A stretch of DNA of 64,000 bases from Halorubrum sp. CBA1229 (GTDB lineage Archaea > Halobacteriota > Halobacteria > Halobacteriales > Haloferacaceae): positions 992,001-1,056,000 of the forward strand of contig NZ_CP054585.1 of NCBI RefSeq assembly GCF_003721435.2, written 5' to 3'. Position 1 is the stretch's first letter; every line of letters begins with the position of its first letter. The position numbers were made by a program, and so were the translations under genes. Below, piece after piece: positions 1 to 64,000 of this stretch. The notes below the pieces were generated by a model. That model did not search any database and was not told the origin of the DNA. It saw nothing but the letters and a program-made list of their open reading frames with translations.

Positions 1-740
1 TCGTCTTCCAGAACCCCTACGAGTCGCTGAACCCCCGGATGACGGTCGAGACTCTGGTGAAGGAGCCGCTCGCGATCCACGGGTATCGGACCGACGAGCG
101 CGACGCGGCGGTCCGAGAGACGCTCGAACGGGTCGGGATGGCCCCCGCCGAGCGCTACCTAGACAAGTACCCGAACGAGCTCTCCGGCGGCCAGCGCCAG
201 CGGGTCGCCATCGCCCGGGCGCTCGTCATCGACCCCGAGTTCCTCATCTGCGACGAGCCGGCGTCGATGCTCGACGTCTCGCTCCAAGCGGAGGTGCTCA
301 ACCTCCTCCGCTCGCTGGCCAACACCGAGGACATCGGCGTGCTGTACATCTCTCACGACCTCGCGAGCCTCACACAGATCGCCGACCGGCTCTCGATCAT
401 GTACCTCGGGCGGTTCGCGGAGACGGGGCCGACGGAGCAGATCGTGACCGACCCCAAACACCCGTACACGGAGGCGCTGCTCGCGGCCGTCCCGGAGACG
501 GATCCGCGAGGGAGCCGCGACCGGGTCACCCTCGAGGGCGAACCGGCCGACCCGGAGGGGTCACCGGAGGGATGTCGGTTCGCTCCCCGCTGTCCGAAGG
601 CCACCGAGCGCTGCCGGGAACGGGAGCCCGCACTCGGCGCCTGGGTCGGCGACGACCACTTCGCCGCGTGTTTTCACCCGAGCGAGGAGTCGAGGATCGA
701 CGAGCCCGCCCGGGTCGACGAACCGATCGACGTCGACTGA
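1..740 (+). CDS. Oligopeptide/dipeptide ABC transporter ATP-binding protein, C-terminal part
   Basis: This is the end of an ATPase that powers peptide import at the cytoplasmic face of the membrane. The frame is open from the window edge, so the N-terminus with Walker A is missing. The first visible residues are the Q-loop (VFQNPYESLNPR), followed by the signature [15 protein letters not shown], a Walker B ending in CDEP and the H-loop SHD. The last ~80 residues form the oligopeptide-transporter C-terminal domain, with HPYTEALLAAVPE and a four-Cys pattern (CRFAPRCP, CRE, CFHP) that in this family can bind a metal cluster. Its permease partners must lie upstream of the window. A separate complete Dpp system lies at 40.9-47.8 kb. 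Confidence 0.93.
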   Translation, partial: VFQNPYESLNPRMTVETLVKEPLAIHGYRTDERDAAVRETLERVGMAPAERYLDKYPNELSGGQRQRVAIARALVIDPEFLICDEPASMLDVSLQAEVLNLLRSLANTEDIGVLYISHDLASLTQIADRLSIMYLGRFAETGPTEQIVTDPKHPYTEALLAAVPETDPRGSRDRVTLEGEPADPEGSPEGCRFAPRCPKATERCREREPALGAWVGDDHFAACFHPSEESRIDEPARVDEPIDVD

Positions 741-794
741 CCACCCGAGCGGCGTCGACTAACCACTCGGTCGGCGTCGACTGGTGGCGTTCGG
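729..794. repeat. 22-bp imperfect tandem repeat
   Basis: Two 22-base units (729-750 and 751-772), plus a partial third from 773, share the core GGCGTCGACT. The first unit overlaps the stop codon of the ABC ATPase. The repeat sits between two convergent genes. Confidence 0.55.
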
Positions 795-810
795 CGCCTC
801 GCCGTGGGGA

Positions 811-1572
811 TCACCGGGTCGCCCGGACGAGCAGTTTGAGGTTGGCGAACGACTCGATCGTCCCGTCCTCGCGGGTTATCTCGAAGGTCTCCGCGGCACC
901 GGGGGGCGCTTCCTCGAAGGCGGCGGCGACCCGCTCGCGGCGTTCGGCCGGCGCGTCGACGTTCGCGATCCACTCGTCGAACTCGAGGCGCTTGGTCACG
1001 ACGCTCGACGTCTCGACGGCGAACCCGGCGTCCTCGAGCCACTCGATCCAGTCTGCGACCGCGTGTGACCGGACGTGCGTCGGGTCCCGGAGCCGCTCGA
1101 CGGCGTTGAGGAAGTCGTCGAGAGCGTCGTCCGCGGGGGCGACGTTGTCCTCGAAGGCGAAGGTCCCGCCCGGTTCGAGGACGCGCGCGACCTCGTCGAC
1201 GAACGCGGTCGGCGACGGGAAGTGGTGGGCGGCGATGCGGCAGGTCACCGCGTCGAAGCTCGCGGCGGCGAACGGCAGCCGTTCGGCGTCGCAGACGACG
1301 CCCTCGAGACCGGGGAACGCGGCCGTCGCCGTGGTCACCATGGCGGGCGCCGCGTCGGCCGCGACGACCCGGTCGACGCCGGCGTCGAGGAGCGCGCCCG
1401 CGGTGTGGCCGGCGCCGGTGGCGACGTCGAGCCCGCGCTCGGCCGACGCGCACCACCCGGCGAGCCGGTCCAGGTCGTCGCCGGCGCGGTGGACGTCGCT
1501 GTCGAGGTACTCGGCGGCGCGGTCCCCGAAGCGCGCCGCCGCGGACCGCTTTCGGTCTCTCGACTCTCGCAT
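811..1572 (-). CDS. Class I SAM-dependent methyltransferase
   Basis: A 253-residue cytosolic methyltransferase with a UbiE/BioC-like fold. After a short basic start (MRESRDRKRSAAARFGDRA) comes motif I, LDVATGAGHTAGALLDAG, the SAM-binding glycine loop at about residues 50-67. It is followed by the acidic end of strand 2 (VVAADAAPAM), motif II with FDAVTCRIAAHHFPS, and motif III RVLEPGGTFAFEDN. The start at 1572 was chosen because the fold begins right after it. The same frame stays open for another ~770 bases upstream, but that stretch is antisense to the next gene. It is divergent from the CitE-like gene and the two share the 126-bp gap with the 21-bp repeats. The substrate cannot be told. 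Confidence 0.85.
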   Translation of the reverse strand: MRESRDRKRSAAARFGDRAAEYLDSDVHRAGDDLDRLAGWCASAERGLDVATGAGHTAGALLDAGVDRVVAADAAPAMVTTATAAFPGLEGVVCDAERLPFAAASFDAVTCRIAAHHFPSPTAFVDEVARVLEPGGTFAFEDNVAPADDALDDFLNAVERLRDPTHVRSHAVADWIEWLEDAGFAVETSSVVTKRLEFDEWIANVDAPAERRERVAAAFEEAPPGAAETFEITREDGTIESFANLKLLVRATR

Positions 1573-1610
1573 GTTCCGTCCGTCCGGTCGCCCGGCGAAA
1601 GGCGTTCCGG

Positions 1611-1673
1611 TCGGTTCACTCCCGGGATGTGTCGGTTCACCCTCGAGATGTGTCGGTTCGCCCCTGGGATTTT
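1611..1673. repeat. 21-bp tandem repeat, three units, in a divergent promoter region
   Basis: Units at 1611-1631, 1632-1652 and 1653-1673 all begin TCGGTTC; the first two also end GATGTG. They lie between the divergent methyltransferase (start 1572) and CitE-like lyase (start 1699). The third unit carries the AT-rich GGGATTTTCG about 28 bases before the lyase ATG, where a TATA box is expected. Confidence 0.6.
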
Positions 1674-1698
1674 CGTGGCGGGCGGGCGTGGGGCCGGC

Positions 1699-2553
1699 AT
1701 GGTCCGTCGATCGCTGCTGTACTGCCCGGGCGACGACCGAGAGATGATGGAGAAGGCTGTCGAGACGGCTGCCGACGCGGTCATCTTCGACCTCGAAGAC
1801 GCCGTCGTCCCCGACGCGAAGGCCGAGGCACGGCGAACCGTCCGATCGATGCTCGACTCGCTCGACGACCCGGCGCCCGACGTCACCGTTCGTATCAACC
1901 CGTACGGCCGGTCCGGGCCGGAGGACGTGGACGCCGTCGTCGGCGAGGCCGATTCGCCGCCCGACGGCGTCGTGCTGCCGAAGGTGAACGGGGCCGAACC
2001 CGTCGAAGCGCTGTTCGAGCGTCTCGGTCGGCTCACGAACGAGCCCGTCGGCATCGTTCCGCTCATCGAGACGGCCGCGGGCGTCGTGGCCGTCGACGAA
2101 ATCGCGGCGGCGTCCGGCGTCGACGCCGTCGCCTTCGGGGATCAGGACTTCACCGCCGACATCGGAGCGACGGTGACCGACGACAAAACCGAGTCGCTCT
2201 ACGCGCGACAGCGGGTCGTCGTCGCGGCGGCCGCGGCCGGCGTCGACGCGTTCGACACCGTCTACACCGACATCCGGGACCTCGACGGGCTGCGAGAGCA
2301 GGCCGAGTTCGCCGCCGAGATCGGGTTCGACGGGAAACTCGCCGTCCACCCCGACCAGATCCCGGAGATCAACGGCGCGTTCACGCCCGGGGCGGACCAG
2401 CTCGAGTGGGCCGAGACGGTGCTCGCCGAACGGGAGCGCGCCGAGGAAGCGGGCGCCGGCGCGTTCACCGTCGATGGACAGATGATCGATCCACCGCTGA
2501 TCGAGCGCGCGGAGACCGTCATCGAGCGCGCCGAGGCCGCCGGGATCCGCTGA
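1699..2553 (+). CDS. CitE-like acyl-CoA lyase (HpcH/HpaI aldolase/citrate lyase family)
   Basis: A 284-residue TIM-barrel enzyme expected to cleave or form 3-hydroxyacyl-CoA such as malyl- or citramalyl-CoA, using Mg2+. It opens with the family signature RRSLLYCPGDD and then VIFDLEDAVVPDAK, which holds the acidic residues of the CoA/metal site. Later come VLPKVNG, PLIETAAGV, AFGDQDF (metal-binding Asp region) and KLAVHPDQI. The C-terminus has the VDGQMID motif typical of these lyases. The ATG at 1699 places the signature at residues 3-11. A paralogue lies at 48431-49342. Exact substrate uncertain: citramalyl-CoA, malyl-CoA and related thioesters are all possible. Confidence 0.85.
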   Translation: MVRRSLLYCPGDDREMMEKAVETAADAVIFDLEDAVVPDAKAEARRTVRSMLDSLDDPAPDVTVRINPYGRSGPEDVDAVVGEADSPPDGVVLPKVNGAEPVEALFERLGRLTNEPVGIVPLIETAAGVVAVDEIAAASGVDAVAFGDQDFTADIGATVTDDKTESLYARQRVVVAAAAAGVDAFDTVYTDIRDLDGLREQAEFAAEIGFDGKLAVHPDQIPEINGAFTPGADQLEWAETVLAERERAEEAGAGAFTVDGQMIDPPLIERAETVIERAEAAGIR

Positions 2554-2683
2554 TCACCCGACGACGTCGACGGTCGCGTCGTCAGAAGACTTATTCGCCG
2601 CTACGGTCGTAAACTAGTGAAATGAACATGGAGTCGCGGTCCCCGACGAACGGTCCGGGTCCGGACGGCCGGGAGGGTCGCCC

Positions 2684-4927
2684 GTGACCGACCGACCCGC
2701 CCCGGACGGCGACCGTCGGACCGTCGGCCGGCGGACCGTCCTCGGCGCGCTCGCGGGCGCCGGGAGCGCCGCGGTCGCCGGCTGCTCCGGCTCGGAGCCG
2801 GACGACGCCGCGACGATCGACTTCGAACAGGAGCGGCTCGACGAGCTCGCGGCCCGGTTCGCGCCGACGCTGTACTTCGATTCCGCGGAACCGTGGTTCC
2901 CGACCGATCCGCGACCGTACGCGGCCGAGGAGGACGGCGAGACCGTCGTCGACGGGTTCGCGGCGTTCGACGGCTACCACGAGCGGTACGAGGAGGCGGG
3001 CGAGCCGCCGAACCCGACGGTGTTCTACAACGGGGTCCGGTACGAGGACTCGCCGCTCGCGGTCGTCCAGTTCTGGTTCTACTCCGCGTTCGACCAGTTC
3101 ACCGCGAACTTCCACTGGCACGACTGGGAGGTCCTCCACGTGTTCGTCGACCTCGACACGGGCGACCCCCAGCTGTACGTCGCCAGCTCGCACTCCCGGA
3201 GCGTCCCGAACAACGAGTTCCTCGACCCCGACCCCGACGTGGTCCCGCGGATCCTCCCCGAGCTCGGCTCGCACTCCAGCACACTCTCGGTCAACGAAGA
3301 CCCCGATCAGTTCCAGCGCGTCGGCGAGGAGGGGCTGCTCGCGGACATCACGAACACGACGATAGACACCGTCGAGGACCTCCTCGGGGTCCCGATCGCG
3401 TACGGGCTCCCCCGTGACGAGGGGATGCGGCTCCCGTTCGTCGTCCCCGAGTACGAGGGCGCGCCGATCTACGAGCACCCCGACCTCCCGTCGGTCACCG
3501 AGGGCTCCCTGGTCGACGGGGCGCTGACCGTCCGGTCGCTCGACGCGCTGCGGTCGCCGCCGACCGACCTCCCGCTCCGGGAGACGGGGGTCGCCTTCCG
3601 ACACGCCGACCGCGAGGACCCGATCGCGGACGAGACCGTCGACGAGGTCGTCGGCTACGAGCTCGTCGAGAGCGCCGAGTTAGAGGATATCGCCGCGTTC
3701 ACCGGACCGCAGCTCAGCTTCGAGTTCGCCGTCCCGGAGGTCGTCGAGGACGCCGTCGCGAGCCACATCACGACGACGGGCGTCCCGTGGGAGCAGCCCC
3801 GCTACGAGAACCCCGCGCTCGACGTCACCGCCGGGAACCACCGCGCGGAGCTCGCCGACCGGTACGAGGCGATCGCCGAGGACGAGTCGTACGGGGCCGA
3901 GGCCGCCGGCGCGCTCGACGCCGTCGTCGCCCGCGTCACGACGGCGACCGAGACCGACGAGGCCCCCGACGGCGAGGGGCTGACGACGACCGAGGCGAGC
4001 GTCGAGTCGTTCGTCCTGATCGAGAGCGACCCCGAGGCGGTCCCGACGTTCGCCGGCGGGGTCGCCGTCGCGAACGGGGTGCCCGAGGGCGACCACCGCC
4101 TCACGGTCAACGGCGCCGGCCAAGCCCCGCACAGCGAGCAGCTGACCGTCGCCGCCGACGAGCCCGTGACGACCGCCGGCGCCGAGGGCGAGATCCCGCT
4201 CGTCGCCCGCGAGAACGCGCAGAAGGTGGAGCTGTCGGACGCGGAGAGCGACGCCGACCTGACCCGGACCGCGGTCGAGGACGACTTCGCCGGCCGGATC
4301 TACGACTCCGCGATCGACGGGAGCGACGCGGTCTACGTCCACGCCGGCGGCGCCTACACGACCGAGGTCCGCGACGCCGACGACGAGGTCGGCGCGTACC
4401 GCGTGAACCCGGACCCGCCGGGGTCGGGGGACGACTCGGACGACGGAGACGACGGCGGGGGGCGCCCGCCGATCCGGATCGAGCGCCCGGAGACCGGGGC
4501 GGCCCCGCTCGCCGGCTACGTCGCCGACGTGGCCGAGGAAACCCGCGCCGCGGTCGCGGCCGCGGCGGCGGAAAGCGACGACGGCGACAGCGACGACGAT
4601 GACGGCGGAACCGGCGGCGGGACGAACGGCGGCTCGGGCGGCGGGAACGACACCGACGGCGGCCCGACGAACGCGATAAACGGCCTCGAACGCGCGCTCG
4701 CCGCCGCGGTCGAGGCCGCGAGGAGAGCCGAGGAGCGCGCCCGCGAGGGCGACGGCGAGGGGACGGACCGTCAGCTCGAGAACGTCGCCGACCGGATCGC
4801 CCGGATCGAGGAGCGGCTCGCGGCGGCGCGCGAGGGGCTCCCGCCCGGGCTCGCGAACGCGACCGGGAAGCGGATCGAGCAGGCGACGAAACGCGTCGAG
4901 CAGGCCCAGAACGCCGGGAAGCTGTAG
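2684..4927 (+). CDS. Tat-exported lipoprotein with Vps62-like domain
   Basis: A 747-residue surface lipoprotein starting at a GTG. The N-terminus has a twin-arginine signal (GRRTVLGALAGAGSAAVAGC) whose Cys is the likely lipid-attached residue. Residues ~45-200 contain LAARFAPTLYFDSAEPWFPTD and FHWHDWEVLHVFVDLDTG, followed by a SSHSRS stretch. This resembles the Vps62 family, in which the HWHDWE block is characteristic. The middle has carboxypeptidase-regulatory-like beta segments (GVPEGDHRLTVNGAGQAP). The last ~150 residues are Asp/Gly/Ser-rich linkers and an Ala/Glu/Arg helix that may form a coiled coil. The biochemical role is not known. An acid-rich linker fits display at high salt. Confidence 0.7.
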   Translation: MTDRPAPDGDRRTVGRRTVLGALAGAGSAAVAGCSGSEPDDAATIDFEQERLDELAARFAPTLYFDSAEPWFPTDPRPYAAEEDGETVVDGFAAFDGYHERYEEAGEPPNPTVFYNGVRYEDSPLAVVQFWFYSAFDQFTANFHWHDWEVLHVFVDLDTGDPQLYVASSHSRSVPNNEFLDPDPDVVPRILPELGSHSSTLSVNEDPDQFQRVGEEGLLADITNTTIDTVEDLLGVPIAYGLPRDEGMRLPFVVPEYEGAPIYEHPDLPSVTEGSLVDGALTVRSLDALRSPPTDLPLRETGVAFRHADREDPIADETVDEVVGYELVESAELEDIAAFTGPQLSFEFAVPEVVEDAVASHITTTGVPWEQPRYENPALDVTAGNHRAELADRYEAIAEDESYGAEAAGALDAVVARVTTATETDEAPDGEGLTTTEASVESFVLIESDPEAVPTFAGGVAVANGVPEGDHRLTVNGAGQAPHSEQLTVAADEPVTTAGAEGEIPLVARENAQKVELSDAESDADLTRTAVEDDFAGRIYDSAIDGSDAVYVHAGGAYTTEVRDADDEVGAYRVNPDPPGSGDDSDDGDDGGGRPPIRIERPETGAAPLAGYVADVAEETRAAVAAAAAESDDGDSDDDDGGTGGGTNGGSGGGNDTDGGPTNAINGLERALAAAVEAARRAEERAREGDGEGTDRQLENVADRIARIEERLAAAREGLPPGLANATGKRIEQATKRVEQAQNAGKL

Positions 4928-5022
4928 GCGGGCGACCCGTTTTCTCCTGCCCTGCTCCCGCCCGCGAGCCCGTGTGCCACGGCACACCAGTGGATGGAAA
5001 GCTATACGACGCCGACCCGACC

Positions 5023-5035
5023 ACGAGTATATAAG
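5023..5035 (+). promoter_or_regulatory. TATA-like element close to leuS start
   Basis: GAGTATATAAGC lies only about 8 bases before the ATG at 5039. A second AT-rich site, GAAAGCTATAC at 4996-5006, is ~35 bases upstream and would give a short leader. If the nearer site were the true TATA box, transcription would begin inside the gene, so the upstream site is the better promoter candidate. Confidence 0.4.
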
Positions 5036-5038
5036 CAG

Positions 5039-7783
5039 ATGTCTCAGGAGGGTTACGACCACAGCGCGGTCGAGAATCGGTGGCAGGAGGCGTGGGACGA
5101 CGCCTCCGTGTATCACACGCCGGACGAGGCCGACGACCCGACGTACGTGCTGGGGATGTACCCGTACCCGTCGGGCAAGCTCCACATGGGCCACGTCCGC
5201 AACTACACCATCACGGACGCGTACGCCCGGTATCGCCGGATGCGCGGCGACGACGTGCTCCACCCGATGGGGTGGGACGCGTTCGGGCTCCCCGCCGAGA
5301 ACGCCGCGAAGGAGCGCGACACCAACCCCCGCGACTGGACGTTCGACTGCATCGACACGATGAAAGGGCAGATGCGGTCGATGGGGTTCGGCTACGACTG
5401 GGACCGCGAGATCACCACCTGCACGCCGGAGTACTACAAGTGGAACCAGTGGCTGTTCAGCCGCTTCGCCGACGCCGACCTCGTGGAGCGGCGCGACGCC
5501 GAGGTGAACTGGTGTCCCTCCTGCGAGACCGTCCTCGCCGACGAGCAGGTCGAGGGCGACGCCGAGCTGTGCTGGCGCTGTGACACGCCCGTCGAGGCCC
5601 GCGAGCTGGACCAGTGGTTCCTGGAGATCACCGAGTACGCCGACGAGCTGCTGGAGGCCATCGACGACCTGGAGGGGTGGCCCAACTCGGTGCGCCAGAT
5701 GCAGCGGAACTGGATCGGCCGCCAGTACGGGACGACGCTGGACTTCGAGGTCATCGAGGCGCGAAGCGCCTCGAACGGACGCGGCGAGGGGACCGAGCCG
5801 CGGGAGTACGGCCCCGTCGAGGCGTTCACCACCCGCGTCGACACCGTCCACGGCGCGACGTTCTTCGCGCTCGCGCCGGACCACCCGATCAGCGAGGAGC
5901 TGGCGGCCGAGGACGACGCGGTCCACGAGTTCGTCCACCACGAGGCCGATCCCGAGGGCGACGAGCCGAACGGCGTCGAGACCGACCTCACCGCGACCAA
6001 CCCCGCCACGGGCGAGGAGATCCCCGTCTTCGTCGCCGACTTCGTCCTCTCGGACGTGGGGACGGGCGCACTGATGGCGGTGCCCGGCCACGACGAGCGC
6101 GACCACGCGTTCGCCGAGAAGATGGGCGTCGACATCGAACCCGTCGTCGCGCCGGAGCCGGACGACTGGGACGGCGAGACGGTCCCGGAGGCGCCCGACG
6201 TGAGCGAGGAAGCGTTCACCGACGACGGCGTCCTCGTCAACTCGGGCGAGTACAGCGGCCTCGACAGCGAGACGGCCCGCGAGCGGCTCACCGCTGACAT
6301 CGAGAGCGCCGAAGAGAGCACCCAGTACCAGCTGCGCGACTGGGGGATCTCCCGCCAGCGCTACTGGGGCACCCCGATCCCGGTCGTCCACTGCGACGAC
6401 TGCGGGCCGGTGACGGTCCCCGACGAGGACCTGCCCGTGGAGCTGCCGGAGTTCATCAACACTACCGGGAACCCGCTGGACGCCGCCGAGGAGTGGAAGG
6501 CGACGACCTGCCCGGAGTGCGGCGAGCCGGCCACCCGCGAGACCGACACGATGGACACGTTCGTCGACTCCTCGTGGTACTTCCTGCGCTACGTCTCGCC
6601 GGACCTCGACGACGCCCCGTTCGACTTAGAGCGCGCGAACGACTGGATGCCGGTCGACCAGTACGTCGGGGGCATCGAGCACGCCGTGATGCACCTGCTG
6701 TACTCCCGCTTCTTCACCAAGGTGCTGGCCGACGAGGAGGGGCTCGACCACCGCGAGCCGTTCACGAACCTGCTGGCGCAGGGGATGGTCCAGCTGGAGG
6801 GCGAGAAGATGTCGAAGTCGAAGGGCAACGTCGTCTCGCCCCAGCGCATCGTCGACGAGTACGGCGCCGACACGGCGCGCCTGTTCATGATGCAGGCTGC
6901 CCAGCCCGAGCGCGACTTCGACTGGTCCGAGGAGGGCGTCAAGTCGACGCACCGGTTCCTCTCGCGCCTGAGCGATCTGGTCGAGGCGTACGCCGCGGGG
7001 GACGTGGCGGGTGACGAGGCCGCCGCGGACGGCCCCGGCGCGGCGACTGCCGGCCGCGATACGATCGACGACTACGTCGCCGACGAGGTCGACGCCGCCG
7101 TCGCCATCGCGGGCGACGAGTACGACGACCTGACCTTCAACGTCGCGCTCCGCGAGGCGCAGGACCTCGTGGGGACGCTCCGGAGCTACCGCGAGCACGC
7201 CGACCCGGACCCGGACACCTACGAGCGCGGGCTGGAAGTCGCCGTCCGCCTGCTCGCGCCGGTCGTCCCGCACCTCGCCGAGGAGCTGTGGGAGGCGCTC
7301 GGCCGCGACGGGTTCGTCGTCGAGGCCGACTGGCCGACCGCGACGGTCGACCGGGAGACGGTCGAGAAGCGCCGCCGGCTGGTGGCGAACACCCGCGAGG
7401 ACGTGCGCGACATCGTCGAGGTCGCCGGGATCGAGGACCCAGAGCGGATCGACGTCGTCGTCGCCCCCGACTGGAAGTACGACGCGCTGGAGATCGCGAT
7501 CGACAGCGACGCCGACAACCTCATCTCCGAGCTGATGGGGGAGAGCCACATCCGGGAGCGGGGCGACGACGCCGCCTCCTACGGCCAGGACCTGCAGGCG
7601 AACCGCGAGGCGCTGCAGGCGACCCTGTCGGACGACGACGAGTACGAGGCGCTGCGCGCGGCCGCGTGGCTGATCGAGCGCGAGTTCGACGCGCCGGTCC
7701 GCGTCGAGCGCGCCGCGGACGCCGACGACGCGGTGGTCCAGAAGGCGGAGCCGGGGCGACCCGCGATCGACATCGTCGAGTAG
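5039..7783 (+). CDS. leuS: Leucyl-tRNA synthetase (bacterial-type)
   Basis: Charges tRNA-Leu in the cytosol. The class I HIGH motif appears as HMGH at residues 49-52 and the KMSKS loop as KMSKS at 590-594. A zinc-knuckle-like CPSC...CWRC precedes the CP1 editing insertion, which contains the hydrolytic-core stretches AFTTRVDTVHGATFFALAPDHP and GTGALMAVPGHDERD. The domain order and 914-residue length match the bacterial form of LeuRS found in haloarchaea rather than the usual archaeal form. The ATG at 5039 (MSQEGYDHSAVENRWQ) is preferred; an in-frame ATG at 4994 would add 15 atypical residues. Bases 5756-5772 encode a small in-frame hairpin insertion in the editing domain. Confidence 0.96.
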   Translation: MSQEGYDHSAVENRWQEAWDDASVYHTPDEADDPTYVLGMYPYPSGKLHMGHVRNYTITDAYARYRRMRGDDVLHPMGWDAFGLPAENAAKERDTNPRDWTFDCIDTMKGQMRSMGFGYDWDREITTCTPEYYKWNQWLFSRFADADLVERRDAEVNWCPSCETVLADEQVEGDAELCWRCDTPVEARELDQWFLEITEYADELLEAIDDLEGWPNSVRQMQRNWIGRQYGTTLDFEVIEARSASNGRGEGTEPREYGPVEAFTTRVDTVHGATFFALAPDHPISEELAAEDDAVHEFVHHEADPEGDEPNGVETDLTATNPATGEEIPVFVADFVLSDVGTGALMAVPGHDERDHAFAEKMGVDIEPVVAPEPDDWDGETVPEAPDVSEEAFTDDGVLVNSGEYSGLDSETARERLTADIESAEESTQYQLRDWGISRQRYWGTPIPVVHCDDCGPVTVPDEDLPVELPEFINTTGNPLDAAEEWKATTCPECGEPATRETDTMDTFVDSSWYFLRYVSPDLDDAPFDLERANDWMPVDQYVGGIEHAVMHLLYSRFFTKVLADEEGLDHREPFTNLLAQGMVQLEGEKMSKSKGNVVSPQRIVDEYGADTARLFMMQAAQPERDFDWSEEGVKSTHRFLSRLSDLVEAYAAGDVAGDEAAADGPGAATAGRDTIDDYVADEVDAAVAIAGDEYDDLTFNVALREAQDLVGTLRSYREHADPDPDTYERGLEVAVRLLAPVVPHLAEELWEALGRDGFVVEADWPTATVDRETVEKRRRLVANTREDVRDIVEVAGIEDPERIDVVVAPDWKYDALEIAIDSDADNLISELMGESHIRERGDDAASYGQDLQANREALQATLSDDDEYEALRAAAWLIEREFDAPVRVERAADADDAVVQKAEPGRPAIDIVE

Positions 7784-7878
7784 CGGTCCGCGGTCCCTTT
7801 TAACTACCACCGGCCGTTTGGCGCGTCTCGATCCGGGCGGCCCGGAAGCGATTAGTCGACGGCGGTATCCGAATCCGT

Positions 7879-9333
7879 ATGGACGACCCTTACGCCCCCG
7901 CCCGCGACGCGCTCGACGGCGACGGGCTGGCCGGCGGCGCTGGCGACGGCAGCGATGGCGACGGTGGCAGCGATGGCGACGGCGACGCGCGCGACGACGC
8001 CGGTTCCGACCCCGCCGTCCTCGCCGCCCGCCTCGACGACGCCGACCCGCTCTCCGCCTTCGCCGACCGGTACCGCGTGCCCGACGGCGTCTTATATATG
8101 GACGGCAACTCGCTCGGGCCCGCGAGCGACGCCGCCCTCGCGAGCCTCGACCGCGTCGTCGACGAGTGGCGCGACCGGCTCATCGCGGGGTGGACCGACG
8201 CCGACCCGCCCTGGTTCTCGGTCGGCGAGCGCCTCGGCGACGCGCTCGCACCACTCGTCGGCGCCGACTCCGCGGAGGTCGCCGTCGGCAACTCGATCAC
8301 CGTCAACGTCCACACCTTGGTCGGCACCTTCCTCGACGAGCTGCTGGCGAGCAACGGCCCGGAGCGGGAGGGGATGGCACGGGCAGACGGCGAGTGGGAC
8401 CGGAGCGTTGAGCCCGCGGTCCTCGTCAACGAGCTCGACTTCCCCTCCGACCACTACGCGATCCGGGCGCAGCTCCGGGGGCGCGGGATCGACCCGGACG
8501 AGAAGCTCCGGGTCGTGGAGAGCCGCGACGGGCGGACGATCGACCCCCGAGACGTCGAGGCCGCGCTGGCGGCGCACGACGATATCGGGATCGTCTTCAT
8601 GCCGACCGCGCTGTACCGCTCCGGCCAGCTGTTCGACGTCGAGCGGATTACCGAGGCCGCCCACGAGGCGGGCGCGTACGCCGGCTTCGACGCGGCCCAC
8701 TCCGCGGGGGCGGTCCCCCACCAGTTCGACGCGGCCGGCGTCGACTTCGCGGTGTGGTGCACGTATAAATACCTCAACGCCGGCCCCGGCGCCGTCGGCG
8801 CGCTGTTCGTCGCCGCGCGCCACCACGGGCTCACGCCCGCCCTGGCCGGGTGGTGGGGCCACGAGAAGGCGACGCAGTTCGAGATGAACATGACGTACAC
8901 CCCCGCCGACTCGGCCGGCGCGTGGCAGATCGGGACGCCGCCCTTGCTGTCGGCCGCGCCCCTCGAGGGCTCGGTAGAGCTTCTGCGGGAGGCGGGGATC
9001 GACCGCCTGCGCGCCAAGTCGCTCGCGCTCACCGACTTCCTGATCGCCCTGGTCGACGACCGCCTCCCCGAGGTCGCGGTCGGGACGCCCCGAGAGCACG
9101 CCTCCCGCGGCGGCCACGTCGCCCTGGAACACCCCGACGCGGAGCGGCTGAGCGCGGCGCTCAACGACCGGGGCGTGGTCGTCGACTTCCGGCCCCCGAA
9201 CGTGGTGCGGGTGTGTCCGGCCGCGCCGTACACCTCCTTCGCCGACGTGTTAGCGGTCGTGGACGAGATCGAGGCGATCCTCGAGTCCGGGGCACACGAG
9301 GCGTACGCGACGGGCGAGGGCGGTGTGACGTAG
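7879..9333 (+). CDS. kynU: Kynureninase
   Basis: A PLP enzyme that cleaves kynurenine to anthranilate and alanine. The 484 residues start with a Gly/Ser/Asp low-complexity stretch (about residues 14-45) that is unusual for the family and looks like a halophile-specific expansion. The catalytic fold begins at LYMDGNSLGPAS, followed by the phosphate-binding region NSITVNVHT and the Asp of AGFDAAHSAGA. The PLP lysine is in WCTYKYLNAGPG (Lys297). The C-terminal domain has DFRPPNVVRVCPAAPYTSF. No tryptophan dioxygenase or formamidase gene is next to it, so the rest of the pathway must be elsewhere. Confidence 0.93.
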   Translation: MDDPYAPARDALDGDGLAGGAGDGSDGDGGSDGDGDARDDAGSDPAVLAARLDDADPLSAFADRYRVPDGVLYMDGNSLGPASDAALASLDRVVDEWRDRLIAGWTDADPPWFSVGERLGDALAPLVGADSAEVAVGNSITVNVHTLVGTFLDELLASNGPEREGMARADGEWDRSVEPAVLVNELDFPSDHYAIRAQLRGRGIDPDEKLRVVESRDGRTIDPRDVEAALAAHDDIGIVFMPTALYRSGQLFDVERITEAAHEAGAYAGFDAAHSAGAVPHQFDAAGVDFAVWCTYKYLNAGPGAVGALFVAARHHGLTPALAGWWGHEKATQFEMNMTYTPADSAGAWQIGTPPLLSAAPLEGSVELLREAGIDRLRAKSLALTDFLIALVDDRLPEVAVGTPREHASRGGHVALEHPDAERLSAALNDRGVVVDFRPPNVVRVCPAAPYTSFADVLAVVDEIEAILESGAHEAYATGEGGVT

Positions 9334-9384
9334 GCGACGGGGGATCCCCGAATCGGCACCGATTAAACCCTACCTGTCTAATCG

Positions 9385-11658
9385 ATGAGTATGAGAGAGC
9401 GGCAGGAACCGACCGTGGAGTCCGGTTCCGACCCCGTGGCCGACGGCGCGGACAGGGGTATCTACGAGACGATCTTCTGTGAGATGGAAGACGCGGTGTT
9501 CCTGATCGACGTCGAGGAGGCGGGCGGCTCCTACAACTTCCGGTTCAGTCGGACCAACGCCTCACACCAACGGCTCACCGGGATCTCGCTCGAGGAGATA
9601 CGCGGCAAAACGCCGCGGGAGTTGCTGGGCGACGAGCAGGGGGCGTCGGTCGCCGAGAACTACCGTCGCTGCGTCGAGACCCGCGAGACGATCGAGTACG
9701 GGGAGTCGCTCGCGCTGCCCGGAGGACGGAGGGAGTGGCAGACGAGACTGAGCCCGGTCATCGAGGACGGGTCGGTGACGCGGGTCGTCGGCGTCGCTCG
9801 GGACGTCACGGAACAGAAAGAGCGGGAACGGACGCTCCAGCAGATCAAAGACCGGCTCGAACTCGCGGTCGAAGGCGCCCAACTCGGCATCTGGGACTGG
9901 GACATGACCACCGACGAGGTCGAGTTCAACGAGCAGTGGGCGGAGATGCTGGGGCACTCGCTCGACGAGGTCGAACCGCACCTCGACGCGTGGGAGCGGC
10001 GCGTTCACCCGGACGACCTCGGCCCGGTCGAAGACGCCCTGTCGGAGCACATCACCGGGGAAACGGCGTACTACGACACGGAGCATCGGATGCGTACCGC
10101 GGCCGGCGAGTGGAAGTGGATCCGCGACGTGGGAAAGGTCGTCAAGCGCGACGAGGACGGGGAGCCGGTGCGGGCGGTCGGCATCCACCTCGACATCGAC
10201 GATCAGAAGCGGCGAGAGGAGGACCTGGAACGCACGCGGGCGCTGATCGAGCGGACCCAAGAGAGCGCGTCGATCGGCTGGTGGGAGGTCGACCTGGTCG
10301 ACGAGTCGCTCACGTGGAGCGACGAGGTGTATCGCATCCACGGGGTGCCCGTGGAGGAGCCGATCGAGCTGGAGGAGGCCATCGAGTTCTACCACCCGGA
10401 CGACCGGGCGGCCATCGAGACCGCGGTCGACCGACTGATCGAGGATGGAGAGTCGTACGACCTCGAACTGCGGATCGTCACGGCGTCCGGGCAGACCCGG
10501 TGGGTCAGGGCGATCGGCGACCCGCAGTTCGACGACGCGGGAGACGTCGTCGGTGCGTTAGGGCTGTTCCAAGACATCACGGAGCGGAAGGAGTACGAGA
10601 TCGCCCTCGAGTCGACCCGCGAAGAGCTTCGGAAGATCATCGACCTCGTGCCGGACCTGGTGTTCGTGAAGAACCGTGACGGCGAGTACCTCCTGGCCAA
10701 CGAGGCGACCGCGGAGGCGTACGGAAAGACGCCAGAGGAGGTCGAGGGGCGCTCGGAAGCCGATATCATCCCCGACATCGAGGACTCGTCCGAGTTCCGG
10801 CAGGACGACTTAGAGGTGATCGAGTCGGGCGAACCGAGGTCGATCGGGGAGGAGACGCTGACGACGGCGGACGGCGAAACACGCATCCTGCAGACGACGA
10901 AGATCCCCTATAAGGTTCCGGAGACGGGGGAAGACGCCGTCTTGGGATACGCCCGCGACGTGACCGAACTCAAGGAGTACGAGCGGACGCTCGAGCAGCA
11001 GCGGGACAGCCTCACCCTACTCAACCAGGTCGTTCGCCACGACATTCGGAACCAGCTGATGGTCGTCGAGTCGTACACCGAACTGCTCGAGGACTCGCTG
11101 CCCGACGACCAGAGCCGGACGTACGCGCGGACGGTCATCGAGGCGGCGAAGCAGGCGACGGAGATCACGGAAACGGCCAAGGACGTCACCGACGTGCTGC
11201 TACAGGTCGGCAGCGGCCGGACCCCGGTGAGCCTCCGCGACGAACTCTCCGGGCAGATCGAGAAGGTTCGCACGGATCGGGACCGGGCGACGGTCTCCGT
11301 CGACGGGGACGTCCCCGAGGTGACGGTGTGGGCTGACGACCTGTTGGAGGCGGTGTTCCGGAACCTGCTGACGAACGCGGTCGTCCACAACGACAAGGAT
11401 GTGGCTGAAATCGCGGTTTCGACCCGCCTCACGGACGACGCGGTGCGCGTGTCGATCGCCGACAACGGCCCCGGGATCGAGGATAAACACAAAGAACAGA
11501 TCTTCCAAGAAGGCGAGAAGGGCCTCGAGAGCGGCGGGACGGGGGTCGGGCTCTACCTCGTCAAGACGCTCGTCGACAAGTACGGGGGCGACGTCTGGGT
11601 CGAGGACAACGAGCCGACGGGCAGCGTGTTCGTCGTCGAACTGCCCCTCGCCGACTGA
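9385..11658 (+). CDS. PAS-domain sensor histidine kinase
   Basis: A 757-residue soluble sensor kinase without membrane segments, probably sensing a cytoplasmic signal. Four PAS/PAC modules follow each other (about residues 25-150, 155-285, 290-410 and 415-540), each ending in a PAC-like phrase such as VVGVARDVTEQKERE or VLGYARDVTELKEYE. The phosphoacceptor helix is VVRHDIRNQLMVVESYTELL with His552. The ATPase domain shows the N-box NLLTNAVVHNDK, the G1 box DNGPGIEDKHKEQIF and the G2 box GGTGVGLYLVKTLVDKYGG. There is no response regulator next to it, as is common for haloarchaeal orphan kinases. The promoter-like GATTAAACC lies about 25 bases before the ATG. Confidence 0.92.
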   Translation: MSMRERQEPTVESGSDPVADGADRGIYETIFCEMEDAVFLIDVEEAGGSYNFRFSRTNASHQRLTGISLEEIRGKTPRELLGDEQGASVAENYRRCVETRETIEYGESLALPGGRREWQTRLSPVIEDGSVTRVVGVARDVTEQKERERTLQQIKDRLELAVEGAQLGIWDWDMTTDEVEFNEQWAEMLGHSLDEVEPHLDAWERRVHPDDLGPVEDALSEHITGETAYYDTEHRMRTAAGEWKWIRDVGKVVKRDEDGEPVRAVGIHLDIDDQKRREEDLERTRALIERTQESASIGWWEVDLVDESLTWSDEVYRIHGVPVEEPIELEEAIEFYHPDDRAAIETAVDRLIEDGESYDLELRIVTASGQTRWVRAIGDPQFDDAGDVVGALGLFQDITERKEYEIALESTREELRKIIDLVPDLVFVKNRDGEYLLANEATAEAYGKTPEEVEGRSEADIIPDIEDSSEFRQDDLEVIESGEPRSIGEETLTTADGETRILQTTKIPYKVPETGEDAVLGYARDVTELKEYERTLEQQRDSLTLLNQVVRHDIRNQLMVVESYTELLEDSLPDDQSRTYARTVIEAAKQATEITETAKDVTDVLLQVGSGRTPVSLRDELSGQIEKVRTDRDRATVSVDGDVPEVTVWADDLLEAVFRNLLTNAVVHNDKDVAEIAVSTRLTDDAVRVSIADNGPGIEDKHKEQIFQEGEKGLESGGTGVGLYLVKTLVDKYGGDVWVEDNEPTGSVFVVELPLAD

Positions 11659-11690
11659 GGGGACGGGGGTCTCACCGCGGACGCGGGCGG

Positions 11691-11790
11691 CGCCGACGTG
11701 TCGGGGGCAGTGCTGGCCTGTCGGGGGGGACGCCGACCTGTCACGGGCAGTGCTGACCTGTCGGTGGCGACGCTAGCATGTCACGCAGAC
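11691..11790. repeat. Five-unit 20-bp phased repeat upstream of the Lhr helicase
   Basis: The tetramer TGTC recurs exactly every 20 bases at 11699, 11719, 11739, 11759 and 11779. Flanking bases are similar (CGCCGAC-TGTC-GGGGCAG type), and units one and three, and two and four, match best, giving a 40-bp higher-order period. The array fills the space between the kinase stop (11658) and the helicase promoter. Confidence 0.7.
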
Positions 11791-11844
11791 CTCGCACAGC
11801 GACGGGCTTAATCGCCCGAGCGCCCAACGTCCGACGATCAGCTA

Positions 11845-14763
11845 ATGGCGGAACCGTCGGGCATGGACGCGTTCGCGCACCTCGGGAGCGAGGTCCGGTC
11901 GGCGCTCTCCGAACAGGGCTTTTCCACGCCGACGGAGCCGCAGCGCGAGGCGATCCCGCCGCTCGCGGCCGGGAAGAACGCCCTCGTCCTCGCGCCGACG
12001 GGGACCGGGAAGACAGAGACTGCGATGCTCCCCGTCTTCGACGCGATCGTCGGCGCCCGCGATGCACCCGGGGACCAGCCCCGCGAGGGGATCTCCGCGC
12101 TCTACATCACGCCCCTCCGCGCGCTCAACCGCGACATGATGGGCCGGCTGGAGTGGTGGGGCGATCGACTCGGCGTCGAGGTCGCGGTACGCCACGGCGA
12201 CACCACGCAGTACGAGCGGTCGAAGCAGGCCGACGACCCGCCCGACGTGCTCATCACGACGCCGGAGAGCCTGCAGGCGATCCTGACGGGCTCGAAGATG
12301 CGGGTCGCCTTGGAGGACGTCGCGCACGTCGTGATCGACGAGGTCCACGAGCTCGCCTCCGCGAAGCGCGGCGCCCAGCTGACGGTCGGGCTCGAACGCC
12401 TCCGGCGCGTGGCGGGGCCGTTCCAGCGGGTCGGGCTCTCCGCGACCGTGGGGACGCCGGAGGAGGTCGGGCGGTTCCTCGTCGGGAGCGGGACGCGCGA
12501 CCCGACCCGCGAGGGCGACCGCGAGTTCGAGATCGTCGAGGTCGCCGCGGGGACGCGCACCGACGTTCGCGTGCTCGACCCCGAAATTACGGACCGAGAT
12601 ACGACCCTCGCCGGAGAGCTGGCGGTCGACGAGACGACCGCGAGCCACGTCCGGACGATCCGGGAGATCGTCGCGAATCACGACTCGACCCTGATCTTCG
12701 TCAACACGCGCCAGACCGCGGAGGCGCTCGGCTCGCGGTTCAAGACGCTCGCGGAGCGGGAGGAGAAAGACGAGGGACTCACCGACCCCACCGAGATCGA
12801 GGTCCACCACGGGTCGCTCTCGAAGGACGTGCGGATCGACGTCGAGGACCGGTTCAAGGCGGGGGAGCTCGACGGGCTCGTCTGCACCTCCTCGATGGAG
12901 CTCGGCATCGACGTGGGGCGGGTCGACCACGTGGTCCAGTACGGGAGCCCGCGGGAGGTCGCCCGGCTGCTCCAGCGCGTCGGGCGCGCGGGGCACCGCC
13001 GCGACCTCATCTCGGAGGGAACGGTCGTGACGCAGGGCGGCGACGACACCCTCGAAGCGCTCGCGATCGCGCGGCGCGCCGACGCCGAACTCGTCGAGCC
13101 GGCGGCGATCCACCACGGCAGCCTCGACACCGTCGCGAACCAGATCGTCGGCGTCGTGATGGACGAGGGGGAGGTCCACGCCCGCGAGGCGTACGAGGTC
13201 GTCACGAACGCCTACCCGTTCCGGGACCTCTCGGAGCCGGAGTTCCAGGAGATCGTCCGGGAGCTCGACGGCAACCGCCTGCTGTGGCTCGACGAGGAGT
13301 CGGACACCCTCGAGAAGTCGGGCGGCACGTGGCAGTACTTCTACGCGAACCTCTCGATGATCCCCGACGAGTCCACCTACGAGGTGTACGACATGTCCTC
13401 TCGGCGCGGTATCGGCACCCTCGACGAGCGGTTCGTCGTCAACTTCGCCGGCCCGGGCGAGACGTTCATCCAGCGCGGCGAGATGTGGCGCATCACCGAG
13501 GTCGACGAGGAGGAGGAGCGCGTGAACGTCACGCCGATCGCCGACCCCGCGGGCGAGGTGCCCTCGTGGATCGGCCAGGAGATCCCGGTCCCGAAGCCCG
13601 TCGCCGAGGAGGTCGGGCGAATTCGGGGCGAGGCCGCCGAGGCGCTCGCGGCGGGATCGACCCCCGAGGCCGTCGCGGCCGACCTCGCCGAGCGGTACCC
13701 CGCCGACGAGCGGACGATCGCGAGCGCCCTGCAACCGGTCGTCGACCACGTCGACGCCGGCCATCCGGTCCCGACGGACCGCCGGGTCGTGATCGAGGGG
13801 AGCGCCCGCACCGTCGCGGTCAACGCGGCCTTCGGCCACGAGGTCAACGAGACGCTCGCGCGCCTCCTCGCGGCGCTCGTCGGCCAGCAGGCGGGCTCGT
13901 CGGTCGGGATGGACGTCGACCCGTACCGGATCGAGTTCGAGGTCCCCCACGGGGTCGACCCCGGGACCTTCCGCGAGGTGTTGGAGACGACCGACCCCGA
14001 CCGGCTGGAGGCGTACCTCGAGCTCGCCCTGAAGAAGTCGGACGCGCTCAAGTTCACGCTCGCGCAGGTCGCCGCGAAGTTCGGCGCCGTCAAGCGCTAC
14101 CGCGAGGGGAAGGGGCGGTTCGGCGGCGACCGCCTGCTCGCGGCCCTGGAGGGGACGCCCGTCTACGACGAGGCGCTCCGCGAGGTGTTCCACGCCGACC
14201 TCGCGGTCGCGGAGACCGCGGCGCTCTTGGAGCAGATCCAGGACGGGTCGTTGGGCGTGGAGATCGCCCGCGAGCGCACGCCGCTGGGGACCGCCGGCCG
14301 CTCCGCGGGGACCGAGTTCCTCGTCCCGGAGAACGCCGACGCCGACGTGATCGAGACGATCCGCGAGCGCATTCGGAACGACCGGGTGATCCTCTTCTGT
14401 CTCCACTGCGCCGACTGGCGGCGCACGACGAAGGTGCGGCGCGTCCGCGACCAGCCGGAGTGCCCCGACTGCGGTTCGACCCGCGTCGCCGCGCTGAACC
14501 CGTGGGACGACGAGACCGTCGCGGCGGTCCGGGCGGGCGAGAAGGACGAGGAGCAGGAGCGGCGGACGGAGCGGGCGCATCGGGCGGCGAGCCTCGTCCA
14601 GACGCACGGGAAGCGCGCCGTGATCGCGCTGGCGGCGCGCGGGGTGGGGCCGCACAACGCCGCGCGGATCATCAACAAGCTGCGCGAGGACGAAGACGAG
14701 TTCTACCGCGACGTGCTCCGACAGGAGCGTGAGTACGCGCGGACGCAGTCGTTCTGGGACTAG
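11845..14763 (+). CDS. lhr: Lhr-family DEAD/DEAH helicase
   Basis: A 972-residue superfamily 2 helicase that remodels DNA or RNA structures using ATP. Walker A is APTGTGKT (residues 50-57) and motif II is DEVH (165-168). Motif III is LSATVG, and motifs IV-VI include STLIFVNTRQTAE, CTSSMELGIDVG and QRVGRAGHRRD. The winged-helix and Lhr core domains follow. Near the C-terminus is a zinc ribbon of the form CLHC...CPDC, and the end is a basic helix-rich tail. Lhr proteins are known for 3'-5' unwinding of forked substrates; archaeal forms have been linked to repair and RNA handling. The ATG follows an AT-rich box (GGCTTAATCG) by about 35 bases. Confidence 0.93.
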   Translation: MAEPSGMDAFAHLGSEVRSALSEQGFSTPTEPQREAIPPLAAGKNALVLAPTGTGKTETAMLPVFDAIVGARDAPGDQPREGISALYITPLRALNRDMMGRLEWWGDRLGVEVAVRHGDTTQYERSKQADDPPDVLITTPESLQAILTGSKMRVALEDVAHVVIDEVHELASAKRGAQLTVGLERLRRVAGPFQRVGLSATVGTPEEVGRFLVGSGTRDPTREGDREFEIVEVAAGTRTDVRVLDPEITDRDTTLAGELAVDETTASHVRTIREIVANHDSTLIFVNTRQTAEALGSRFKTLAEREEKDEGLTDPTEIEVHHGSLSKDVRIDVEDRFKAGELDGLVCTSSMELGIDVGRVDHVVQYGSPREVARLLQRVGRAGHRRDLISEGTVVTQGGDDTLEALAIARRADAELVEPAAIHHGSLDTVANQIVGVVMDEGEVHAREAYEVVTNAYPFRDLSEPEFQEIVRELDGNRLLWLDEESDTLEKSGGTWQYFYANLSMIPDESTYEVYDMSSRRGIGTLDERFVVNFAGPGETFIQRGEMWRITEVDEEEERVNVTPIADPAGEVPSWIGQEIPVPKPVAEEVGRIRGEAAEALAAGSTPEAVAADLAERYPADERTIASALQPVVDHVDAGHPVPTDRRVVIEGSARTVAVNAAFGHEVNETLARLLAALVGQQAGSSVGMDVDPYRIEFEVPHGVDPGTFREVLETTDPDRLEAYLELALKKSDALKFTLAQVAAKFGAVKRYREGKGRFGGDRLLAALEGTPVYDEALREVFHADLAVAETAALLEQIQDGSLGVEIARERTPLGTAGRSAGTEFLVPENADADVIETIRERIRNDRVILFCLHCADWRRTTKVRRVRDQPECPDCGSTRVAALNPWDDETVAAVRAGEKDEEQERRTERAHRAASLVQTHGKRAVIALAARGVGPHNAARIINKLREDEDEFYRDVLRQEREYARTQSFWD

Positions 14764-14814
14764 ATCGAGATTCGGGTGTGGGAGATATTTATAAGTGGAA
14801 CCGTGAGGTGGTCA

Positions 14815-15120
14815 GCCATTTATAAGTAGTCGTTCGCAGATCGACGGCGAACACCTCCAAAGCCCCAGCCGCGACGACTCGCGCGGCTTGCTGCGCTCCT
14901 CAGTCTCTCGCGGTGCTCGCTCCCTTCGGTGCTTACTGCGCCGTGCGTCGTCCTCGCGGCTGCCCCTTTGAGTCCCGCCCCGCACAGCACCGCACCTCAC
15001 ACCTCCCCAGCCTCGTCGCTGGCGCCATTCGGCGCCAGCGACTCCCTCGCGCGTGCTGGCTCGCGGCCGCCGATGGCGGCCGCTCGCAGGCGCACGCCAC
15101 CGCAATTCCGTTTATAAACA
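14815..15120 (-). repeat. Dispersed structured non-coding element, copy 1
   Basis: This stretch between two convergent genes has no credible reading frame but shares ordered conserved blocks with 36478-36990. On the minus strand these are a TATA-like GTTTATAAAC (15109-15118), a 12-bp hairpin (15014-15041), a G-rich block ending in GGCTGGGGAGG, the block GGGACTCAAAGGGGCAG (within 14949-14983), and finally GGCTGGGGCTTTGGAGGTG (within 14849-14874). A further TTTATAA site closes the other side at 14818. It may be a transcribed RNA or a non-autonomous mobile unit. Confidence 0.6.
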
Positions 15121-15147
15121 GTCGTCGTCGATTCCGCAACCCACCCC

Positions 15148-15789
15148 CTATTCGTCCGGGTACTTCGGCTCGCGGCGCTCGGCGCGCTCGGTCGCGCGCT
15201 CGATGACCTCGCGGACCGTGTCGGGGCCGTCGCTCGCGCGGTAGACGTCGCCGTGGCCGGGGTACATCGCCTCCACGGTGTCCGGGAGGACGTTGAGGAT
15301 GGTGTGGAGGCTCTCGATCAGGTCCTCGCGCGACTGGCCCGCCATGTCGGTGCGGCCGAAGGACCCGTCGTCGAAGGCGCCGTCGTTGTACACGACCACG
15401 TCGCCGGAGTAGATCCGCTCCTCGCCCACCAGGGCAACGTGGTCGTCGGCGTGACCGGGGCTCTCGACGACCTCGCAGGGCTCGTCGCCGACAAGGATCT
15501 CGTCGCCGTCGACGATCCCCACGTCGCGTCGCGGGTGCGCGGCGTTCGCGTAGAGCGTCGCGTCGAACCGGTCGAGCACCGCGTCGAGCTCGCCGACGTG
15601 GTCGTGGTGCTGGTGGGTCAACACGACCCGGTCCAGCCCGTCGACGCCGGCGTCGTCGAGCGCGTCGGCGATGACGTCGTCGACGCCCGGCATCGTCCCG
15701 GCGTCGACCAGCGTCGGCGCCTCGCCGGGCACGAGGTACGCGTTGCAGGTGAACTCCTCCGCGTCGGCAGTGACGGTGATCGGCTCCAT
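15148..15789 (-). CDS. MBL-fold metallo-hydrolase
   Basis: A 213-residue hydrolase of the metallo-beta-lactamase fold, similar in size to glyoxalase-II-like and other small thioester or ester hydrolases. The metal site is THQHHDH, followed by the second-shell His in SPGHADDHV, the bridging Asp in YSGDVV and the last His in YPGHGD. ATG at 15789 gives MEPITVTADAEEFTCNAYLV. A GTG six bases upstream is possible. It is convergent with the helicase, with the structured repeat element in between. Substrate unknown. Confidence 0.88.
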   Translation of the reverse strand: MEPITVTADAEEFTCNAYLVPGEAPTLVDAGTMPGVDDVIADALDDAGVDGLDRVVLTHQHHDHVGELDAVLDRFDATLYANAAHPRRDVGIVDGDEILVGDEPCEVVESPGHADDHVALVGEERIYSGDVVVYNDGAFDDGSFGRTDMAGQSREDLIESLHTILNVLPDTVEAMYPGHGDVYRASDGPDTVREVIERATERAERREPKYPDE

Positions 15790-15920
15790 ACCCACACGAG
15801 GGCGGTCGCGGCGTAAAAACGTGTACGCCGCGGCGAGACGGGACGGAGACGCCGCCGTCGCCCCCGGGCCTGATCCCGGCAGGGGATTTATCCGTTACGC
15901 TCTGTTAGTATCAGATACAT

Positions 15921-16103
15921 ATGGGCTTCGGAAGCTACGACGAATCCGAACAGGAGAACCAAGACCTGGACGCGGATTTCGACGACGAGGACGGAGTCCG
16001 AGCGGCCGAGGAGGTACACGAGGGCTCCGTCGACTACGAGCCCGGCGCCTCCAACGACGAGCTCCTCGACCGGCTCCAGGAGATCAAGTCCGAGGAGAAC
16101 TGA
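15921..16103 (+). CDS. Small acidic conserved haloarchaeal protein (DUF5786-like)
   Basis: A 60-residue very acidic protein (MGFGSYDESEQENQDLDADF...) ending in a short amphipathic helix, DELLDRLQEIKSEEN. It matches my memory of a small protein family that is nearly universal in haloarchaea and has no known function. An AT-rich promoter (GTTAGTATCAGATAC) lies just before the ATG. The next gene starts 5 bases after its stop, so the two are very likely co-transcribed. Confidence 0.8.
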   Translation: MGFGSYDESEQENQDLDADFDDEDGVRAAEEVHEGSVDYEPGASNDELLDRLQEIKSEEN

Positions 16104-16107
16104 CGGG

Positions 16108-16692
16108 GTGACGGCGCCGAGCCGGACGCTCGGGATCGCTTTCTCTGACGGCGACCGAATCAGCCGGCTAGCCGGCGCCGTGGTCAGATCCGACGGGACC
16201 CTCGACGGGCTCGCCTTCGAGCGCTGCGCCGTCGGCGGCACCGACGCGACCGACGCCGCGATCGCCCTCTTCGACGCGCTCGACCGCGAGGACGTCCGCC
16301 ACGTCGCCTGCGCCGGGATCGCCCCGGCGTGGTTCAACCTCCTCGACCTCCACCGGCTTCACGAGGCCCTCGATCGGCCCGTCTACGCCGTGAGCTACGA
16401 GCCGAGCCCCGGGCTCGGACCCGCGCTCCGCGAGGCGTTCGACGGCGACGCCCTCGACCGCCGTCTCGACGTCTACCGCTCGCTCCCGCCGCGCGTTCGG
16501 GTCGAGCGCGACGGGGAGTCTGACGAGGAGCGCGCGGGCGACCCCCTCTTCGTCCGCGCGGTCGGCATCGGCGACGACCGCGCGGCGGCCGCCGTCCGAG
16601 AGCTGGTCCGGGAGGGGTTCCGCCGGCCCGAGCCGCTCCGGCTCGCCGCGATCGCGGCGAGCGCGCACCGCGAGGCGACCGCGAGGGAGTAG
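16108..16692 (+). CDS. DUF99 (UPF0215) family protein
   Basis: A 194-residue protein starting at GTG and belonging to DUF99, a family structurally related to endonuclease V. Visible features are the N-terminal LGIAFSDGD strand, the VVRSDGTLDGLAFERCAVGG segment, the central FNLLDLHRLHEALDRPVYAVSYEPSPGL and the C-terminal PEPLRLAAIAASA helix. It follows the small acidic gene by 5 bases and probably depends on its promoter. The catalytic role is unproven; nucleic-acid repair is only a structural guess. Confidence 0.82.
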   Translation: MTAPSRTLGIAFSDGDRISRLAGAVVRSDGTLDGLAFERCAVGGTDATDAAIALFDALDREDVRHVACAGIAPAWFNLLDLHRLHEALDRPVYAVSYEPSPGLGPALREAFDGDALDRRLDVYRSLPPRVRVERDGESDEERAGDPLFVRAVGIGDDRAAAAVRELVREGFRRPEPLRLAAIAASAHREATARE

Positions 16693-16748
16693 CGGTCCCG
16701 CGATCGCGACCGCGGCGGCGCGGGGGGACCGCGAGACGCCCCCCGTGG

Positions 16749-16758
16749 ATATATATCG
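16749..16758 (+). promoter_or_regulatory. TATA box for glycerate kinase
   Basis: ATATATATCG is centred about 27 bases before the ATG at 16780, which would place the transcription start at or next to the start codon (leaderless mRNA). Confidence 0.7.
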
Positions 16759-16779
16759 CCCGCGGCCGACCGCCTCCGC

Positions 16780-18282
16780 ATGAGCGACGACTCCTCGTCG
16801 GACGGCGGCGACTCGGACGACCCCGCGCCCGGCGTGACGTTCCGCGACCGCGATCGACTCGTCCGGACGCCGGCCCATGGCGTCGCCCTCGACTGTCTCG
16901 CGGCCGGAATCGCGGCCGCGCGCCCGGACCGACTAATCGAGAACGCCGTCTCCGTGCGCGACGGCACCCTCCGGATCGAGGGGGCCGAGACCGGTTCGGA
17001 CGGCGGGAACGGCGGTGGCGTCGGCGAGTACGACCTCGCCGACTACGACCGCGTGGTCCTGCTCGGAGCGGGCAAGGCGTCAGCCGAGGTCGCCGCCGCG
17101 CTCGCCGGGGTGCTCGCCGACAGCGACCGCGAGATCGCCGAGGGCGTCGTCGTGACCGAGGACCCCGAGACCAGACCGTCGCCGCCGGGAGTGGAGGTCC
17201 TCCCCGGCGACCACCCGGTCCCGAGCGACACCGGCGTCGAGAGCGCGCGGCGCGTCCTCGATCTGGCCGAGCGCGCCGGCCCGGACGACCTCGTGCTCGC
17301 CGCGATCACCGGCGGCGGGAGCGCGCTGCTCGCGGCGCCCGCCGACCCGATCTCCCCGGACGACCTCCGCGAGCTGACCGACGCGCTGCTCGCCTGCGGC
17401 GCGTCGATCGACGAGATCAACGCGGTCCGCAAACACTGCTCGGCGGTGAAGGGCGGCCGGCTCGCGCGGGCGGCGGCCCCTGCGACCGTCGTCACGCTCG
17501 CGGTCAGCGACGTTATCGGCGACCCGCTCGACATTATCGCGAGCGGCCCGACCGTCCCCGACCCCTCGACCTACGCGGACGCGCTGGCGGTGTTGGACCG
17601 CTACGACCTCGCCGCCCCGGACTCCGTGCGCGATCGTCTGCAGGCGGGGGCAGCGGGCGAGCTCGCGGAGACGCCGACCGCGGGCGACCCGGCGTTCGAC
17701 CGCGCGCGGTCGTTCGTCGTCGGCAACGGGCGGACGGCGCTGGACGCCGCCGCGGAGGCCGCCGCCGAGCGCGGGTACGAGCCGCTGGCGCTCGCCGCCG
17801 GGGTCCGGGGCGAGGCCCGAGGCGCCGGGACCACCCACGCCGCGATCGCCGAGGAGTGCGCGGCCCGCGGGTCGCCGGCCGAGCCGCCCGCCGTGCTGCT
17901 CTCGGGCGGGGAGACGACGGTGACGCTCGGCGACGCGGAGGGGACTGGCGGGCCGAACGCCGAGTTCGCGGCGAGCGCCGGGCTCGCGCTGGCGGAGGGG
18001 CCGCTCGGCGGGGGCGACGGGAGAGAGGACGACGAAGGGGAGACCGCGCCCCGGATCGTCGTCGCGAGCGCCGACACCGACGGGATCGACGGCCCCACCG
18101 ACGCCGCGGGCGGGATCGCGGACGCGACCACGCTGGACCCGGACGCCGCCCGCGACGCGCTGGACCGACACGACGTCTATCCCCTACTCGACGAGGCGGA
18201 CGCGCTGCTCCGCACCGGCCCGACCGGGACGAACGTCAACGACCTGCGCGCGATCGTGATCGAGGCGGCCGACGGGGAGTGA
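16780..18282 (+). CDS. Glycerate 2-kinase (GCK/MOFRL family)
   Basis: A 500-residue kinase that phosphorylates D-glycerate at the 2-position, linking glycerate to 2-phosphoglycerate and lower glycolysis. The N-terminal half has the Rossmann-like YDRVVLLGAGKASAEVA, the conserved GDHPVPS motif and the glycine-rich ITGGGSALLAAP. Then come SIDEINAVRKHCSAVKGGRLA and VSDVIGDPLDIIASGPTVPD, both hallmarks of the family. The C-terminal MOFRL domain has LLSGGETTVTLG, ASADTDGIDGPTDAAGG and TGTNVNDL. Length and motif order are complete. It stands alone between a two-gene operon and an aldo-keto reductase. Confidence 0.93.
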   Translation: MSDDSSSDGGDSDDPAPGVTFRDRDRLVRTPAHGVALDCLAAGIAAARPDRLIENAVSVRDGTLRIEGAETGSDGGNGGGVGEYDLADYDRVVLLGAGKASAEVAAALAGVLADSDREIAEGVVVTEDPETRPSPPGVEVLPGDHPVPSDTGVESARRVLDLAERAGPDDLVLAAITGGGSALLAAPADPISPDDLRELTDALLACGASIDEINAVRKHCSAVKGGRLARAAAPATVVTLAVSDVIGDPLDIIASGPTVPDPSTYADALAVLDRYDLAAPDSVRDRLQAGAAGELAETPTAGDPAFDRARSFVVGNGRTALDAAAEAAAERGYEPLALAAGVRGEARGAGTTHAAIAEECAARGSPAEPPAVLLSGGETTVTLGDAEGTGGPNAEFAASAGLALAEGPLGGGDGREDDEGETAPRIVVASADTDGIDGPTDAAGGIADATTLDPDAARDALDRHDVYPLLDEADALLRTGPTGTNVNDLRAIVIEAADGE

Positions 18283-18399
18283 CCGGGACCGCGGAGCGAC
18301 GCGTTCGACGTGAATATCGCGACATCGACGTGCGGGGCGTTCACGCGTCGCATTCGGTTGCTGTACGTTTTTGCGGCGCCCGGGACAACGATCCGGGAG

Positions 18400-19413
18400 A
18401 TGACGCCCGAACTCGACGATATCGACCTCGGCACCGTCCCGCTCGGCCGGACCGGGCTCCGGACGAGCGAGCTCCAGCTCGGCACGTGGCGGTTCGGCCG
18501 CGTGACCGAGGCGGGGAACGTGGAGATCGACGAGGCGCGCGCCCGCGAGCTGCTCGACGCCTACGAGGCCGCCGGCGGCCGGTACGTCGACACCGCCGAC
18601 GTGTACGGGGGCGGCGACTGCGAGCGGTGGATCGGCGACTGGCTCGCCGACCGCGACCGCGAGCGCTACACGATCGCCTCGAAGGTGTACTGGCAGATCC
18701 GCGACGGCGACCCGAACAGCCGCGGGACGAACCGCAAGAACGTCCGCCACCGCGTCGACGCCCTCTTAGACCGGCTCGACACCGACTACCTCGACGTCCT
18801 CTACATCCACCGCTGGGACGACGAGACGCCGGCCCGCGAGCTGATGAAGACCCTCAACGGGCTCGTCGAGTCCGGGAAGGTCCACTACATCGGCGCCTCG
18901 ACGCTCCGCCCGAACGCGTGGAAGGTCGCCCGCGCCAACGCCATCGCCCGGAGCGAGGGCTGGGAGCCGTTCACGGTGCTGCAGCCGCGCTACAACCTCG
19001 TCGACCGCGAGGTCGAGGGGGACTACCTGGAGTTCGCCCGCCAGCGGAACCTCGCCGTCTCCCCGTGGAGCCCGCTCGGGCAGGGCTTTTTGACCGGGAA
19101 GTACGACCGCGACGAGGACCTCCCGGAGGAGTCGAGGGCCGCGGAGTCGAGTCGCTTCCAAGCGGCGTACCTCACCGAGGAGAACTTCGCCGTCCACGAC
19201 GAGCTCGACGCCGTCGCCGACGAGGTCGACGCCTCGCCCGCCCAGACCGCGCTCGCGTGGCTCGCGCACCGCGACGGCGTCACGGCGCCCATCGTCGGCG
19301 CGCGCACCGTCGACCAGCTCGCGGAGAACCTCGCGGCCGCGTCGATCGACCTCTCCGACGAGCAGGTCGAGCGTCTCACCGCCGCGAAGCCCGGGCCGTA
19401 CGACGAGTTATAA
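18400..19413 (+). CDS. Aldo/keto reductase
   Basis: A 337-residue NADPH-dependent (beta/alpha)8-barrel oxidoreductase. It has the GRTGLRTSELQLGTWRFG start of the family. The catalytic tetrad regions are visible as YVDTADVYGGGDCE (Asp, Tyr), ASKVYW (Lys) and LYIHRWD (His). The cofactor region includes APIVGARTVDQLAENL. The ATG at 18400 follows TGTACGTTTTTG by about 30 bases. An in-frame ATG at 18310 would add 30 residues that do not fit the family. The substrate is not evident. Confidence 0.92.
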   Translation: MTPELDDIDLGTVPLGRTGLRTSELQLGTWRFGRVTEAGNVEIDEARARELLDAYEAAGGRYVDTADVYGGGDCERWIGDWLADRDRERYTIASKVYWQIRDGDPNSRGTNRKNVRHRVDALLDRLDTDYLDVLYIHRWDDETPARELMKTLNGLVESGKVHYIGASTLRPNAWKVARANAIARSEGWEPFTVLQPRYNLVDREVEGDYLEFARQRNLAVSPWSPLGQGFLTGKYDRDEDLPEESRAAESSRFQAAYLTEENFAVHDELDAVADEVDASPAQTALAWLAHRDGVTAPIVGARTVDQLAENLAAASIDLSDEQVERLTAAKPGPYDEL

Positions 19414-19438
19414 AGCGCGGCGTCGGTCCACTCCGACT

Positions 19439-20098
19439 CTACCGGTCCGCGCAGTACTCGACGAAGTTCCGCAGGATTTTGAGCCCCGTCTCCCCGCTCT
19501 TCTCGGGGTGGAACTGCGTGCCGAACACGTTGCCGGCGTCGTTGGCGACGACCGCGGGAAAGTCGACCCCGTAGTCGGCGGTGGCGACGACCGCGTCCGG
19601 ATCGTCGGGCGCGGCGTAGTACGAGTGGACGAAGTAGGCGTACTCCCCCGATACCCCCTCGACGATCGGGTGGTCGCGCTCGACCTCGAGCTCGTTCCAC
19701 CCCATGTGCGGGACCTTCCGGTCGACGTCGAACCGGACGTTGGTGCCGGGGACCAGATCGAGCCCGGTCACCTCGCCTTCCCCCTCGTGGTCGGCCTCCT
19801 CGCTGGACGTGAGCAGCATCTGCATCCCGAGGCAGATCCCGAAGAGGGGGCGGCCCGCCTCGGCGTGGTCCGTCAGCGCCTCGCGCAGCGGGCCGGCGTT
19901 CTCCATCCCCTCGCGGAACGCGCCCACGCCGGGGAGGACGACGCCGTCGGCGGCCGCGAACGCCTCGGGGTCGTCGGTGATCTCGACCGACGCGCCCGCG
20001 CGCTCCAGCCCGCGGGTCGCCGACCGGAGGTTCCCGAGCCCGTAGTCGACCAGAACGACGTCCGCCAGCGTCTCCGCGGGCGGCTCGAAGGTGCTCAT
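19439..20098 (-). CDS. hisH: Imidazole glycerol phosphate synthase, glutaminase subunit
   Basis: The 219-residue class I glutamine amidotransferase that supplies ammonia to HisF in histidine biosynthesis. The catalytic triad is Cys89 in FGICLGMQ with His197 and Glu199 in FHPEKS. The HisH-specific VDYGLGNLRS and VPHMGWNE motifs are present. It is isolated from other his genes, as is normal in haloarchaea. It ends 26 bases from the convergent aldo-keto reductase. Confidence 0.96.
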   Translation of the reverse strand: MSTFEPPAETLADVVLVDYGLGNLRSATRGLERAGASVEITDDPEAFAAADGVVLPGVGAFREGMENAGPLREALTDHAEAGRPLFGICLGMQMLLTSSEEADHEGEGEVTGLDLVPGTNVRFDVDRKVPHMGWNELEVERDHPIVEGVSGEYAYFVHSYYAAPDDPDAVVATADYGVDFPAVVANDAGNVFGTQFHPEKSGETGLKILRNFVEYCADR

Positions 20099-20194
20099 AC
20101 GTCCCCTCCGAGGGGGACGGAAAAGTCGGTTTCCCTTGCGACAGTCGGCGGGCGACGGCGCGAGCGGGCCACGGAGGGCGTGCCCGCGACCGGG

Positions 20195-20818
20195 TCAGTA
20201 CTCGCCGAGCCGGGACTGACCGTCGCCGCCGTCTTCCCCTCGGCTCCCGACCCCGCTCAGCTCGCTCGCTCGGGCGATCGTCTCGAAGAAGCCGTCGCGC
20301 TGGCTCCGGTCGTACAGCGTCGCCGCCGGGTGGACCGAGAGGAGGACGCGCCGCGACGCGCCCGCGATCCGGGCGTCGACGACTGCGCCCGACTCCGACG
20401 TGATCGCCACCGACCGGTCGAGCAGGTGCTCGCTCGGCACTTTCCCCAGCGTCACGATCAGTTCGGGGTCCAGGCGGTCGATCTCGCTTTCGAGGTGGCC
20501 GCGGCAGTTCGCCAGCTCCTCGGTCGTCGGGTCGCGGTTGTCCGGGGGGCGGCACCGCACGCAGTTGGTGATGCGCACGTCCGCCCGCGCGAGGCCGGCG
20601 TCCCGTAGCGCCTCGTCGAGCACGTCCCCCGACCGCCCGACGAACGGCTCGCCCTGCTCGTCCTCGTTCGCGCCCGGCCCCTCACCGACGAACAGGAGGT
20701 CGGCGTCGGTCGGCCCGACGCCGTCGACGATCTGACTCCGCGACTCGACGAGCGCCGGGCAGCGCTCGCAGGACGGCACCCGGAGCTCGGCGTCGAGCGC
20801 GTCCGCGTTCTCGGTCAT
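20195..20818 (-). CDS. Uracil-DNA glycosylase, iron-sulfur type (family 4-like)
   Basis: A 207-residue base-excision repair enzyme removing uracil from DNA. Cysteines for a 4Fe-4S cluster are seen in CERCPAL and NCVRCRPPDN with a further Cys in CRGHL. The active-site loop is GEGPGANEDEQGEPFVGRSG, and the second motif is SVHPAA (family form HP). The ATG at 20818 is chosen over one at 20845 because a TATA-like CTTATG lies about 28 bases upstream of it, which fits a leaderless start. Confidence 0.9.
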   Translation of the reverse strand: MTENADALDAELRVPSCERCPALVESRSQIVDGVGPTDADLLFVGEGPGANEDEQGEPFVGRSGDVLDEALRDAGLARADVRITNCVRCRPPDNRDPTTEELANCRGHLESEIDRLDPELIVTLGKVPSEHLLDRSVAITSESGAVVDARIAGASRRVLLSVHPAATLYDRSQRDGFFETIARASELSGVGSRGEDGGDGQSRLGEY

Positions 20819-20909
20819 GCGATCCGATCCGGGCGGCGGCGACATAAGTCCGTCCGCCCGGCCCGCACGGGACGGGCGTCCGACCGCCCGATCCGCGCCG
20901 GACGGGACG

Positions 20910-21668
20910 TCAGTCCGCGCCCGACGTCGCCGCGTTCGGCCCAGATTCGGTCGGTGCCGCCCCGACGTCGCCGTCCGGCACCGAGCCGCCGCTCGTCTCC
21001 GAGCTCTCGCCCGCCGCCAGCGTCTCCACGTTCGCGAACGCGAAGCCCGCGAAGCCGACGCGCAGGAGCAGGTCGAGGTACTCCAGCGTCACCGTGCCGG
21101 TGAACGCGTCGAGCAGCCCGGCGATCTGGAACATCGCCCACGCGATGAGGACCCCGAAGGCGAACAGTACGAGGTTCCGGGTCTTCTTGTAGAACAGCTC
21201 GCGGGCCGGCGGCTGGCGCGACGCCGCGCCCGCGATCGGCCCGAAGTAGAGCCAGACCAGCGCGACGTAGCCGACGAGGATGGTCCCGGTGCCCGCCAGC
21301 GCGAGGGGCCCCGCGAACACCTCGGCGACGTCGTAGCCGACCCGCATCGCGACGATGAGGGCGACCACGGCGCCGACGTACCGCCGGCTCGTCCCCGCCA
21401 CGAACGCCGCGAACCCGAACAGGAACGGGTACGCCACGTAGTCGGTGAGCACCTGTCCGCCCTCCAGCGTGCCGTTCGCGACCGAGAACGTTCCGATACC
21501 GGCGCCCCACAGCCCGATGCCGACGGCCGCGGCCGCGACGACCGCGACGAACGGGTAACAGTACCGGCGCAGGGCCGGCGGCTTGCGGCGCGCGAGCGCG
21601 AGCAGGACGACGGCGGAGACGGCGTAGATCCCCGCGGACGCGAACCGAACCGCGGACGGCTCAATCAT
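20910..21668 (-). CDS. Microbial-rhodopsin homologue lacking the retinal lysine
   Basis: A 252-residue protein with seven predicted membrane helices (roughly 8-26, 37-55, 72-91, 96-118, 126-146, 164-184 and 190-215) and an acidic tail. By eye it aligns along its whole length with sensory rhodopsin II: helix E shows [14 protein letters not shown], the E-F loop YKKTRNL, and helix [12 protein letters not shown], matching the known YLDLVTKVGF. The Schiff-base lysine is Arg203 (CGC codon at 21060-21062). Aligned on Pro81, the Arg and Asp of the counterion region become Gln72 and Thr75, and the helix F Trp/Tyr/Pro/Trp pocket is lost. The gene overlaps the upstream transducer by 8 bases, the order known for htr-sop operons. 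It probably does not bind retinal covalently; function unknown. Confidence 0.8.
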
Positions 21669-23232
21669 CGGCCGTCACCTCCGCGTCGGCGGCGGCGCCC
21701 GGCTCGGCCGCCGGTCCGGCGCCCTCGTCCCGCCGCGTCTCGAACTGGTCGAGCCGCTGGGAGAGCGACGCGGTCCGCTCCGAGAGCGCCGTCGCCGTCT
21801 CGGCGAGGTCGCCGACGGTCTCGGCGGTGTCGTCCGCGGTCTCCGCGAGCGACCGCGCGCGGTCCGCGGCGTCGGTGGCCGAGGCGTGGACCGACTCGAC
21901 GCGCGCCGCGACGGACTCGATCCCCTCCGCGCCCTCGTCGGTCGCCCGCGCGATGTCGCCCATCGCCACGTCCACGTCCTCGACGGTCCCGGTGAGCTCC
22001 TCGATCGCGTCGCCGGCCGCGCGGACCGCCGCGGTCGTCTCGTCGAGCTCCCCCATCGTCCGGTCCATCTCGCCGGCGACCGCGGAGACGTCTTCGGTCA
22101 CCTCGCCGATGGTTGCCTCGATCTCGGTCGTCGACTCGCGGGTCTCCTCGGCGAGGCCCTTCACCTCGTCGGCGACGACCGCGAACCCGTCGCCGTCCTC
22201 GCCCGCCCGCGACGCCTCGATCGACGCGTTCAGCGCGAGGATGTTCGTCTGCTCGGCGATGTCGGATATCACGTCGGTCGTCTCCGCGACCCCGTCCATC
22301 CGGTCGTCGAGCCCGGCCACGAGGTCGTCCAGCTCCGCCAGCAGGTCGCCGATCGCGACGATCGCCTCGACCGCCTCGGTCGCGCGCTCCTCGCCCCGCG
22401 TCCCGAGCTCGGCGGCGGCGGTCGCGTCGCCCGCCACCTCGTCGGTCGTCGACGCGATCTCCTCGACGGTCGCCGAGAAGTCGTCGGTGTCCCTGGCCGT
22501 CTCGCGCAGCCGGTCGGTCTGCTCGTCCAGCTCGTCGGCCAGCGCCCGCATCTCGGCGGCCACCTCCTCGTTCATGCCGGCGACCTCGTCGGCGCGCGTC
22601 GCCATCTCCTCGCTGGTGGACTCCACGTCGCTCGCGAACGACTGGATGTCGTCGACCGTCTCCGAGAGCCCGCCCGTCATCTCGTTGTAGGCGGCGGTGA
22701 TGCGCTCGATCGCGTCGACCTCGCTCTCCTCGGGGAGTCGCCGCGAGAGGTCGCCGTCGGCCGCCCGTTCCATGGCGCCGCCGATCGTCTCGGCGCGGTC
22801 CAAGAGCGCGTCCGACATCGCCTCCGCCTCCCGGCGGGCCGCCTCCGCCTCCGCCTCGGCGCGCTCGGACTCGGCGACGGCGTCCCGGAGCGACCGCCGG
22901 GTGTCGTCGAAGGCGGCGAACAGCCGACCGATCTCGTCGCCCCGGTCGGAGGTGGCGCGGGCGTCGAAGTCGCCGCGGCCGACCGCCTCGGCCGTCTCCG
23001 TCAGCCGCCGGAGCTCGACGGCGACGTTACCGATCAGGACGATTCCGAGCAGTCCGAGATTCAGCGTGACGACGACCCCGACCGAGATCAGCGCCGCGGT
23101 CGCGGCCGCCGCCGTGCCGGTCGTCGCGACGTGGGCCGCGAAGAGCGCGACGAAGCCCAGCGTCGCCGCCAGGGTCAAGAGCACGGCCGCCCCGACGCGT
23201 CGGCCGTACCGCGTGGTGATCGAGTTCAGCAT
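21661..23232 (-). CDS. Htr-type methyl-accepting chemotaxis transducer
   Basis: A 523-residue signal transducer. Two membrane helices (about 13-33 and 44-70) are joined by only ~10 residues, so there is no external ligand domain, as in rhodopsin-partner transducers. HAMP-like segments follow at about 71-125 and 152-195. The signalling hairpin that contacts CheA/CheW is at about 324-370 ([20 protein letters not shown] and [15 protein letters not shown]). Glu- and Ala-rich helices around it are likely methylation sites. AT-rich sequence (CTCCTAAATAGG) ~30 bases before the ATG is a promoter candidate. The opsin-like gene follows with an 8-base overlap, so the two are translated together and likely interact in the membrane. 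Confidence 0.93.
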
Positions 23233-23299
23233 CTGTTGTTCGGCCGGAGAAAACTGCCCTATTTAGGAGTAAAGGCCAAATTACACGTTCTGATAATTC

Positions 23300-23406
23300 G
23301 GCCGGGCGGGTATGCGGGCGAGGTAGGCGAGGCGGGGCGAGGCAGGTGGGGCAGGCGAGAGAGGCGGGCGAGACGAACGAGGCGAAGCGAGCGAGGCGGA
23401 CGGGAT
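23300..23406 (+). repeat. Purine-rich degenerate GGCGA repeat
   Basis: About 100 bases are almost only G, A and scattered C, built from variants of GGCGAG and GGCGGG, between the divergent transducer and thioesterase genes. Several G-runs could stack into a quadruplex. Confidence 0.5.
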
Positions 23407-23484
23407 GGAATTCCGGGCCCCCCGTCGGGGGAGCCGGTCGGACCGAGGACCGGTGTTTTTCCCGCGACCGCGCCACCCACGACC

Positions 23485-23934
23485 ATGCCCAGCGTCAGCG
23501 ACACCTACATCGAGAACCGCCAGCGGGTCCAGCCGACTCACACGAACAACTACGAGTCGGCCCACGGGGGCAACGTCGTCAAGTGGATGGACGAGATCGG
23601 CGCGATGTCGGCGATGCGCGCCGCCGGCGAGACGTGCGTCACGGCCAAGATCAACGGGCTCGACTTCAAGCGACCGGTGCCGCAGGGCGACACCTGCATC
23701 GTCGAGTCGTACGTGTACGCGGTCGGCCGGACGAGCCTTCGCACGCGGATCCGCGCGTTCCGCGAGTCGCCGCGCACGGGCGAGCGGGAGCTGACGACGG
23801 AGTCGTACTTCGTGTTCGTCGCCGTCGACGCCGACGGGAGCCCGACGCCGGTCCCCGAACTGGAGGTCGCGGGCGAGCGCTGCCGCGAGCTTCGCGACGA
23901 GGCGCTCGCGGCCGAGCCGGAGGAGGAGCGGTAG
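23485..23934 (+). CDS. Acyl-CoA thioesterase (hotdog fold)
   Basis: A 149-residue hotdog-fold thioesterase of the YciA/BACH type that hydrolyses acyl-CoA. The family segment NNYESAHGGNVVKWMDEIGAMS holds the usual His/Gly/Asp active region. It is followed by FKRPVPQGDTCIVESYVYAVGRTS, and the final strand gives ESYFVFVAVDADG. The ATG at 23485 was chosen because the fold starts directly there; the frame is open far upstream, but only as antisense to the transducer. Acyl chain preference is unknown. Confidence 0.88.
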   Translation: MPSVSDTYIENRQRVQPTHTNNYESAHGGNVVKWMDEIGAMSAMRAAGETCVTAKINGLDFKRPVPQGDTCIVESYVYAVGRTSLRTRIRAFRESPRTGERELTTESYFVFVAVDADGSPTPVPELEVAGERCRELRDEALAAEPEEER

Positions 23935-24003
23935 GCGAAGCGCGGTCTTGCTCCGGAGGCCGGGAGCGACACGCCCATGTGAACTCGGTGTCATCGATCG
24001 GAT

Positions 24004-24183
24004 ATGCGGAGAACCGTCGAAGTCCTCCTCGCGGGCGCCGCGGCGGCCGGCGTCGCGATCGGGCTGTTGGTCACGGTCGGCGCGTCCACGACGCTGATCC
24101 CGACCGGCGCGCTCGGCGCGGCGATCCCGGTAGCGCTGATCTACGTCGTGGTGACGGCGGACAGCAGTGACAGGCTCGGGTAG
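24004..24183 (+). CDS. Small two-helix membrane protein
   Basis: A 59-residue reading frame, starting MRRTVEVLLAGAAAAGVAIG, with two hydrophobic stretches separated by TTLIPTG and ending in VVVTADSSDRLG. GC bias at third positions and a basic N-terminus (inside-positive) support a real membrane peptide. No family was recognised. It lies between the thioesterase and the convergent ABC exporter genes. Confidence 0.55.
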   Translation: MRRTVEVLLAGAAAAGVAIGLLVTVGASTTLIPTGALGAAIPVALIYVVVTADSSDRLG

Positions 24184-24269
24184 ACCGCTCCTCGACGGCG
24201 TCCCACCGGCTCCGTCACCCGGGTCCTGACGGCCCGTCGAGCGCGACGAGCCTCGGTGCGACCCGCGGG

Positions 24270-25124
24270 TCAGTAGTCCCCGAGCACGCCGAGCCGCCGC
24301 GCCCGACGCGTCGCGTAGTGGAAGACCACGTAGCCGCCGAGCAGGTAGCCGACCGCGACGGCGACGAGGAGGCCGAGGTCGCCGAGGCCGAACTCCCACA
24401 GTCGGACGCCGTCGACCATCGCGCGCTGGAGCATCGCGCTCCCGTGGGCAAGGGGGAGGAACCGGGTCCACGGCGCGTCGAGGACGGGCGCCGAGATCAG
24501 GGCGACGAAGCCGAACTGCAGCAGGTTCAGCCAGTTGCCGATCCGCTTGTACAGCACCGTCACGCCGCCGGCCGCGAAGCCGAGCCCGAGCACCGAGGTG
24601 ATCGCGAGCCCCGCGACGGGGACGACGGTGAGCGGGTCGAGGCTGAGTCGGGTCCCGGTGAGCAGCAGCATGACGGCGAGGATCACCGCGCTCGTGAGGA
24701 ACGTCCGGATCACCTTCGCGACCCCCTTCAGGAGGGCGACCGGCGCGAAGCCGAACGGCGTGGTGATGTGCCGCTCTAAGGTCCCCCACTGCACCTCGCT
24801 GCCGATGTCGTTCGACACCGACGAGTAGGCGCCGACCGACAGCGTCCACAGGAAGTAGCCGACGATGATCCCCGACAGCGAATCCGTCAGCGCCTGTCCG
24901 GCCAGCAGCTGCCCGCCGTAGAAGAGAACGCCGAAGAAGAACAGCGCGACGACGATCCCCCCGATCGCGTTCGCCGGGTACCGGACGAAGATGAGGTACT
25001 CGCGGTAGAGGACGGCCCGCGCGAGGTGGTAGTAGGTGGCGGGCCGCGGCTCGTCGGCGGAGTCGACGGCGGCCGACGCCGGAGCGCTCCCACCGTCGGA
25101 AGCGGCCGAGCCGTCGCGGTTCAC
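24270..25124 (-). CDS. ABC-2 type transporter permease
   Basis: A 284-residue membrane component of an ABC exporter with six hydrophobic segments, including GGIVVALFFFGVLFYGG, VLGLGFAAGGVTVLYKR and LGLLVAVAVGYLLGGYVVF. The ABC-2 family helix YREYLIFVRYPANAI precedes the first membrane span. Translation probably begins at the GTG at 25124, which overlaps the TGA of the ATPase gene in a GTGA arrangement. Substrate (drug, lipid or polysaccharide) cannot be deduced. Confidence 0.87.
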   Translation of the reverse strand: MNRDGSAASDGGSAPASAAVDSADEPRPATYYHLARAVLYREYLIFVRYPANAIGGIVVALFFFGVLFYGGQLLAGQALTDSLSGIIVGYFLWTLSVGAYSSVSNDIGSEVQWGTLERHITTPFGFAPVALLKGVAKVIRTFLTSAVILAVMLLLTGTRLSLDPLTVVPVAGLAITSVLGLGFAAGGVTVLYKRIGNWLNLLQFGFVALISAPVLDAPWTRFLPLAHGSAMLQRAMVDGVRLWEFGLGDLGLLVAVAVGYLLGGYVVFHYATRRARRLGVLGDY

Positions 25125-26239
25125 GACGACCGCCCCCGAGAGTCGGCGGTCGCGGGACCGGCCTCGCCCGCGTCGCCCGCGTCGCTCCCGCCCGCCTCCA
25201 TACCGGTCAGATCGACGAACACGTCCTCCAGCTCGGGGCGAACGGTCCCGATGTCCTCCACCGTGACACCCGCCTCGCGGAGCGCGTCCATGAGGTCGTA
25301 GAGGGCGTCGCCCGCGGCGGCGACCTCGACGGCCGTCGAGCCCGGCCCGTCGCGGCCGACCGCGCCGAGCCCTGTCTCGACCCCCCGCACGTCGAACCGC
25401 TCCCGGAGGCGGGCGACGACCGCGTCGTCGATATCGGCGCTGACGACGCGGACGGCGTCGCGGTCGGTCCCGGAGAGGAGCGCCCCGACGGCGTCGTCGG
25501 CGACGATCCGGCCGTTCGCCATCATCACCACGCGGTCGCAGACGTCCTCGATGACGCCCATGTCGTGGCTGCTGAGAACGATGGTGAGCCCCTCCTCGCG
25601 CGCGAGCCGGCGGAGCTCCCGGCGGAGCGTCCGGGAGCTCTCGACGTCGAGCCCGAGGGTCGGCTCGTCGAGGAAGACGAGCTCCGCGCCGCCCGCGAGC
25701 ACGCTCGCCAGCGACACCTTCTGTTTCATCCCCCGCGAGAGCTCCCGGACCGGGGTGTCGGCCTTCTCCGTCAGTTCGAGCCGGTCGAGCAGCCGGTCGT
25801 GCCGGGCCTGCACCGAGTCCGGGTCGACGCCGGCGATCGTCGCGAAGTACCGCAGGTTCTCGCGGACGGTGAGCCGCCAGTAGTCGTTGCGCGCGCCCTC
25901 TAACATCGCGTCGACGTCGGCGTACGCCGCCCGGCGGCCGTCGCCCACGTCCGTCCCGAACACCCGGACCGAGCCGGCGTCGGGGAGGACGATTCCGAGC
26001 GCGCACTTGATCAGGGTCGTCTTGCCGGCCCCGTTCGGGCCGAGGAGGCCGACGATCGAGCCGCGCTCGACGGTCAGGCTCACGTCGTCGACCGCGAGCA
26101 CCGACTCCGCGCCGTCGCCGAACCGCTTCGAAACGCCCTCGATCGCGAGCGCCGCCGGAGAGGGATCCGCCGAATCGTCGGGGCGGGACCCGTCGCGCTC
26201 GCGGGGTGGGTCGCGGTCGCTCGCCGCGCTGCGTGCCAT
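25121..26239 (-). CDS. ABC-2 type transporter ATP-binding protein
   Basis: A 372-residue ATPase that powers the permease encoded just downstream (GTGA overlap). Walker A is GPNGAGKTT, the signature is LSRGMKQKVSLASVLAG, Walker B is LVFLDEPTLGLD and the H-loop is SSHD. After the ATPase core (to about residue 265) there is a ~100-residue regulatory tail (VVSADIDDAVVARLRERF...) as in NodI/CcmA-like exporters. The N-terminal ~35 residues are Asp/Arg-rich. Transcription likely starts at the palindromic TATA site 26260-26275, shared with the divergent gene. Confidence 0.92.
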   Translation of the reverse strand: MARSAASDRDPPRERDGSRPDDSADPSPAALAIEGVSKRFGDGAESVLAVDDVSLTVERGSIVGLLGPNGAGKTTLIKCALGIVLPDAGSVRVFGTDVGDGRRAAYADVDAMLEGARNDYWRLTVRENLRYFATIAGVDPDSVQARHDRLLDRLELTEKADTPVRELSRGMKQKVSLASVLAGGAELVFLDEPTLGLDVESSRTLRRELRRLAREEGLTIVLSSHDMGVIEDVCDRVVMMANGRIVADDAVGALLSGTDRDAVRVVSADIDDAVVARLRERFDVRGVETGLGAVGRDGPGSTAVEVAAAGDALYDLMDALREAGVTVEDIGTVRPELEDVFVDLTGMEAGGSDAGDAGEAGPATADSRGRSS

Positions 26240-26259
26240 TACCGCCGGTACGTGCCGAG

Positions 26260-26275
26260 CGCGGATATATCCGCG
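26260..26275. promoter_or_regulatory. Palindromic bidirectional TATA element
   Basis: CGCGGATATATCCGCG is a perfect 16-bp palindrome centred 28 bases before the ABC ATPase ATG on the minus strand and 33 bases before the ATG at 26301 on the plus strand. It can serve as TATA box in both directions. Confidence 0.65.
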
Positions 26276-26300
26276 TCCGGCGGCTACCGCACCGCACGCG

Positions 26301-26759
26301 ATGGACCTCGACCGATTCGCCGCCGACGCGCCGACCGACGACGCCCCTGACGACGCGCGGGTCTGCGTCGTCGCGACGCGACCGGACACGTTCGAGCGCT
26401 GCCGCGAGGGGTTCTACCCCGCGCCGCGGTCGTACGACCGCACCCGCGTCGACTTCGACTACATGGCCTTCTACCGGACCGCGCCGGTGTCGGCGGTCAC
26501 CCACTACGCCCGCGTCGTCGACCGGGCAGAGCAGACCCGCGGCGAGCCCGGCCCCATGGACGAAACCGACTGGGAGGCGCTTATCGACCCCTTCTCCGAG
26601 GAGCGGGTCGTCGTCGTCTTCGAGTTCGGGGAACTGGTCCCGCTCGACTCGCCGGTCGAGAACGACGCGAACGGGGTGCGGGGGGCCTGGTACTGCACGG
26701 TCGACGACCTCCGCGAGGCGGCGACGCTGTCCGGGCTCTGCGACCGATCCGAGACCTGA
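26301..26759 (+). CDS. Uncharacterised haloarchaeal protein
   Basis: A 152-residue cytosolic acidic protein. It contains VCVVATRPDTFERCREGFYPAP and then VDFDYMAFYRTAPVSAVTHYARV, a segment typical of small haloarchaeal proteins of unknown role. The end has VVVFEFGELVPLDSPVENDANGV and a YCTVDDLREA helix. It is divergent from the ABC exporter and shares its palindromic promoter region, so the two may be regulated together. No catalytic motif is recognisable. Confidence 0.75.
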   Translation: MDLDRFAADAPTDDAPDDARVCVVATRPDTFERCREGFYPAPRSYDRTRVDFDYMAFYRTAPVSAVTHYARVVDRAEQTRGEPGPMDETDWEALIDPFSEERVVVVFEFGELVPLDSPVENDANGVRGAWYCTVDDLREAATLSGLCDRSET

Positions 26760-26871
26760 CTGGCCGGTCGAGATCGCGGGTTGCGTTACGATCCGCTGTG
26801 ACTGATAGGTTAGAGCGGCGACGCTGAATGCAGCGCGCGAGTCTTACACGATGACTCGGTCGGTTCGAGGC

Positions 26872-26907
26872 TGTTCAGTGCGGTCAGTTTGGGTGACTCA
26901 CTGAACA
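26872..26907. other. Nine-bp inverted repeat in intergenic DNA
   Basis: TGTTCAGTG (26872-26880) and CACTGAACA (26899-26907) are perfect complements with an 18-base loop. They lie in the otherwise featureless gap 26760-26973, where base composition drops from the GC-rich core to the AT-richer accessory region. Confidence 0.4.
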
Positions 26908-26973
26908 AACCACGTACCAAGAATCGGCGACTGATCGCCTCAAGGGACCCATAGATCGTCCGGTTCACTTGCT

Positions 26974-27330
26974 CTAGTCGGATTCGTTGGTAGCCGTCGA
27001 TTCGACCGGGAAGACCTGCGTGTCAGGTGCGTCGAGTGGACTGTCCGAGCCGGTCAGCCACACGGTGAGGTAGACGACGCAGGCCGCGATGACAGCAATA
27101 GGAAGCTGGAGAGTGAAAACGCCGTAAATGAGTGTGACGGTGATCGTTGCGCGAGTGGCTGTCTTTCGGTTGGTACCTCCGTAGTACGCGAATATTGCGA
27201 CGACGAAGGACGCGATCGCAACGCCCGTGCCGAGAAGGAGTTCTTGGGTGATAATCACCGAGTAAAGGAACGCAGTGACACCAAGCAAGACGAATGCTGC
27301 TACAAGATGGACACGTTTCAGGGAGGGCAT
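26974..27330 (-). CDS. Small integral membrane protein, unknown
   Basis: A 118-residue protein with four hydrophobic segments (VHLVAAFVLLGVTAFLYSVII, LLLGTGVAIASFVVAIFAYYGG, TRATITVTLIYGVFTLQLPI and AVIAACVVYLTVWLTG) and an acidic tail. The ATG at 27330 is preferred over the one at 27348 because TTTTTTAACATA lies about 26 bases before it. Base composition is lower in GC than the flanking core genes, marking the start of an accessory stretch. No family recognised. Confidence 0.65.
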   Translation of the reverse strand: MPSLKRVHLVAAFVLLGVTAFLYSVIITQELLLGTGVAIASFVVAIFAYYGGTNRKTATRATITVTLIYGVFTLQLPIAVIAACVVYLTVWLTGSDSPLDAPDTQVFPVESTATNESD

Positions 27331-27685
27331 GCAACTGACGTTCTCCACGATATGTTAAAAAATGGGTGTTCTCAATTTGGATAGAGACTGAACACCGCGA
27401 TTGCAGTAGTAAATACGCAGCCACACTGAGCAGCTAATTCAGCTGAAAGTATCTGAAAGAAACGAAGCCGCTGCGCTGACTGCACTCTCTGTATCGGTCA
27501 GGCAATTACTGACAGAACTGGAGTGATTGCGGCAGCACGTGCTGAGTAGAGGGCGCGAATCGGGCAGAAGACACTTGCCAGACTACCCCCGGAGCTGAAC
27601 TGTTACCGGGTATCGTGACGACCCGGATCGTGTTGGGTGTTCTCACCACGCAAAAGCTATTCTGTGTGGTCGCCTGCGTCGGCAC
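27331..27685. other. 355-bp gene-free stretch
   Basis: It holds the promoter of the membrane protein (near 27350), direct-repeat copy A (27475-27557) and an AT-rich promoter for the EamA gene (CAAAAGCTATTC near 27652). No coding sequence is supported. Confidence 0.6.
27475..27557. repeat. 83-bp direct repeat, copy A
   Basis: This differs from 29403-29484 by three substitutions and one single-base indel. The repeat contains GGTCAGGCAAT followed by ACTGAC, and a GCAGCACGTGCTG palindrome. The pair brackets the EamA transporter and small lipoprotein genes. Confidence 0.75.
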
Positions 27686-28603
27686 GTGAAGCGCTACGAG
27701 AACGCCCTCGGGTTCCTCGCGCTCGCCGCCCTCTGGGGCGCCTCCTATCCCGCCATACGCGCCGCGAAAGCGGGCGTCGAGCCGCTGCTGATGGCCGCAC
27801 TCCGGTTCGACGCTATCGGCGTGGTCGTCCTCGGGTACGCACTCGCCCGCAGCCAACAGGTCCACCCCACCAGCGCCGACGTCACGACTATCCTGATCGG
27901 TGGTGTCGGCATGATCGCTGTCCACAATGGCCTCCTCTTCGTCGGCCAGACCATGGTCTCTGGGGCCGTCGGCGCGGTCGTCCTCGCTACCGTCCCCATC
28001 TGGAGCGTCGCGTTCGCCGTCGTCGCCCTTGACACCGCCCGCCCGACGCCTACGCGCGTCCTCGGTATCCTCCTCGGTCTCGTCGGCACCAGCATCCTTG
28101 TCGTCCCCGGCCCCACCGACATACAGCCACCCGACCCGCTCGGCGTCGCACTCCTGACCGCGAGCGCGGTCGTGTTCGCGCTCGCCGCCGTCGCCCTCCG
28201 CCGCGAAACCCCCACGCTCGGCGTCGCCGCCCGCCAGGGCTGGATGATGCTCGTCGGCGGTCCCGTCCTCCACGCCGCCAGCCTCGCCCGCGGCGAACCC
28301 CAGACCGTCGCACTCACCACGGACGTACTCATCGCGTTCGGGTTCCTCGTGCTCGCCGCTGGCGTCGTCGGCTACCTCCTCTACTACACGCTCTTAGACC
28401 GCCTCGGTCCCGTCGAGGTCAACCTCTTCGGGTACGTCGCCCCCGTGTTCGCCGCCATAACCGGATGGCTCTTCCTCGACGAACGTCTCGCAGCGACCAC
28501 CATCCTCGGCTTCCTCGTCATCGCCGTCGGCTTCGCGCTCGTCAAACGCGACGCCATTCGCGATGCGCTTATCGACGAAGCCGCACCAGCGACCGGCGAC
28601 TAA
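27686..28603 (+). CDS. EamA/DMT-family transporter
   Basis: A 305-residue membrane protein with ten predicted helices arranged as two EamA repeats (residues about 5-145 and 155-290). The first begins FLALAALWGASYPAIRAAKAG, a typical DMT start, and the second ends GWLFLDERLAATTILGFLVIAVGFAL, typical of the family. Such proteins usually export small metabolites or amino acids; this substrate is unknown. Start is GTG at 27686. The gene lies between two copies of an 83-bp direct repeat, so it may have been brought in as a cassette. Confidence 0.9.
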   Translation: MKRYENALGFLALAALWGASYPAIRAAKAGVEPLLMAALRFDAIGVVVLGYALARSQQVHPTSADVTTILIGGVGMIAVHNGLLFVGQTMVSGAVGAVVLATVPIWSVAFAVVALDTARPTPTRVLGILLGLVGTSILVVPGPTDIQPPDPLGVALLTASAVVFALAAVALRRETPTLGVAARQGWMMLVGGPVLHAASLARGEPQTVALTTDVLIAFGFLVLAAGVVGYLLYYTLLDRLGPVEVNLFGYVAPVFAAITGWLFLDERLAATTILGFLVIAVGFALVKRDAIRDALIDEAAPATGD

Positions 28604-28889
28604 CTGGCTCGACCAGCATCCGCCGGCCTCGCGGCGATCGTCTGCTACTCGGTTGGCTTTGTTGAACCCCCCAACGGCGACACCACCTCCATTCGCGCGG
28701 AATACAGAGCGCAAAATCGCCACGAGAAATCTCCCAGTTTTCAATCGTCCGGCGTGGTAGTTACAGGGTGCGAATGTGGCACGAGCCGATACCAATCTCC
28801 GGGAGAGAGTGATCGGTCAGTACAGCGAAGTCAAGTATCGCTCCGTATCGGGAGTACACACGACTCCAAGGGCGATAGTGGGGTAAGCG
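28604..28889. other. Intergenic stretch, possible insertion-sequence debris
   Basis: AT-richer DNA with no credible reading frame. The phrase GGCTTTGTTGAACCCCCC near 28653 looks like an insertion-sequence end, but no partner end or transposase is present. Confidence 0.25.
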
Positions 28890-29249
28890 TTATCGGGTTT
28901 CAAACGACACTCCGTCGGGATCGAGAGTGGCGTGGATAACAGCGGATTCATCGACAAAGACGGTCGTTTCTCCGCCAACAGTCGCCTCCTGAGCGGTAAT
29001 TTGAATTCGATACTCGCCAGGTTCCTCAAACGGATACGAGAGCTTCGTCGTTTCTTCGGCTCCAATCGAGCGACCAGTACGCATCACCACCCGCATATCC
29101 GACATCCTGGTAATATCGATGTTTGCAGTTATCCTCTGGTTCAACTCGTTGTTGATCACCAAATTCGGATCTCCCAACCCTAGACATCCGGCAACTCCCA
29201 AAAGAGACGCTCCAACGGGGACGAGCATCTGTCGCCTAGTGGAGGGCAT
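28890..29249 (-). CDS. Small Tat lipoprotein, unknown
   Basis: A 119-residue protein with a twin-arginine lipoprotein signal: STRRQMLVPVGASLLGVAGC, the last Cys being the lipobox. The mature part is a beta-rich domain with LVINNELNQRITANIDITRM and EPGEYRIQITAQEATVGGET, like small immunoglobulin-like haloarchaeal lipoproteins. ATG at 29249 gives the cleanest signal; an in-frame start at 29291 would add 14 residues before it. GC content is low for this genome. Role unknown. Confidence 0.7.
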   Translation of the reverse strand: MPSTRRQMLVPVGASLLGVAGCLGLGDPNLVINNELNQRITANIDITRMSDMRVVMRTGRSIGAEETTKLSYPFEEPGEYRIQITAQEATVGGETTVFVDESAVIHATLDPDGVSFETR

Positions 29250-29622
29250 ACAAGCCAGTTCAAAACGCATCACTAATCTGTTTTGCTTCACACTTCACTG
29301 GACGGTACTCCGGTGGCGGAATACTATCGTAACCGCTCCGTTCGCAGGCACATTCTACCGGCTGATTTAGGATCCATGTGAAGAAAATAACACAGTTCCC
29401 GTGCTGACTACACCCTCTGTATCGGTCAGGCAATACTGACAGAACTGGAGTGATTGCGGCAGCACGTGCTGAATAGAGGGCGCGTATCTTACACGACCGA
29501 CTGGAGAGGATTGAGGGTGAATATACCTGTTCACCTAGCGGAGGTCGGCAGTCCGATCATTTCAAAATCAGATACTGAGGTAGGATGTATAAAACAAATC
29601 AAGAAACTCCTGCCCGTGGTTT
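29250..29622. other. 373-bp gene-free stretch with the second direct-repeat copy
   Basis: It contains the lipoprotein promoter region, the repeat copy at 29403-29484 and AT-rich DNA up to the end of the epimerase gene. No coding sequence is supported. Confidence 0.6.
29403..29484. repeat. 82-bp direct repeat, copy B
   Basis: Same orientation as copy A at 27475-27557 and about 95% identical. Spacing between copies is about 1.93 kb. Confidence 0.75.
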
Positions 29623-30639
29623 TCAGGCGATTTCTCCGGTGATCTTTTGATCTAGGCCCTGTTGTTCAATCTCCCATTCGAGGTATAGCCGTAATGATTC
29701 TTCAAAAGGCCGATGGTCGATTCCGAGTTCGCGTTTGGCCTTCGAGTTATCGACGAGCACTCCACCAGTGGCGAAAAAGCCGAGCAGCTCGCTTTCAAAC
29801 CCTTCCGGTGGACGAGTGAGAGACTCCAGTCCTGTCACCCCGTAACTCATTAACTGAAATATCTTCCCGGGCACCGCCCGCGGAGCCGGAATTCCTGTGA
29901 GTCGTTCCGCGAGATCAAGGACATCGACGAAGTTCCGCGGTTCGCTCGCAATAATGTACTCTTCCCCCTGTTCGCCCTCGTCCATCGCTCGTTTGATGTT
30001 CGCGGCCGTGTCCTCGACGTAGTCGAACGGGAGGACGAAATCGTTCGGTATCATCGGGAGTTCTTGTTTGAGGTAACCAGTAAAGCCAGTCCGTGGAGTG
30101 CCACCGTAATCCTTGTCTCCCGGTCCGAAAATCGCTCCGAGAGAGGCTATTACGAGCGGCAGTCCGTCTTCAATCATCGGCTCCGCCACCTCGTAATGTG
30201 CCTGCCACTTCGTTCGCTGATACACCGAACTAAAGTTGTTTGGAGACCGGTACGATTCGGTGACGTACTCGCCGCCCGTATTCCCGTAGACTCCGACGGT
30301 GCTCACGTAGAGGCCCTTTGGCACGTCCAGTTCGTTCATCAATTCGAGAACATTACGGGTCCCATCGACGTTGATGCGTTCGGCCTTCTCAGCATTCCAT
30401 GGTCCAGGCCCGATTTGGAACCAAGCAGCCAGATGAAACACTCCATCGACGCCGTCCATGGCGTCGCGCATACTCTGTTTATCTGTAATGTCCCCCTCAA
30501 TTATTTCAACGGGTTCTGGTAGATGTTCTGCCTTAGTGAGGTCACGGGTAAGCACAACTACTTCATGCCCATCGTTCACGAGGATCTCCACGAGATTAGT
30601 CCCAATAAACCCGGTACCACCAGTGACAAAGTATTTCAT
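29623..30639 (-). CDS. NAD-dependent epimerase/dehydratase (extended SDR)
   Basis: A 338-residue extended short-chain dehydrogenase acting on nucleotide sugars or a similar alcohol/ketone substrate. The Rossmann motif is TGGTGFIG at residues 6-13, followed by GDITD, HLAAW and the catalytic YQRTK (YxxxK). The C-terminal part has FDYVEDTAANIKRAMDEG. The ATG at 30639 is supported by an AT-rich CCTATATTAAG about 28 bases upstream; a 20-residue N-terminal extension in the same frame is unlikely. GC content is clearly lower than in neighbouring core genes, which suggests transfer. No glycan genes surround it, so the substrate is open. Confidence 0.88.
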   Translation of the reverse strand: MKYFVTGGTGFIGTNLVEILVNDGHEVVVLTRDLTKAEHLPEPVEIIEGDITDKQSMRDAMDGVDGVFHLAAWFQIGPGPWNAEKAERINVDGTRNVLELMNELDVPKGLYVSTVGVYGNTGGEYVTESYRSPNNFSSVYQRTKWQAHYEVAEPMIEDGLPLVIASLGAIFGPGDKDYGGTPRTGFTGYLKQELPMIPNDFVLPFDYVEDTAANIKRAMDEGEQGEEYIIASEPRNFVDVLDLAERLTGIPAPRAVPGKIFQLMSYGVTGLESLTRPPEGFESELLGFFATGGVLVDNSKAKRELGIDHRPFEESLRLYLEWEIEQQGLDQKITGEIA

Positions 30640-30821
30640 AAAGTAAAAATATATAATGATTCTTAATATAGGTTTGGGTGGGCCACTCTTTTCGAGCATG
30701 TAGGTTCAGCTATTTCACCCCTCACCTCTAGTGTAATCCCTTGGTATATGCATCCTCTGAGCCTCGTTTAGACGCTCTCGGTAACGTGAGTTAGCGTCCG
30801 TGTTGGGTGAACTACCCCACC

Positions 30822-32063
30822 CTACTCGCTCACCGCTGACGCGGTTCGCTCCTTGAGGGTAGGGCTTCCTGCTTTCACGACGCGCTTTGCAGATACAGGC
30901 GTATCCACAGGGAGCGCAGTCTCCACAGGCGTTGATTCGGAGTGTCCCACTCCTACATCTTCGAGGCCGCGAGAAAGAATGTTCCACGCCGCGTTCGCGT
31001 CCCTGTCCGCCTCAAATCCGCAAGCGGGACAGGAGTGTTCACGGACCCACAACGGCTTATCGGTTGAGACGCCGCACGACGCGCACTCCTTGGTCGTCCC
31101 TTTCGGGTTGACCGCGACGAAGTGCGTCCCCTCACGCTTGCACTTGTATTCGAGCAACGAGAGGAACGTCCCCCATGCGGCAGATGCCGTGTTGCGGCTG
31201 TTCGACGGCGACTTCATCATCCCCTTCACGTTTAGGTTTTCGACCGCCACGAGGTCGTATTCCCGAGCGTAGTACGCCGAGAGCTTGTGTAAGAAGTCGC
31301 GGCGCTTTCGTCGGAGATCGGCGTGACACTCCGCGACTCGTCGCCGTTGCTTCTCGTAGTTGTTCGACCCATGCTGTTTGCGCGAGAGTTTCCGTTGCTC
31401 GCGTTCCAAGCGTTCGCGCTCGTCTGAGAGGTCGAGTGACCCGACAGCCGTACCGTCGGTGTCATGGGCGTACTTGAGAATTCCCACGTCGATACCGACG
31501 CACTTCTCGGGAGTCTCGGGCGGGTCGGGCAGTTCGTGGTCCATTTCGACGCCGAACGTGGCGAACCACTCGCCCGTTAGTTCCTTCTTGACCGTGACTT
31601 GCTTGAGCTTCGCGTCATCGGGGATGGCGCGGTGGAGCCGTATCGGTATATCCGCGAGTTTCGAGAGTGACAGGACAGCCTGACCGCCCTTCTTGTCGAG
31701 CTTGAAGCCAGACTGACTGTACGTGAAACTGCGGAACTCCCGCGGTGGCTTCCATTTGAGTTGACCGACGCCGTAGCCGTTCTCCTTGAGCTTGGAGAGT
31801 CCTTTGAGGTTGTCGAACAGACGCTCTACGACGGTTTGGAGCACCTTCGAGTACACGTCCGAGAGACCGTCCCACCATTTCTTGAGGTCAGGTAGCTCCG
31901 ACCGCAGGGTGGTCATGGACGGCAGTTCGCCGTGTTCGTTTTGGTACTCGTTGAGGCGGTAGCGCGTGTGGTTGTACAGTTGCCTACAAATGTCTCGGTG
32001 GCGGTCCAACTCCTCACGGTGGGCGTCGGACGGCTTGAGACGATATTTGTAGGCGTAGTACAT
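30822..32063 (-). CDS. tnpB: TnpB RNA-guided nuclease (IS605 type)
   Basis: A 413-residue TnpB. The RuvC-like catalytic residues appear as Asp192 in CVGIDVGILKYAHD, Glu275 in VAVENLNVK and Asp353/Asp355 in EADRDANAAWNI. The zinc finger is CASC (327/330) and CPAC (345/348). The N-terminus MYYAYKYRLKPSDAHREELD and the long arginine-rich bridge (about 213-262) are typical. In this family the protein uses an RNA from the element's right end to cut DNA and favour element retention. The coding end lies inside the right-end stem-loop, which fits such a guide RNA overlapping the gene. All key residues are intact, so it may be active. Confidence 0.93.
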   Translation of the reverse strand: MYYAYKYRLKPSDAHREELDRHRDICRQLYNHTRYRLNEYQNEHGELPSMTTLRSELPDLKKWWDGLSDVYSKVLQTVVERLFDNLKGLSKLKENGYGVGQLKWKPPREFRSFTYSQSGFKLDKKGGQAVLSLSKLADIPIRLHRAIPDDAKLKQVTVKKELTGEWFATFGVEMDHELPDPPETPEKCVGIDVGILKYAHDTDGTAVGSLDLSDERERLEREQRKLSRKQHGSNNYEKQRRRVAECHADLRRKRRDFLHKLSAYYAREYDLVAVENLNVKGMMKSPSNSRNTASAAWGTFLSLLEYKCKREGTHFVAVNPKGTTKECASCGVSTDKPLWVREHSCPACGFEADRDANAAWNILSRGLEDVGVGHSESTPVETALPVDTPVSAKRVVKAGSPTLKERTASAVSE

Positions 32064-32064
32064 G

Positions 32065-32469
32065 CTACTCGCGTTGGTCCTCGACGTACTGTTTCAGCAC
32101 ATCCAACGACACCTGCCCCGTCGAGATGAGGCAGTAGGAGTCGTTCCAGAACGAGTCGCCCCACAGTTCGGTCTTCAGTTTATCCGCGTACTCGTTGCGG
32201 ATACGGCGAGCAGTCGCGCCCTTGACCGTGTTGATGAACTTCACGAGGTCCGTGGTTGGTTTCGCTCGGAACAGGATGTGTACGTGGTCGTCCTCTCCGT
32301 CGAGGTTCGTCAGTTCGACGCCGTAGTTGTCCGTGAACCCGCTGATGACCCCGCGAATGAATTGGGTTCGCTCCTCGGTTAGCACTCCGCGCCGATACTT
32401 CGTAGTGAGTATCAGGTGGTAGTGCAGGGAATACGTCGAGTGCGCTCCCGAATCGAGGTCGTATTCCAT
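32065..32469 (-). CDS. tnpA: IS200-type Y1 (HUH) transposase
   Basis: A 134-residue single-strand transposase. The HUH metal motif is DDHVHILF (His62-Val-His64) and the catalytic tyrosine is Tyr128 in VLKQYVEDQ. The N-terminal YSLHYHLILTTKYRRGVL is characteristic. It ends one base before the tnpB start, so both genes are probably on one transcript. It appears complete. Confidence 0.93.
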   Translation of the reverse strand: MEYDLDSGAHSTYSLHYHLILTTKYRRGVLTEERTQFIRGVISGFTDNYGVELTNLDGEDDHVHILFRAKPTTDLVKFINTVKGATARRIRNEYADKLKTELWGDSFWNDSYCLISTGQVSLDVLKQYVEDQRE

Positions 32470-32788
32470 TAGGTTCGTACAATTATACGGTACCCCAATA
32501 CAAAACCATTACGACCACGTGGGGCTGTGGGCTTGCAACCGTATCGCTGTATAAACAGATGATGACGGCGTTGACGAGACGCTCCGCGTCTCGTTCGCAC
32601 ACCAGAAATCTTCGATTTCTGGGGACGCTGTATCCCCACCCTACTCCGCTCCCTTCAGTCGCTCCGTTGAGGGTGGGGGCTTAGCGCCTATATCCAGCTA
32701 AACAAGGCCCATCCTCTGTATTCAGCGTGCGACACCTGGCAGCCGCTGAGGACGTCAACGGATCCAGGTCGCGGGCCCGCGGTCGGCG
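32470..32788. other. 319-bp stretch holding the left end of the IS element and two mini-hairpins
   Basis: Contains the tnpA promoter (AATTATACGG near 32481), two perfect 9-bp-arm hairpins with three-base loops (32574-32594 and 32602-32622), the left-end stem-loop (about 32638-32684) and then flanking DNA up to the BtuF-like gene. Confidence 0.6.
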
Positions 32789-33739
32789 TCACCCGCCGTC
32801 GGCGCGCATCGACGCCGTCCCCGCGTTGACGTGCGCGACGCGGTCCCGCTCGCCGGGCGGCGCCGCCGCGTACTCGGGGTGCAGACACGCCAATAGCGCC
32901 TCCAGCGAGTCGACGAGCCGGTGGCTCGGTCGGTTGAACAGCGCGTTGCCGTCGATCGCGTACGCTCGGTCGTCGGCGACCGCGGCGAGGTCGCGCCACC
33001 CCGGTCGGTCGGCGAGGTCCGCGATCGCGTCGACGGCGCGGTCGCGTTCGAAGCCGCAGGGCGCGACGACGAGCGCCTCGGGGTCGTACGCGCGGACACC
33101 GTCCCACGCCACCGGCTCGGAGGCGCCGTCGGGCTGGAACGACGGGTCGCCGCCGGCGATCTCGACCATGTCGCGCACCCAGTGACCGGCCCGGATCGGC
33201 GGGTCGGTCCAGTCGAGGACGGCGGTGCGGGGGCGACCCTCGGCGGCGACCGGGTCGGCCGCGTGCTCCCGGACGTGGTCGACGCGAGCCCTCAGTCGGT
33301 CGGTGAGCGCCTCGGCGGCGTCGGGGCGGTCGACCGCCTCGCCGAGACGCATCACGTCGTCGAGGACGTCCTCGAACGCGTGCGGGTCGAGCGTCAGCAC
33401 CTCGGGCGCGGAGTCGATCGACGCGACGGCCTCGCGGACCCCGCTCGCGTCGACCGCGCAGACGTCGCAGGTCGCCTGCGTGACGACGAGGTTCGGCTCC
33501 AGCGCGGCGAGGCGGTCGACGTCGAGATCGTAGACGGCACCGTCGACCGACCGCATCTGGGCGTCGATGTCGCTGGCCGAGCGGTCGTCGTGGTCGACGG
33601 CGGTGCTCGTGAGCGTCGGCAGGTCACGAGCCACGGGCGGGTAGTCGCAGCTGTGCGAGACGCCGACTGGTTCGACGCCGAGCGCGAACAGCGTCTCCGT
33701 GGCGGAGGGAAGCAGCGTGGCGACGCGCACGTCGGTCAC
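32789..33739 (-). CDS. BtuF-like cobalamin/metal-chelate binding protein
   Basis: A 316-residue helical-backbone receptor of the BtuF/FhuD type. It starts VRVATLLPSATETLFALGVEPVGVSHSCDYP, the common start of this group. It lacks a signal peptide, so it may be cytoplasmic rather than a classic substrate-binding protein. Later motifs are EPNLVVTQATCDVC, RTAVLDWTDPPIRAGHWVRDMVEIAGG and ALVVAPCGFERD. The GTG at 33739 overlaps the methyltransferase stop (GTGA), so translation is coupled; a GTG nine bases later is also possible. No transporter genes adjoin it. Confidence 0.8.
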   Translation of the reverse strand: MTDVRVATLLPSATETLFALGVEPVGVSHSCDYPPVARDLPTLTSTAVDHDDRSASDIDAQMRSVDGAVYDLDVDRLAALEPNLVVTQATCDVCAVDASGVREAVASIDSAPEVLTLDPHAFEDVLDDVMRLGEAVDRPDAAEALTDRLRARVDHVREHAADPVAAEGRPRTAVLDWTDPPIRAGHWVRDMVEIAGGDPSFQPDGASEPVAWDGVRAYDPEALVVAPCGFERDRAVDAIADLADRPGWRDLAAVADDRAYAIDGNALFNRPSHRLVDSLEALLACLHPEYAAAPPGERDRVAHVNAGTASMRADGG

Positions 33740-34338
33740 CCCCCGCCGAGCGTCGCGAGCGCGAACTCGGTGTCGCTCCCGAGCGGGTCGGTCGCGGTCG
33801 TCGTCTCGACGTCGGTGAACCCGGCCTCGCGGAGCTGCGCGAGGGTGCGGTCGCGGCCCGGCGCCGAGAAGAACATGCGGCCGCCCATCCAGCCGCGGCG
33901 CACCGTCTCGAACCGGCCGCCCGGAAGGGTCATGAGGAGCCGTCCGCCCGGGCGGAGGGCGCGGGCGAACTCCGCGTACACGTCGGGGTGGCGGTCGCGC
34001 TCGACGTGAAACACCGCGTGGTACGCCGTGATCGCGTCGACACTCTCGGCCGCGAGCGGGAGCGCGGACATCTCTCCGTGAACGAGCCGGGCCTCGGGAA
34101 CGGTCTCGGCCGCGAGGTCGAGCCCGCGCCGCGAGACGTCGACCCCGACGCTGCCGGCCGGGAGGTTCGCGAGCGTCCGCGCCCCGTCGCCGCAACCGAC
34201 GTCGAGGACGTCCGGGTCGGGCGGAAGCCCGGCGAGCAGGTCGTCGATCAGCGCCGCGTCGGAGCCGTCCGGGTCGCGTCGGTCGGCGTACGTCGCCGCC
34301 ACGTCGTCCCACGCTCGCCGCACCTCGCTTCGGTTCAT
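33736..34338 (-). CDS. Class I SAM-dependent methyltransferase
   Basis: A 200-residue methyltransferase with motif I VLDVGCGDGARTLANLP, acidic strand 2 SVGVDVSRRGLDLA, motif II DAITAYHAVFHVERD and motif III LRPGGRLLMTLPGG. The ATG at 34338 starts MNRSEVRRAWDDVAATYADRR, the usual start of this fold; a GTG 24 bases upstream is in frame. It is coupled to the BtuF-like gene through an overlapping GTGA. Substrate unknown; the pairing hints at a corrinoid or metal-chelate context but does not prove it. Confidence 0.85.
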   Translation of the reverse strand: MNRSEVRRAWDDVAATYADRRDPDGSDAALIDDLLAGLPPDPDVLDVGCGDGARTLANLPAGSVGVDVSRRGLDLAAETVPEARLVHGEMSALPLAAESVDAITAYHAVFHVERDRHPDVYAEFARALRPGGRLLMTLPGGRFETVRRGWMGGRMFFSAPGRDRTLAQLREAGFTDVETTTATDPLGSDTEFALATLGGG

Positions 34339-34508
34339 GCCTATTGGTACCGTGCGAGACACATCACTCCTCGGGCGGCCGGTCGCAAACTGCGTGAGGC
34401 CAGAGGTGTTCAGATTGATAGATGACTAATGATAAAGAAAGTGGTCCCGGGAGTTTTTGCGACATGTGACGGGGGTAAGCTGGGAAAGAACGGCGCAGAG
34501 AAAAGTTA

Positions 34509-34524
34509 CATTTTATAATTAATG
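34509..34524 (+). promoter_or_regulatory. AT-rich promoter candidate for lctP
   Basis: ATTTTATAATTAATG stands out from GC-rich DNA about 100 bases before the permease ATG and would give a leader of roughly 70 bases. Copies of GTCACATG in opposite orientations flank it (near 34463 and 34565). Confidence 0.45.
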
Positions 34525-34617
34525 AACGTGATGTCCTTCGCGTCGTATGTGGATGGTAACCTGTCACATGAGTCGTCGACGGAATCGAGTGAACGAGAGT
34601 AACGGGGGGACGGACCC

Positions 34618-36363
34618 ATGACGACGGGGATCGACGTCGCCGTGGCCGCGATCCCGCTCCTGCTCGCGGGGATTCTACTGGTCGGGTTCCTCTGGCCGGC
34701 GACGCGCGCGATGCCGATCGCGTGGGTCGCGGCCATGGGGATCGGGTACGCTGCGTGGAACATGCCGGTGAACTGGTTGCTCGCGGCGTCGGCGGGAGGG
34801 TTCATGACCGCGATCGAGATCCTCTGGATCGTCTTCGGGGCGCTCGTTCTCCTGTACACCCTGATGGAGGCCGGCGCGTTCGACCGAATCAATCAGGGGT
34901 TCGCGACGGTCAGCGACGACCGACGCGTACAGATCGTGTTGATCGCCTTCTTCATGGCGACGTTCATCGAGGGCGCCGCCGGCTTCGGGACGCCGGCCGC
35001 CGTCGTCGCGCCGCTCCTTTTGGGGCTCGGCTTCCCGGCGCTCGCGGCGGTCGTCGCCGGGATCATCGGCCACATCATCGCCGTCACGTACGGGGCGGTG
35101 GGGACGCCGATCGTGGTCGGGATCCAAAACCCGATGGAGAGCGTCGAGTTCACTCGCACCGCGATCCAGGACGGCGGGATGACCGTCCAGGAGTTCTCCG
35201 TCAACGTGGCGGCCTGGGCGGCGACGTATCACGCCTTGGTCGGGTTCGTGATGCCGCTGTTCGCGGTCGGGATGGTCGTCTACTTCTTCGGTGACCCGGA
35301 GGACCGGTCGCTGAAGCCGGCCTGGGAGGTCGCGCCGCTCTGTATCGCGTCGGGGATCGCCTTCGCGGTCCCGTACTGGATCTCGGCGTGGTTCCTCACG
35401 GCCGAATTCCCGTCGCTCATCGGGTCGATGGTCGGCGGCACCATCATCCTGACCGTTCTGCGCGCGGGATACCTCCTGCCCGACGACGAGTGGGAGTTCC
35501 CCGAGCGCGAGAAGTGGGCCGACCACTGGGTCGGAACGATCGAGCCGGGACAGTCGAACGGCAGCAACGGCGGTTCGCCCGAGGCCCAGGCGGCCGACCT
35601 CAGCGGCGACGAGGACATGTCGCTGTTCAAGGCGTGGTCGCCGTACGTCCTGCTCGTGATCCTGCTGGTCGTCACCCGCGCGGTGGGACCGATCTCGGAC
35701 TTCATCAACCGCGACATCTTCATCGTCAGCTGGGGTAACATCCTCGGCACCGACCTCACCGGAGCGGTCGCGTGGATGAACGTGCCGGGCTTCTGGCTGC
35801 TCGTGAGCGCCGTGCTCGCGATCCCGATCTTCAGCATGTCCGGGCAGGAAATCGGCGACGCGTGGAAGGAGGCCGGCCGGAAGATCGTCTCGCCGTTCAT
35901 CGCCTTGGTGTTCGTGATCGCGATGGTGCAGGTGATGCTCCAGTCCGGCGCCCACCCCGGAAACACGCCGGGCGGCGTCAGCATGATCGTCCTGCTCGCG
36001 CAGACGACCGCCGACATCCTCGGCGTCGCGTACCCGGCGTTCGCGTCGCTCATCGGCGCGCTCGGCGCGGCGATGGCCGGGTCGAACACCGTCTCGAACA
36101 TCACGTTCGGCGCGTTCCAGTTCGAGGCGGCGACGCAGCTCGGACTGCCGCGCACGATCATCGTCGGCGCGCAGGCCGTCGGCGGCGCCATCGGGAACCT
36201 CGTCGCGATCCACAACCTCGTCGCCGCGCTGGCGACGGTCGGCCTCCTCGGACAGGAGGGGCGGGTGATGCGGCTGAACCTGATCCCGCTGCTGTACTAC
36301 GCGACGGGCGTCGGTCTGCTGTGTCTGCTGTTCAGCTACGTGCTGTTCCCCGGCGTGTTCTGA
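34618..36363 (+). CDS. lctP: L-lactate permease family transporter
   Basis: A 581-residue membrane protein of the LctP/LldP family that imports lactate (and often glycolate) with protons or sodium. About 13-14 hydrophobic segments are seen. Family hallmarks include FFMATFIEGAAGFGTPAAVVAPLL, GHIIAVTYGAVGTPIVVG, and near the end GAAMAGSNTVSNITFGAFQ and GNLVAIHNLVAALATVGL. A hydrophilic, Asn/Gly/Ser-rich loop (about 305-330) is a variable region. It faces the D-lactate dehydrogenase gene across the second structured repeat, together forming a lactate-use locus. Confidence 0.93.
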   Translation: MTTGIDVAVAAIPLLLAGILLVGFLWPATRAMPIAWVAAMGIGYAAWNMPVNWLLAASAGGFMTAIEILWIVFGALVLLYTLMEAGAFDRINQGFATVSDDRRVQIVLIAFFMATFIEGAAGFGTPAAVVAPLLLGLGFPALAAVVAGIIGHIIAVTYGAVGTPIVVGIQNPMESVEFTRTAIQDGGMTVQEFSVNVAAWAATYHALVGFVMPLFAVGMVVYFFGDPEDRSLKPAWEVAPLCIASGIAFAVPYWISAWFLTAEFPSLIGSMVGGTIILTVLRAGYLLPDDEWEFPEREKWADHWVGTIEPGQSNGSNGGSPEAQAADLSGDEDMSLFKAWSPYVLLVILLVVTRAVGPISDFINRDIFIVSWGNILGTDLTGAVAWMNVPGFWLLVSAVLAIPIFSMSGQEIGDAWKEAGRKIVSPFIALVFVIAMVQVMLQSGAHPGNTPGGVSMIVLLAQTTADILGVAYPAFASLIGALGAAMAGSNTVSNITFGAFQFEAATQLGLPRTIIVGAQAVGGAIGNLVAIHNLVAALATVGLLGQEGRVMRLNLIPLLYYATGVGLLCLLFSYVLFPGVF

Positions 36364-36391
36364 ACGCGGGAACGGTACTGCGGTGCGGCTC

Positions 36392-36398
36392 TTTTTTT
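36392..36398 (+). terminator. T-tract terminator of lctP
   Basis: Seven T residues follow GGTGCGGCTC about 30 bases after the lctP stop. Archaeal transcription often ends at such U-runs. Confidence 0.5.
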
Positions 36399-36477
36399 AT
36401 AATCCATCGACGATCCGAGACGAACGCGTCCGGAGCCACGGCCGCTCGCTGATAATTGGCTGACAGTGGGGGGACGG

Positions 36478-36990
36478 TGAACACCGCCAAAGGCCCAGCC
36501 ACTCGGCGATACGTATCTGACTATTCCACGCTAAATTCCTCCAAAGCCCCAGCCGCGAGGACGGCGCACGCTCGCTGCGCGCTTCGGTCGTTCGCTTCGC
36601 TCACTCCCTGCGGTGTCGCCGGCGGCTCCGCCGCCGGCTGCCCGTGGCGCTACGCGCCACGCTGCCTACGTCGTCATCAGAACGCGAAGCGTTCTGATTG
36701 GCTCACGAGAGCGTTGCTCTCGTGAACGCCTGTGCCGTCCTCGCGACTGCCCCTTTGAGTCCCGCCCCGCTCCGCACGGCACCGCCGGAAGACGGTCCTG
36801 CTCGCTCACTACGTTCGCTTCGCAGGCTGCGACTTCCGTGCTCCCGCTCGCGTTGCTCGCGGGACCGCAGCCTCACGCCTCCCCAGCCTCGTCGCTGGCG
36901 GCTGGCGCCGCCAGCGACTCCCTCGCGCGCGCACCTCGCGCCCTGCGGGCGCTCGGCGGCACGCGCCGACCGCGTCAGTTTTATAAATGA
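36478..36990 (-). repeat. Dispersed structured non-coding element, copy 2
   Basis: Longer homologue of 14815-15120, again between convergent genes. Conserved blocks on the minus strand, in order, are the TATA-like ATTTATAAAA near 36980-36989, a 12-bp hairpin (36891-36918), GGCTGGGGAGG, GGGACTCAAAGGGGCAG (within 36736-36770) and GGCTGGGGCTTTGGAGG (within 36538-36560). A degenerate extra copy of the last block is at 36479-36500. Extra length comes from small perfect hairpins (36618-36638, 36644-36660, 36676-36698 and 36703-36725). No credible protein is encoded in 36364-37154. Confidence 0.6.
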
Positions 36991-37154
36991 TCGTCGCGGT
37001 CGCTCGCTTTTTTAAATATCGTCTCGGAGATGTCGGTTTGATCCACCCGCTTCCGGTGTCGCTCGTCACCCGTCTCGTGCTGTCGATACGCGAGACATGA
37101 AAAATGGCGGCAGCAAAAGTCCGTGTCGCGAGGCCCGTCGCCCGCGACGCCGGC

Positions 37155-40100
37155 TCAGTCGTCGGCGGGCGACGCGCTCGTCGCGTCGGCGGCGCCCGCG
37201 TCGGCGACGGCGTCGGGCGCGGGTCCGGTCACCGCCTCGGCGACCTTCTCGATCGGGTGCGGCGGGTTCTCCGCGTCGGCGTCGCGGTCGCCGAGCTGCG
37301 AGCGACAGGAGGCGCCCGGCGCGGTCACCGTCTCGCCGTCGCTCTCGTCGACCTGATCGAAGAGGATCCGGCCGATCGCCTTCGAGATGTCGTAGTGCTC
37401 GGACTCGTAGCCGAACGAGCCGGCCATCCCGCAACAGGAGGAGTCGAGCGGGTCGACGTCGTAGCCGGCCCGGCGGAGCACGCCGACCGCGTGGTGGTCC
37501 TTGTTCGTGGCCTTCTGGTTGCAGTGGCCGTGGTACGTGAGCGACTCCGCGGGCGCGTCGAACGCCAACCGCTCGTCGACGCGGCCGGCGTCGAGGTACT
37601 CTAAGACTCCGTACGCGGCCGCTGAGACGGCCTCGACGTCCTCGCCGTCGAGCAGGTCGAGGTATTCGTCCTGGAACATCACCGCGTCCGAGGGCTCGAC
37701 GAAGACGACCGACTGCCCGTCGCGGACGCGGGGCGCGAGCGCCGCGACGTTGGTCTCGGCGCGCTCGCGGGCGTCGTCGAGGAACCCAGTCGAGAACGCC
37801 GCCCGGCCCGAGGGCGCGAGGTCGTCCGGGACCTCAACGCGGACGCCGGCCGCCTCCAGCACCGCGACGGCGGCCTTGCCCGCGGCCGGGTAGCTGTAGT
37901 TGGTGTAGGTGTCGGGGAACAGCGCGACCGTGTCGACCGCCTCCGCGGGGTCGACCGTCGAGCCGCCGCGCGACGCGAACCACTCCTCGAAGCTCTCGGA
38001 GCGGAACGTCGGCAGCTCGCGGTCCGGGGCGATCCCCGCGACCGCGTCCATCACCGCGCGGGCGCCGGGGATCTTCGACGCCGCGTTCGAGATCGGCGCG
38101 AGCGTGCTCCCGAGCGCCGAGAAGCGGTCGATGTCGCGGAAGATCCGCTCGCGGAGTCCCGACCCCTCCTCCTCGTGGTGCTCGTGTTTCACCTCGGCTT
38201 TGAGCTTCGCGAGGTCGACCCCCGTGGGACAGTCGCTCTTACAGCCCTTGCAGCCGACGCAGAGCCCGAGCACTTCCTCTTGGAATCGGTCGGAATGGAT
38301 CTCGTCCTCGTCGAGCTCCCCGCTGATGGCGGCCCGGAGCATGTTCGCCCGGCCGCGAGTCGCCTGAATCTCCTCCTCGGAGGCGCGGTAGGTCGGACAC
38401 ATCACGCCGGAGTCGACCTCCCGGCAGGTGCCGCAGCCGTTACACAGCTCGACGAGGTGCGAGAACCCGCCCTCGTCCGAGAAGTCGAGGGCGGTCTGCG
38501 GCTCGATCGACTGGTACTCCGGGCCGTACCGGAGGTTCTCCCGCATGTCCGTGTCGGCGGCGGTGTCGGGGTAGCCGCGCTCGGCGGCGGTGTCGCCGTC
38601 GACGTAGACGACCTTCCCGGGGTTCATCCGCCACTCGGGGTCGAACGTCGACTTGAGCTCCTGGAACGCGCTCCAGAGGTCCTCGCCGTACATCTTCGGG
38701 TTGAACTCGGTGCGCGCGAGCCCGTCGCCGTGCTCGCCCGAGAAGGCACCGTGGTGCTCCAAGACGAGGTCGGTGACGTCCTCGGAGATGGAGTGCATCT
38801 TCTCGACGCCCTCCTCCTCCTTCAGCGAGAGGATGGGCCGGATGTGGAGGGTGCCGGACCCCGCGTGCGCGAAGTACGCCGCCGAGGTGTCGTGGTCGGT
38901 GAGGACGTCCTCGAACTGCCCCACGTACTCCGCGAGCTCCTCGGGCGGCACCGTCGCGTCCTCGATGAACGGGTACGGCTTCGGGTCGCCCTGCATGCCC
39001 ATCAACAGCGGGATGGCCGCCTTTCGGAGCTTCCAGATGTCGGCCTGGTCTTCGGGCGTGTACGCCTCCAGCACGTCGAACGCGTCGCCCTCGTCGACGA
39101 AGTACGCGTTCGTGTCGGCGATGGCGTCCTCGAAGTCGTCGACGAGCTCGGAGTCCCACTCTAACATGAGCGCCGCGGCCGCGCGGTCCGGGATCGGCTC
39201 GGCGTACTGCGCGAACTCCTGTGACCCGGCCGCGAGCGAGAACACCTCGTCGTCCATCAGCTCGACCGCGCTCACCGGGAACTCCAGCGCCTCGGGCACC
39301 GCCTTCATCGCGTCGACCAGCGAGTCGAAGGTGTACAGCGCGAGCGCCGTCTCCTCGGGGCGGGTGACCAGCGACACCTCGGCCTCGACGATCGTGCCGA
39401 GCGTCCCCTCGGCGCCGACGAACAGCTTCGAGAGGTTGATCACCGTCTCGCCCGCGTCGTTCTCGTAGATCACCTTGTGGAGGTTGTACCCGGAGACGGA
39501 GCGCTTGAGGTTCGGGTACTTCTCGTCGATCGCGGCCTCGTTCTCCTCGACGAGCGCGCGGGTGGTCTCGTACAGCGCGGCCTCTTGGTCGTCCTTCGAG
39601 ACGATCTCCTCGTACTCCGGCGAGTCGAGGACGACCTCGCGGGTGTGGAGCAGCGAGCCGTCCGCGAGCACGACTTTCAGCTCCTCCGTGTACGCGTCGG
39701 TGATCCCGTACCGCACCGAGTGCGCGCCCGTGGAGTTGTTGCCGATGCCGCCGACGACGGTCGCGCGCGCCGAGGAGGCCGGGTCGGGCGCGAACTTCAG
39801 CCCGTCCTCGGCCAGCCGGTCGTCGAGGTGGTCCTGGACGACGCCGGGCTGGACCACCGCCCGACGGTCGTCGGGGCGGACCTCGACGATCTCGTCCATG
39901 TACTTCGAGAAGTCGAGGACGACACAGCCCGGACCGACCGTCTGGCCGCCCAGCGAGGAGCCGGCGCCCCGCGGGATGACGGGGACCTCGTGGTCGGCCG
40001 CGACCCGCATCGCCGCCTGCACGTCGTCGACCGACCGCGGCGTCACGACGCCGGCCGGGCGCGCCTGATAGATGCTGCCGTCGGTCGCGTACAGCACCTG

Positions 40101-40256
40101 CGCGTACTCGTCGAACTGGACCTCGCCGGCGACGCGCTCGCGGAGGTCCTCCGCGAGCGCCCGGTAGGCGGGCACGTCCGGTCGATCGTGACCGAGCGCG
40201 GCCGCCGACGTGTCCAGGTCAGGCGTGTCAGCTCCCCACGTGGGCTCAGTTGCCAT
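37155..40256 (-). CDS. dld: FAD/Fe-S D-lactate dehydrogenase (GlcD-GlpC fusion type)
   Basis: A 1033-residue enzyme that oxidises D-lactate (or a related 2-hydroxy acid) and passes electrons to the respiratory chain. Residues ~55-240 form the FAD-binding PCMH domain (VIPRGAGSSLGGQTVG and ATVVGGIGNNSTGAHSVRYG). Residues ~270-560 form the FAD-oxidase C-terminal domain with FAHAGSGTLHIRP and GEHGDG. Next come two 4Fe-4S motifs: CNGCGTCREVDSGVMCPTY and CVGCKGCKSDCP. The C-terminal CCG-type domain has SCCGMAGSFGYE. The length and order match haloarchaeal D-lactate dehydrogenases. A TATA-like GGATTTATTCG lies ~30 bases before the ATG. With lctP it forms a lactate locus. Confidence 0.9.
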   Translation of the reverse strand: MATEPTWGADTPDLDTSAAALGHDRPDVPAYRALAEDLRERVAGEVQFDEYAQVLYATDGSIYQARPAGVVTPRSVDDVQAAMRVAADHEVPVIPRGAGSSLGGQTVGPGCVVLDFSKYMDEIVEVRPDDRRAVVQPGVVQDHLDDRLAEDGLKFAPDPASSARATVVGGIGNNSTGAHSVRYGITDAYTEELKVVLADGSLLHTREVVLDSPEYEEIVSKDDQEAALYETTRALVEENEAAIDEKYPNLKRSVSGYNLHKVIYENDAGETVINLSKLFVGAEGTLGTIVEAEVSLVTRPEETALALYTFDSLVDAMKAVPEALEFPVSAVELMDDEVFSLAAGSQEFAQYAEPIPDRAAAALMLEWDSELVDDFEDAIADTNAYFVDEGDAFDVLEAYTPEDQADIWKLRKAAIPLLMGMQGDPKPYPFIEDATVPPEELAEYVGQFEDVLTDHDTSAAYFAHAGSGTLHIRPILSLKEEEGVEKMHSISEDVTDLVLEHHGAFSGEHGDGLARTEFNPKMYGEDLWSAFQELKSTFDPEWRMNPGKVVYVDGDTAAERGYPDTAADTDMRENLRYGPEYQSIEPQTALDFSDEGGFSHLVELCNGCGTCREVDSGVMCPTYRASEEEIQATRGRANMLRAAISGELDEDEIHSDRFQEEVLGLCVGCKGCKSDCPTGVDLAKLKAEVKHEHHEEEGSGLRERIFRDIDRFSALGSTLAPISNAASKIPGARAVMDAVAGIAPDRELPTFRSESFEEWFASRGGSTVDPAEAVDTVALFPDTYTNYSYPAAGKAAVAVLEAAGVRVEVPDDLAPSGRAAFSTGFLDDARERAETNVAALAPRVRDGQSVVFVEPSDAVMFQDEYLDLLDGEDVEAVSAAAYGVLEYLDAGRVDERLAFDAPAESLTYHGHCNQKATNKDHHAVGVLRRAGYDVDPLDSSCCGMAGSFGYESEHYDISKAIGRILFDQVDESDGETVTAPGASCRSQLGDRDADAENPPHPIEKVAEAVTGPAPDAVADAGAADATSASPADD

Positions 40257-40469
40257 AGTACAACTCCGAGTCGAAAGGCGAATAAATCCTTTGTTAAAAA
40301 TGAATATGATCGCGACCCGCCGGCGCCGGGCGACAGCCCCGCCGTTTCGCTTTTTTCATCCGATCGCCTGTTCTGAATTTTCGGTTGCGACGACCGGGGC
40401 GCGGATCGCTCTCGCCGGGGGCGCGCCGGTCTCGATGGGATTTATTGTGTCGCCGCGACACCGCGACCT

Positions 40470-40838
40470 ATGGAGATACTCCACACCTGTCTCAACGTGG
40501 CAGACGCCGACCGCACCGCCGACTGGTACGTCGAGCAGCTCGGGTTCGAGCGCTCCTGGGAGTTCACGACCGCCGACGGCGACACGCGCAACGTCTACGT
40601 CTCGGACGACGCCGGCGTCGAGTTCCAGCTGTCCGACACCGACGGCGAGGAGCCGAGTTCGGACGGCGACCGCTACGACCACGTCGCCGTCGGCGTCGAC
40701 GACGTCGACGCGGCGTTCGAGGCGATCGACCACCACGGCGTCGTGAAGGAGCCGGGCGACCAGCCCGAAGCCGGCGCGCGCACGGCGTTCGTGAAGGACC
40801 CCGACGGCCACGCGGTCGAGCTGATCGAACCGCTGTAA
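40470..40838 (+). CDS. Glyoxalase I-like VOC-family protein
   Basis: A 122-residue vicinal-oxygen-chelate protein made of two beta-alpha-beta-beta-beta repeats. Metal-ligand positions fit His5 (LHTCLNV), Glu in GVEFQLS, His in YDHVAVGV and Glu in HAVELIEPL, as in lactoylglutathione lyase. Such enzymes turn methylglyoxal adducts into lactoyl thioesters, which fits its position divergent from D-lactate dehydrogenase. Haloarchaea use gamma-glutamylcysteine rather than glutathione, so the natural thiol would differ. TATA-like GGATTTATTG lies about 27 bases upstream. Confidence 0.88.
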   Translation: MEILHTCLNVADADRTADWYVEQLGFERSWEFTTADGDTRNVYVSDDAGVEFQLSDTDGEEPSSDGDRYDHVAVGVDDVDAAFEAIDHHGVVKEPGDQPEAGARTAFVKDPDGHAVELIEPL

Positions 40839-40912
40839 TCCGCTCGCCCGCTCGATCGTCGGTACCGCGCGACGGCCTCGGGCTGGTCGATCCGACCCGT
40901 CGACGCCTCGTT

Positions 40913-41260
40913 CTACAGTCCGACGAGCAGTATCGACGCCCCGACGGCGGCCCCCGTCCAACCCGCACCGACCCAGGTCAACACGGCGAACGCCTGTCGC
41001 GCCCCCTCGCGGCTCCACTCGGACTCGCCGCCGAGATGGCGCTGGACCGTCGACATGGAGTCCCCGAAGCCGACCGTCCCGCCCCACGTCGCGACGCCGA
41101 AGCCGAACAGGAGGACGCCGAGCGCGAACGAGGTGTCGGTCGCCCGCTGCGGCCCGGTAATCGGGAGGAGTACGCCCGCGACGACGAGCCCGAGGAGGCC
41201 GCCGCCGCCGACGTACCGCGCGACGGTCCGTCCGAACGGCAGGAGATCGCGGTCAGTCAA
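40913..41260 (-). CDS. Small membrane protein, unknown
   Basis: A 115-residue protein with four hydrophobic stretches (YVGGGGLLGLVVAGVLLPI, FALGVLLFGFGVATWGG, AFAVLTWVGAGWTGA and AVGASILLVGL). A conserved-looking cytoplasmic loop has SMSTVQRHLGGESEWSREGARQ. It overlaps the end of dppC by 8 bases, so it is the last gene of the Dpp operon. Whether it serves the transporter is unknown. Confidence 0.7.
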   Translation of the reverse strand: MTDRDLLPFGRTVARYVGGGGLLGLVVAGVLLPITGPQRATDTSFALGVLLFGFGVATWGGTVGFGDSMSTVQRHLGGESEWSREGARQAFAVLTWVGAGWTGAAVGASILLVGL

Positions 41261-42170
41261 CGGTCTCGCGCATCCGCGGGTCGAGCGCGTCGCGCATCCC
41301 GTCGCCGAGGAGGTTGAAGCCGAGCACCGTCAGCGCGAGCAGCAGGCCGGGGAAGAACGACCACCACCACGCCCCGGAGAACAGCCCGAACTCGACACCG
41401 TTCGAGAGCATCATCCCCCACGTCGGCTCCCCGGGACTGGCGCCGAAGCCGAGGAACGACAGCGCGGCAATGTCGATGATCGCGAGCCCGTAGTTGAGCG
41501 TCGACTGGACCGTGATCGGCGCGAGGCAGTTCGGGAGGACGTGACGGATGAGCAGTCGGGGGTCGGTCGCGCCCAGCGCCCGCGTGGCGTCGGTGTACTC
41601 GTCTTCGAGCACCTTCAGCGCGGCCCCGCGGACGACGCGGGCGAACCGGGGGGTGTAGACGAGCGTCAGCGCCCCAACGGCCCGCCACAGGCCCAGCTCC
41701 TCCGGGAAGATGGTGACGAGCGCGAGCGCTAAGAGTAGCGACGGGAACGACAGCAGGACGTCCATCGTCCGCATGATGACGTTGTCGGTCAGGTCACCGT
41801 AGTACGCGGCGACGATCCCCAGACTCACCCCGAGGAACGTCGACGCGACGACGGTGACCGTTCCGTAGAGGACCGCGTACCAGGCCCCGTACATCACGCG
41901 CGGGAAGATGTCGCGGGCCTGCCCGTCCGTGCCGAAGAGGTACTCCGCGCTGGGCGAAGCCTCGGAGGGGTTCGTCCCGAACTGCGTCGCCATGAGCTCG
42001 CTGAGGTCGTAGGTGAGCCGCGCGTAGACCGCGATCAGGACGACGCTCACGATGATGATGATCCCGGTGATCGCGAGTCGGTTCGAGGAGAGCTGCGAGA
42101 GGAACGGGCTCGCGCGCAGCCGCTCGACGATGCTTCGGTCGACGGCGCCGGTCTGTGTCTCCGTGCTCAT
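41253..42170 (-). CDS. dppC: Dipeptide/oligopeptide ABC transporter permease, DppC type
   Basis: A 305-residue inner-membrane permease. After one N-terminal helix come a short hydrophilic region with the DppC hallmark YLFGTDGQARDIFPRVMYG and then five helices. The ATPase-contact (EAA) loop is YTDATRALGATDPRLLIRHVLPN. The start overlaps the dppB stop by four bases (ATGA). It pairs with DppB to form the channel. Confidence 0.93.
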   Translation of the reverse strand: MSTETQTGAVDRSIVERLRASPFLSQLSSNRLAITGIIIIVSVVLIAVYARLTYDLSELMATQFGTNPSEASPSAEYLFGTDGQARDIFPRVMYGAWYAVLYGTVTVVASTFLGVSLGIVAAYYGDLTDNVIMRTMDVLLSFPSLLLALALVTIFPEELGLWRAVGALTLVYTPRFARVVRGAALKVLEDEYTDATRALGATDPRLLIRHVLPNCLAPITVQSTLNYGLAIIDIAALSFLGFGASPGEPTWGMMLSNGVEFGLFSGAWWWSFFPGLLLALTVLGFNLLGDGMRDALDPRMRETVD

Positions 42171-43180
42171 TGTTCGATACGCGGGTCGAGGACCGAGTAG
42201 GTGAGGTCGACGCCCAAGTTAACGAGCGTGTACAATACGGCGAAGACGAGGACGGTCCCCTGGACGACGGGGTAGTCGCTGCGGTTGATCGCGTCGACGA
42301 GCAGCGTGCCGATGCCGTTGATCTCGAAGACGGTCTCCGTGAGCACCGCGCCGCCGAGCAGCGATCCGAACTGGATGCCGATCACGGTGATGACGGGGAT
42401 GAAGGCGTTGCGGAGGCCGTGTTTCATGACGGTGATCTTCGAGCCCTGTCCCTTCGCGCGCGCGGTCCGCATGTAGTCCTGGCGGATCACCTCGACCATC
42501 GACGAGCGCATCATCCGCGAGAGCAGCGCCATCTGATAGATCCCGAGCACCACCACCGGCAAGAGGAGGTGAACGACAGCGGACTGGAACGCCGCGACGT
42601 TCCCCGCCAACAGCGTGTCGACGAGGATGAGCCCCGTGACCGGTTCGACGAAGTACTCGGAGCCGATTCGACCGCTGGTCGGGAGGAGCCCGAGGAACTG
42701 CGCGAACAGCAGGATGAGGAGCGGACCGCTCCAGTAGATCGGGATGCTGATCCCGCTCAGCGCGCCGATGCGTGTGAGGTGGTCGGTCCACGTGTCCTGT
42801 TTGACCGCGCTGAGAATACCCAGCGGGAGCCCGAACAGGAGGCCGGCGAGCTGTCCGAGCAGCGCGAGTTCGATCGTGATCGGGAGCCGATCCACGAGGA
42901 TCTGGCTCACCGCCGCGCCCCGGTTCACCTGGTAGGACTGGCCGAAGTCGAACGTCGCCACCTCGCCGAGGAAGCGAACGTACTGTTGCCAGAGCGGGTC
43001 GTCGAGCCCCAAGTCCGAGCGGACCTGGTTGACGAACTCCTGGCTCGCTCGGTCGCCGGCGATGACCACGGCGGGATCGCCCGGCGAGAGGTGGAGAATG
43101 GCAAAGACCACCGTCGCGACCCCGAACAGCACGGGGAACAGCATGAGCAGCCGTTTGAAGACGAAGCGTTTGGAGACCAT
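42167..43180 (-). CDS. dppB: Dipeptide/oligopeptide ABC transporter permease, DppB type
   Basis: A 337-residue permease with six helices. It begins with the family start FVFKRLLMLFPVLFGVATVVFAILHLSPGDP and has the EAA loop YMRTARAKGQGSKITVMKHGLRNAFIP. The gene follows dppA after 50 bases and overlaps dppC by four, giving translational coupling. Complete. Confidence 0.93.
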   Translation of the reverse strand: MVSKRFVFKRLLMLFPVLFGVATVVFAILHLSPGDPAVVIAGDRASQEFVNQVRSDLGLDDPLWQQYVRFLGEVATFDFGQSYQVNRGAAVSQILVDRLPITIELALLGQLAGLLFGLPLGILSAVKQDTWTDHLTRIGALSGISIPIYWSGPLLILLFAQFLGLLPTSGRIGSEYFVEPVTGLILVDTLLAGNVAAFQSAVVHLLLPVVVLGIYQMALLSRMMRSSMVEVIRQDYMRTARAKGQGSKITVMKHGLRNAFIPVITVIGIQFGSLLGGAVLTETVFEINGIGTLLVDAINRSDYPVVQGTVLVFAVLYTLVNLGVDLTYSVLDPRIEQ

Positions 43181-43230
43181 TCAGGGAAACGGGCGCGTGG
43201 GACGGTCAAAAAATCTGCGTTCGGCGCTGG

Positions 43231-44934
43231 TTACTCGAGCTCGACCTCGGCGAGGAACGGCCCGCCGATCGCGGCGACGCTGTAGTTGCTCACGCTGTTG
43301 GACACGCCGCGGACCTCGTCGGCGTAGTCGAGGAACACCCACGGCGCCTCGTCGTGCGCGATCTGGGCGGCCTCTCGGTACAGCTCGGCGCGGTCCTCCT
43401 GATTCGTGGTCCGTTGGGCCTCCTCGACGACGCTCATGTACTCGCTGTTGGCCCACGCGGCGTTGTTCGAGGTGTTGAACCCCTCGGTGTCCCAGGAGAC
43501 CCAGTCCTGCCCCTCCGGCACGTCGGTCTGCGGGTGGAGGAGGACGTAACAGAAGTTGTCGGGGTCTGCGTTGTCGGTGTACCACCCGGCGAGCGTCGCG
43601 TCGTGGCTCCCCTGGCTGGTGTACGTGAGGTAGTCGGAGAACTGCCGGTCGTCGATCGACACCTCGATGCCGACCTCGGCGAGGTTCGACCGGATCGTCT
43701 CCGCGGTCGGCAGCGGCGCCGGGTTGTACCCGCGGGGGTTCTGGAACGTCGTCAGCGAGAACGAGAACCCGTCGCCGTAGCCGGCCTCATCGAGGAGGCT
43801 CTGCGCCTGTTCGGGGTCGTACTCGTAGGGGCTGATGTCGTCGTTGTGTCCGAACAGCGCCGGCGGGATCGGCTGGTCGGCCTGCGTGGCGATCCCGGAG
43901 TAGATGTTCTCGACGATCGCCTGGGTGTCGATGGCGTAGCTGATCGCGCGGCGGACCCGGCGGTCGCGGAACGCCTCGACGCGCGAGAGGTTAAACGCCA
44001 TGTACCCGATGTTGATTCCCGTCGCGGTCCGGTTCTCCGCGGTGTCCGACCCCTCGATGATCTGCATGCTGTCGGGGTCGAGCCCGTCGATGATGTCGAG
44101 TTCTTCTTCGACGAGCGCCTGCGCACGCGTGGAGTTCTGCCCGCGGGTGAGGAACAGCACCCGGTCGACGTTCGGGGCCTCTCCCCAGTAGTCGTCGAAG
44201 GCGGTGAGCCGGATGCGGTTGTTGGCGTCGTCGAGGGTCTCGAGCTGGAACGGGCCGGTCCCGACCATCTCCTCTCCGAGGTTCGTGTCGCCCTCGATCG
44301 CGTCCTGCGAGATGACGACGGCCGCGAACATCGCGAGGTTGCGGAGGAACGGCGCGTACGTCTGGGTCAGCGTGATCGAGAGCTCGTAGTCGCCCGGGGC
44401 CTCGACGCTGTCGATCCAGTTGCCGAGCGTGAACGGCCCGTAGACGGAGGAGTCCTCGAAGTGGTACTCGTAGTCGTCGTCGACGAACCGCCGGTACGTG
44501 GCGATGAAGTCGTCGGCGGTGAACTCCGACCCGTCGTGGAAGCTCACCCCCTCTCGTAGCGTGAGCGTCACCGAGTCGCCGTCGAGCGACCAGTCGGTGG
44601 CGAGCGACTCGGTGAGCGACGCCTCGCCCGGCTGGAACGCGATCAGCCCCTCGTACGCCTGATTGGTGACCTTCGCGACCTCGCCGCTGGTCGTGTTCTG
44701 CGGGTCGAGGGTGCTTGAGTGGGCGCCGCGGCCGTAGCGGAGCGAGGTCGTGTCGTCGCCGCCGTCCTCGCCGTCGCTGCCATCGCTGCCGTCACTGCCG
44801 TCCTCGCCGTCGCTGCCGTCGCCGCCGTTTCCGCCGCAGCCGGCGAGCGAGGCGACGGACGCCGTCGCGACCGTCGCGCCGCCCGCTCGTTGCAAGAAGC
44901 TCCGTCGTGACGTTTCCGTGGTGTCAGGGGACAT
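43231..44934 (-). CDS. dppA: Dipeptide/oligopeptide ABC transporter substrate-binding lipoprotein
   Basis: A 567-residue extracytoplasmic peptide-binding protein. The Tat lipoprotein signal is SRRSFLQRAGGATVATASVA ending at the lipobox AGC. A Gly/Ser/Asp/Glu repeat linker (about residues 33-59) tethers the domain. The SBP family 5 fold follows with LTESLATDWSLDGDSVTLTLREGVSFHDGSEF and later RRVRRAISYAIDTQAIV. The promoter GAATTATTTAGG is ~28 bases before the ATG. It sits downstream of the fused ATPase and upstream of dppB. Confidence 0.93.
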   Translation of the reverse strand: MSPDTTETSRRSFLQRAGGATVATASVASLAGCGGNGGDGSDGEDGSDGSDGSDGEDGGDDTTSLRYGRGAHSSTLDPQNTTSGEVAKVTNQAYEGLIAFQPGEASLTESLATDWSLDGDSVTLTLREGVSFHDGSEFTADDFIATYRRFVDDDYEYHFEDSSVYGPFTLGNWIDSVEAPGDYELSITLTQTYAPFLRNLAMFAAVVISQDAIEGDTNLGEEMVGTGPFQLETLDDANNRIRLTAFDDYWGEAPNVDRVLFLTRGQNSTRAQALVEEELDIIDGLDPDSMQIIEGSDTAENRTATGINIGYMAFNLSRVEAFRDRRVRRAISYAIDTQAIVENIYSGIATQADQPIPPALFGHNDDISPYEYDPEQAQSLLDEAGYGDGFSFSLTTFQNPRGYNPAPLPTAETIRSNLAEVGIEVSIDDRQFSDYLTYTSQGSHDATLAGWYTDNADPDNFCYVLLHPQTDVPEGQDWVSWDTEGFNTSNNAAWANSEYMSVVEEAQRTTNQEDRAELYREAAQIAHDEAPWVFLDYADEVRGVSNSVSNYSVAAIGGPFLAEVELE

Positions 44935-45026
44935 ACACAGGGCGTAAATTGGCTACCTAAATAATTCTGGTGGAGTGATGGGACGGATCCGCGACATAAA
45001 TTCCGACGGAGTGGTCGCGCGTTTAT

Positions 45027-47759
45027 TTATCTATCTGGTCGCTCGTCGTAGAGGTGGCACGCGGCGGGGTGGCCGCTCTCGTCGAGCGCGGGGTTCTCTC
45101 GCTCACAGACGCTCTCGAACGTCTCGCGGAGCGTGGCTTCCGCCTCCTCCCACCGGTCGTTTTTGAGGTGGTCGAAGGAGTCGGCGACGACCGCCCGCGC
45201 CTCTCCCGAGAGCGGCCCGTCGAAGAAGTACTCGAAGAGCGTCGGGTGTTCGCCGCCGTCGGCGACGGCGGTCGGCGCCGACCCGTCCTCGAGGCGGACC
45301 TCCGACTCGATGGCGTCGAGGTCGATGTCCCCCGACTCCAGGCGCTGTCGGTAGAACATCACTTCCCGGTACCGCTCCTGATCGATGTCCAGATCGGCCG
45401 GCGGAATGATCGACGGACACCGGGTGCGGAACCGACAGCCGGATGGCGGGTCGATCGGCGACGGGACGTCCCCCTTGAGGATCGTCCGATCGGCCGTGTC
45501 GGCGAGGGGGTCCGGCTCCGGAATCGCGGACAGCAGCGCCTGTGTGTAGGGGTGTTTCGGCGTCTCGAACAGCTCGTCCGTCTCGGCGACCTCGACGATC
45601 TCGCCGAGGTACATCACGGCCACCCGGTCGGAGATGTGGCGGACGACGCTCAGGTCGTGGGCGATGAACAGGAAGGTGAGCCCGAACTCCTCCTGGAGGT
45701 CCTCCAGGAGGTTGATGATCTGCGCCTGCACGGAGACGTCGAGCGCGGACACCGGCTCGTCCGCGACGATGAAGTCGGGGTCGACCGCCAGCGCCCGCGC
45801 GATGCCGACCCGCTGGCGCTGGCCGCCGGAGAGCTCGTGGGGGTATCGACCGAACTGACCGCGCTCCAATCCGACCGCGTCCATCAGCTCGAAGACGCGC
45901 TGGCGGCGGCGTCCCTCGGCGAGGTCGTGGATCTTCAGCGGTTCCATGATCGTCTGGCCGGCGGTCATCCGCGGGTCCAGACTCGACATCGGGTCTTGGA
46001 AGACCATCTGCATGTCCTTCCGGCGCTTGCGGAGGTCCGACTTCGAGAGCGATCCGAGGTCCCCGCCGGCGAACACGACCGTGCCGTCGGTCGGCGGGTC
46101 CAGGTGGAGGATCGCGCGCCCCGCCGTGGACTTCCCGCAGCCGGACTCGCCGACGAGCCCCAGCGTCTCCCGCTCGCGCACGTCGAGATCGATCCCGTCG
46201 ACGGCCCTGACGCTCGGATCACCGGTGCCGAACACCCGGTCGAGCGGGCCCGCCTCCTGCTGGTAGTACTTCCGCATCCCGCGGACCTCGACGAGCGGGT
46301 CGCCGATGGCGGACCTGGCGCTGGCCTCGACGCCGTCGGTCCCGTAGGCGGCCTTGTCGAACTCGTCGTGGACGCATTTCGACCGGTGGTCGACGTCCTC
46401 CCCCCCGTGCTGGAGGAACGGGATCTCTCCCTCGCGGCACTGCGGTTCGGCCCACGGGCACCGTGGCGCGAAGTGGCACCCCTCGGGCATGTCGATCAGG
46501 TCGGGGACGTTCCCCTCGATCGGGGTCAGCCGCTCCTTCTCCTCGGTGGGGATCGACTCGAGCAGGGTGTAGGTGTAGGGGTGGCTCGGATTGGCGAATA
46601 TCTCCTCGACGGGTCCCTCCTCGACGATCTCGCCGGCGTACATCACGGCCACCCGATCGCAGGTCTCGGCCACGACGCCGAGGTCGTGGGTGATCATCAG
46701 GACGGACATCCCGAACTCCGTCTGCAGGTCGTCGATCAGGTCGAGGATCTGCGCCTGGATCGTCACGTCGAGCGCGGTCGTCGGCTCGTCGGCGATGAGG
46801 AGGTTCGGCCGGCAGGCGAGCGCGATGGCGACGAGCACGCGCTGGCGCATCCCGCCGGAGAACTCGTGTGGGTAGTCGTCCAGGCGCTGTTTCGCCTCCG
46901 GGATGCCGACCGCCTGAAGCATTCTGACGACCTCGTCCATCACCTCCTCGTCGCCGTCGCGGCCCCCGGCCTTCGGGAGGATCTCGCGGATCCCGTTGAG
47001 CCACGAGTCGCGCTTCTGCCCGCCGTACCGGTGGAGCCGCAGCGACTCTGCGATCTGTTCGCCCACGGTGACCGCCGGGTTGAGCGAGGTCATCGGGTCC
47101 TGGAAGATCATGCCCATCTCGCCGCCGCGGATCCGACGGACGGCCGCCTCGGGGGCGGCCGTCACGTCGACGATCCCCTCGGTGACCTCGACGTCGCTCG
47201 GCTTCGCGCCGTCGCGGATCCGCTCGCGGGCGTCGGCGTCGAGGAACACGAAGCCGTCGACGGCGTCGGCGAGCGCCGCCTCGAGGTCGTCGCCGACGGC
47301 CGTCGGGTCGGCGTCGTCCGCGAGGCGATCGGCGGCGGTCGCGAGGTCGCTCGCGAGGTCGTCGGGGTCCGCCTCGCCGGCGAGGTCGTCGACCATTCCG
47401 CGGAGCTCCGCCGCCGTGTCGGGGACGCGTCGTCCGGCGCGGAGGTCGCTGCTCACGGCCGCGATCGCGTCGACCAGTTCGGACGGGTACGAGACGTACG
47501 CGCCGTCGAACTCCTCGAGGAGGGAAGTAGCGAGCGCCGGATCCGCGAGGGTGATCCGGCCGCCGACGACCTCGCCGGGGTCGTCGACGAGGTCCATCGC
47601 CGAGAGGGCGGTAACGCTCTTCCCGGAGCCTGATTCGCCGACGAGGCCGACAGTCTCGCCGTCCTCTATCGAGAGGTCGATACCGTCGACGGCCTTGACC
47701 GCGCCCCGTTCGGTTCTGAACTGGGTCCGGAGCGACGAAAGCGAGAGGAGGTCAGTCAC
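45027..47759 (-). CDS. Fused DppD-DppF peptide ABC transporter ATPase with insertion
   Basis: A 910-residue protein with two complete peptide-transporter ATPase halves in one chain, usually two separate genes. In the first half Walker A is GESGSGKS (residues 41-48), the signature [16 protein letters not shown], and its four-Cys tail [14 protein letters not shown]. Between Walker A and the Q-loop ([12 protein letters not shown]) lie about 170 residues instead of ~45, an acidic helical insertion. The second half has [40 protein letters not shown] and [11 protein letters not shown]-terminal extension of about 120 residues follows CRFRTRCPS. It probably forms the ATPase core for DppBC. Promoter-like CCAAAGATATTTTTCC is ~29 bases before the ATG. 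Confidence 0.92.
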
Positions 47760-47809
47760 TACCGGCGGTAGCGCGCCTGACGGAAAAATATCTTTGGGGA
47801 CAGTGGAAC

Positions 47810-47817
47810 CTTTATAC
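47810..47817 (+). promoter_or_regulatory. TATA box for the gene at 47840
   Basis: CTTTATAC is centred 26-27 bases before the ATG at 47840, the spacing of a leaderless archaeal promoter. The divergent Dpp ATPase promoter lies 20 bases away. Confidence 0.65.
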
Positions 47818-47839
47818 GACTACCGGAGCGTCTCACGAT

Positions 47840-48325
47840 ATGAGCGGTCCCGCAGGCGACGACGCGCCCACGAACGTACAGGTCGGAGACGGGTGGTCCG
47901 CGGTCATGGAGGACATGGAGGCGACCGCGGCGGAGTACCGAGCGCGCGGGTGGACGACGCTCGAACTGCACCCCGGGGACTCGGTCCTGGTCGACTCGGA
48001 CCGTCGAACGGGGCTCGACGTCGTCCTCCCCGGCCCGGAGTTCGAGGACCTCGAGTCGCTCGTCGACGACCGGGAGTTCCGAGACGTCGAGGTGTTCCGG
48101 GCGGAGGGCGACGGGCTGGTGTACCTGCTCGTCGCCGAGCTCGCTCCCGAGAGCGAGACGGCCGTGTTCGTCCCCGCGTACTACGACCCGAGCCAGGCGG
48201 CGGAGACGATCGAATCGATCAGAGACGCGGGAACTGTGCGCCTCTTCTGTCGCCGATTGAACGACGACACCGTGCGGTTCGTCCACGACGATCCGGCGCC
48301 GTTCCTCCCGGAACCCGTCGAATAA
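47840..48325 (+). CDS. Uncharacterised acidic haloarchaeal protein
   Basis: A 161-residue cytosolic protein starting [20 protein letters not shown]. It contains [44 protein letters not shown], and [23 protein letters not shown]. The pattern is typical of a conserved haloarchaea-only family; no catalytic or DNA-binding motif is evident. It is divergent from the Dpp operon with closely spaced promoters. Confidence 0.75.
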
Positions 48326-48430
48326 GCGTTTGTCGTGAATCAACGGTGACAGCACGTCGGAGACGCGTGAACGGCACGCTCCGGAGCCGACGGGTCCAAT
48401 AAAAAGAACTTCTCGAAGTCGGACGCGGCC

Positions 48431-49342
48431 TCAGAGGATGCCGGCGGCCTCGGCGGTCTCGACGATGTCCTGCGCCATCTTGTTGGTCGCCTCGTCGACC
48501 ATCTGGCCGTCGACGCTCACGGCGCCTTTGCCCTCCTCCATCGCCTCGGCGTAGGCGTCGACGATGCGCTTGGCGCGCTCGGCGGTCTCCGGATCCGGCG
48601 CGAACACTTCGTTGCCGATCTCGATCTGCGACGGGTGGATCGCCCACTTGCCGTCGCAGCCGATCATGTTGGCGTTCTCGGCGGACTCGCGGAAGCCCTC
48701 GGCGTCCTCGATGTCGGCGTAGGGCCCGTCGAGACACGGCAGACCGGCCGACTTCGCCGCGGCGTTACACTCGGAGAGCGCGTGGTGCCAGTAGTGGCCC
48801 GGGTACTCCGGGAACTGACCGATGTCGAGCCCGGGCGTCCCCATCGCGGCGGAGTAGTCGCCCGGACCGAAGATGATCGACGAGAGCCGGTCGGAGGCGT
48901 GCGCGATGTCGTGGACGTTGTGCATCCCTTCGCCGTCCTCGATCTGCGGTTCGAGGCCGATGCCGCCGACTTCCAGGTCGTTGTTCTCCTCAACCTGTTC
49001 GAGCAGGTTCTCGACGGTGTGGATGTCGCTGGCGGACTTGACCTTCGGAACGATGATGTCGTCGATATACTCGCCCGCCTCGCCGACGACCGTGATCAGG
49101 TCGTCGTACCACCACTTGGTGTCGATCCCGTTCATGCGGAAGCTGAGGACCTTGTCGCTCCAGTCCTCCTCGCGTGCGGCCTTGATGAGCGGCTCGCGCG
49201 CGTCCGGCTTCGCGTTCGGCGCCACGGAGTCCTCCAGATCGAGGAACACCTCGTCGGCGTCGCTGTCGGCCGCCGAGTGCATCATCTTCTCGTCGCTCGC
49301 GGGCGTTGCAAGCTGCGTCCGGCGAAGAGTCACGTCAGTCAT
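48431..49342 (-). CDS. L-malyl-CoA/beta-methylmalyl-CoA lyase-like enzyme (CitE family)
   Basis: A 303-residue HpcH/HpaI-family lyase. It starts TLRRTQLATPASDEKMMHSA and continues DEVFLDLEDSVAPNAK (substrate/metal acidic residues). Later segments are IIVPKVKSASDIHTVENLL, GIGLEPQIEDGEGMHNVHDIA, IIFGPGDYSAAMG and KWAIHPSQIEIGNEVF, closer to malyl-CoA lyases than to CitE proper. In haloarchaea such an enzyme makes glyoxylate in the methylaspartate cycle. Function assigned from motifs and length; citramalyl-CoA cleavage is the alternative. The promoter is the AT-rich GAAAATAAAG region just upstream. Confidence 0.8.
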   Translation of the reverse strand: MTDVTLRRTQLATPASDEKMMHSAADSDADEVFLDLEDSVAPNAKPDAREPLIKAAREEDWSDKVLSFRMNGIDTKWWYDDLITVVGEAGEYIDDIIVPKVKSASDIHTVENLLEQVEENNDLEVGGIGLEPQIEDGEGMHNVHDIAHASDRLSSIIFGPGDYSAAMGTPGLDIGQFPEYPGHYWHHALSECNAAAKSAGLPCLDGPYADIEDAEGFRESAENANMIGCDGKWAIHPSQIEIGNEVFAPDPETAERAKRIVDAYAEAMEEGKGAVSVDGQMVDEATNKMAQDIVETAEAAGIL

Positions 49343-49465
49343 ATAGCGGCCGTACCACGCTCGTCCATGAAAATAAAGCTACCTCACCCGGGGGTATTTT
49401 CTCTGAGTCGGAAGCGAGTTAACATAGAAAGGACGGCCGCTAAACCCCGGCCGTGTCGGGTGCGC

Positions 49466-49663
49466 TCAGCGGTCCGCGCGGCGGACCACGGCCACGATCA
49501 ACAGCGCGAGGGCGAGCGCCCCGACGACCCCGCCCAGGGCGGTCGGCGGGACGAGCCCCGGCTCCCCGACCGGAGCGCCCCCGGCCGCTCCGATCGACGC
49601 GATCACGGACAGCGTCACGATAACCGCGGCGAGGAAGACCGTACGAGCCAACGAGCGTGTCAT
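49466..49663 (-). CDS. Small two-helix membrane protein
   Basis: A 65-residue protein with a basic start (MTRSLARTVFLAAVIVTLSV) and two hydrophobic helices separated by GAPVGEPGLVPPTALGG, ending VVRRADR. It could be a small membrane peptide of the type common in haloarchaea. The first helix might also be an uncleaved signal. No known family. Confidence 0.5.
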   Translation of the reverse strand: MTRSLARTVFLAAVIVTLSVIASIGAAGGAPVGEPGLVPPTALGGVVGALALALLIVAVVRRADR

Positions 49664-49935
49664 CTACTGACCACCGGTCGTTGTCCCGCCTCGCGTGAAC
49701 CGTCGATGAGCCCGTACATACTCGCGACACTCCGCCGTGGAGCCATCGTAACGAAGGCCCGGCGGTAGGGTAGTATTTCGCCGCCAGAACCGTCGTTTCC
49801 GGCTGCTGAAACATCGTCAAGGAGTGCCTGAAACCAAGTCTGAGACGCTGAGCTGCGGGATACGGACTCACCGCTCACCGAGACGTCGACCGCGAAAAAT
49901 CGTCGGGGTTCGAGGCGGGAACGGCCCCGGCCGCG
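49664..49935. other. 272-bp intergenic stretch
   Basis: No feature beyond weak AT-rich patches was seen, apart from the likely promoter of the small membrane protein. Confidence 0.4.
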
Positions 49936-50103
49936 TCAGTCGTCGGCCGGGGTGCGCGGTTCAGCCGGCGGCTCGGCGTCGTCCGCCGGGTCGTCGACGG
50001 CCTCGACGTCGGGGGACTCGTCGAGCCGTTCGTCCGCCTCCTCGGACCGGTGACGCGCTCGGAGCTCCTCGATCGAGCGCGCCTCGACGTTGTGATGGCA
50101 CAT
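49936..50103 (-). CDS. Small acidic protein with Cys-His-His start
   Basis: A 55-residue protein beginning MCHHNVEARSIEELRARHRSEEADERLDE and ending in a Pro/Asp/Ala-rich acidic tail. The ATG at 50103 is chosen over an in-frame TTG at 50118 because a TATA-like CTTATCC lies about 30 bases upstream of it and a perfect palindrome covers the region between. The CHH start might bind metal, but this is only suggested by composition. Confidence 0.5.
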   Translation of the reverse strand: MCHHNVEARSIEELRARHRSEEADERLDESPDVEAVDDPADDAEPPAEPRTPADD

Positions 50104-50117
50104 GACAACAGTTGTCA
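50103..50117. promoter_or_regulatory. 15-bp palindromic operator at the start of the small gene
   Basis: TGACAACAGTTGTCA is a perfect inverted repeat around a central A. It abuts the ATG at 50103 and sits downstream of the TATA-like site near 50133, where a repressor would block transcription start. Confidence 0.55.
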
Positions 50118-50179
50118 AGGACCATGCACGGATAAGCGTTACGCCGATATCGCGGAGAGGGCCGCTGACGCGGGCGTTC

Positions 50180-50370
50180 TTACGGTTTAACGAGTACCTT
50201 GATCGCCTCGCGCTCGTCCATCATCCGGTAGCCCTCGTCGACCTCGTCGAGGCCGACCGTCTCGGTGAAGATCGGCGCGGGGGCGAGAGTGTCCCGGAGC
50301 ACGTCGGTCATCGGCTCCTCGGCGTACGCGCTGACGAGAGCGACGCCGCCGGTGAGCGTGACGTCGTCAC
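50180..50370 (-). pseudogene. C-terminal remnant of a zinc-dependent alcohol dehydrogenase
   Basis: Reading the minus strand gives about 63 residues ending VGLDEVDEGYRMMDEREAIK then VLVKP and a stop (TAA at 50180-50182). This is the standard end of medium-chain zinc alcohol dehydrogenases. The upstream part with the catalytic zinc and NAD motifs is absent; the frame becomes unrelated sequence near 50370. It is a truncated relic, not a working gene. Confidence 0.75.
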
Positions 50371-50522
50371 CGACTCGCGTACTTATACGCCTGTATTATT
50401 CGCAGAGACCGTTATTCACCGAGCCCCGAATGGTCACGTATGGGAGGATTCAACCGAGAGCCGCCGCCGACTCGATCGACTGATACCGTCGGACGTCGCG
50501 GTAACGCGGAGGTGCGTCGGGC

Positions 50523-51359
50523 ATGAGCGGGGCCGCGACCGACCGCGATCCGGCCGCCGGCGACGCCGAGGACGGCTGGACCATCGTCGCCGCCGTCAAG
50601 CAGGTCCCCGACAGCGACGAGGTCGGGATCGACCCCGACACGGGACGGCTCGACCGAGCGAACGCCCCCGCCGTGCTCAACGCGCCCGACAGGGACGCGT
50701 TAGAGGCCGCGCTGTCGATCCGCGACGCGGTCGGCGGCACGGTCACCGCGATCACGATGGGGCCGCCGACGGCGACGGACGTGTTGGAGGAGGCGGTCGC
50801 GATGGGGTGTGACGACGCCGCGCTCGTCACCGACCGCGCGTTCGCCGGCAGCGACACGTGGCCGACGAGCTACGCGCTCGCCGAGACCGTCGACCACCTC
50901 GACGCCGACGTGGTCGTCTGCGGCGAGGAGACGACGGACTCCTCGACCGGGCAGGTCCCGCCGGGGATCGCCGCCCACAACGGCTGGGCGCAGCTGACCT
51001 ACGTCGAGGGCGTCGACCCGCTCCCCGAGGAGGGTCGGCTCGCCGCGCGACGCGACGTCGAGGGGGGCCACGAGCGGGTCGCCGCCGACCTCCCCGTCGT
51101 CGTCGCGGTCGCGTACGGGGAGTTCGAGCCGAGGCCCGCCGGCCTCCACCGGAAGCTCTACGCCGAGAACGACTTCGAGCCGATGGAGCTCACGGCCGAC
51201 GACCTCGGGATCGACGCCGACGACGTGGGGATGGACGCCTCCCCGACGCAGGTCGGCGGGATGGAGACGGTCGAGCCGGTCGACCGCGAGAAGGAGACGG
51301 TCGAGACGCCCGCGGAACTCCTCGACGCCCTCGCGGACGAGGGGGTGATCGCCCGATGA
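50523..51359 (+). CDS. fixA: Electron transfer flavoprotein, beta subunit (FixA type)
   Basis: A 278-residue ETF beta subunit that binds FAD/AMP together with the alpha subunit. It has IVAAVKQVPDSDEVGIDPDTG, a central VVCGEETTDSSTGQVPPGIAA and the ETF beta signature region VAYGEFEPRPAGLHRK. It is the first of four genes linked by ATGA overlaps (A-B-C-X order), so one operon. Such FixABCX sets move electrons from NADH or acyl-CoA to quinone and ferredoxin, in some cases by bifurcation. Confidence 0.92.
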   Translation: MSGAATDRDPAAGDAEDGWTIVAAVKQVPDSDEVGIDPDTGRLDRANAPAVLNAPDRDALEAALSIRDAVGGTVTAITMGPPTATDVLEEAVAMGCDDAALVTDRAFAGSDTWPTSYALAETVDHLDADVVVCGEETTDSSTGQVPPGIAAHNGWAQLTYVEGVDPLPEEGRLAARRDVEGGHERVAADLPVVVAVAYGEFEPRPAGLHRKLYAENDFEPMELTADDLGIDADDVGMDASPTQVGGMETVEPVDREKETVETPAELLDALADEGVIAR

Positions 51360-52402
51360 CCGACGCTGAGGCCGGCGACGCGGAATCGGCGCCGAGCGAG
51401 GTCGACCGCGCCGGCGACGTCTGGGTGTTCATCGAGGAGCACGCGGGCGACGTGATGTCCGTCTCGTGGGAGCTGCTCACCGAGGGACGACGGCTCGCGG
51501 ACGACCTCGGCGACGACCTCGTCGCGCTCGTCATCGGCGAGGACGTCGGCGACGTGGCCGACGAGGCGATCGCTCGCGGCGCCGACCGCGTCCTCGTCGC
51601 CGACGACCCCGTGTTCGAGCCGTACCGCGCGGACCCGTACGGCACGCAGTTCCGCGCGCTGGTCGAGGAGCGGATCCCCTCGATCGTCCTGATCGGCGGC
51701 ACGCACACCGGTCGCGACTTCGCCGGGCGCGTCGCCGTGCCGGCCCACGCCGGCCTCACCGCCGACGTGACCGAGCTCGACGTCGACGAGGACGGGCAGC
51801 TGCTGGCTCGCCGCCCCGCCTTCGGCGGCGACGTGCTGGCGACCATCGTCTGCCCGGAGCACCGCCCGCAGATGGCGACCGTCCGGGCCGGCGTGTTCGA
51901 GACGGCCGACCCCGAGCCCGAACGCGAGGGCGACGTTGAGGAGGTGACGGTCGTCGTGGAGGAGGCCGACGCGCTCACGGAGGTGCGAGAGCGCGACGTG
52001 AGCGACACCGCCGACATCACCGACGCGGACCGCATCGTCGCGGTCGGCGGCGGGACGGAGGGCGAGCTCGGCCCCGCACGGGCGCTCGCCGAGGCGCTCG
52101 ACGCGGAGCTCGCCGCCAGCCGCAAGGCGGTCGACGAGGGGTGGGTCGACGGCGCCCGCCAGGTCGGGCAGACCGGCAAGACCGTCCGCCCCGAGCTGTA
52201 CGTCGCGCTCGGCGTCTCCGGCGCCGTCCAACACGTCGAGGGGATGAACGACAGCGAGGTCGTCGTCGCGGTCAACGACGACCCCAACGCACCGATCTTC
52301 GAGCACGCCGACTACGGGATCGTCGGCGACCTCTTCGAGGTGGCGCCGCGGCTGACGACGGCGCTGGAGGGCGAGGCCGATCCCGAGGAGGTACTCCAAT
52401 GA
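51356..52402 (+). CDS. fixB: Electron transfer flavoprotein, alpha subunit (FixB type)
   Basis: A 348-residue ETF alpha subunit. The N-terminal domain begins VWVFIEEHAGDVMSVSWELL. The FAD-binding C-terminal domain has AVGGGTEGELGPARALAEALDAELAASR, the signature VGQTGKTVRPELYVALGVSGAVQH and VVAVNDDPNAPIFEHADYGIVGDL. The start is fixed by the ATGA overlap with fixA. It forms a heterodimer with FixA. Confidence 0.94.
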   Translation: MTDAEAGDAESAPSEVDRAGDVWVFIEEHAGDVMSVSWELLTEGRRLADDLGDDLVALVIGEDVGDVADEAIARGADRVLVADDPVFEPYRADPYGTQFRALVEERIPSIVLIGGTHTGRDFAGRVAVPAHAGLTADVTELDVDEDGQLLARRPAFGGDVLATIVCPEHRPQMATVRAGVFETADPEPEREGDVEEVTVVVEEADALTEVRERDVSDTADITDADRIVAVGGGTEGELGPARALAEALDAELAASRKAVDEGWVDGARQVGQTGKTVRPELYVALGVSGAVQHVEGMNDSEVVVAVNDDPNAPIFEHADYGIVGDLFEVAPRLTTALEGEADPEEVLQ

Positions 52403-53769
52403 CCGACGACGCGGACGCGACCGAGCGGTCCGAACCGATCGCGAACCCGAGCTACGACGACGCCTTCGACGCCGTCGTGGTGGGCGCCGGGCTCGCCGGG
52501 AGCGCGGCGGCCGTCACGATGGCCGACGAGGGGCTCGACGTGCTCCTGATAGAGCGGGGTCGGTACCCCGGCGCGAAGAACGTGTTCGGCGGCGTGCTGT
52601 ACACGCCGACGCTCCGCGAGCTCGTGGACGTCACCTCGGCGCCGGTCGAGCGATACGTCGCCGAGAAGCGGTTCAGCATGCTGTCCGACGACGACGAGAC
52701 GGCGGTGTCGCTGCGCCCCGGCGAGTGGCACGACCCGCCGCACAACGACTCGTACACGGTCCTCCGCGGCGAGTTCGACCGCTGGTTCGCCGAGCAGGCG
52801 GTCGAGGCCGGCGCGGTCCTGCTCACGGAGACGACGGTGACCGGGCTCGTCCGCGAGGACGACGGGCGGATCGCCGGCGTCGAGACCGACCGGCCGGACG
52901 GGACGATCACGGCCGACTACGTCGTCCTCGCGGAGGGCGGCAACTCGCTGGTGAGCGAGGGGGCCGACCTCAAGAAACCGGAGCGCGCCGAGAACATCGC
53001 CGTCGGGGTGAAGGAGGTGCTGGAGTTCCCCGAGCGCGACGGGGTCATCCGAGACCGGTTCCGGCTGTCGAACGACGCCGGCGTCTCGTATCACTACTTC
53101 GGCGAGGGCGCCGTCGGCGACGCGGTCGGCGGCGGGTTCATCTACACGAACGAGGACACGGTGAGCGTCGGGCTCGCGTACCGGCTCTCGGACGCCGCCG
53201 GGAGCCAGCCGAAACCCGAGCAGACGCTGAACGCCTTCAAGTCGCACCCGGCGGTCGCACCGCTTCTCAGGGGCGCCCGGACGGTGGAGTACGGCGCGAA
53301 GACGATCCCGGAGGGCGGCAGCGAGTCGGTCCCCGAGCTCGTTCACGACGGCGCCGTCGTCGTGGGGGACGCCGCGGGGCTCGTGCTCAACAACGGCGTC
53401 CACCTCGAGGGGACGAACATGGCCGTCGAGAGCGGCCACCTCGCCGGCGAGGCGGTCGCGGACGCAGCCGAGCGCGGCCGCACCGACGAGGCCGCGTTCA
53501 GGTCGTATCCGGAGCGGCTGGAGGAGTCGTTCGTCGTCCAGAACCTCGAGCGGTACGGCTGGCTCATGGAGCGCGTCGAGACGGACCGCGACCTGATCTT
53601 CGAGGAGCTCCCGCACGCGCTCGCGGACGCCGGCGCGGAGTACTTCCGGATGGACCGAGAGCCGAAAGAGAAACACGCCGAAGAGGCGAGAGAGCGGCTC
53701 TTCGAGACCGTCGGCGGTCTCCGCGGCGCCGCCAAGCTCGCCTACCGCTACAGAGGAGTTCTCCGATGA
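52399..53769 (+). CDS. fixC: FAD-dependent ETF:quinone oxidoreductase-like protein (FixC type)
   Basis: A 456-residue flavoprotein. The N-terminal dinucleotide-binding motif is VVVGAGLAGSAAAVTMADEG followed by ERGRYPGAKNVFGGVLY, typical of FixC. Later features are VLAEGGNSLVSEGADLKKP and VVGDAAGLVLNNGVHLEGTNMAVESG (second FAD motif). It is coupled to fixB and fixX by ATGA overlaps. It likely passes electrons from the ETF to quinone with FixX. Confidence 0.93.
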   Translation: MTDDADATERSEPIANPSYDDAFDAVVVGAGLAGSAAAVTMADEGLDVLLIERGRYPGAKNVFGGVLYTPTLRELVDVTSAPVERYVAEKRFSMLSDDDETAVSLRPGEWHDPPHNDSYTVLRGEFDRWFAEQAVEAGAVLLTETTVTGLVREDDGRIAGVETDRPDGTITADYVVLAEGGNSLVSEGADLKKPERAENIAVGVKEVLEFPERDGVIRDRFRLSNDAGVSYHYFGEGAVGDAVGGGFIYTNEDTVSVGLAYRLSDAAGSQPKPEQTLNAFKSHPAVAPLLRGARTVEYGAKTIPEGGSESVPELVHDGAVVVGDAAGLVLNNGVHLEGTNMAVESGHLAGEAVADAAERGRTDEAAFRSYPERLEESFVVQNLERYGWLMERVETDRDLIFEELPHALADAGAEYFRMDREPKEKHAEEARERLFETVGGLRGAAKLAYRYRGVLR

Positions 53770-54101
53770 GCGCCACACCCAACGTTCCGAACGTCGACGC
53801 CGGAGCACCGTCCGCCGAGAACGACACGCTGGAAGACCGGCTGTACACGGTCCGGTACGACGATCCGGGGGAGTCGCACCTCGACGTGAAGATCCCCGGC
53901 ATCTGCGCGGAGGGCTGTACCACCTACGACTGCATCGACGTCTGCCCCGCCAACGTCTGGCGAGAGGGCGACGACGGCGTGCCGAACATCGCCTACGAGA
54001 ACTGCCTGGAGTGCGGGAGCTGCCGGTGGGCGTGTCCGAAGGGGAACGTCGAGTGGACGTACCCGACGCGCGGCGCGGGGGTGTCGTATAAAAAGGGATA
54101 A
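53766..54101 (+). CDS. fixX: Ferredoxin-like protein (FixX type)
   Basis: A 111-residue iron-sulfur protein. Residues 50-100 carry CAEGCTTYDCIDVCPANVW and CLECGSCRWACPKGNVEW, giving cysteines for Fe-S clusters in the FixX arrangement. The N-terminal ~30 residues are an acidic halophile extension. It is the last gene of the operon and partners FixC. Confidence 0.92.
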   Translation: MSATPNVPNVDAGAPSAENDTLEDRLYTVRYDDPGESHLDVKIPGICAEGCTTYDCIDVCPANVWREGDDGVPNIAYENCLECGSCRWACPKGNVEWTYPTRGAGVSYKKG

Positions 54102-54568
54102 GGAGGATCGAAACCGAGACGGGACGCCGCAAAGCGGCACTGAGAGCCGCGAACACCCGTTCTGGAAACGGCGTGTCGTTCGTGCGTCGAAGCGCGTGCA
54201 GTCCACCTTGTCGTTGAGATCCGAAGCTCTCTCTGTGTGGGTTTCAGGGAGTCTTCCGGCCGCAGTATACCCGCTCGAGAAACGTGTGAAAGAACAACAG
54301 CGACGTATGCGACACCTCCACAAATGGGGACACAAGAGACACACCAACAGACAAACGCTGCCGACAGCGACCCACACACGCGGGATAACTGGGATACGAA
54401 GTAGGGGGCGTGGGGAGGACCATCACAAACCCCCCATGGATCTATATTTATTTGGAAACTGAACTATCAATCACGTATTCGCGGATCACCCCGGGAACAC
54501 CGGGGGTGGTAACGGCGATCAGACAACTCTAATACGATGATATATTGATGTGAAACGGCCGCGATAAC
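54102..54568. other. 467-bp gene-free junction between core genome and integrated element
   Basis: No credible reading frame. Seen are an AT-rich CTATATTTATTTGG near 54442, a small inverted repeat CCCCGG...CCGGGG (54490-54506) and a TATA-like GATATATTG at 54538-54546. Base composition and codon style change after this stretch, so one edge of the integrated element probably lies here. Confidence 0.45.
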
Positions 54569-54763
54569 ATGGATCATGTGCAGATCACGGATCACTCAGA
54601 TCGGAGAGTTCAGCGGTCCTTCCAAGAGATTTTGCCAACGGCTCCGAGCGACTGTCGACAGTACGTGAGACAGCCACGGCTCACCAGCGTCATCCCCCAA
54701 GTGTGTCACCGATTTGTTCGGGGTATCTTGCGGAGGGAGAAGCCTTCGAAACACCGGGGATAA
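54569..54763 (+). CDS. Possible small basic protein
   Basis: A 64-residue reading frame starting MDHVQITDHSDRRVQRSFQE. Its ATG lies 27 bases after the centre of GATATATTG, the spacing of a leaderless start, which is the main support. The composition is basic and Cys/Arg-rich, unlike other proteins here, and no family was recognised. It may be only the leader of the transcript for the next gene. Confidence 0.3.
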   Translation: MDHVQITDHSDRRVQRSFQEILPTAPSDCRQYVRQPRLTSVIPQVCHRFVRGILRREKPSKHRG

Positions 54764-54798
54764 GCGACAGTGCGCTCAACGGCCAGACACGCGCGACG

Positions 54799-55506
54799 AT
54801 GGCAGAGCTGCTTGGGGGTGAGTCACTACGCGAGCGCTGGCAGGATCACGATCTCTGCCAGCTGGTGACAGCGACGCCGGTGAGTCTCGCCCGGATTCAG
54901 GCGGCGCCCCAGATCGCATTCCAAGAGGGCGCCAGCCACGGCGGCGACGCGCTCGTCGAGCGGGGTGCTATCGTGCTCGATACGACCGATTCAGCCACCA
55001 AGCGGCTGGCATCGGCACCGGAGGAGGGTGACCCGACGGTCACGCTCCCGGCCACGTTCGATGTCGCGACGCACGCCGAGGAGGCGGGTGTCTGGCAGGG
55101 GTACAGCCGGCTGGCAGACACCGCGCTCTCGACGCGACAGGCGCGATATCTGCTGTTCGCGCGAGCGCTCGCTGAGGCGATCGGGATCAACCGCGATATC
55201 TACTGGGGCGAAGCGACCGCCGATGCGTGGACAGACGGGCGGACGCGGATCGTGGTGACGGATTCGGCGGTGACGAGCCGTAAACGGACGGTGTGGACTC
55301 AGGATCTGTTTCTCACGCTGTGTCACGAGGCGGCACACGACCGGTCGGACAAGAGCCGGACGGCCCATGGGCGGCGGTTCGAAAGTCGGTTTCGCGAGCT
55401 CGTCGAGGATCCCGAGGTGCGGGCGGCCTACGCCGAGTTGGTGACGGCGGTCCACGATCGAGGGTTCCAGCCGGTGTTCCGCGAACGTGGGGTCTCGCTC
55501 GGCTAG
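54799..55506 (+). CDS. HExxH putative metalloprotease of the integrated element
   Basis: A 235-residue protein with a zinc-peptidase-like helix LFLTLCHEAAHDRSDKS (HEAAH) near residue 180. The preceding strand is TRIVVTDSAVTSRKRTVW, as in SprT/IrrE-like domains. The N-terminal half has LCQLVTATPVSLARIQAAPQI. The ATG at 54799 is chosen; an upstream GTG at 54703 in the same frame would add 32 less plausible residues. It is followed by two tiny zinc-ribbon genes, suggesting a co-transcribed cluster. No family is named with certainty and no substrate is known. Confidence 0.65.
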   Translation: MAELLGGESLRERWQDHDLCQLVTATPVSLARIQAAPQIAFQEGASHGGDALVERGAIVLDTTDSATKRLASAPEEGDPTVTLPATFDVATHAEEAGVWQGYSRLADTALSTRQARYLLFARALAEAIGINRDIYWGEATADAWTDGRTRIVVTDSAVTSRKRTVWTQDLFLTLCHEAAHDRSDKSRTAHGRRFESRFRELVEDPEVRAAYAELVTAVHDRGFQPVFRERGVSLG

Positions 55507-55540
55507 CTGAGGTTTGTGTGGCTCCCGATGGATGAGAGCC

Positions 55541-55699
55541 ATGTTCGACCAGATACCGACCATCGGTGATCGCACCGCTCGCCGAATCGACCACGCCGCG
55601 TGGGGGTCGTGTTCGCATCCACCGGCAGCCCGCACCCAGCGTCTCACCGCTCAGGGACACCTCACCTCCTGTGAGCGCTGTGGGCAGGTGTTGCTGTAG
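55541..55699 (+). CDS. 52-residue Cys/His-rich protein
   Basis: Starts MFDQIPTIGDRTARRIDHAA and has WGSCSHPP and SCERCGQVLL near the end, a single CxxC knuckle plus possible Cys/His partners. It could be a small zinc-ribbon protein. It lies 35 bases after the HExxH gene and 8 bases before the next tiny gene, indicating one transcript. Confidence 0.5.
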   Translation: MFDQIPTIGDRTARRIDHAAWGSCSHPPAARTQRLTAQGHLTSCERCGQVLL

Positions 55700-55707
55700 G
55701 AGGCGTA

Positions 55708-55830
55708 ATGCCGACGTACGAGCACTGTCCCCTGTGTGATGAGCCCGTCGCAGTCGTCATCGTGCGTGGGCCCCAGACCGCGATCTGTCAGCCCTGCGGG
55801 CACCGCGTGGTGCCGCCGCCTCCCGAGTAG
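55708..55830 (+). CDS. 40-residue zinc-ribbon protein
   Basis: A very short gene: MPTYEHCPLCDEPVAVVIV followed by CQPCGHRVVPPPPE. Two CxxC pairs separated by ~18 residues form a rubredoxin-like knuckle pattern. The regular frame and the CxxC pairs support it as real despite its size. Confidence 0.6.
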   Translation: MPTYEHCPLCDEPVAVVIVRGPQTAICQPCGHRVVPPPPE

Positions 55831-55892
55831 CCCAGTGTGAGTTTTTGTGTCGCCGCGATGGGTGCCGGCGAGCCACTTGCCGGCGTGATCCG

Positions 55893-56465
55893 ATGTCGAC
55901 ACGGTGTCAACTCCGGTTCGTCCGTGCGCTTGACGATGGCCGGACGACCGATCCGACCGATCCAGTTGCACAGGTGTACACGCACTCTGATGGGTATCCC
56001 GACGGAGTGTTGGGGCGTCTCCACCAGCTCAAGCAGCTGCTGGAGGCGACCGCGAGCGTGCGTGGGCCCGGCTATGCGGCGGCTCAGTACGTGTTCCTCG
56101 AGAAGCTGACGTCGATGCCGCTGTATCTCGACCCAAGCCGTGGCCCGGAGCGGCGCCTCGACGCGTCGTCGCCCGCCGATGTCTGTGATCCCAGCCGGCT
56201 GCAGCATCTCTCGCAGCCGCTGTTTCTGCTTGGCCACGGGATCGAAGATCCGCGCCAGGGGATTCACGGCGACGAAGCGTATCTGTACATTATTGCGATC
56301 CCCCCATACGAGATCGAGCAGGTGGAGCCGCCAGCGTGGCAGGTGGCCGTGAGCGAGCAGTGCGGGTTCCCACGGTGGGACGATCAGACGGACGACGCAT
56401 TTCGGGAGGCAACGTGGCAGTTTGAAGGGATGTTGAGTGAAGCCGTTACTCAGTTTACAGCGTAG
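55893..56465 (+). CDS. Conserved protein of haloarchaeal integrated elements, unknown
   Basis: A 190-residue protein starting MSTRCQLRFVRALDDGRTTD. It contains QVYTHSDGYPDGVLGRLHQLKQLL, YAAAQYVFLEKLTSMPLYLD, FLLGHGIEDPRQGIHGDEAYLYII and a final AFREATWQFEGML. The HSDGYP phrase resembles proteins I associate with haloarchaeal plasmids. It follows the zinc-ribbon genes by ~60 bases. Function unknown. Confidence 0.65.
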   Translation: MSTRCQLRFVRALDDGRTTDPTDPVAQVYTHSDGYPDGVLGRLHQLKQLLEATASVRGPGYAAAQYVFLEKLTSMPLYLDPSRGPERRLDASSPADVCDPSRLQHLSQPLFLLGHGIEDPRQGIHGDEAYLYIIAIPPYEIEQVEPPAWQVAVSEQCGFPRWDDQTDDAFREATWQFEGMLSEAVTQFTA

Positions 56466-56756
56466 CCAACACCAATCGATTTTCGTGTACTGTTTGCGGG
56501 AGCCCAGCAGATCACGCACCCGACCTACGTCGACTGCGCACTCCAAGCAGCGTCGACTCCTGACGAATACGCCCAACTCGGCTGCAACAGACGTGGGATC
56601 GTCATTATTGGGTGTGGTGTGTGCGCCGCCACATCCACCAGAATAGCTCTGACTCGCTGTCCGGCTACACACCTCCCACTTCTCAGCGCTCCAATACAGC
56701 TGAAACCACAGAACTCGCTTGGGATGATCTACAACTCGGCGTGAGTCGGGGAGCCG

Positions 56757-58334
56757 TTATCGGGTCGTCTTCCGGCCCAAAACGAATACGAGAAGTGCGA
56801 TCAGTACCGCACCGAGCACGGATTCACCCCCCACAATGAGCTGTGTCCAGCCAGTTGGCTGGAATGTCGGTGGAGCCGACCCGGTTGCTACGAGTAGGCT
56901 GTAGTAGCCACTTTCCAGTAGCGTCCGACCGCTCTGTTGGGACGCACCCGTGACGTATCCGAGCGCAGCAAGCCCGATCACAGTCGCAAAAACGCCGAGG
57001 ACGTGCCAGACACTCTCTCCATAATGCGTTCCGTAACGAGCGAGAGTGGCGTACACGTATTTTACAGCGTGTGCAATCCCACTACGAGTGGCTCGAATCT
57101 GATCGGCATGCCAGCGGCGCTGCATCTCTTTGCGATACACGTACCCCTTGTGTTGGAGTGAGGAAAGCGAGTTGTACTGTCCGATTCGCTCCAGTGTCTT
57201 GTAGGACCGAGCCGCCTTTCGCCAGTCGGACTCCGTCTCTGTGGAGCGGTCGGTAATCACGGATCGGACGAGCCATCGGATCCGGCCAAACAAGCGACGG
57301 TACTGGTCTGGGCGTGGATCGTATATAACGAATGCCGGCCTGGCTGCCTCTGCCCGTGTCGCGATGAATGCTGTCGTCTCGTCTACTACTGCATTATCGA
57401 AGATGGCACCATCCAACTTGGCAGTATTGAACCGAGCCGTGCGAAGGGTTGCTCCAGTGAACCGCGCGTTCTCGATATTGGCCCCGCTGAAATCAACGTT
57501 GTCGAGGGTACACTCGCTGAAATCCGTTCTCTTGAGGCAGACCTCGGCAAAGCTGTCGATCTCAAGCTGCGCCTGCGCGAACGAGGCCTGCGTGAAGTCG
57601 ATTGTGTCCGGGTCACGGAAGCCGTAGCCGAAGTACGCATCCTCTATGAATTCAGCCTGCCTGAACGAGACCGTGCCGTCATTTTTGAACCCCGTCCGGG
57701 TGAAGTAGGTCCCACCAGGGTTGGCGAAGTCCGTGTCATTAAACCGGACCTCACCGCCGTTTTCGAATGTCGACCCACTGAAATCCACGTCATCATCGTT
57801 CTGAAAGTCGACTTTGGCGAAGGAGACAGCACCCGCATTTTCGAACGTAACACCCGCAAAAGAGACATCGTCGTGTCCGTTGAAGTCCGACTCGGTGAAT
57901 AGGACGTCGGCTCCGCTGAATGTTCCGTATTGGAACGTCACCGGCGCGCGAAAGACGACGTTCTTGGCACTGACGCCGTCCATGAACGTCGCTCCAGCAA
58001 AACAGAGCGGAGTGTGTGGATCGCGACCGATACGCTCGTGACTCCAATTAACCAGTCCGAGAGTCGCTCCGATGAACTGATCGCGACTCGCTGTCCCGTC
58101 GTCGCTACGGTCTGTAGCCTCAATCGCGGTCTGGATGTCCGTCCCGTCTGGCCTCCTGGACGGGTCATGGAATTGGCATCTTTGAGCGTCCGCCAAGGCG
58201 TCGTGAGGACAGCTCCAGGTGTCGCCATCGACATTCAGACGAGCAAGCAGTTCCTTCCAGCCGTCGCGGTCCCCACCCCAGTTGACCCATGTGTCACCGT
58301 CAGCAGTGTACCTGCACTGGTTTTCGACCGCCAT
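56757..58334 (-). CDS. Pentapeptide-repeat protein fused to a two-helix pore module
   Basis: A 525-residue membrane protein. Residues ~1-75 form a Cys/Trp/His-rich N-terminal region (CRYTADGDTWVNWGG, WSCPHDALADAQRCQFHDP). Residues ~95-315 are pentapeptide repeats (A/F-x-x-x-F rhythm, e.g. ANIENARFTGATLRTARFN), forming a right-handed beta-helix. A helical linker with basic residues follows. The last ~100 residues have TM1 (VLGVFATVIGLAALGYVTGA), a re-entrant segment (SGYYSLLVATGSAPPTFQPTG) and TM2 (VLGAVLIALLVFVLGRK). This layout matches two-helix ion channels, but the filter TVGYG is replaced by VATGSA. It may be a channel gated by the cytosolic beta-helix, perhaps defensive; activity unknown. 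Confidence 0.8.
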   Translation of the reverse strand: MAVENQCRYTADGDTWVNWGGDRDGWKELLARLNVDGDTWSCPHDALADAQRCQFHDPSRRPDGTDIQTAIEATDRSDDGTASRDQFIGATLGLVNWSHERIGRDPHTPLCFAGATFMDGVSAKNVVFRAPVTFQYGTFSGADVLFTESDFNGHDDVSFAGVTFENAGAVSFAKVDFQNDDDVDFSGSTFENGGEVRFNDTDFANPGGTYFTRTGFKNDGTVSFRQAEFIEDAYFGYGFRDPDTIDFTQASFAQAQLEIDSFAEVCLKRTDFSECTLDNVDFSGANIENARFTGATLRTARFNTAKLDGAIFDNAVVDETTAFIATRAEAARPAFVIYDPRPDQYRRLFGRIRWLVRSVITDRSTETESDWRKAARSYKTLERIGQYNSLSSLQHKGYVYRKEMQRRWHADQIRATRSGIAHAVKYVYATLARYGTHYGESVWHVLGVFATVIGLAALGYVTGASQQSGRTLLESGYYSLLVATGSAPPTFQPTGWTQLIVGGESVLGAVLIALLVFVLGRKTTR

Positions 58335-58890
58335 GACTGACGTCCACAGTTCGTTTCCACTTTAATATCCCCTCCTTGGCAACAGCGGGTTTCGAGCCGT
58401 CATCTCTCTATTTTGCGTCCACTATGGCAGCGGCTGTGGTTGCCGAACAACAATAGCCGGCTAAACAGGTGTGTCCGTGACGGCCCGCCCCGCTCGCCGC
58501 TGCCGCCCTCCGCGTCGCTCGCGACCGACCATTCCGGGCGGGCTTCCGCTCCAGTAGGTGCGGGTCCTGCCGGGCTAAAGTGCATGTGCCCTCGACGCCA
58601 GCGCTTCACCCGTTCGGGTCCTGCGGACCTCGGCGAAGCCGACCGCGACGGACGTGGTTGCGTCGCGGCGAACGGGGAATGCGCTGGCCGCTCGCTCCGG
58701 GCGGGTCGCCGCGCGGGGCTGGTTGGGGCCACCGCATGCAGGCGCGCTCTCGCTCGCGCCCAGGAGGGCGCTCGCGAAGGCGCGAGCGAGAGCGCGCAGC
58801 TGGTTTTGTCGGTCGTTGTCGTCGGAAAAACGCGATGGTGGAGCATCGCGGAGTCGGCGCGTGAGCGCCTTCGGAATCAGGTCGATTCCA
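58335..58890. other. 556-bp GC-rich leader region before the ssDNA-binding gene
   Basis: No conserved protein is evident in either direction. The region is dense in GC-rich direct and inverted motifs, with a 19-bp perfect hairpin at 58742-58797. It may hold a regulatory RNA leader or replication-related site. Confidence 0.45.
58742..58797. repeat. 19-bp perfect inverted repeat upstream of the OB-fold gene
   Basis: Arms 58742-58760 and 58779-58797 are perfectly complementary (core GCGCTCTCGCTCGCGCC), with an 18-base loop. The hairpin ends 94 bases before the ATG of the OB-fold gene. Confidence 0.7.
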
Positions 58891-59790
58891 ATGTCTAGTA
58901 ACAACGCTAGCGGAAAGATCGTTTCGGTCGATGAACAGGCATTCGAGAACGCGGACGAGCAGGCGGTCGATGAAGACGGCTTCCCGGTCGTCGACGAGAC
59001 GCCAGAGTTCGAGGCGACAGTCGAGCAAGAGACGCAGGCGAAGGTGGATGCGAACCACCCAGACGGGATCGCTGACACGAGCAACGAGCGGATTCACGGT
59101 GTCACCCTCGAACAGGAGGAGCGCATTCGGGCCCGGGACGCCGAACTGGAGCATATCAGGGCCCAGGCCGAGCTGGGCACGCAGGATGATCGCGAGCAGC
59201 GCACTCGGGTGGTCGCCGCCCAAGAGAGCAAGCAACGTCGGCAGGAGTTCCAGAAGCGGGCCGCGAGCGTGGATCCGTGGGCGGACCCCGAGCGAAACGA
59301 TCCCCGAACGGAGCTCTCTCAGGATGAACTGGCGACGGTGAACACCGAGGCAGACCGACTCGCGACGCGAATGGATGGGTGGTCGCGCGCAGCGATCAGT
59401 CGACGCCTGGCCGAAGCAGTCTTGGACGGTACAGACACGACGAGTGCGGTTGTGCGGGTGTTCGAGGCGTTGCAGACGGCACCGGGACACGTGGTGCCAA
59501 TCGGGAAGCTCGACGAGGTGAATCGCAAAGAGGTGAGTATTGCGGGTCGTGTCAAGACCCTCTGGAGTCCCTCGCATCCAAGCATTGCTCAAGTCGGACT
59601 CATCGCGGACGAGACTGGGCAAACCCGGGTGACCATCTGGAAGGCCTCCGAGGCACCGTGGATCGCCGAGGGCGAGCACGTGCGCATTCACGGGGCTGCC
59701 CGGAACTGGTACGAGGGGCGCGTCTCCCTAGCCGTCACAGGGTGGAGCACCATCCACTTCCCCGAGCGCGGCCGCTGGTGGGAAGCGTAG
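58891..59790 (+). CDS. OB-fold single-stranded-DNA-binding protein (RPA-like) of the integrated element
   Basis: A 299-residue protein. Its first half is a charged, Glu/Gln/Arg-rich helical region (LEQEERIRARDAELEHIRAQ, ESKQRRQEFQKRAAS). The second half (about 205-299) is an OB-fold: KEVSIAGRVKTLWSPSHPSIAQVGLIADETGQTRVTIWKAS and a final IHGAARNWYEGRVSLAVTGW. This matches haloarchaeal RPA/SSB-like proteins common on plasmids. The ATG at 58891 begins MSSNNASGKIVSVDEQAFEN. An intrinsic-terminator-like hairpin follows at once. Confidence 0.85.
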   Translation: MSSNNASGKIVSVDEQAFENADEQAVDEDGFPVVDETPEFEATVEQETQAKVDANHPDGIADTSNERIHGVTLEQEERIRARDAELEHIRAQAELGTQDDREQRTRVVAAQESKQRRQEFQKRAASVDPWADPERNDPRTELSQDELATVNTEADRLATRMDGWSRAAISRRLAEAVLDGTDTTSAVVRVFEALQTAPGHVVPIGKLDEVNRKEVSIAGRVKTLWSPSHPSIAQVGLIADETGQTRVTIWKASEAPWIAEGEHVRIHGAARNWYEGRVSLAVTGWSTIHFPERGRWWEA

Positions 59791-59814
59791 CCGAGTGACG
59801 CACTCGGTTTTTTT
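59791..59814 (+). terminator. Hairpin plus T7 terminator
   Basis: Directly after the OB-fold gene stop, CCGAGTG-ACG-CACTCGG forms a perfect 7-bp stem with a three-base loop, followed by seven T residues. It looks like a bacterial intrinsic terminator. Confidence 0.75.
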
Positions 59815-60488
59815 GCTAAGCGCCGGACCAGCCCGAGCCCCACCGCCCCACCCTCCGCTCCGTGCTCGCTCCCTGCGGTCACTGCGCGCGCAGCCACAAC
59901 CTCGATGTACTGGTTCAGGTTGCTTCGAGTCAGATTTGGCTTAGCTAGATAGCCACACACAGCAGGAGGCCTATCAGTCACTTCTCCAGACAATTCGGCT
60001 GAATTGTTCGTTGTATTGCTCTTGTGCAGCCAGCACGGTGGTGGAGTTGCTCCTATCTCAAGATGTGTGGGACTCGCGATTCCAGCGAGTTCCCCGTATC
60101 GGTGAAAACGATGGCAACCAGAGGCATCTCCGACACTGCTTCGACGAAGACATCCAGCTCGTTGAAGACGACGACCCGCTTCCGGGTTTCAGACGGGCCC
60201 TCGTAGGATTGGAACTATCTTATTCCCAACCGACTGAGGTGACGGCGCAAGTTTCAAACGGACGCTTGTGGGGGACAAAGCCCTGGTTAGAGACTCAGAG
60301 AGGAAGCATTCGGCAGCGGAGGACCGCAAAAACGCCTCGGAGGTTTGTCGACGGGCAGAAAGACTGCCCCGTATGGTCTCAAGCAATCCATCGGCACGGC
60401 AAGGTAGGCATAGTGGGTGTCAACTAATGCGGTGGCAGGTTCCCTACAGTAACGCCGCGGTCACGACCCGGAATCATGGTGAGCAGCG
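59815..60488. other. 674-bp stretch without a supported gene
   Basis: Open frames exist on both strands but none shows family motifs or consistent codon use. The plus strand around 60130-60290 reads FDEDIQLVEDDDPLPGF, which looks halophile-like, but the frame starts at TTG and its ends look random; it may be a decayed gene. On the minus strand near 59900-59960, KPNLTRSNLNQYIEVVAAR could be another remnant. Confidence 0.4.
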
Positions 60489-60971
60489 GTGAGCCGAGGA
60501 CACAAATCGCGCGACCCAACCGATCGGATGGGCGTGTACAAGCAGCTCGCAGATGTGCCAGAGTCAGATCGGCTCGAAACGTACGCGGCAGAATATGAGG
60601 GCCAAGACACCTGGACAGAATTTCTTGAAATGTATCTCTTTGAGCGGTACAATTCGGATCGTTTCAAAGAGGATGCGCGCCGCGCTGGTAGATACTGGAA
60701 AGCGCACATGGAAACCTGTGGACGCCACCACGCACTCGCGACACCGGAAGATGTCGAGACCTGGATGGCGGCGCTGCTTGATCGCGTCCAAGTGAAGACG
60801 GCGTACAACTCGTACTGGGTTCGCGTGGAGCGGTTTTACTGGTGGCTCCAGTGGCACACCGATCACCCGCACGTGTACCATCCACCGTTGATAGCCGCCG
60901 CAGCAGGTGGTGCAGCTGGCACGGTCTGGGAGGAAAAGATCAGCCGAGGGAGGGACACCGATAATGCGTGA
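60489..60971 (+). CDS. Core-binding-domain partner of the tyrosine recombinase
   Basis: A 160-residue protein starting at GTG. It is mostly helices resembling the SAM-like DNA-binding domain of phage integrases: TWTEFLEMYLFERYNSDRF, RYWKAHMETCGRHHALATPEDVETWM and NSYWVRVERFYWWLQWHTDHP. It has no catalytic domain. It overlaps the next gene, a tyrosine recombinase, by 8 bases, so the two are co-translated. Likely a DNA-binding helper or an alternative arm-binding subunit. Confidence 0.7.
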   Translation: MSRGHKSRDPTDRMGVYKQLADVPESDRLETYAAEYEGQDTWTEFLEMYLFERYNSDRFKEDARRAGRYWKAHMETCGRHHALATPEDVETWMAALLDRVQVKTAYNSYWVRVERFYWWLQWHTDHPHVYHPPLIAAAAGGAAGTVWEEKISRGRDTDNA

Positions 60972-62085
60972 CGCAGACGACTCCGAGATAGCCCCCAACG
61001 CGAAGCGACACACACTCGCGGAGGCGTTCGATCAAGAGACCGATCCACTTGTGGAATACGAAGAGCAGTTTGAGAAGATCGAGGTTGACCCATTCGAGCT
61101 GTTTAAAACAGACGTGCTCGCGTTACGTGATATTTCACAGCGAACGCGAACAGGCTACGACCGGGTGTTCCGACAGTGGAAGCGATTCATGGCTGGGATC
61201 GGACGCCACCCAGCGTGTCCACACCACACCCATATCTCACGATTTGCCCGATATGAACTCGACGAAAAAGGGAACCAGCCCCAGACGGTCAAAGAGAAGC
61301 TGCGGAAGCTACGCGACGCGTACTCGTACTGGCAAGCCGATCCCAGCTTCCCGCACCCGGACGAGTACCGCCCGTTCGATCTTGCGTTGTCGACGACAGC
61401 GTTTCGCGAGCCAGAGAGCAAGGACTTCCCTCATATCTCGCTGGCTGCGCTCCGAGAACAGCTCGCACAAGTGACTCACGTTCGCAACCTGGCGATTATT
61501 GGGCTCCAGTTGAAACTGGGGCTTCGGGCGACGGAACTGTGTAATCTCACACTCGCAGAGATCGATGTCGATCACCCGGCGATCGCTGACCATTATGCGA
61601 CTCTAGGAGCGGATCCACGGCTTACTGACTATAGGAACGTCGTGTATATCACCCACGAGCGAGACGGCAACAAATCGCGGCGGCCACGGCTACTCCCGCT
61701 CGATGCGGAGACGCGGTATCTGCTCTGTCAGTGGCTTCTCGTGCGACCGGATGCAGATCACCCATGGGTATTTCTCTCGTTGTCCCGCCACGAGCAGCTT
61801 GGAAAACAAGATGTCAACGACATCTGGAAGACAGCCTTCCATCCTGACTACGCTGAGACAAACCAGCACCGAGCGGTCACGAGCCACTACGGACGACACT
61901 TCTTCACGACGTACTGGGAAGTTCATCAGGATCTTCACCGAGAACTCGTCCAGTATCTACGTGGAGATACGCCGGGCGAACAATCGATAGACGACCGTGC
62001 GACTATTGATGAGTATCTCCACACCTACTACGAAGATATCAGTGACCGCTACCGAGCAGATATTTTTGAGCTTGAGGTTTGCTGA
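60964..62085 (+). CDS. Tyrosine recombinase (XerC/D-like integrase)
   Basis: A 373-residue site-specific recombinase. Residues ~40-125 form the SAM-like core-binding domain (SQRTRTGYDRVFRQWKRFM). In the catalytic domain Arg188 is in LGLRATELCNLTL, Lys237 in GNKSRRPRLLP and the box II HxxR is His308-Arg311 in SHYGRHFFTTYW. The nucleophile is probably Tyr351 in ATIDEYLHTYYED. Box III is diverged (LRGDTPGE instead of LGHxS). It is probably the enzyme that inserted this element: its stop lies only ~5 bases into the truncated host gene that follows. Confidence 0.85.
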   Translation: MRDADDSEIAPNAKRHTLAEAFDQETDPLVEYEEQFEKIEVDPFELFKTDVLALRDISQRTRTGYDRVFRQWKRFMAGIGRHPACPHHTHISRFARYELDEKGNQPQTVKEKLRKLRDAYSYWQADPSFPHPDEYRPFDLALSTTAFREPESKDFPHISLAALREQLAQVTHVRNLAIIGLQLKLGLRATELCNLTLAEIDVDHPAIADHYATLGADPRLTDYRNVVYITHERDGNKSRRPRLLPLDAETRYLLCQWLLVRPDADHPWVFLSLSRHEQLGKQDVNDIWKTAFHPDYAETNQHRAVTSHYGRHFFTTYWEVHQDLHRELVQYLRGDTPGEQSIDDRATIDEYLHTYYEDISDRYRADIFELEVC

Positions 62086-62215
62086 ACACGTCACCCTGCT
62101 CGCCTCGGGCTGGTTCGCGGGCACCGCCTCCCGCGGGCGCTACGAGGCGCTGCTCCACTCCGGACTGCTCGTGGGGATCTGTTACGCCGTCTTCACCGCC
62201 GGCGGCCTTTTATAA
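62081..62215 (+). pseudogene. Truncated C-terminus of a core membrane-protein gene
   Basis: Immediately at the integrase end, a second frame reads HVTLLASGWFAGTASRGRYE and then ALLHSGLLVGICYAVFTAGG before a stop (TAA at 62213-62215). Its composition is GC-rich like the core genome, unlike the element. It lacks any start or N-terminal part, so the element appears to have cut into the gene. Family not recognised. Confidence 0.6.
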
Positions 62216-62222
62216 GCGAGCG

Positions 62223-62870
62223 CTACCCGCGCATCAGTTGGAGCACCTCGTCGACGACGCCCGGCTCGACGGCCACGACGTAGCGCCGCCCCGGCGTCAG
62301 CGTCGTGTCCGGCTTCGCGATCCGGTTGCCGTCTTCGCCGGAGATGACGAGGGTTCCCGCCGGAAAGGCGACGTCAGAGAGCGTTCGCCCGGCCGCGGGC
62401 GCGCCCTCGGCGACGCTGATCTCCATGATCTCGACGTCGCCGGTGACGTCCGCCAGGCTCTGGACGTCCTCGCCGGCGGTCCTGTTGGCCGCGACGCGCG
62501 CGCCCGCCGCCTCGGGGTAGACGACGGCGTCCACGAACCGGTCGTACGTCTCGTCCGTCTCCCGGTCGACGCGGGCGACCGTTCTGATCTCGTCCGTGAG
62601 CCGGTCGGCGAGCAGGCAGACCGCGAGGTTCAGCCCGGTCAGCTCCGTCAGCGCGGCGATGGTGTCGGCGTCGTCGACGCCGGCCTGTTCGAGGATGTCC
62701 GGGTCGGACGCGTCGCCCTGGATCACGGTCGCGATCCACGCGTCGGCGATCTCCTCGATACGGGTCTCGTCCTGTTCGATGATCGTTACGTTCTCGTCTC
62801 GGGCGGCGAGCAGTTCGGCCGTCTGAAAGCCGACGCGGCCGCCGCCGGCGATGATGATGTCTCGTGGCAT
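62223..62870 (-). CDS. TrkA-type NAD-binding regulatory protein
   Basis: A 215-residue protein with an RCK N domain (IIIAGGGRVGFQTAELLAAR, NAD-binding glycine loop) and an RCK C (TrkA-C) domain starting near VEIMEISVAEGAPAAGRTLSD. Such proteins bind NAD(H) and gate K+ transporters or other permeases. ATG at 62870 follows the stop of the amino-acid permease gene by one base; a GTG at 62882 is possible. The pairing suggests it regulates that permease. Confidence 0.9.
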   Translation of the reverse strand: MPRDIIIAGGGRVGFQTAELLAARDENVTIIEQDETRIEEIADAWIATVIQGDASDPDILEQAGVDDADTIAALTELTGLNLAVCLLADRLTDEIRTVARVDRETDETYDRFVDAVVYPEAAGARVAANRTAGEDVQSLADVTGDVEIMEISVAEGAPAAGRTLSDVAFPAGTLVISGEDGNRIAKPDTTLTPGRRYVVAVEPGVVDEVLQLMRG

Positions 62871-62871
62871 A

Positions 62872-64000
62872 TCAGTCCTCACCCGAGCCGGCCGTGGCCG
62901 GCTTGTCAGCTGATGCGTCCGGTCTCTCTTCGGTGGTCCCTCGCGCTCGGTACTTGTTGAGCGCGACGTACATCACCGCGCCCGCGACGAGCCACCCGGC
63001 GCTCAAGAGGAGCGCAAGCAGGTCCGTCCGCACGAGGAACCGGATCAGGACGACGGCGAGTATCCCGTTCAACGCGATCGCCAGTATCGGTGGGATCGGG
63101 TAGTAGGGGATCTCGTACGGACGGTTCATGTTCGGGCGCTCCCGACGGAGCCGGATCACCGCGACGTTGACGATGATAAAGGACAGCAGGAAAAAGAGGC
63201 TCGACATGTTGCCGGCGCTCTGCGTGGGGAGGAAGACGGACCCGAGCATGACGACCGCGCTCAGAAGCACCGCGACGAACGGCGTCCCGAACCGGTGATG
63301 GATCTGGCCGATCGACTGGAGCAGCTGGCCCTCGCGCCCCATCGAGAAGGCAACCCGCGAGGAGGCGATGACGACCGCGTTGAGCGCGGTGATCGTCGAG
63401 AACACCGCCCCGAAGACGATGAGCGCGCCGCCGTTCTGGATGACCGGCAGGCCGGTCGGCATGAACGAGGTCGCCGCCGTCGCGATGCCGGCCTCACCGG
63501 CGGCGGCCAGCTCCGAGGCGCCCAGCGTGCCGATCGCCACCGTCACGACCAACAGGTACACGACGACGGTGGCGGCGAGGCTGACGAAGATCGCTTTGGG
63601 GATGTTCTCGCGCGGGTTCTCGACCTCCTCGGTGACGGTCGTGATGAGGTCGTACCCCTCGAACGCGATGAACGTCAGGCCCATCGCGGGGAGGATGCTG
63701 AACGCGCCGGACCCCTCCGGGAACAGCGGGTCGAAGTTCTGGAACGTGAAGCTCGTCTCGCCGCCGCCGCCGGCAGAGAGGAACCCGAAGGCGACGAAGA
63801 CGACGAGGATCGAGACCTTGACGATCGTGAACACCGTCTCGGCGCTCCCGCTCGCGGCGGTCGACGCCGCGTTCATGGCCACGAGCCCGGCGACCGCCAC
63901 GAACGCGAGGAGGAACTTCGCCGGAACCCCGATTCCCAGCAACGGGAGCACCACCGCGCCGACTTGGTCGGGCGGCGCCACCACGCCGTACACGTGGAGC
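62872..64000 (-). CDS. APC-family amino-acid permease, C-terminal part
   Basis: The frame runs to the window edge, so the N-terminus is cut off; 375 residues are visible. About ten hydrophobic segments remain, among them VSILVVFVAFGFLSAGGG, GAFSILPAMGLTFIAFEGYDLITTVTEEVENPRENIPKAI (family consensus region 3), and FGAVFSTITALNAVVIASSRV. Amino-acid or cationic substrate unknown. The TrkA-like gene follows one base later, a common haloarchaeal arrangement. Confidence 0.92.
   Translation of the reverse strand, partial: LHVYGVVAPPDQVGAVVLPLLGIGVPAKFLLAFVAVAGLVAMNAASTAASGSAETVFTIVKVSILVVFVAFGFLSAGGGGETSFTFQNFDPLFPEGSGAFSILPAMGLTFIAFEGYDLITTVTEEVENPRENIPKAIFVSLAATVVVYLLVVTVAIGTLGASELAAAGEAGIATAATSFMPTGLPVIQNGGALIVFGAVFSTITALNAVVIASSRVAFSMGREGQLLQSIGQIHHRFGTPFVAVLLSAVVMLGSVFLPTQSAGNMSSLFFLLSFIIVNVAVIRLRRERPNMNRPYEIPYYPIPPILAIALNGILAVVLIRFLVRTDLLALLLSAGWLVAGAVMYVALNKYRARGTTEERPDASADKPATAGSGED

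Follow-up and report, generated by a model that had tools for sequence, protein, structure and literature searches.

The dispersed repeats to which the element described here bears the closest likeness are the REP/REPIN systems, which are tied to RAYT (Bertels and Rainey 2011, PMC3116915), and the transposase-free PATEs, MITEs and SMRs of the haloarchaeon Haloquadratum walsbyi (PMC3119063). The PATEs and MITEs of Haloquadratum are defined by their termini and insert in a strain-specific manner; the PATEs lack terminal inverted repeats and carry, close to their ends, palindromes that are related to IS605-type transposons (PMC3119063). On the side of RNA, 22 conserved, unassigned intergenic sRNAs have been reported in Halobacteria (PMC7002113); compared by description, they resemble our element as conserved intergenic sequences in Halobacteria, and the part of that account open to comparison does not describe a multicopy repeat. 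With the structured RNAs of Rfam the element shares covarying helices, strand-specific wobble and conserved non-canonical motifs, whereas about 100 copies per genome would be unusual for a cis-regulatory RNA.

We analyzed a window of 64,000 nucleotides from Halorubrum sp. CBA1229 (NZ_CP054585.1, positions 992,001 to 1,056,000), in which a sequence-only reading had pointed out two copies of an ordered set of blocks and proposed either an RNA family or a non-autonomous mobile unit. The blocks are indeed common to both copies and form a three-hairpin fold (P1, P2 and P3) of the G-rich strand that has been conserved, at positions inherited across species divergence, while the hairpins themselves have been exchanged as independent cassettes. 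Of the two proposals, that of a structured-RNA-like family is borne out by covariation, strand-specific wobble, wide distribution and dispersal, but present-day mobility is not, given the shared sites and mobilisers that do not track the element. We give slightly better than even credence to the view that this is a dispersed, intergenic, strand-specific structured element of Halobacteriales, which functions as an RNA with a cellular role and whose hairpin cassettes are exchanged by ectopic gene conversion. In Rfam release 15, no family reached its gathering score with the window, with the element alone in E-value mode, or with 13 loci of other genera; the best match, veev_FSE, scored 23.7 bits against a cut-off of 55 and was on the wrong strand. 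Strings of the element's sequence were found nowhere in the searchable literature, and a prior account in subscription papers is possible. One of the commonest haloarchaeal non-coding elements, present in most genera and reaching about 100 copies, apparently has neither an Rfam entry nor an account in searchable papers.

Copy 1 is an intergenic element of about 300 nt on the minus strand of window positions 14819-15118, the minus strand being the G-rich one here. Read along the G-rich strand, a Halorubrum copy begins with TTTATAAA, usually 13-27 nt upstream of P1, followed by P1, GAGGGA, P2, GAGGCTGGGGAGG, a linker, GGGACTC-AAAG-GGG-CAG, the long P3 arm with its inner hairpin, CTG-GGG-CTTT-GGAGGTGTTC, a short spacer and TTTATAA. 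In copy 1 (all features on the minus strand), the TATA-like, palindromic TTTATAAA lies directly upstream of the element at 15111-15118, and P1 occupies approximately 15047-15102, where an inverted repeat (I2) forms a stem interrupted by a GAG/CGA internal loop (G.A, A.G); across 30 copies this hairpin varies yet stays self-complementary. The G-tract GAGGGA upstream of P2 (15043-15048) is conserved in the host-genome copies and in full-length copies of other genera, as is, among the copies, the G-tract CTGGGGAGG downstream of it (15002-15010). Between them, the P2 cassette at 15015-15042 is the 12-bp hairpin noted earlier, with a perfect stem (inverted repeat I3, 12 nt, 100% complementary), and P2 types recur and are interchangeable among copies. 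The P3 core arm (14844-14976) corresponds to positions 1-133 of R1, a covariance model of this arm built from 30 Halorubrum copies, and scores 142.1 bits. Its components are GGGACTC, the AAAG-GGG-CAG/CTG-GGG-CTTT pairing, a long covarying stem, an inner hairpin with tandem G.A pairs and GGAGGTGTTC. The 17-nt block GGGACTCAAAGGGGCAG (14960-14976), found by a motif search of the window, forms the 5' side of the base of P3 and contains a GGG of the GGGxGGG loop; the block GGCTGGGGCTTTGGAGGTG (14852-14870), placed by sequence and alignment of copies, forms the 3' side and begins a 57-nt unit that is closed by TTTATAA at 14819-14825. A second, degenerate tail unit (14788-14818) has its own terminal TTTATAA at 14788-14794. 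The GGCTGGGG..GGAGG motifs reported near both ends correspond to 14852-14870 and 15002-15010, but nothing supports the suggestion that GGAGGTG is a Shine-Dalgarno sequence: it is not followed by a start codon, and it forms one strand of the P3 helix or flanks that helix.

In copy 2, also on the minus strand, the P3 arm (36528-36763) is enlarged by nested additional hairpins; R1 matches 36528-36652 with 62.7 bits, and GGGACTCAAAGGGGCAG lies at 36747-36763. Its P2 hairpin, likewise with a 12-bp stem (inverted repeat I2), is at 36891-36918 and its 5' TTTATAAA at 36980-36987. Nested additional hairpins, for example of GGCGGC-TTT-GCCGCC types, are seen within P1 or P3 of some copies (L030, L254-L256 and window 36597-36730), as if hairpins themselves had been inserted there. 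As several copies are truncated or have lost P3, individual copies look dispensable, which weighs against the reading preferred below.

The shared core GGGACTCAAAGGGGCAG occurs twice in the window with at most three mismatches, against 0.10 expected, and the family proves far larger than these two copies. R1 has at least 99 matches at E<=0.01 in the host genome, this being a lower bound from the 150 candidates scored, and all are on the main chromosome contig (3,218,340 bases); the remaining 0.36-Mb contig has none, an outcome with a chance of about 2e-5 under an even spread. A blastn-type search of the same genome returned 40 places including the query, the other 39 being 76-86% identical, besides short tail units. 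Spacing along the chromosome has a gap CV of 1.15, inside the random range of 0.82-1.20, by which regular chromosomal spacing is rejected; orientation is 58/37 and forms no blocks. Exact core matches among named genome records are nearly all from Halorubrum, and R1 matches 50 of 51 other members of the genus and 83 of the 116 genomes searched overall. Within the class, 209 of the 291 good-quality genomes, from 59 of 77 genera, carry the core arm, and all 52 positives in a phylum-wide draw of 393 genomes belong to one order, Halobacteriales. Copies per genome reach 65-70 in other families and are few in others. Four Halorubrum genomes (G034, G042, G045 and G046) have no match or one, and their sister species have dozens. 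Outside Halorubrum the core reads GGGACTGAAAGGGGC, with P1 and P2 kept in some copies. Viral contigs gave no exact core match and phage records no blastn match.

The fold is supported by compensatory base changes. Among the 30 training copies, 98.4% of the alignment cells pair and both partners vary in 15 of the 27 pairs, with a covariation score of 0.333, as against 0.125 for shuffled and at most 0.063 for slid controls. As the copies used for training may make a model look too good, we also aligned 42 copies from plasmids and other genera that had no part in building it. Of the cells in this second alignment, 98.8% are paired across the 27 named pairs; both partners have changed in 21 of these pairs, and covariation reaches 0.650, compared with 0.164+-0.011 after shuffling and at most 0.053 after sliding. 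This alignment was fitted to R1, by which the absolute numbers lean towards the model; even so, they exceed the controls by a very wide margin. Copy 1 has a folding energy of -143 kcal/mol (z = -3.6). Haloarchaeal DNA is GC-rich, which speaks for a chance resemblance among GC palindromes; nevertheless, with 99 matches, a class-wide spread and covariation well above both kinds of control, that explanation is refuted and its residual probability is practically nil. Of the refuting conditions set with the sequence-only reading, neither that of just two copies nor that of a likeness confined to low-complexity GC palindromes holds.

In the inner hairpin, Watson-Crick pairs that covary alternate with nearly invariant tandem G.A/A.G pairs, and the GGGxGGG loop, set between AAAG/CUUU and CAG/CUG, is the same in every one of the 30 Halorubrum copies used for training and, class-wide, in 41-42 of the 42 others. 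A kink-turn (L7Ae) reading was tried on the sequence and set aside: the tandem G.A/A.G pairs are present and the three-nt loop is missing. G.T wobbles outnumber A.C mismatches by 27:4 and 42:9, wobble being tolerated on one strand only, and hence one particular strand folds. Such strand-specific wobble is what would be expected of an RNA or of single-stranded DNA of fixed polarity rather than of a cruciform. G.T wobble and sheared G.A pairs form in single-stranded DNA too and do not establish RNA over it; the strand most likely folds as RNA. Four conserved G-tracts flank P2 and P3, two of them missing in P3-only copies, and a quadruplex formed from them is possible; RNA quadruplexes have been reported in Haloferax (PMC12873603).

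The TTTATAA edges of the sequence-only reading, at 14819-14825 and 15111-15118, are real in copy 1 but are specific to Halorubrum copies and absent from other genera, hence not a family-wide trait. The same holds for the TATA-like box: a motif of this kind within 45 nt before P1 is found in 57 of 75 host-genome copies versus 2 of 300 control windows, whereas TTTATAAA, itself a palindrome, is missing from copies of other genera. The TTTATAAA box is perhaps a promoter in Halorubrum, and as such would place the start site within the 5' strand of P1. On the 3' side, a TATAA-type motif occurs in 36 of 75 copies, its commonest position being exactly 17 nt past the model end. The tail units of about 57 nt (GAGCGGCTGGGGCTTTGGAGG...TTTATAAAC) are repeats of the element's end; among 75 copies, 26 have no extra unit, 31 have one and 18 have two to four. 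These units, which resemble repeated 3' ends, together with the upstream TATA-like box, call to mind a SINE-like retro-element with 5'-truncated tail copies. We regard this as scarcely credible: the reverse transcriptase domain RVT_1 was found in 0 of 59 relatives, with control genomes positive, and the units of one array are often nearly identical, which slippage fits better.

Comparison across species shows that the copies largely stay in place. At the copy 1 site, about ten Halorubrum species have an element in the same orientation, with differing hairpins and tail units, and the site is without the element, or has a remnant only, where the neighbouring gene differs. The orthologous site of genome G029 (L204) carries the unrelated perfect hairpins GAGACGCCTTTGGCGTCTC and AGAATCCGTCGGATTCT instead of the element. 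In a single species pair, the host genome and its sister G035, about 25 of the 30 best sister copies match by their flanks copy-bearing sites of the host genome, and 23 clean orthologous pairs have identical orientation and flanks that are mostly 85-95% identical. At three sites without a full copy in the host genome, neither a clean empty site nor a target duplication was seen: two of them retain P1-P2 but have lost P3 by a cut from one GGG tract to another, and the third is occupied by another gene. The deletion of P3 in L341 and L348 runs exactly between G-tracts (GGTGGG|..CTTTGG), a pattern suggestive of slippage, or of excision, across the arm in its folded state.

These observations bear on the alternative of a non-autonomous transposable element, MITE- or PATE-like and still mobilised in trans by a transposase, with TTTATAA as its target or cut site. 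High copy number, intergenic location, palindromic parts, TTTATAA at both ends in Halorubrum, presence or absence at some sites and the scattered plasmid copies all speak for it; yet the sites shared with the sister species, the three sites just described, the absence of terminal inverted repeats (30 oriented copies), the missing TTTATAA in other genera and the many copy-rich genomes without Y1_Tnp, Y1 being the transposase family examined, make it doubtful. Unlike a MITE, the element thus has neither terminal inverted repeats nor, at the three sites, a target duplication; unlike the PATEs, it is conserved in its internal fold, occupies sites common to species and abounds in genomes without Y1_Tnp, the IS605-type feature compared.

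Y1_Tnp (PF01797) was not found in six copy-rich genomes (G002, G004, G005, G015, G018 and G027), and the same search did detect it in control genomes and other relatives. In the host genome a single such domain was found, at window 32074-32436 on the minus strand (G000:C1:1024074-1024436). Dependence on the mobilisers examined is not supported, as neither the Y1 transposase nor the reverse transcriptase tracks the element. A population of the REP/REPIN kind in archaea, relying on a Y1 transposase of the RAYT type, would share with our element its extragenic, hundred-copy, hairpin-based and long-lived character, and head-to-head cores about 35 bp apart do occur in G275 and G221, plus one pair in G297, as inverted doublets of certain haloarchaeal genera. 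Against it stand the six genomes without the transposase, arms and conserved non-canonical motifs that far exceed REP size, and the Halorubrum copies examined, which are single and form no inverted doublets; we therefore hold it to be very improbable. The element differs from REP/REPIN systems also in its length of about 300 nt with three hairpins, its conserved GGGxGGG and tandem GA motifs, and its swapped cassettes.

That swapping is seen when orthologues are compared hairpin by hairpin. The median P3 identity is 0.80 for orthologues versus 0.78 for non-orthologous copies. For P2, five of 22 orthologous pairs are at least 0.93 identical, as against 1.2% of cross pairs, and the remaining orthologous P2 hairpins are mostly of another type, often one recurring at different loci. 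This bimodality, P2 being either kept or replaced by another recurring type, tells against neutral saturation alone as the reason why orthologues differ. Among 57 host-genome copies the similarities of P1, P2 and P3 are uncorrelated (Mantel p = 0.55 for P2 versus P3), and in 68 pairs of copies that share P2 the P3 identity is 0.766 versus 0.762 overall, with P1 average too. The 30-base P2 cassettes common to unrelated copies cannot be chance. Given this sharing and the lack of correlation, the hairpins move independently between resident copies, and we read the pattern as cassette exchange among resident copies, rather than active hopping.

The copies are mostly intergenic. Copy 1 lies between convergent genes, as had been noted, but this is not general: of the 83 copies that could be classified by a crude codon-usage caller, whose training set covered about 62% of the window, 27 are flanked by convergent genes, 25 by genes both opposed to the element, 21 by genes both aligned with it and 10 by divergent genes. 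The earlier statement that copy 1 has no reading frame needs amending, as two 97-aa ORFs cross the region, running through the hairpins; nevertheless, they show no sign of being genes. A cis-acting element of adjacent genes, be it a transcription terminator, 3'-UTR stabiliser, riboswitch or promoter island, would suit the intergenic location, the stop codons often nearby, the TATA-like boxes at the edges and the seemingly under-used divergent gaps. However, with orientation so mixed, the element stands in no constant relation to the gene before or after it, and one complex fold at about 100 unrelated loci is unlike a leader, making such a role distinctly unlikely.

We return to the preferred reading of an RNA with exchangeable hairpins. 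Haloarchaea are polyploid and conversion-prone. In such a setting, we propose that the strand folds as an RNA that serves the cell by binding protein or by regulating at the RNA level, and whose transcription in Halorubrum perhaps begins at the TTTATAAA box; our best guess is that protein binding by the RNA is the selective force on the fold. The hairpins would be extruded during replication and their tips broken, for example by Mre11-Rad50-type hairpin cleavage, and the break would be repaired by short-tract ectopic gene conversion, with another copy serving as template through the conserved blocks. As an outcome, blocks would stay uniform and stems would be replaced. For this mechanism the proposal rests on the pattern of cassettes. 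The original spread would have required a mobilising step, now seemingly rare or lost. Possible, though we rather doubt it, is a domesticated hundred-copy system of structured RNA or single-stranded DNA whose fixed chromosomal copies exchange hairpin cassettes by hairpin-targeted ectopic recombination; in the cytoplasm, which is rich in potassium, the GGGxGGG loop may combine with the P2 G-tracts into an RNA G-quadruplex. If this is true, the element would stand for a kind of multicopy non-coding sequence that has no known mobiliser and undergoes fast concerted evolution of its own. The detailed fold is open to direct test, and its invariant non-canonical motifs hint at a partner, be it a protein or a ligand; knock-outs and RNA tests are feasible in relatives that are genetically tractable. 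Moreover, adjacent hairpins that are independent within 300 bp offer a natural system to measure ectopic gene conversion in polyploid archaea.

Copies are also scattered on plasmids. There, a short P3 variant of about 107 nt is found in several genera (CP007061, NZ_MN918442, NC_015667, CP002989 and NZ_CP098517; L329-L333), a few hundred bases upstream of a divergently oriented gene that encodes an OB-fold-like DNA-binding protein of about 290 aa. This protein was considered as a partner and rejected, its presence being mismatched with copy number (G035 is rich without the gene and G042 poor with it). Window 58480-58900 holds an OB-fold-like gene (from about 58891) and its spacer, without P3. 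An HNH-endonuclease gene often adjoins the plasmid OB-fold-like gene, and the spacer carries a long conserved hairpin.
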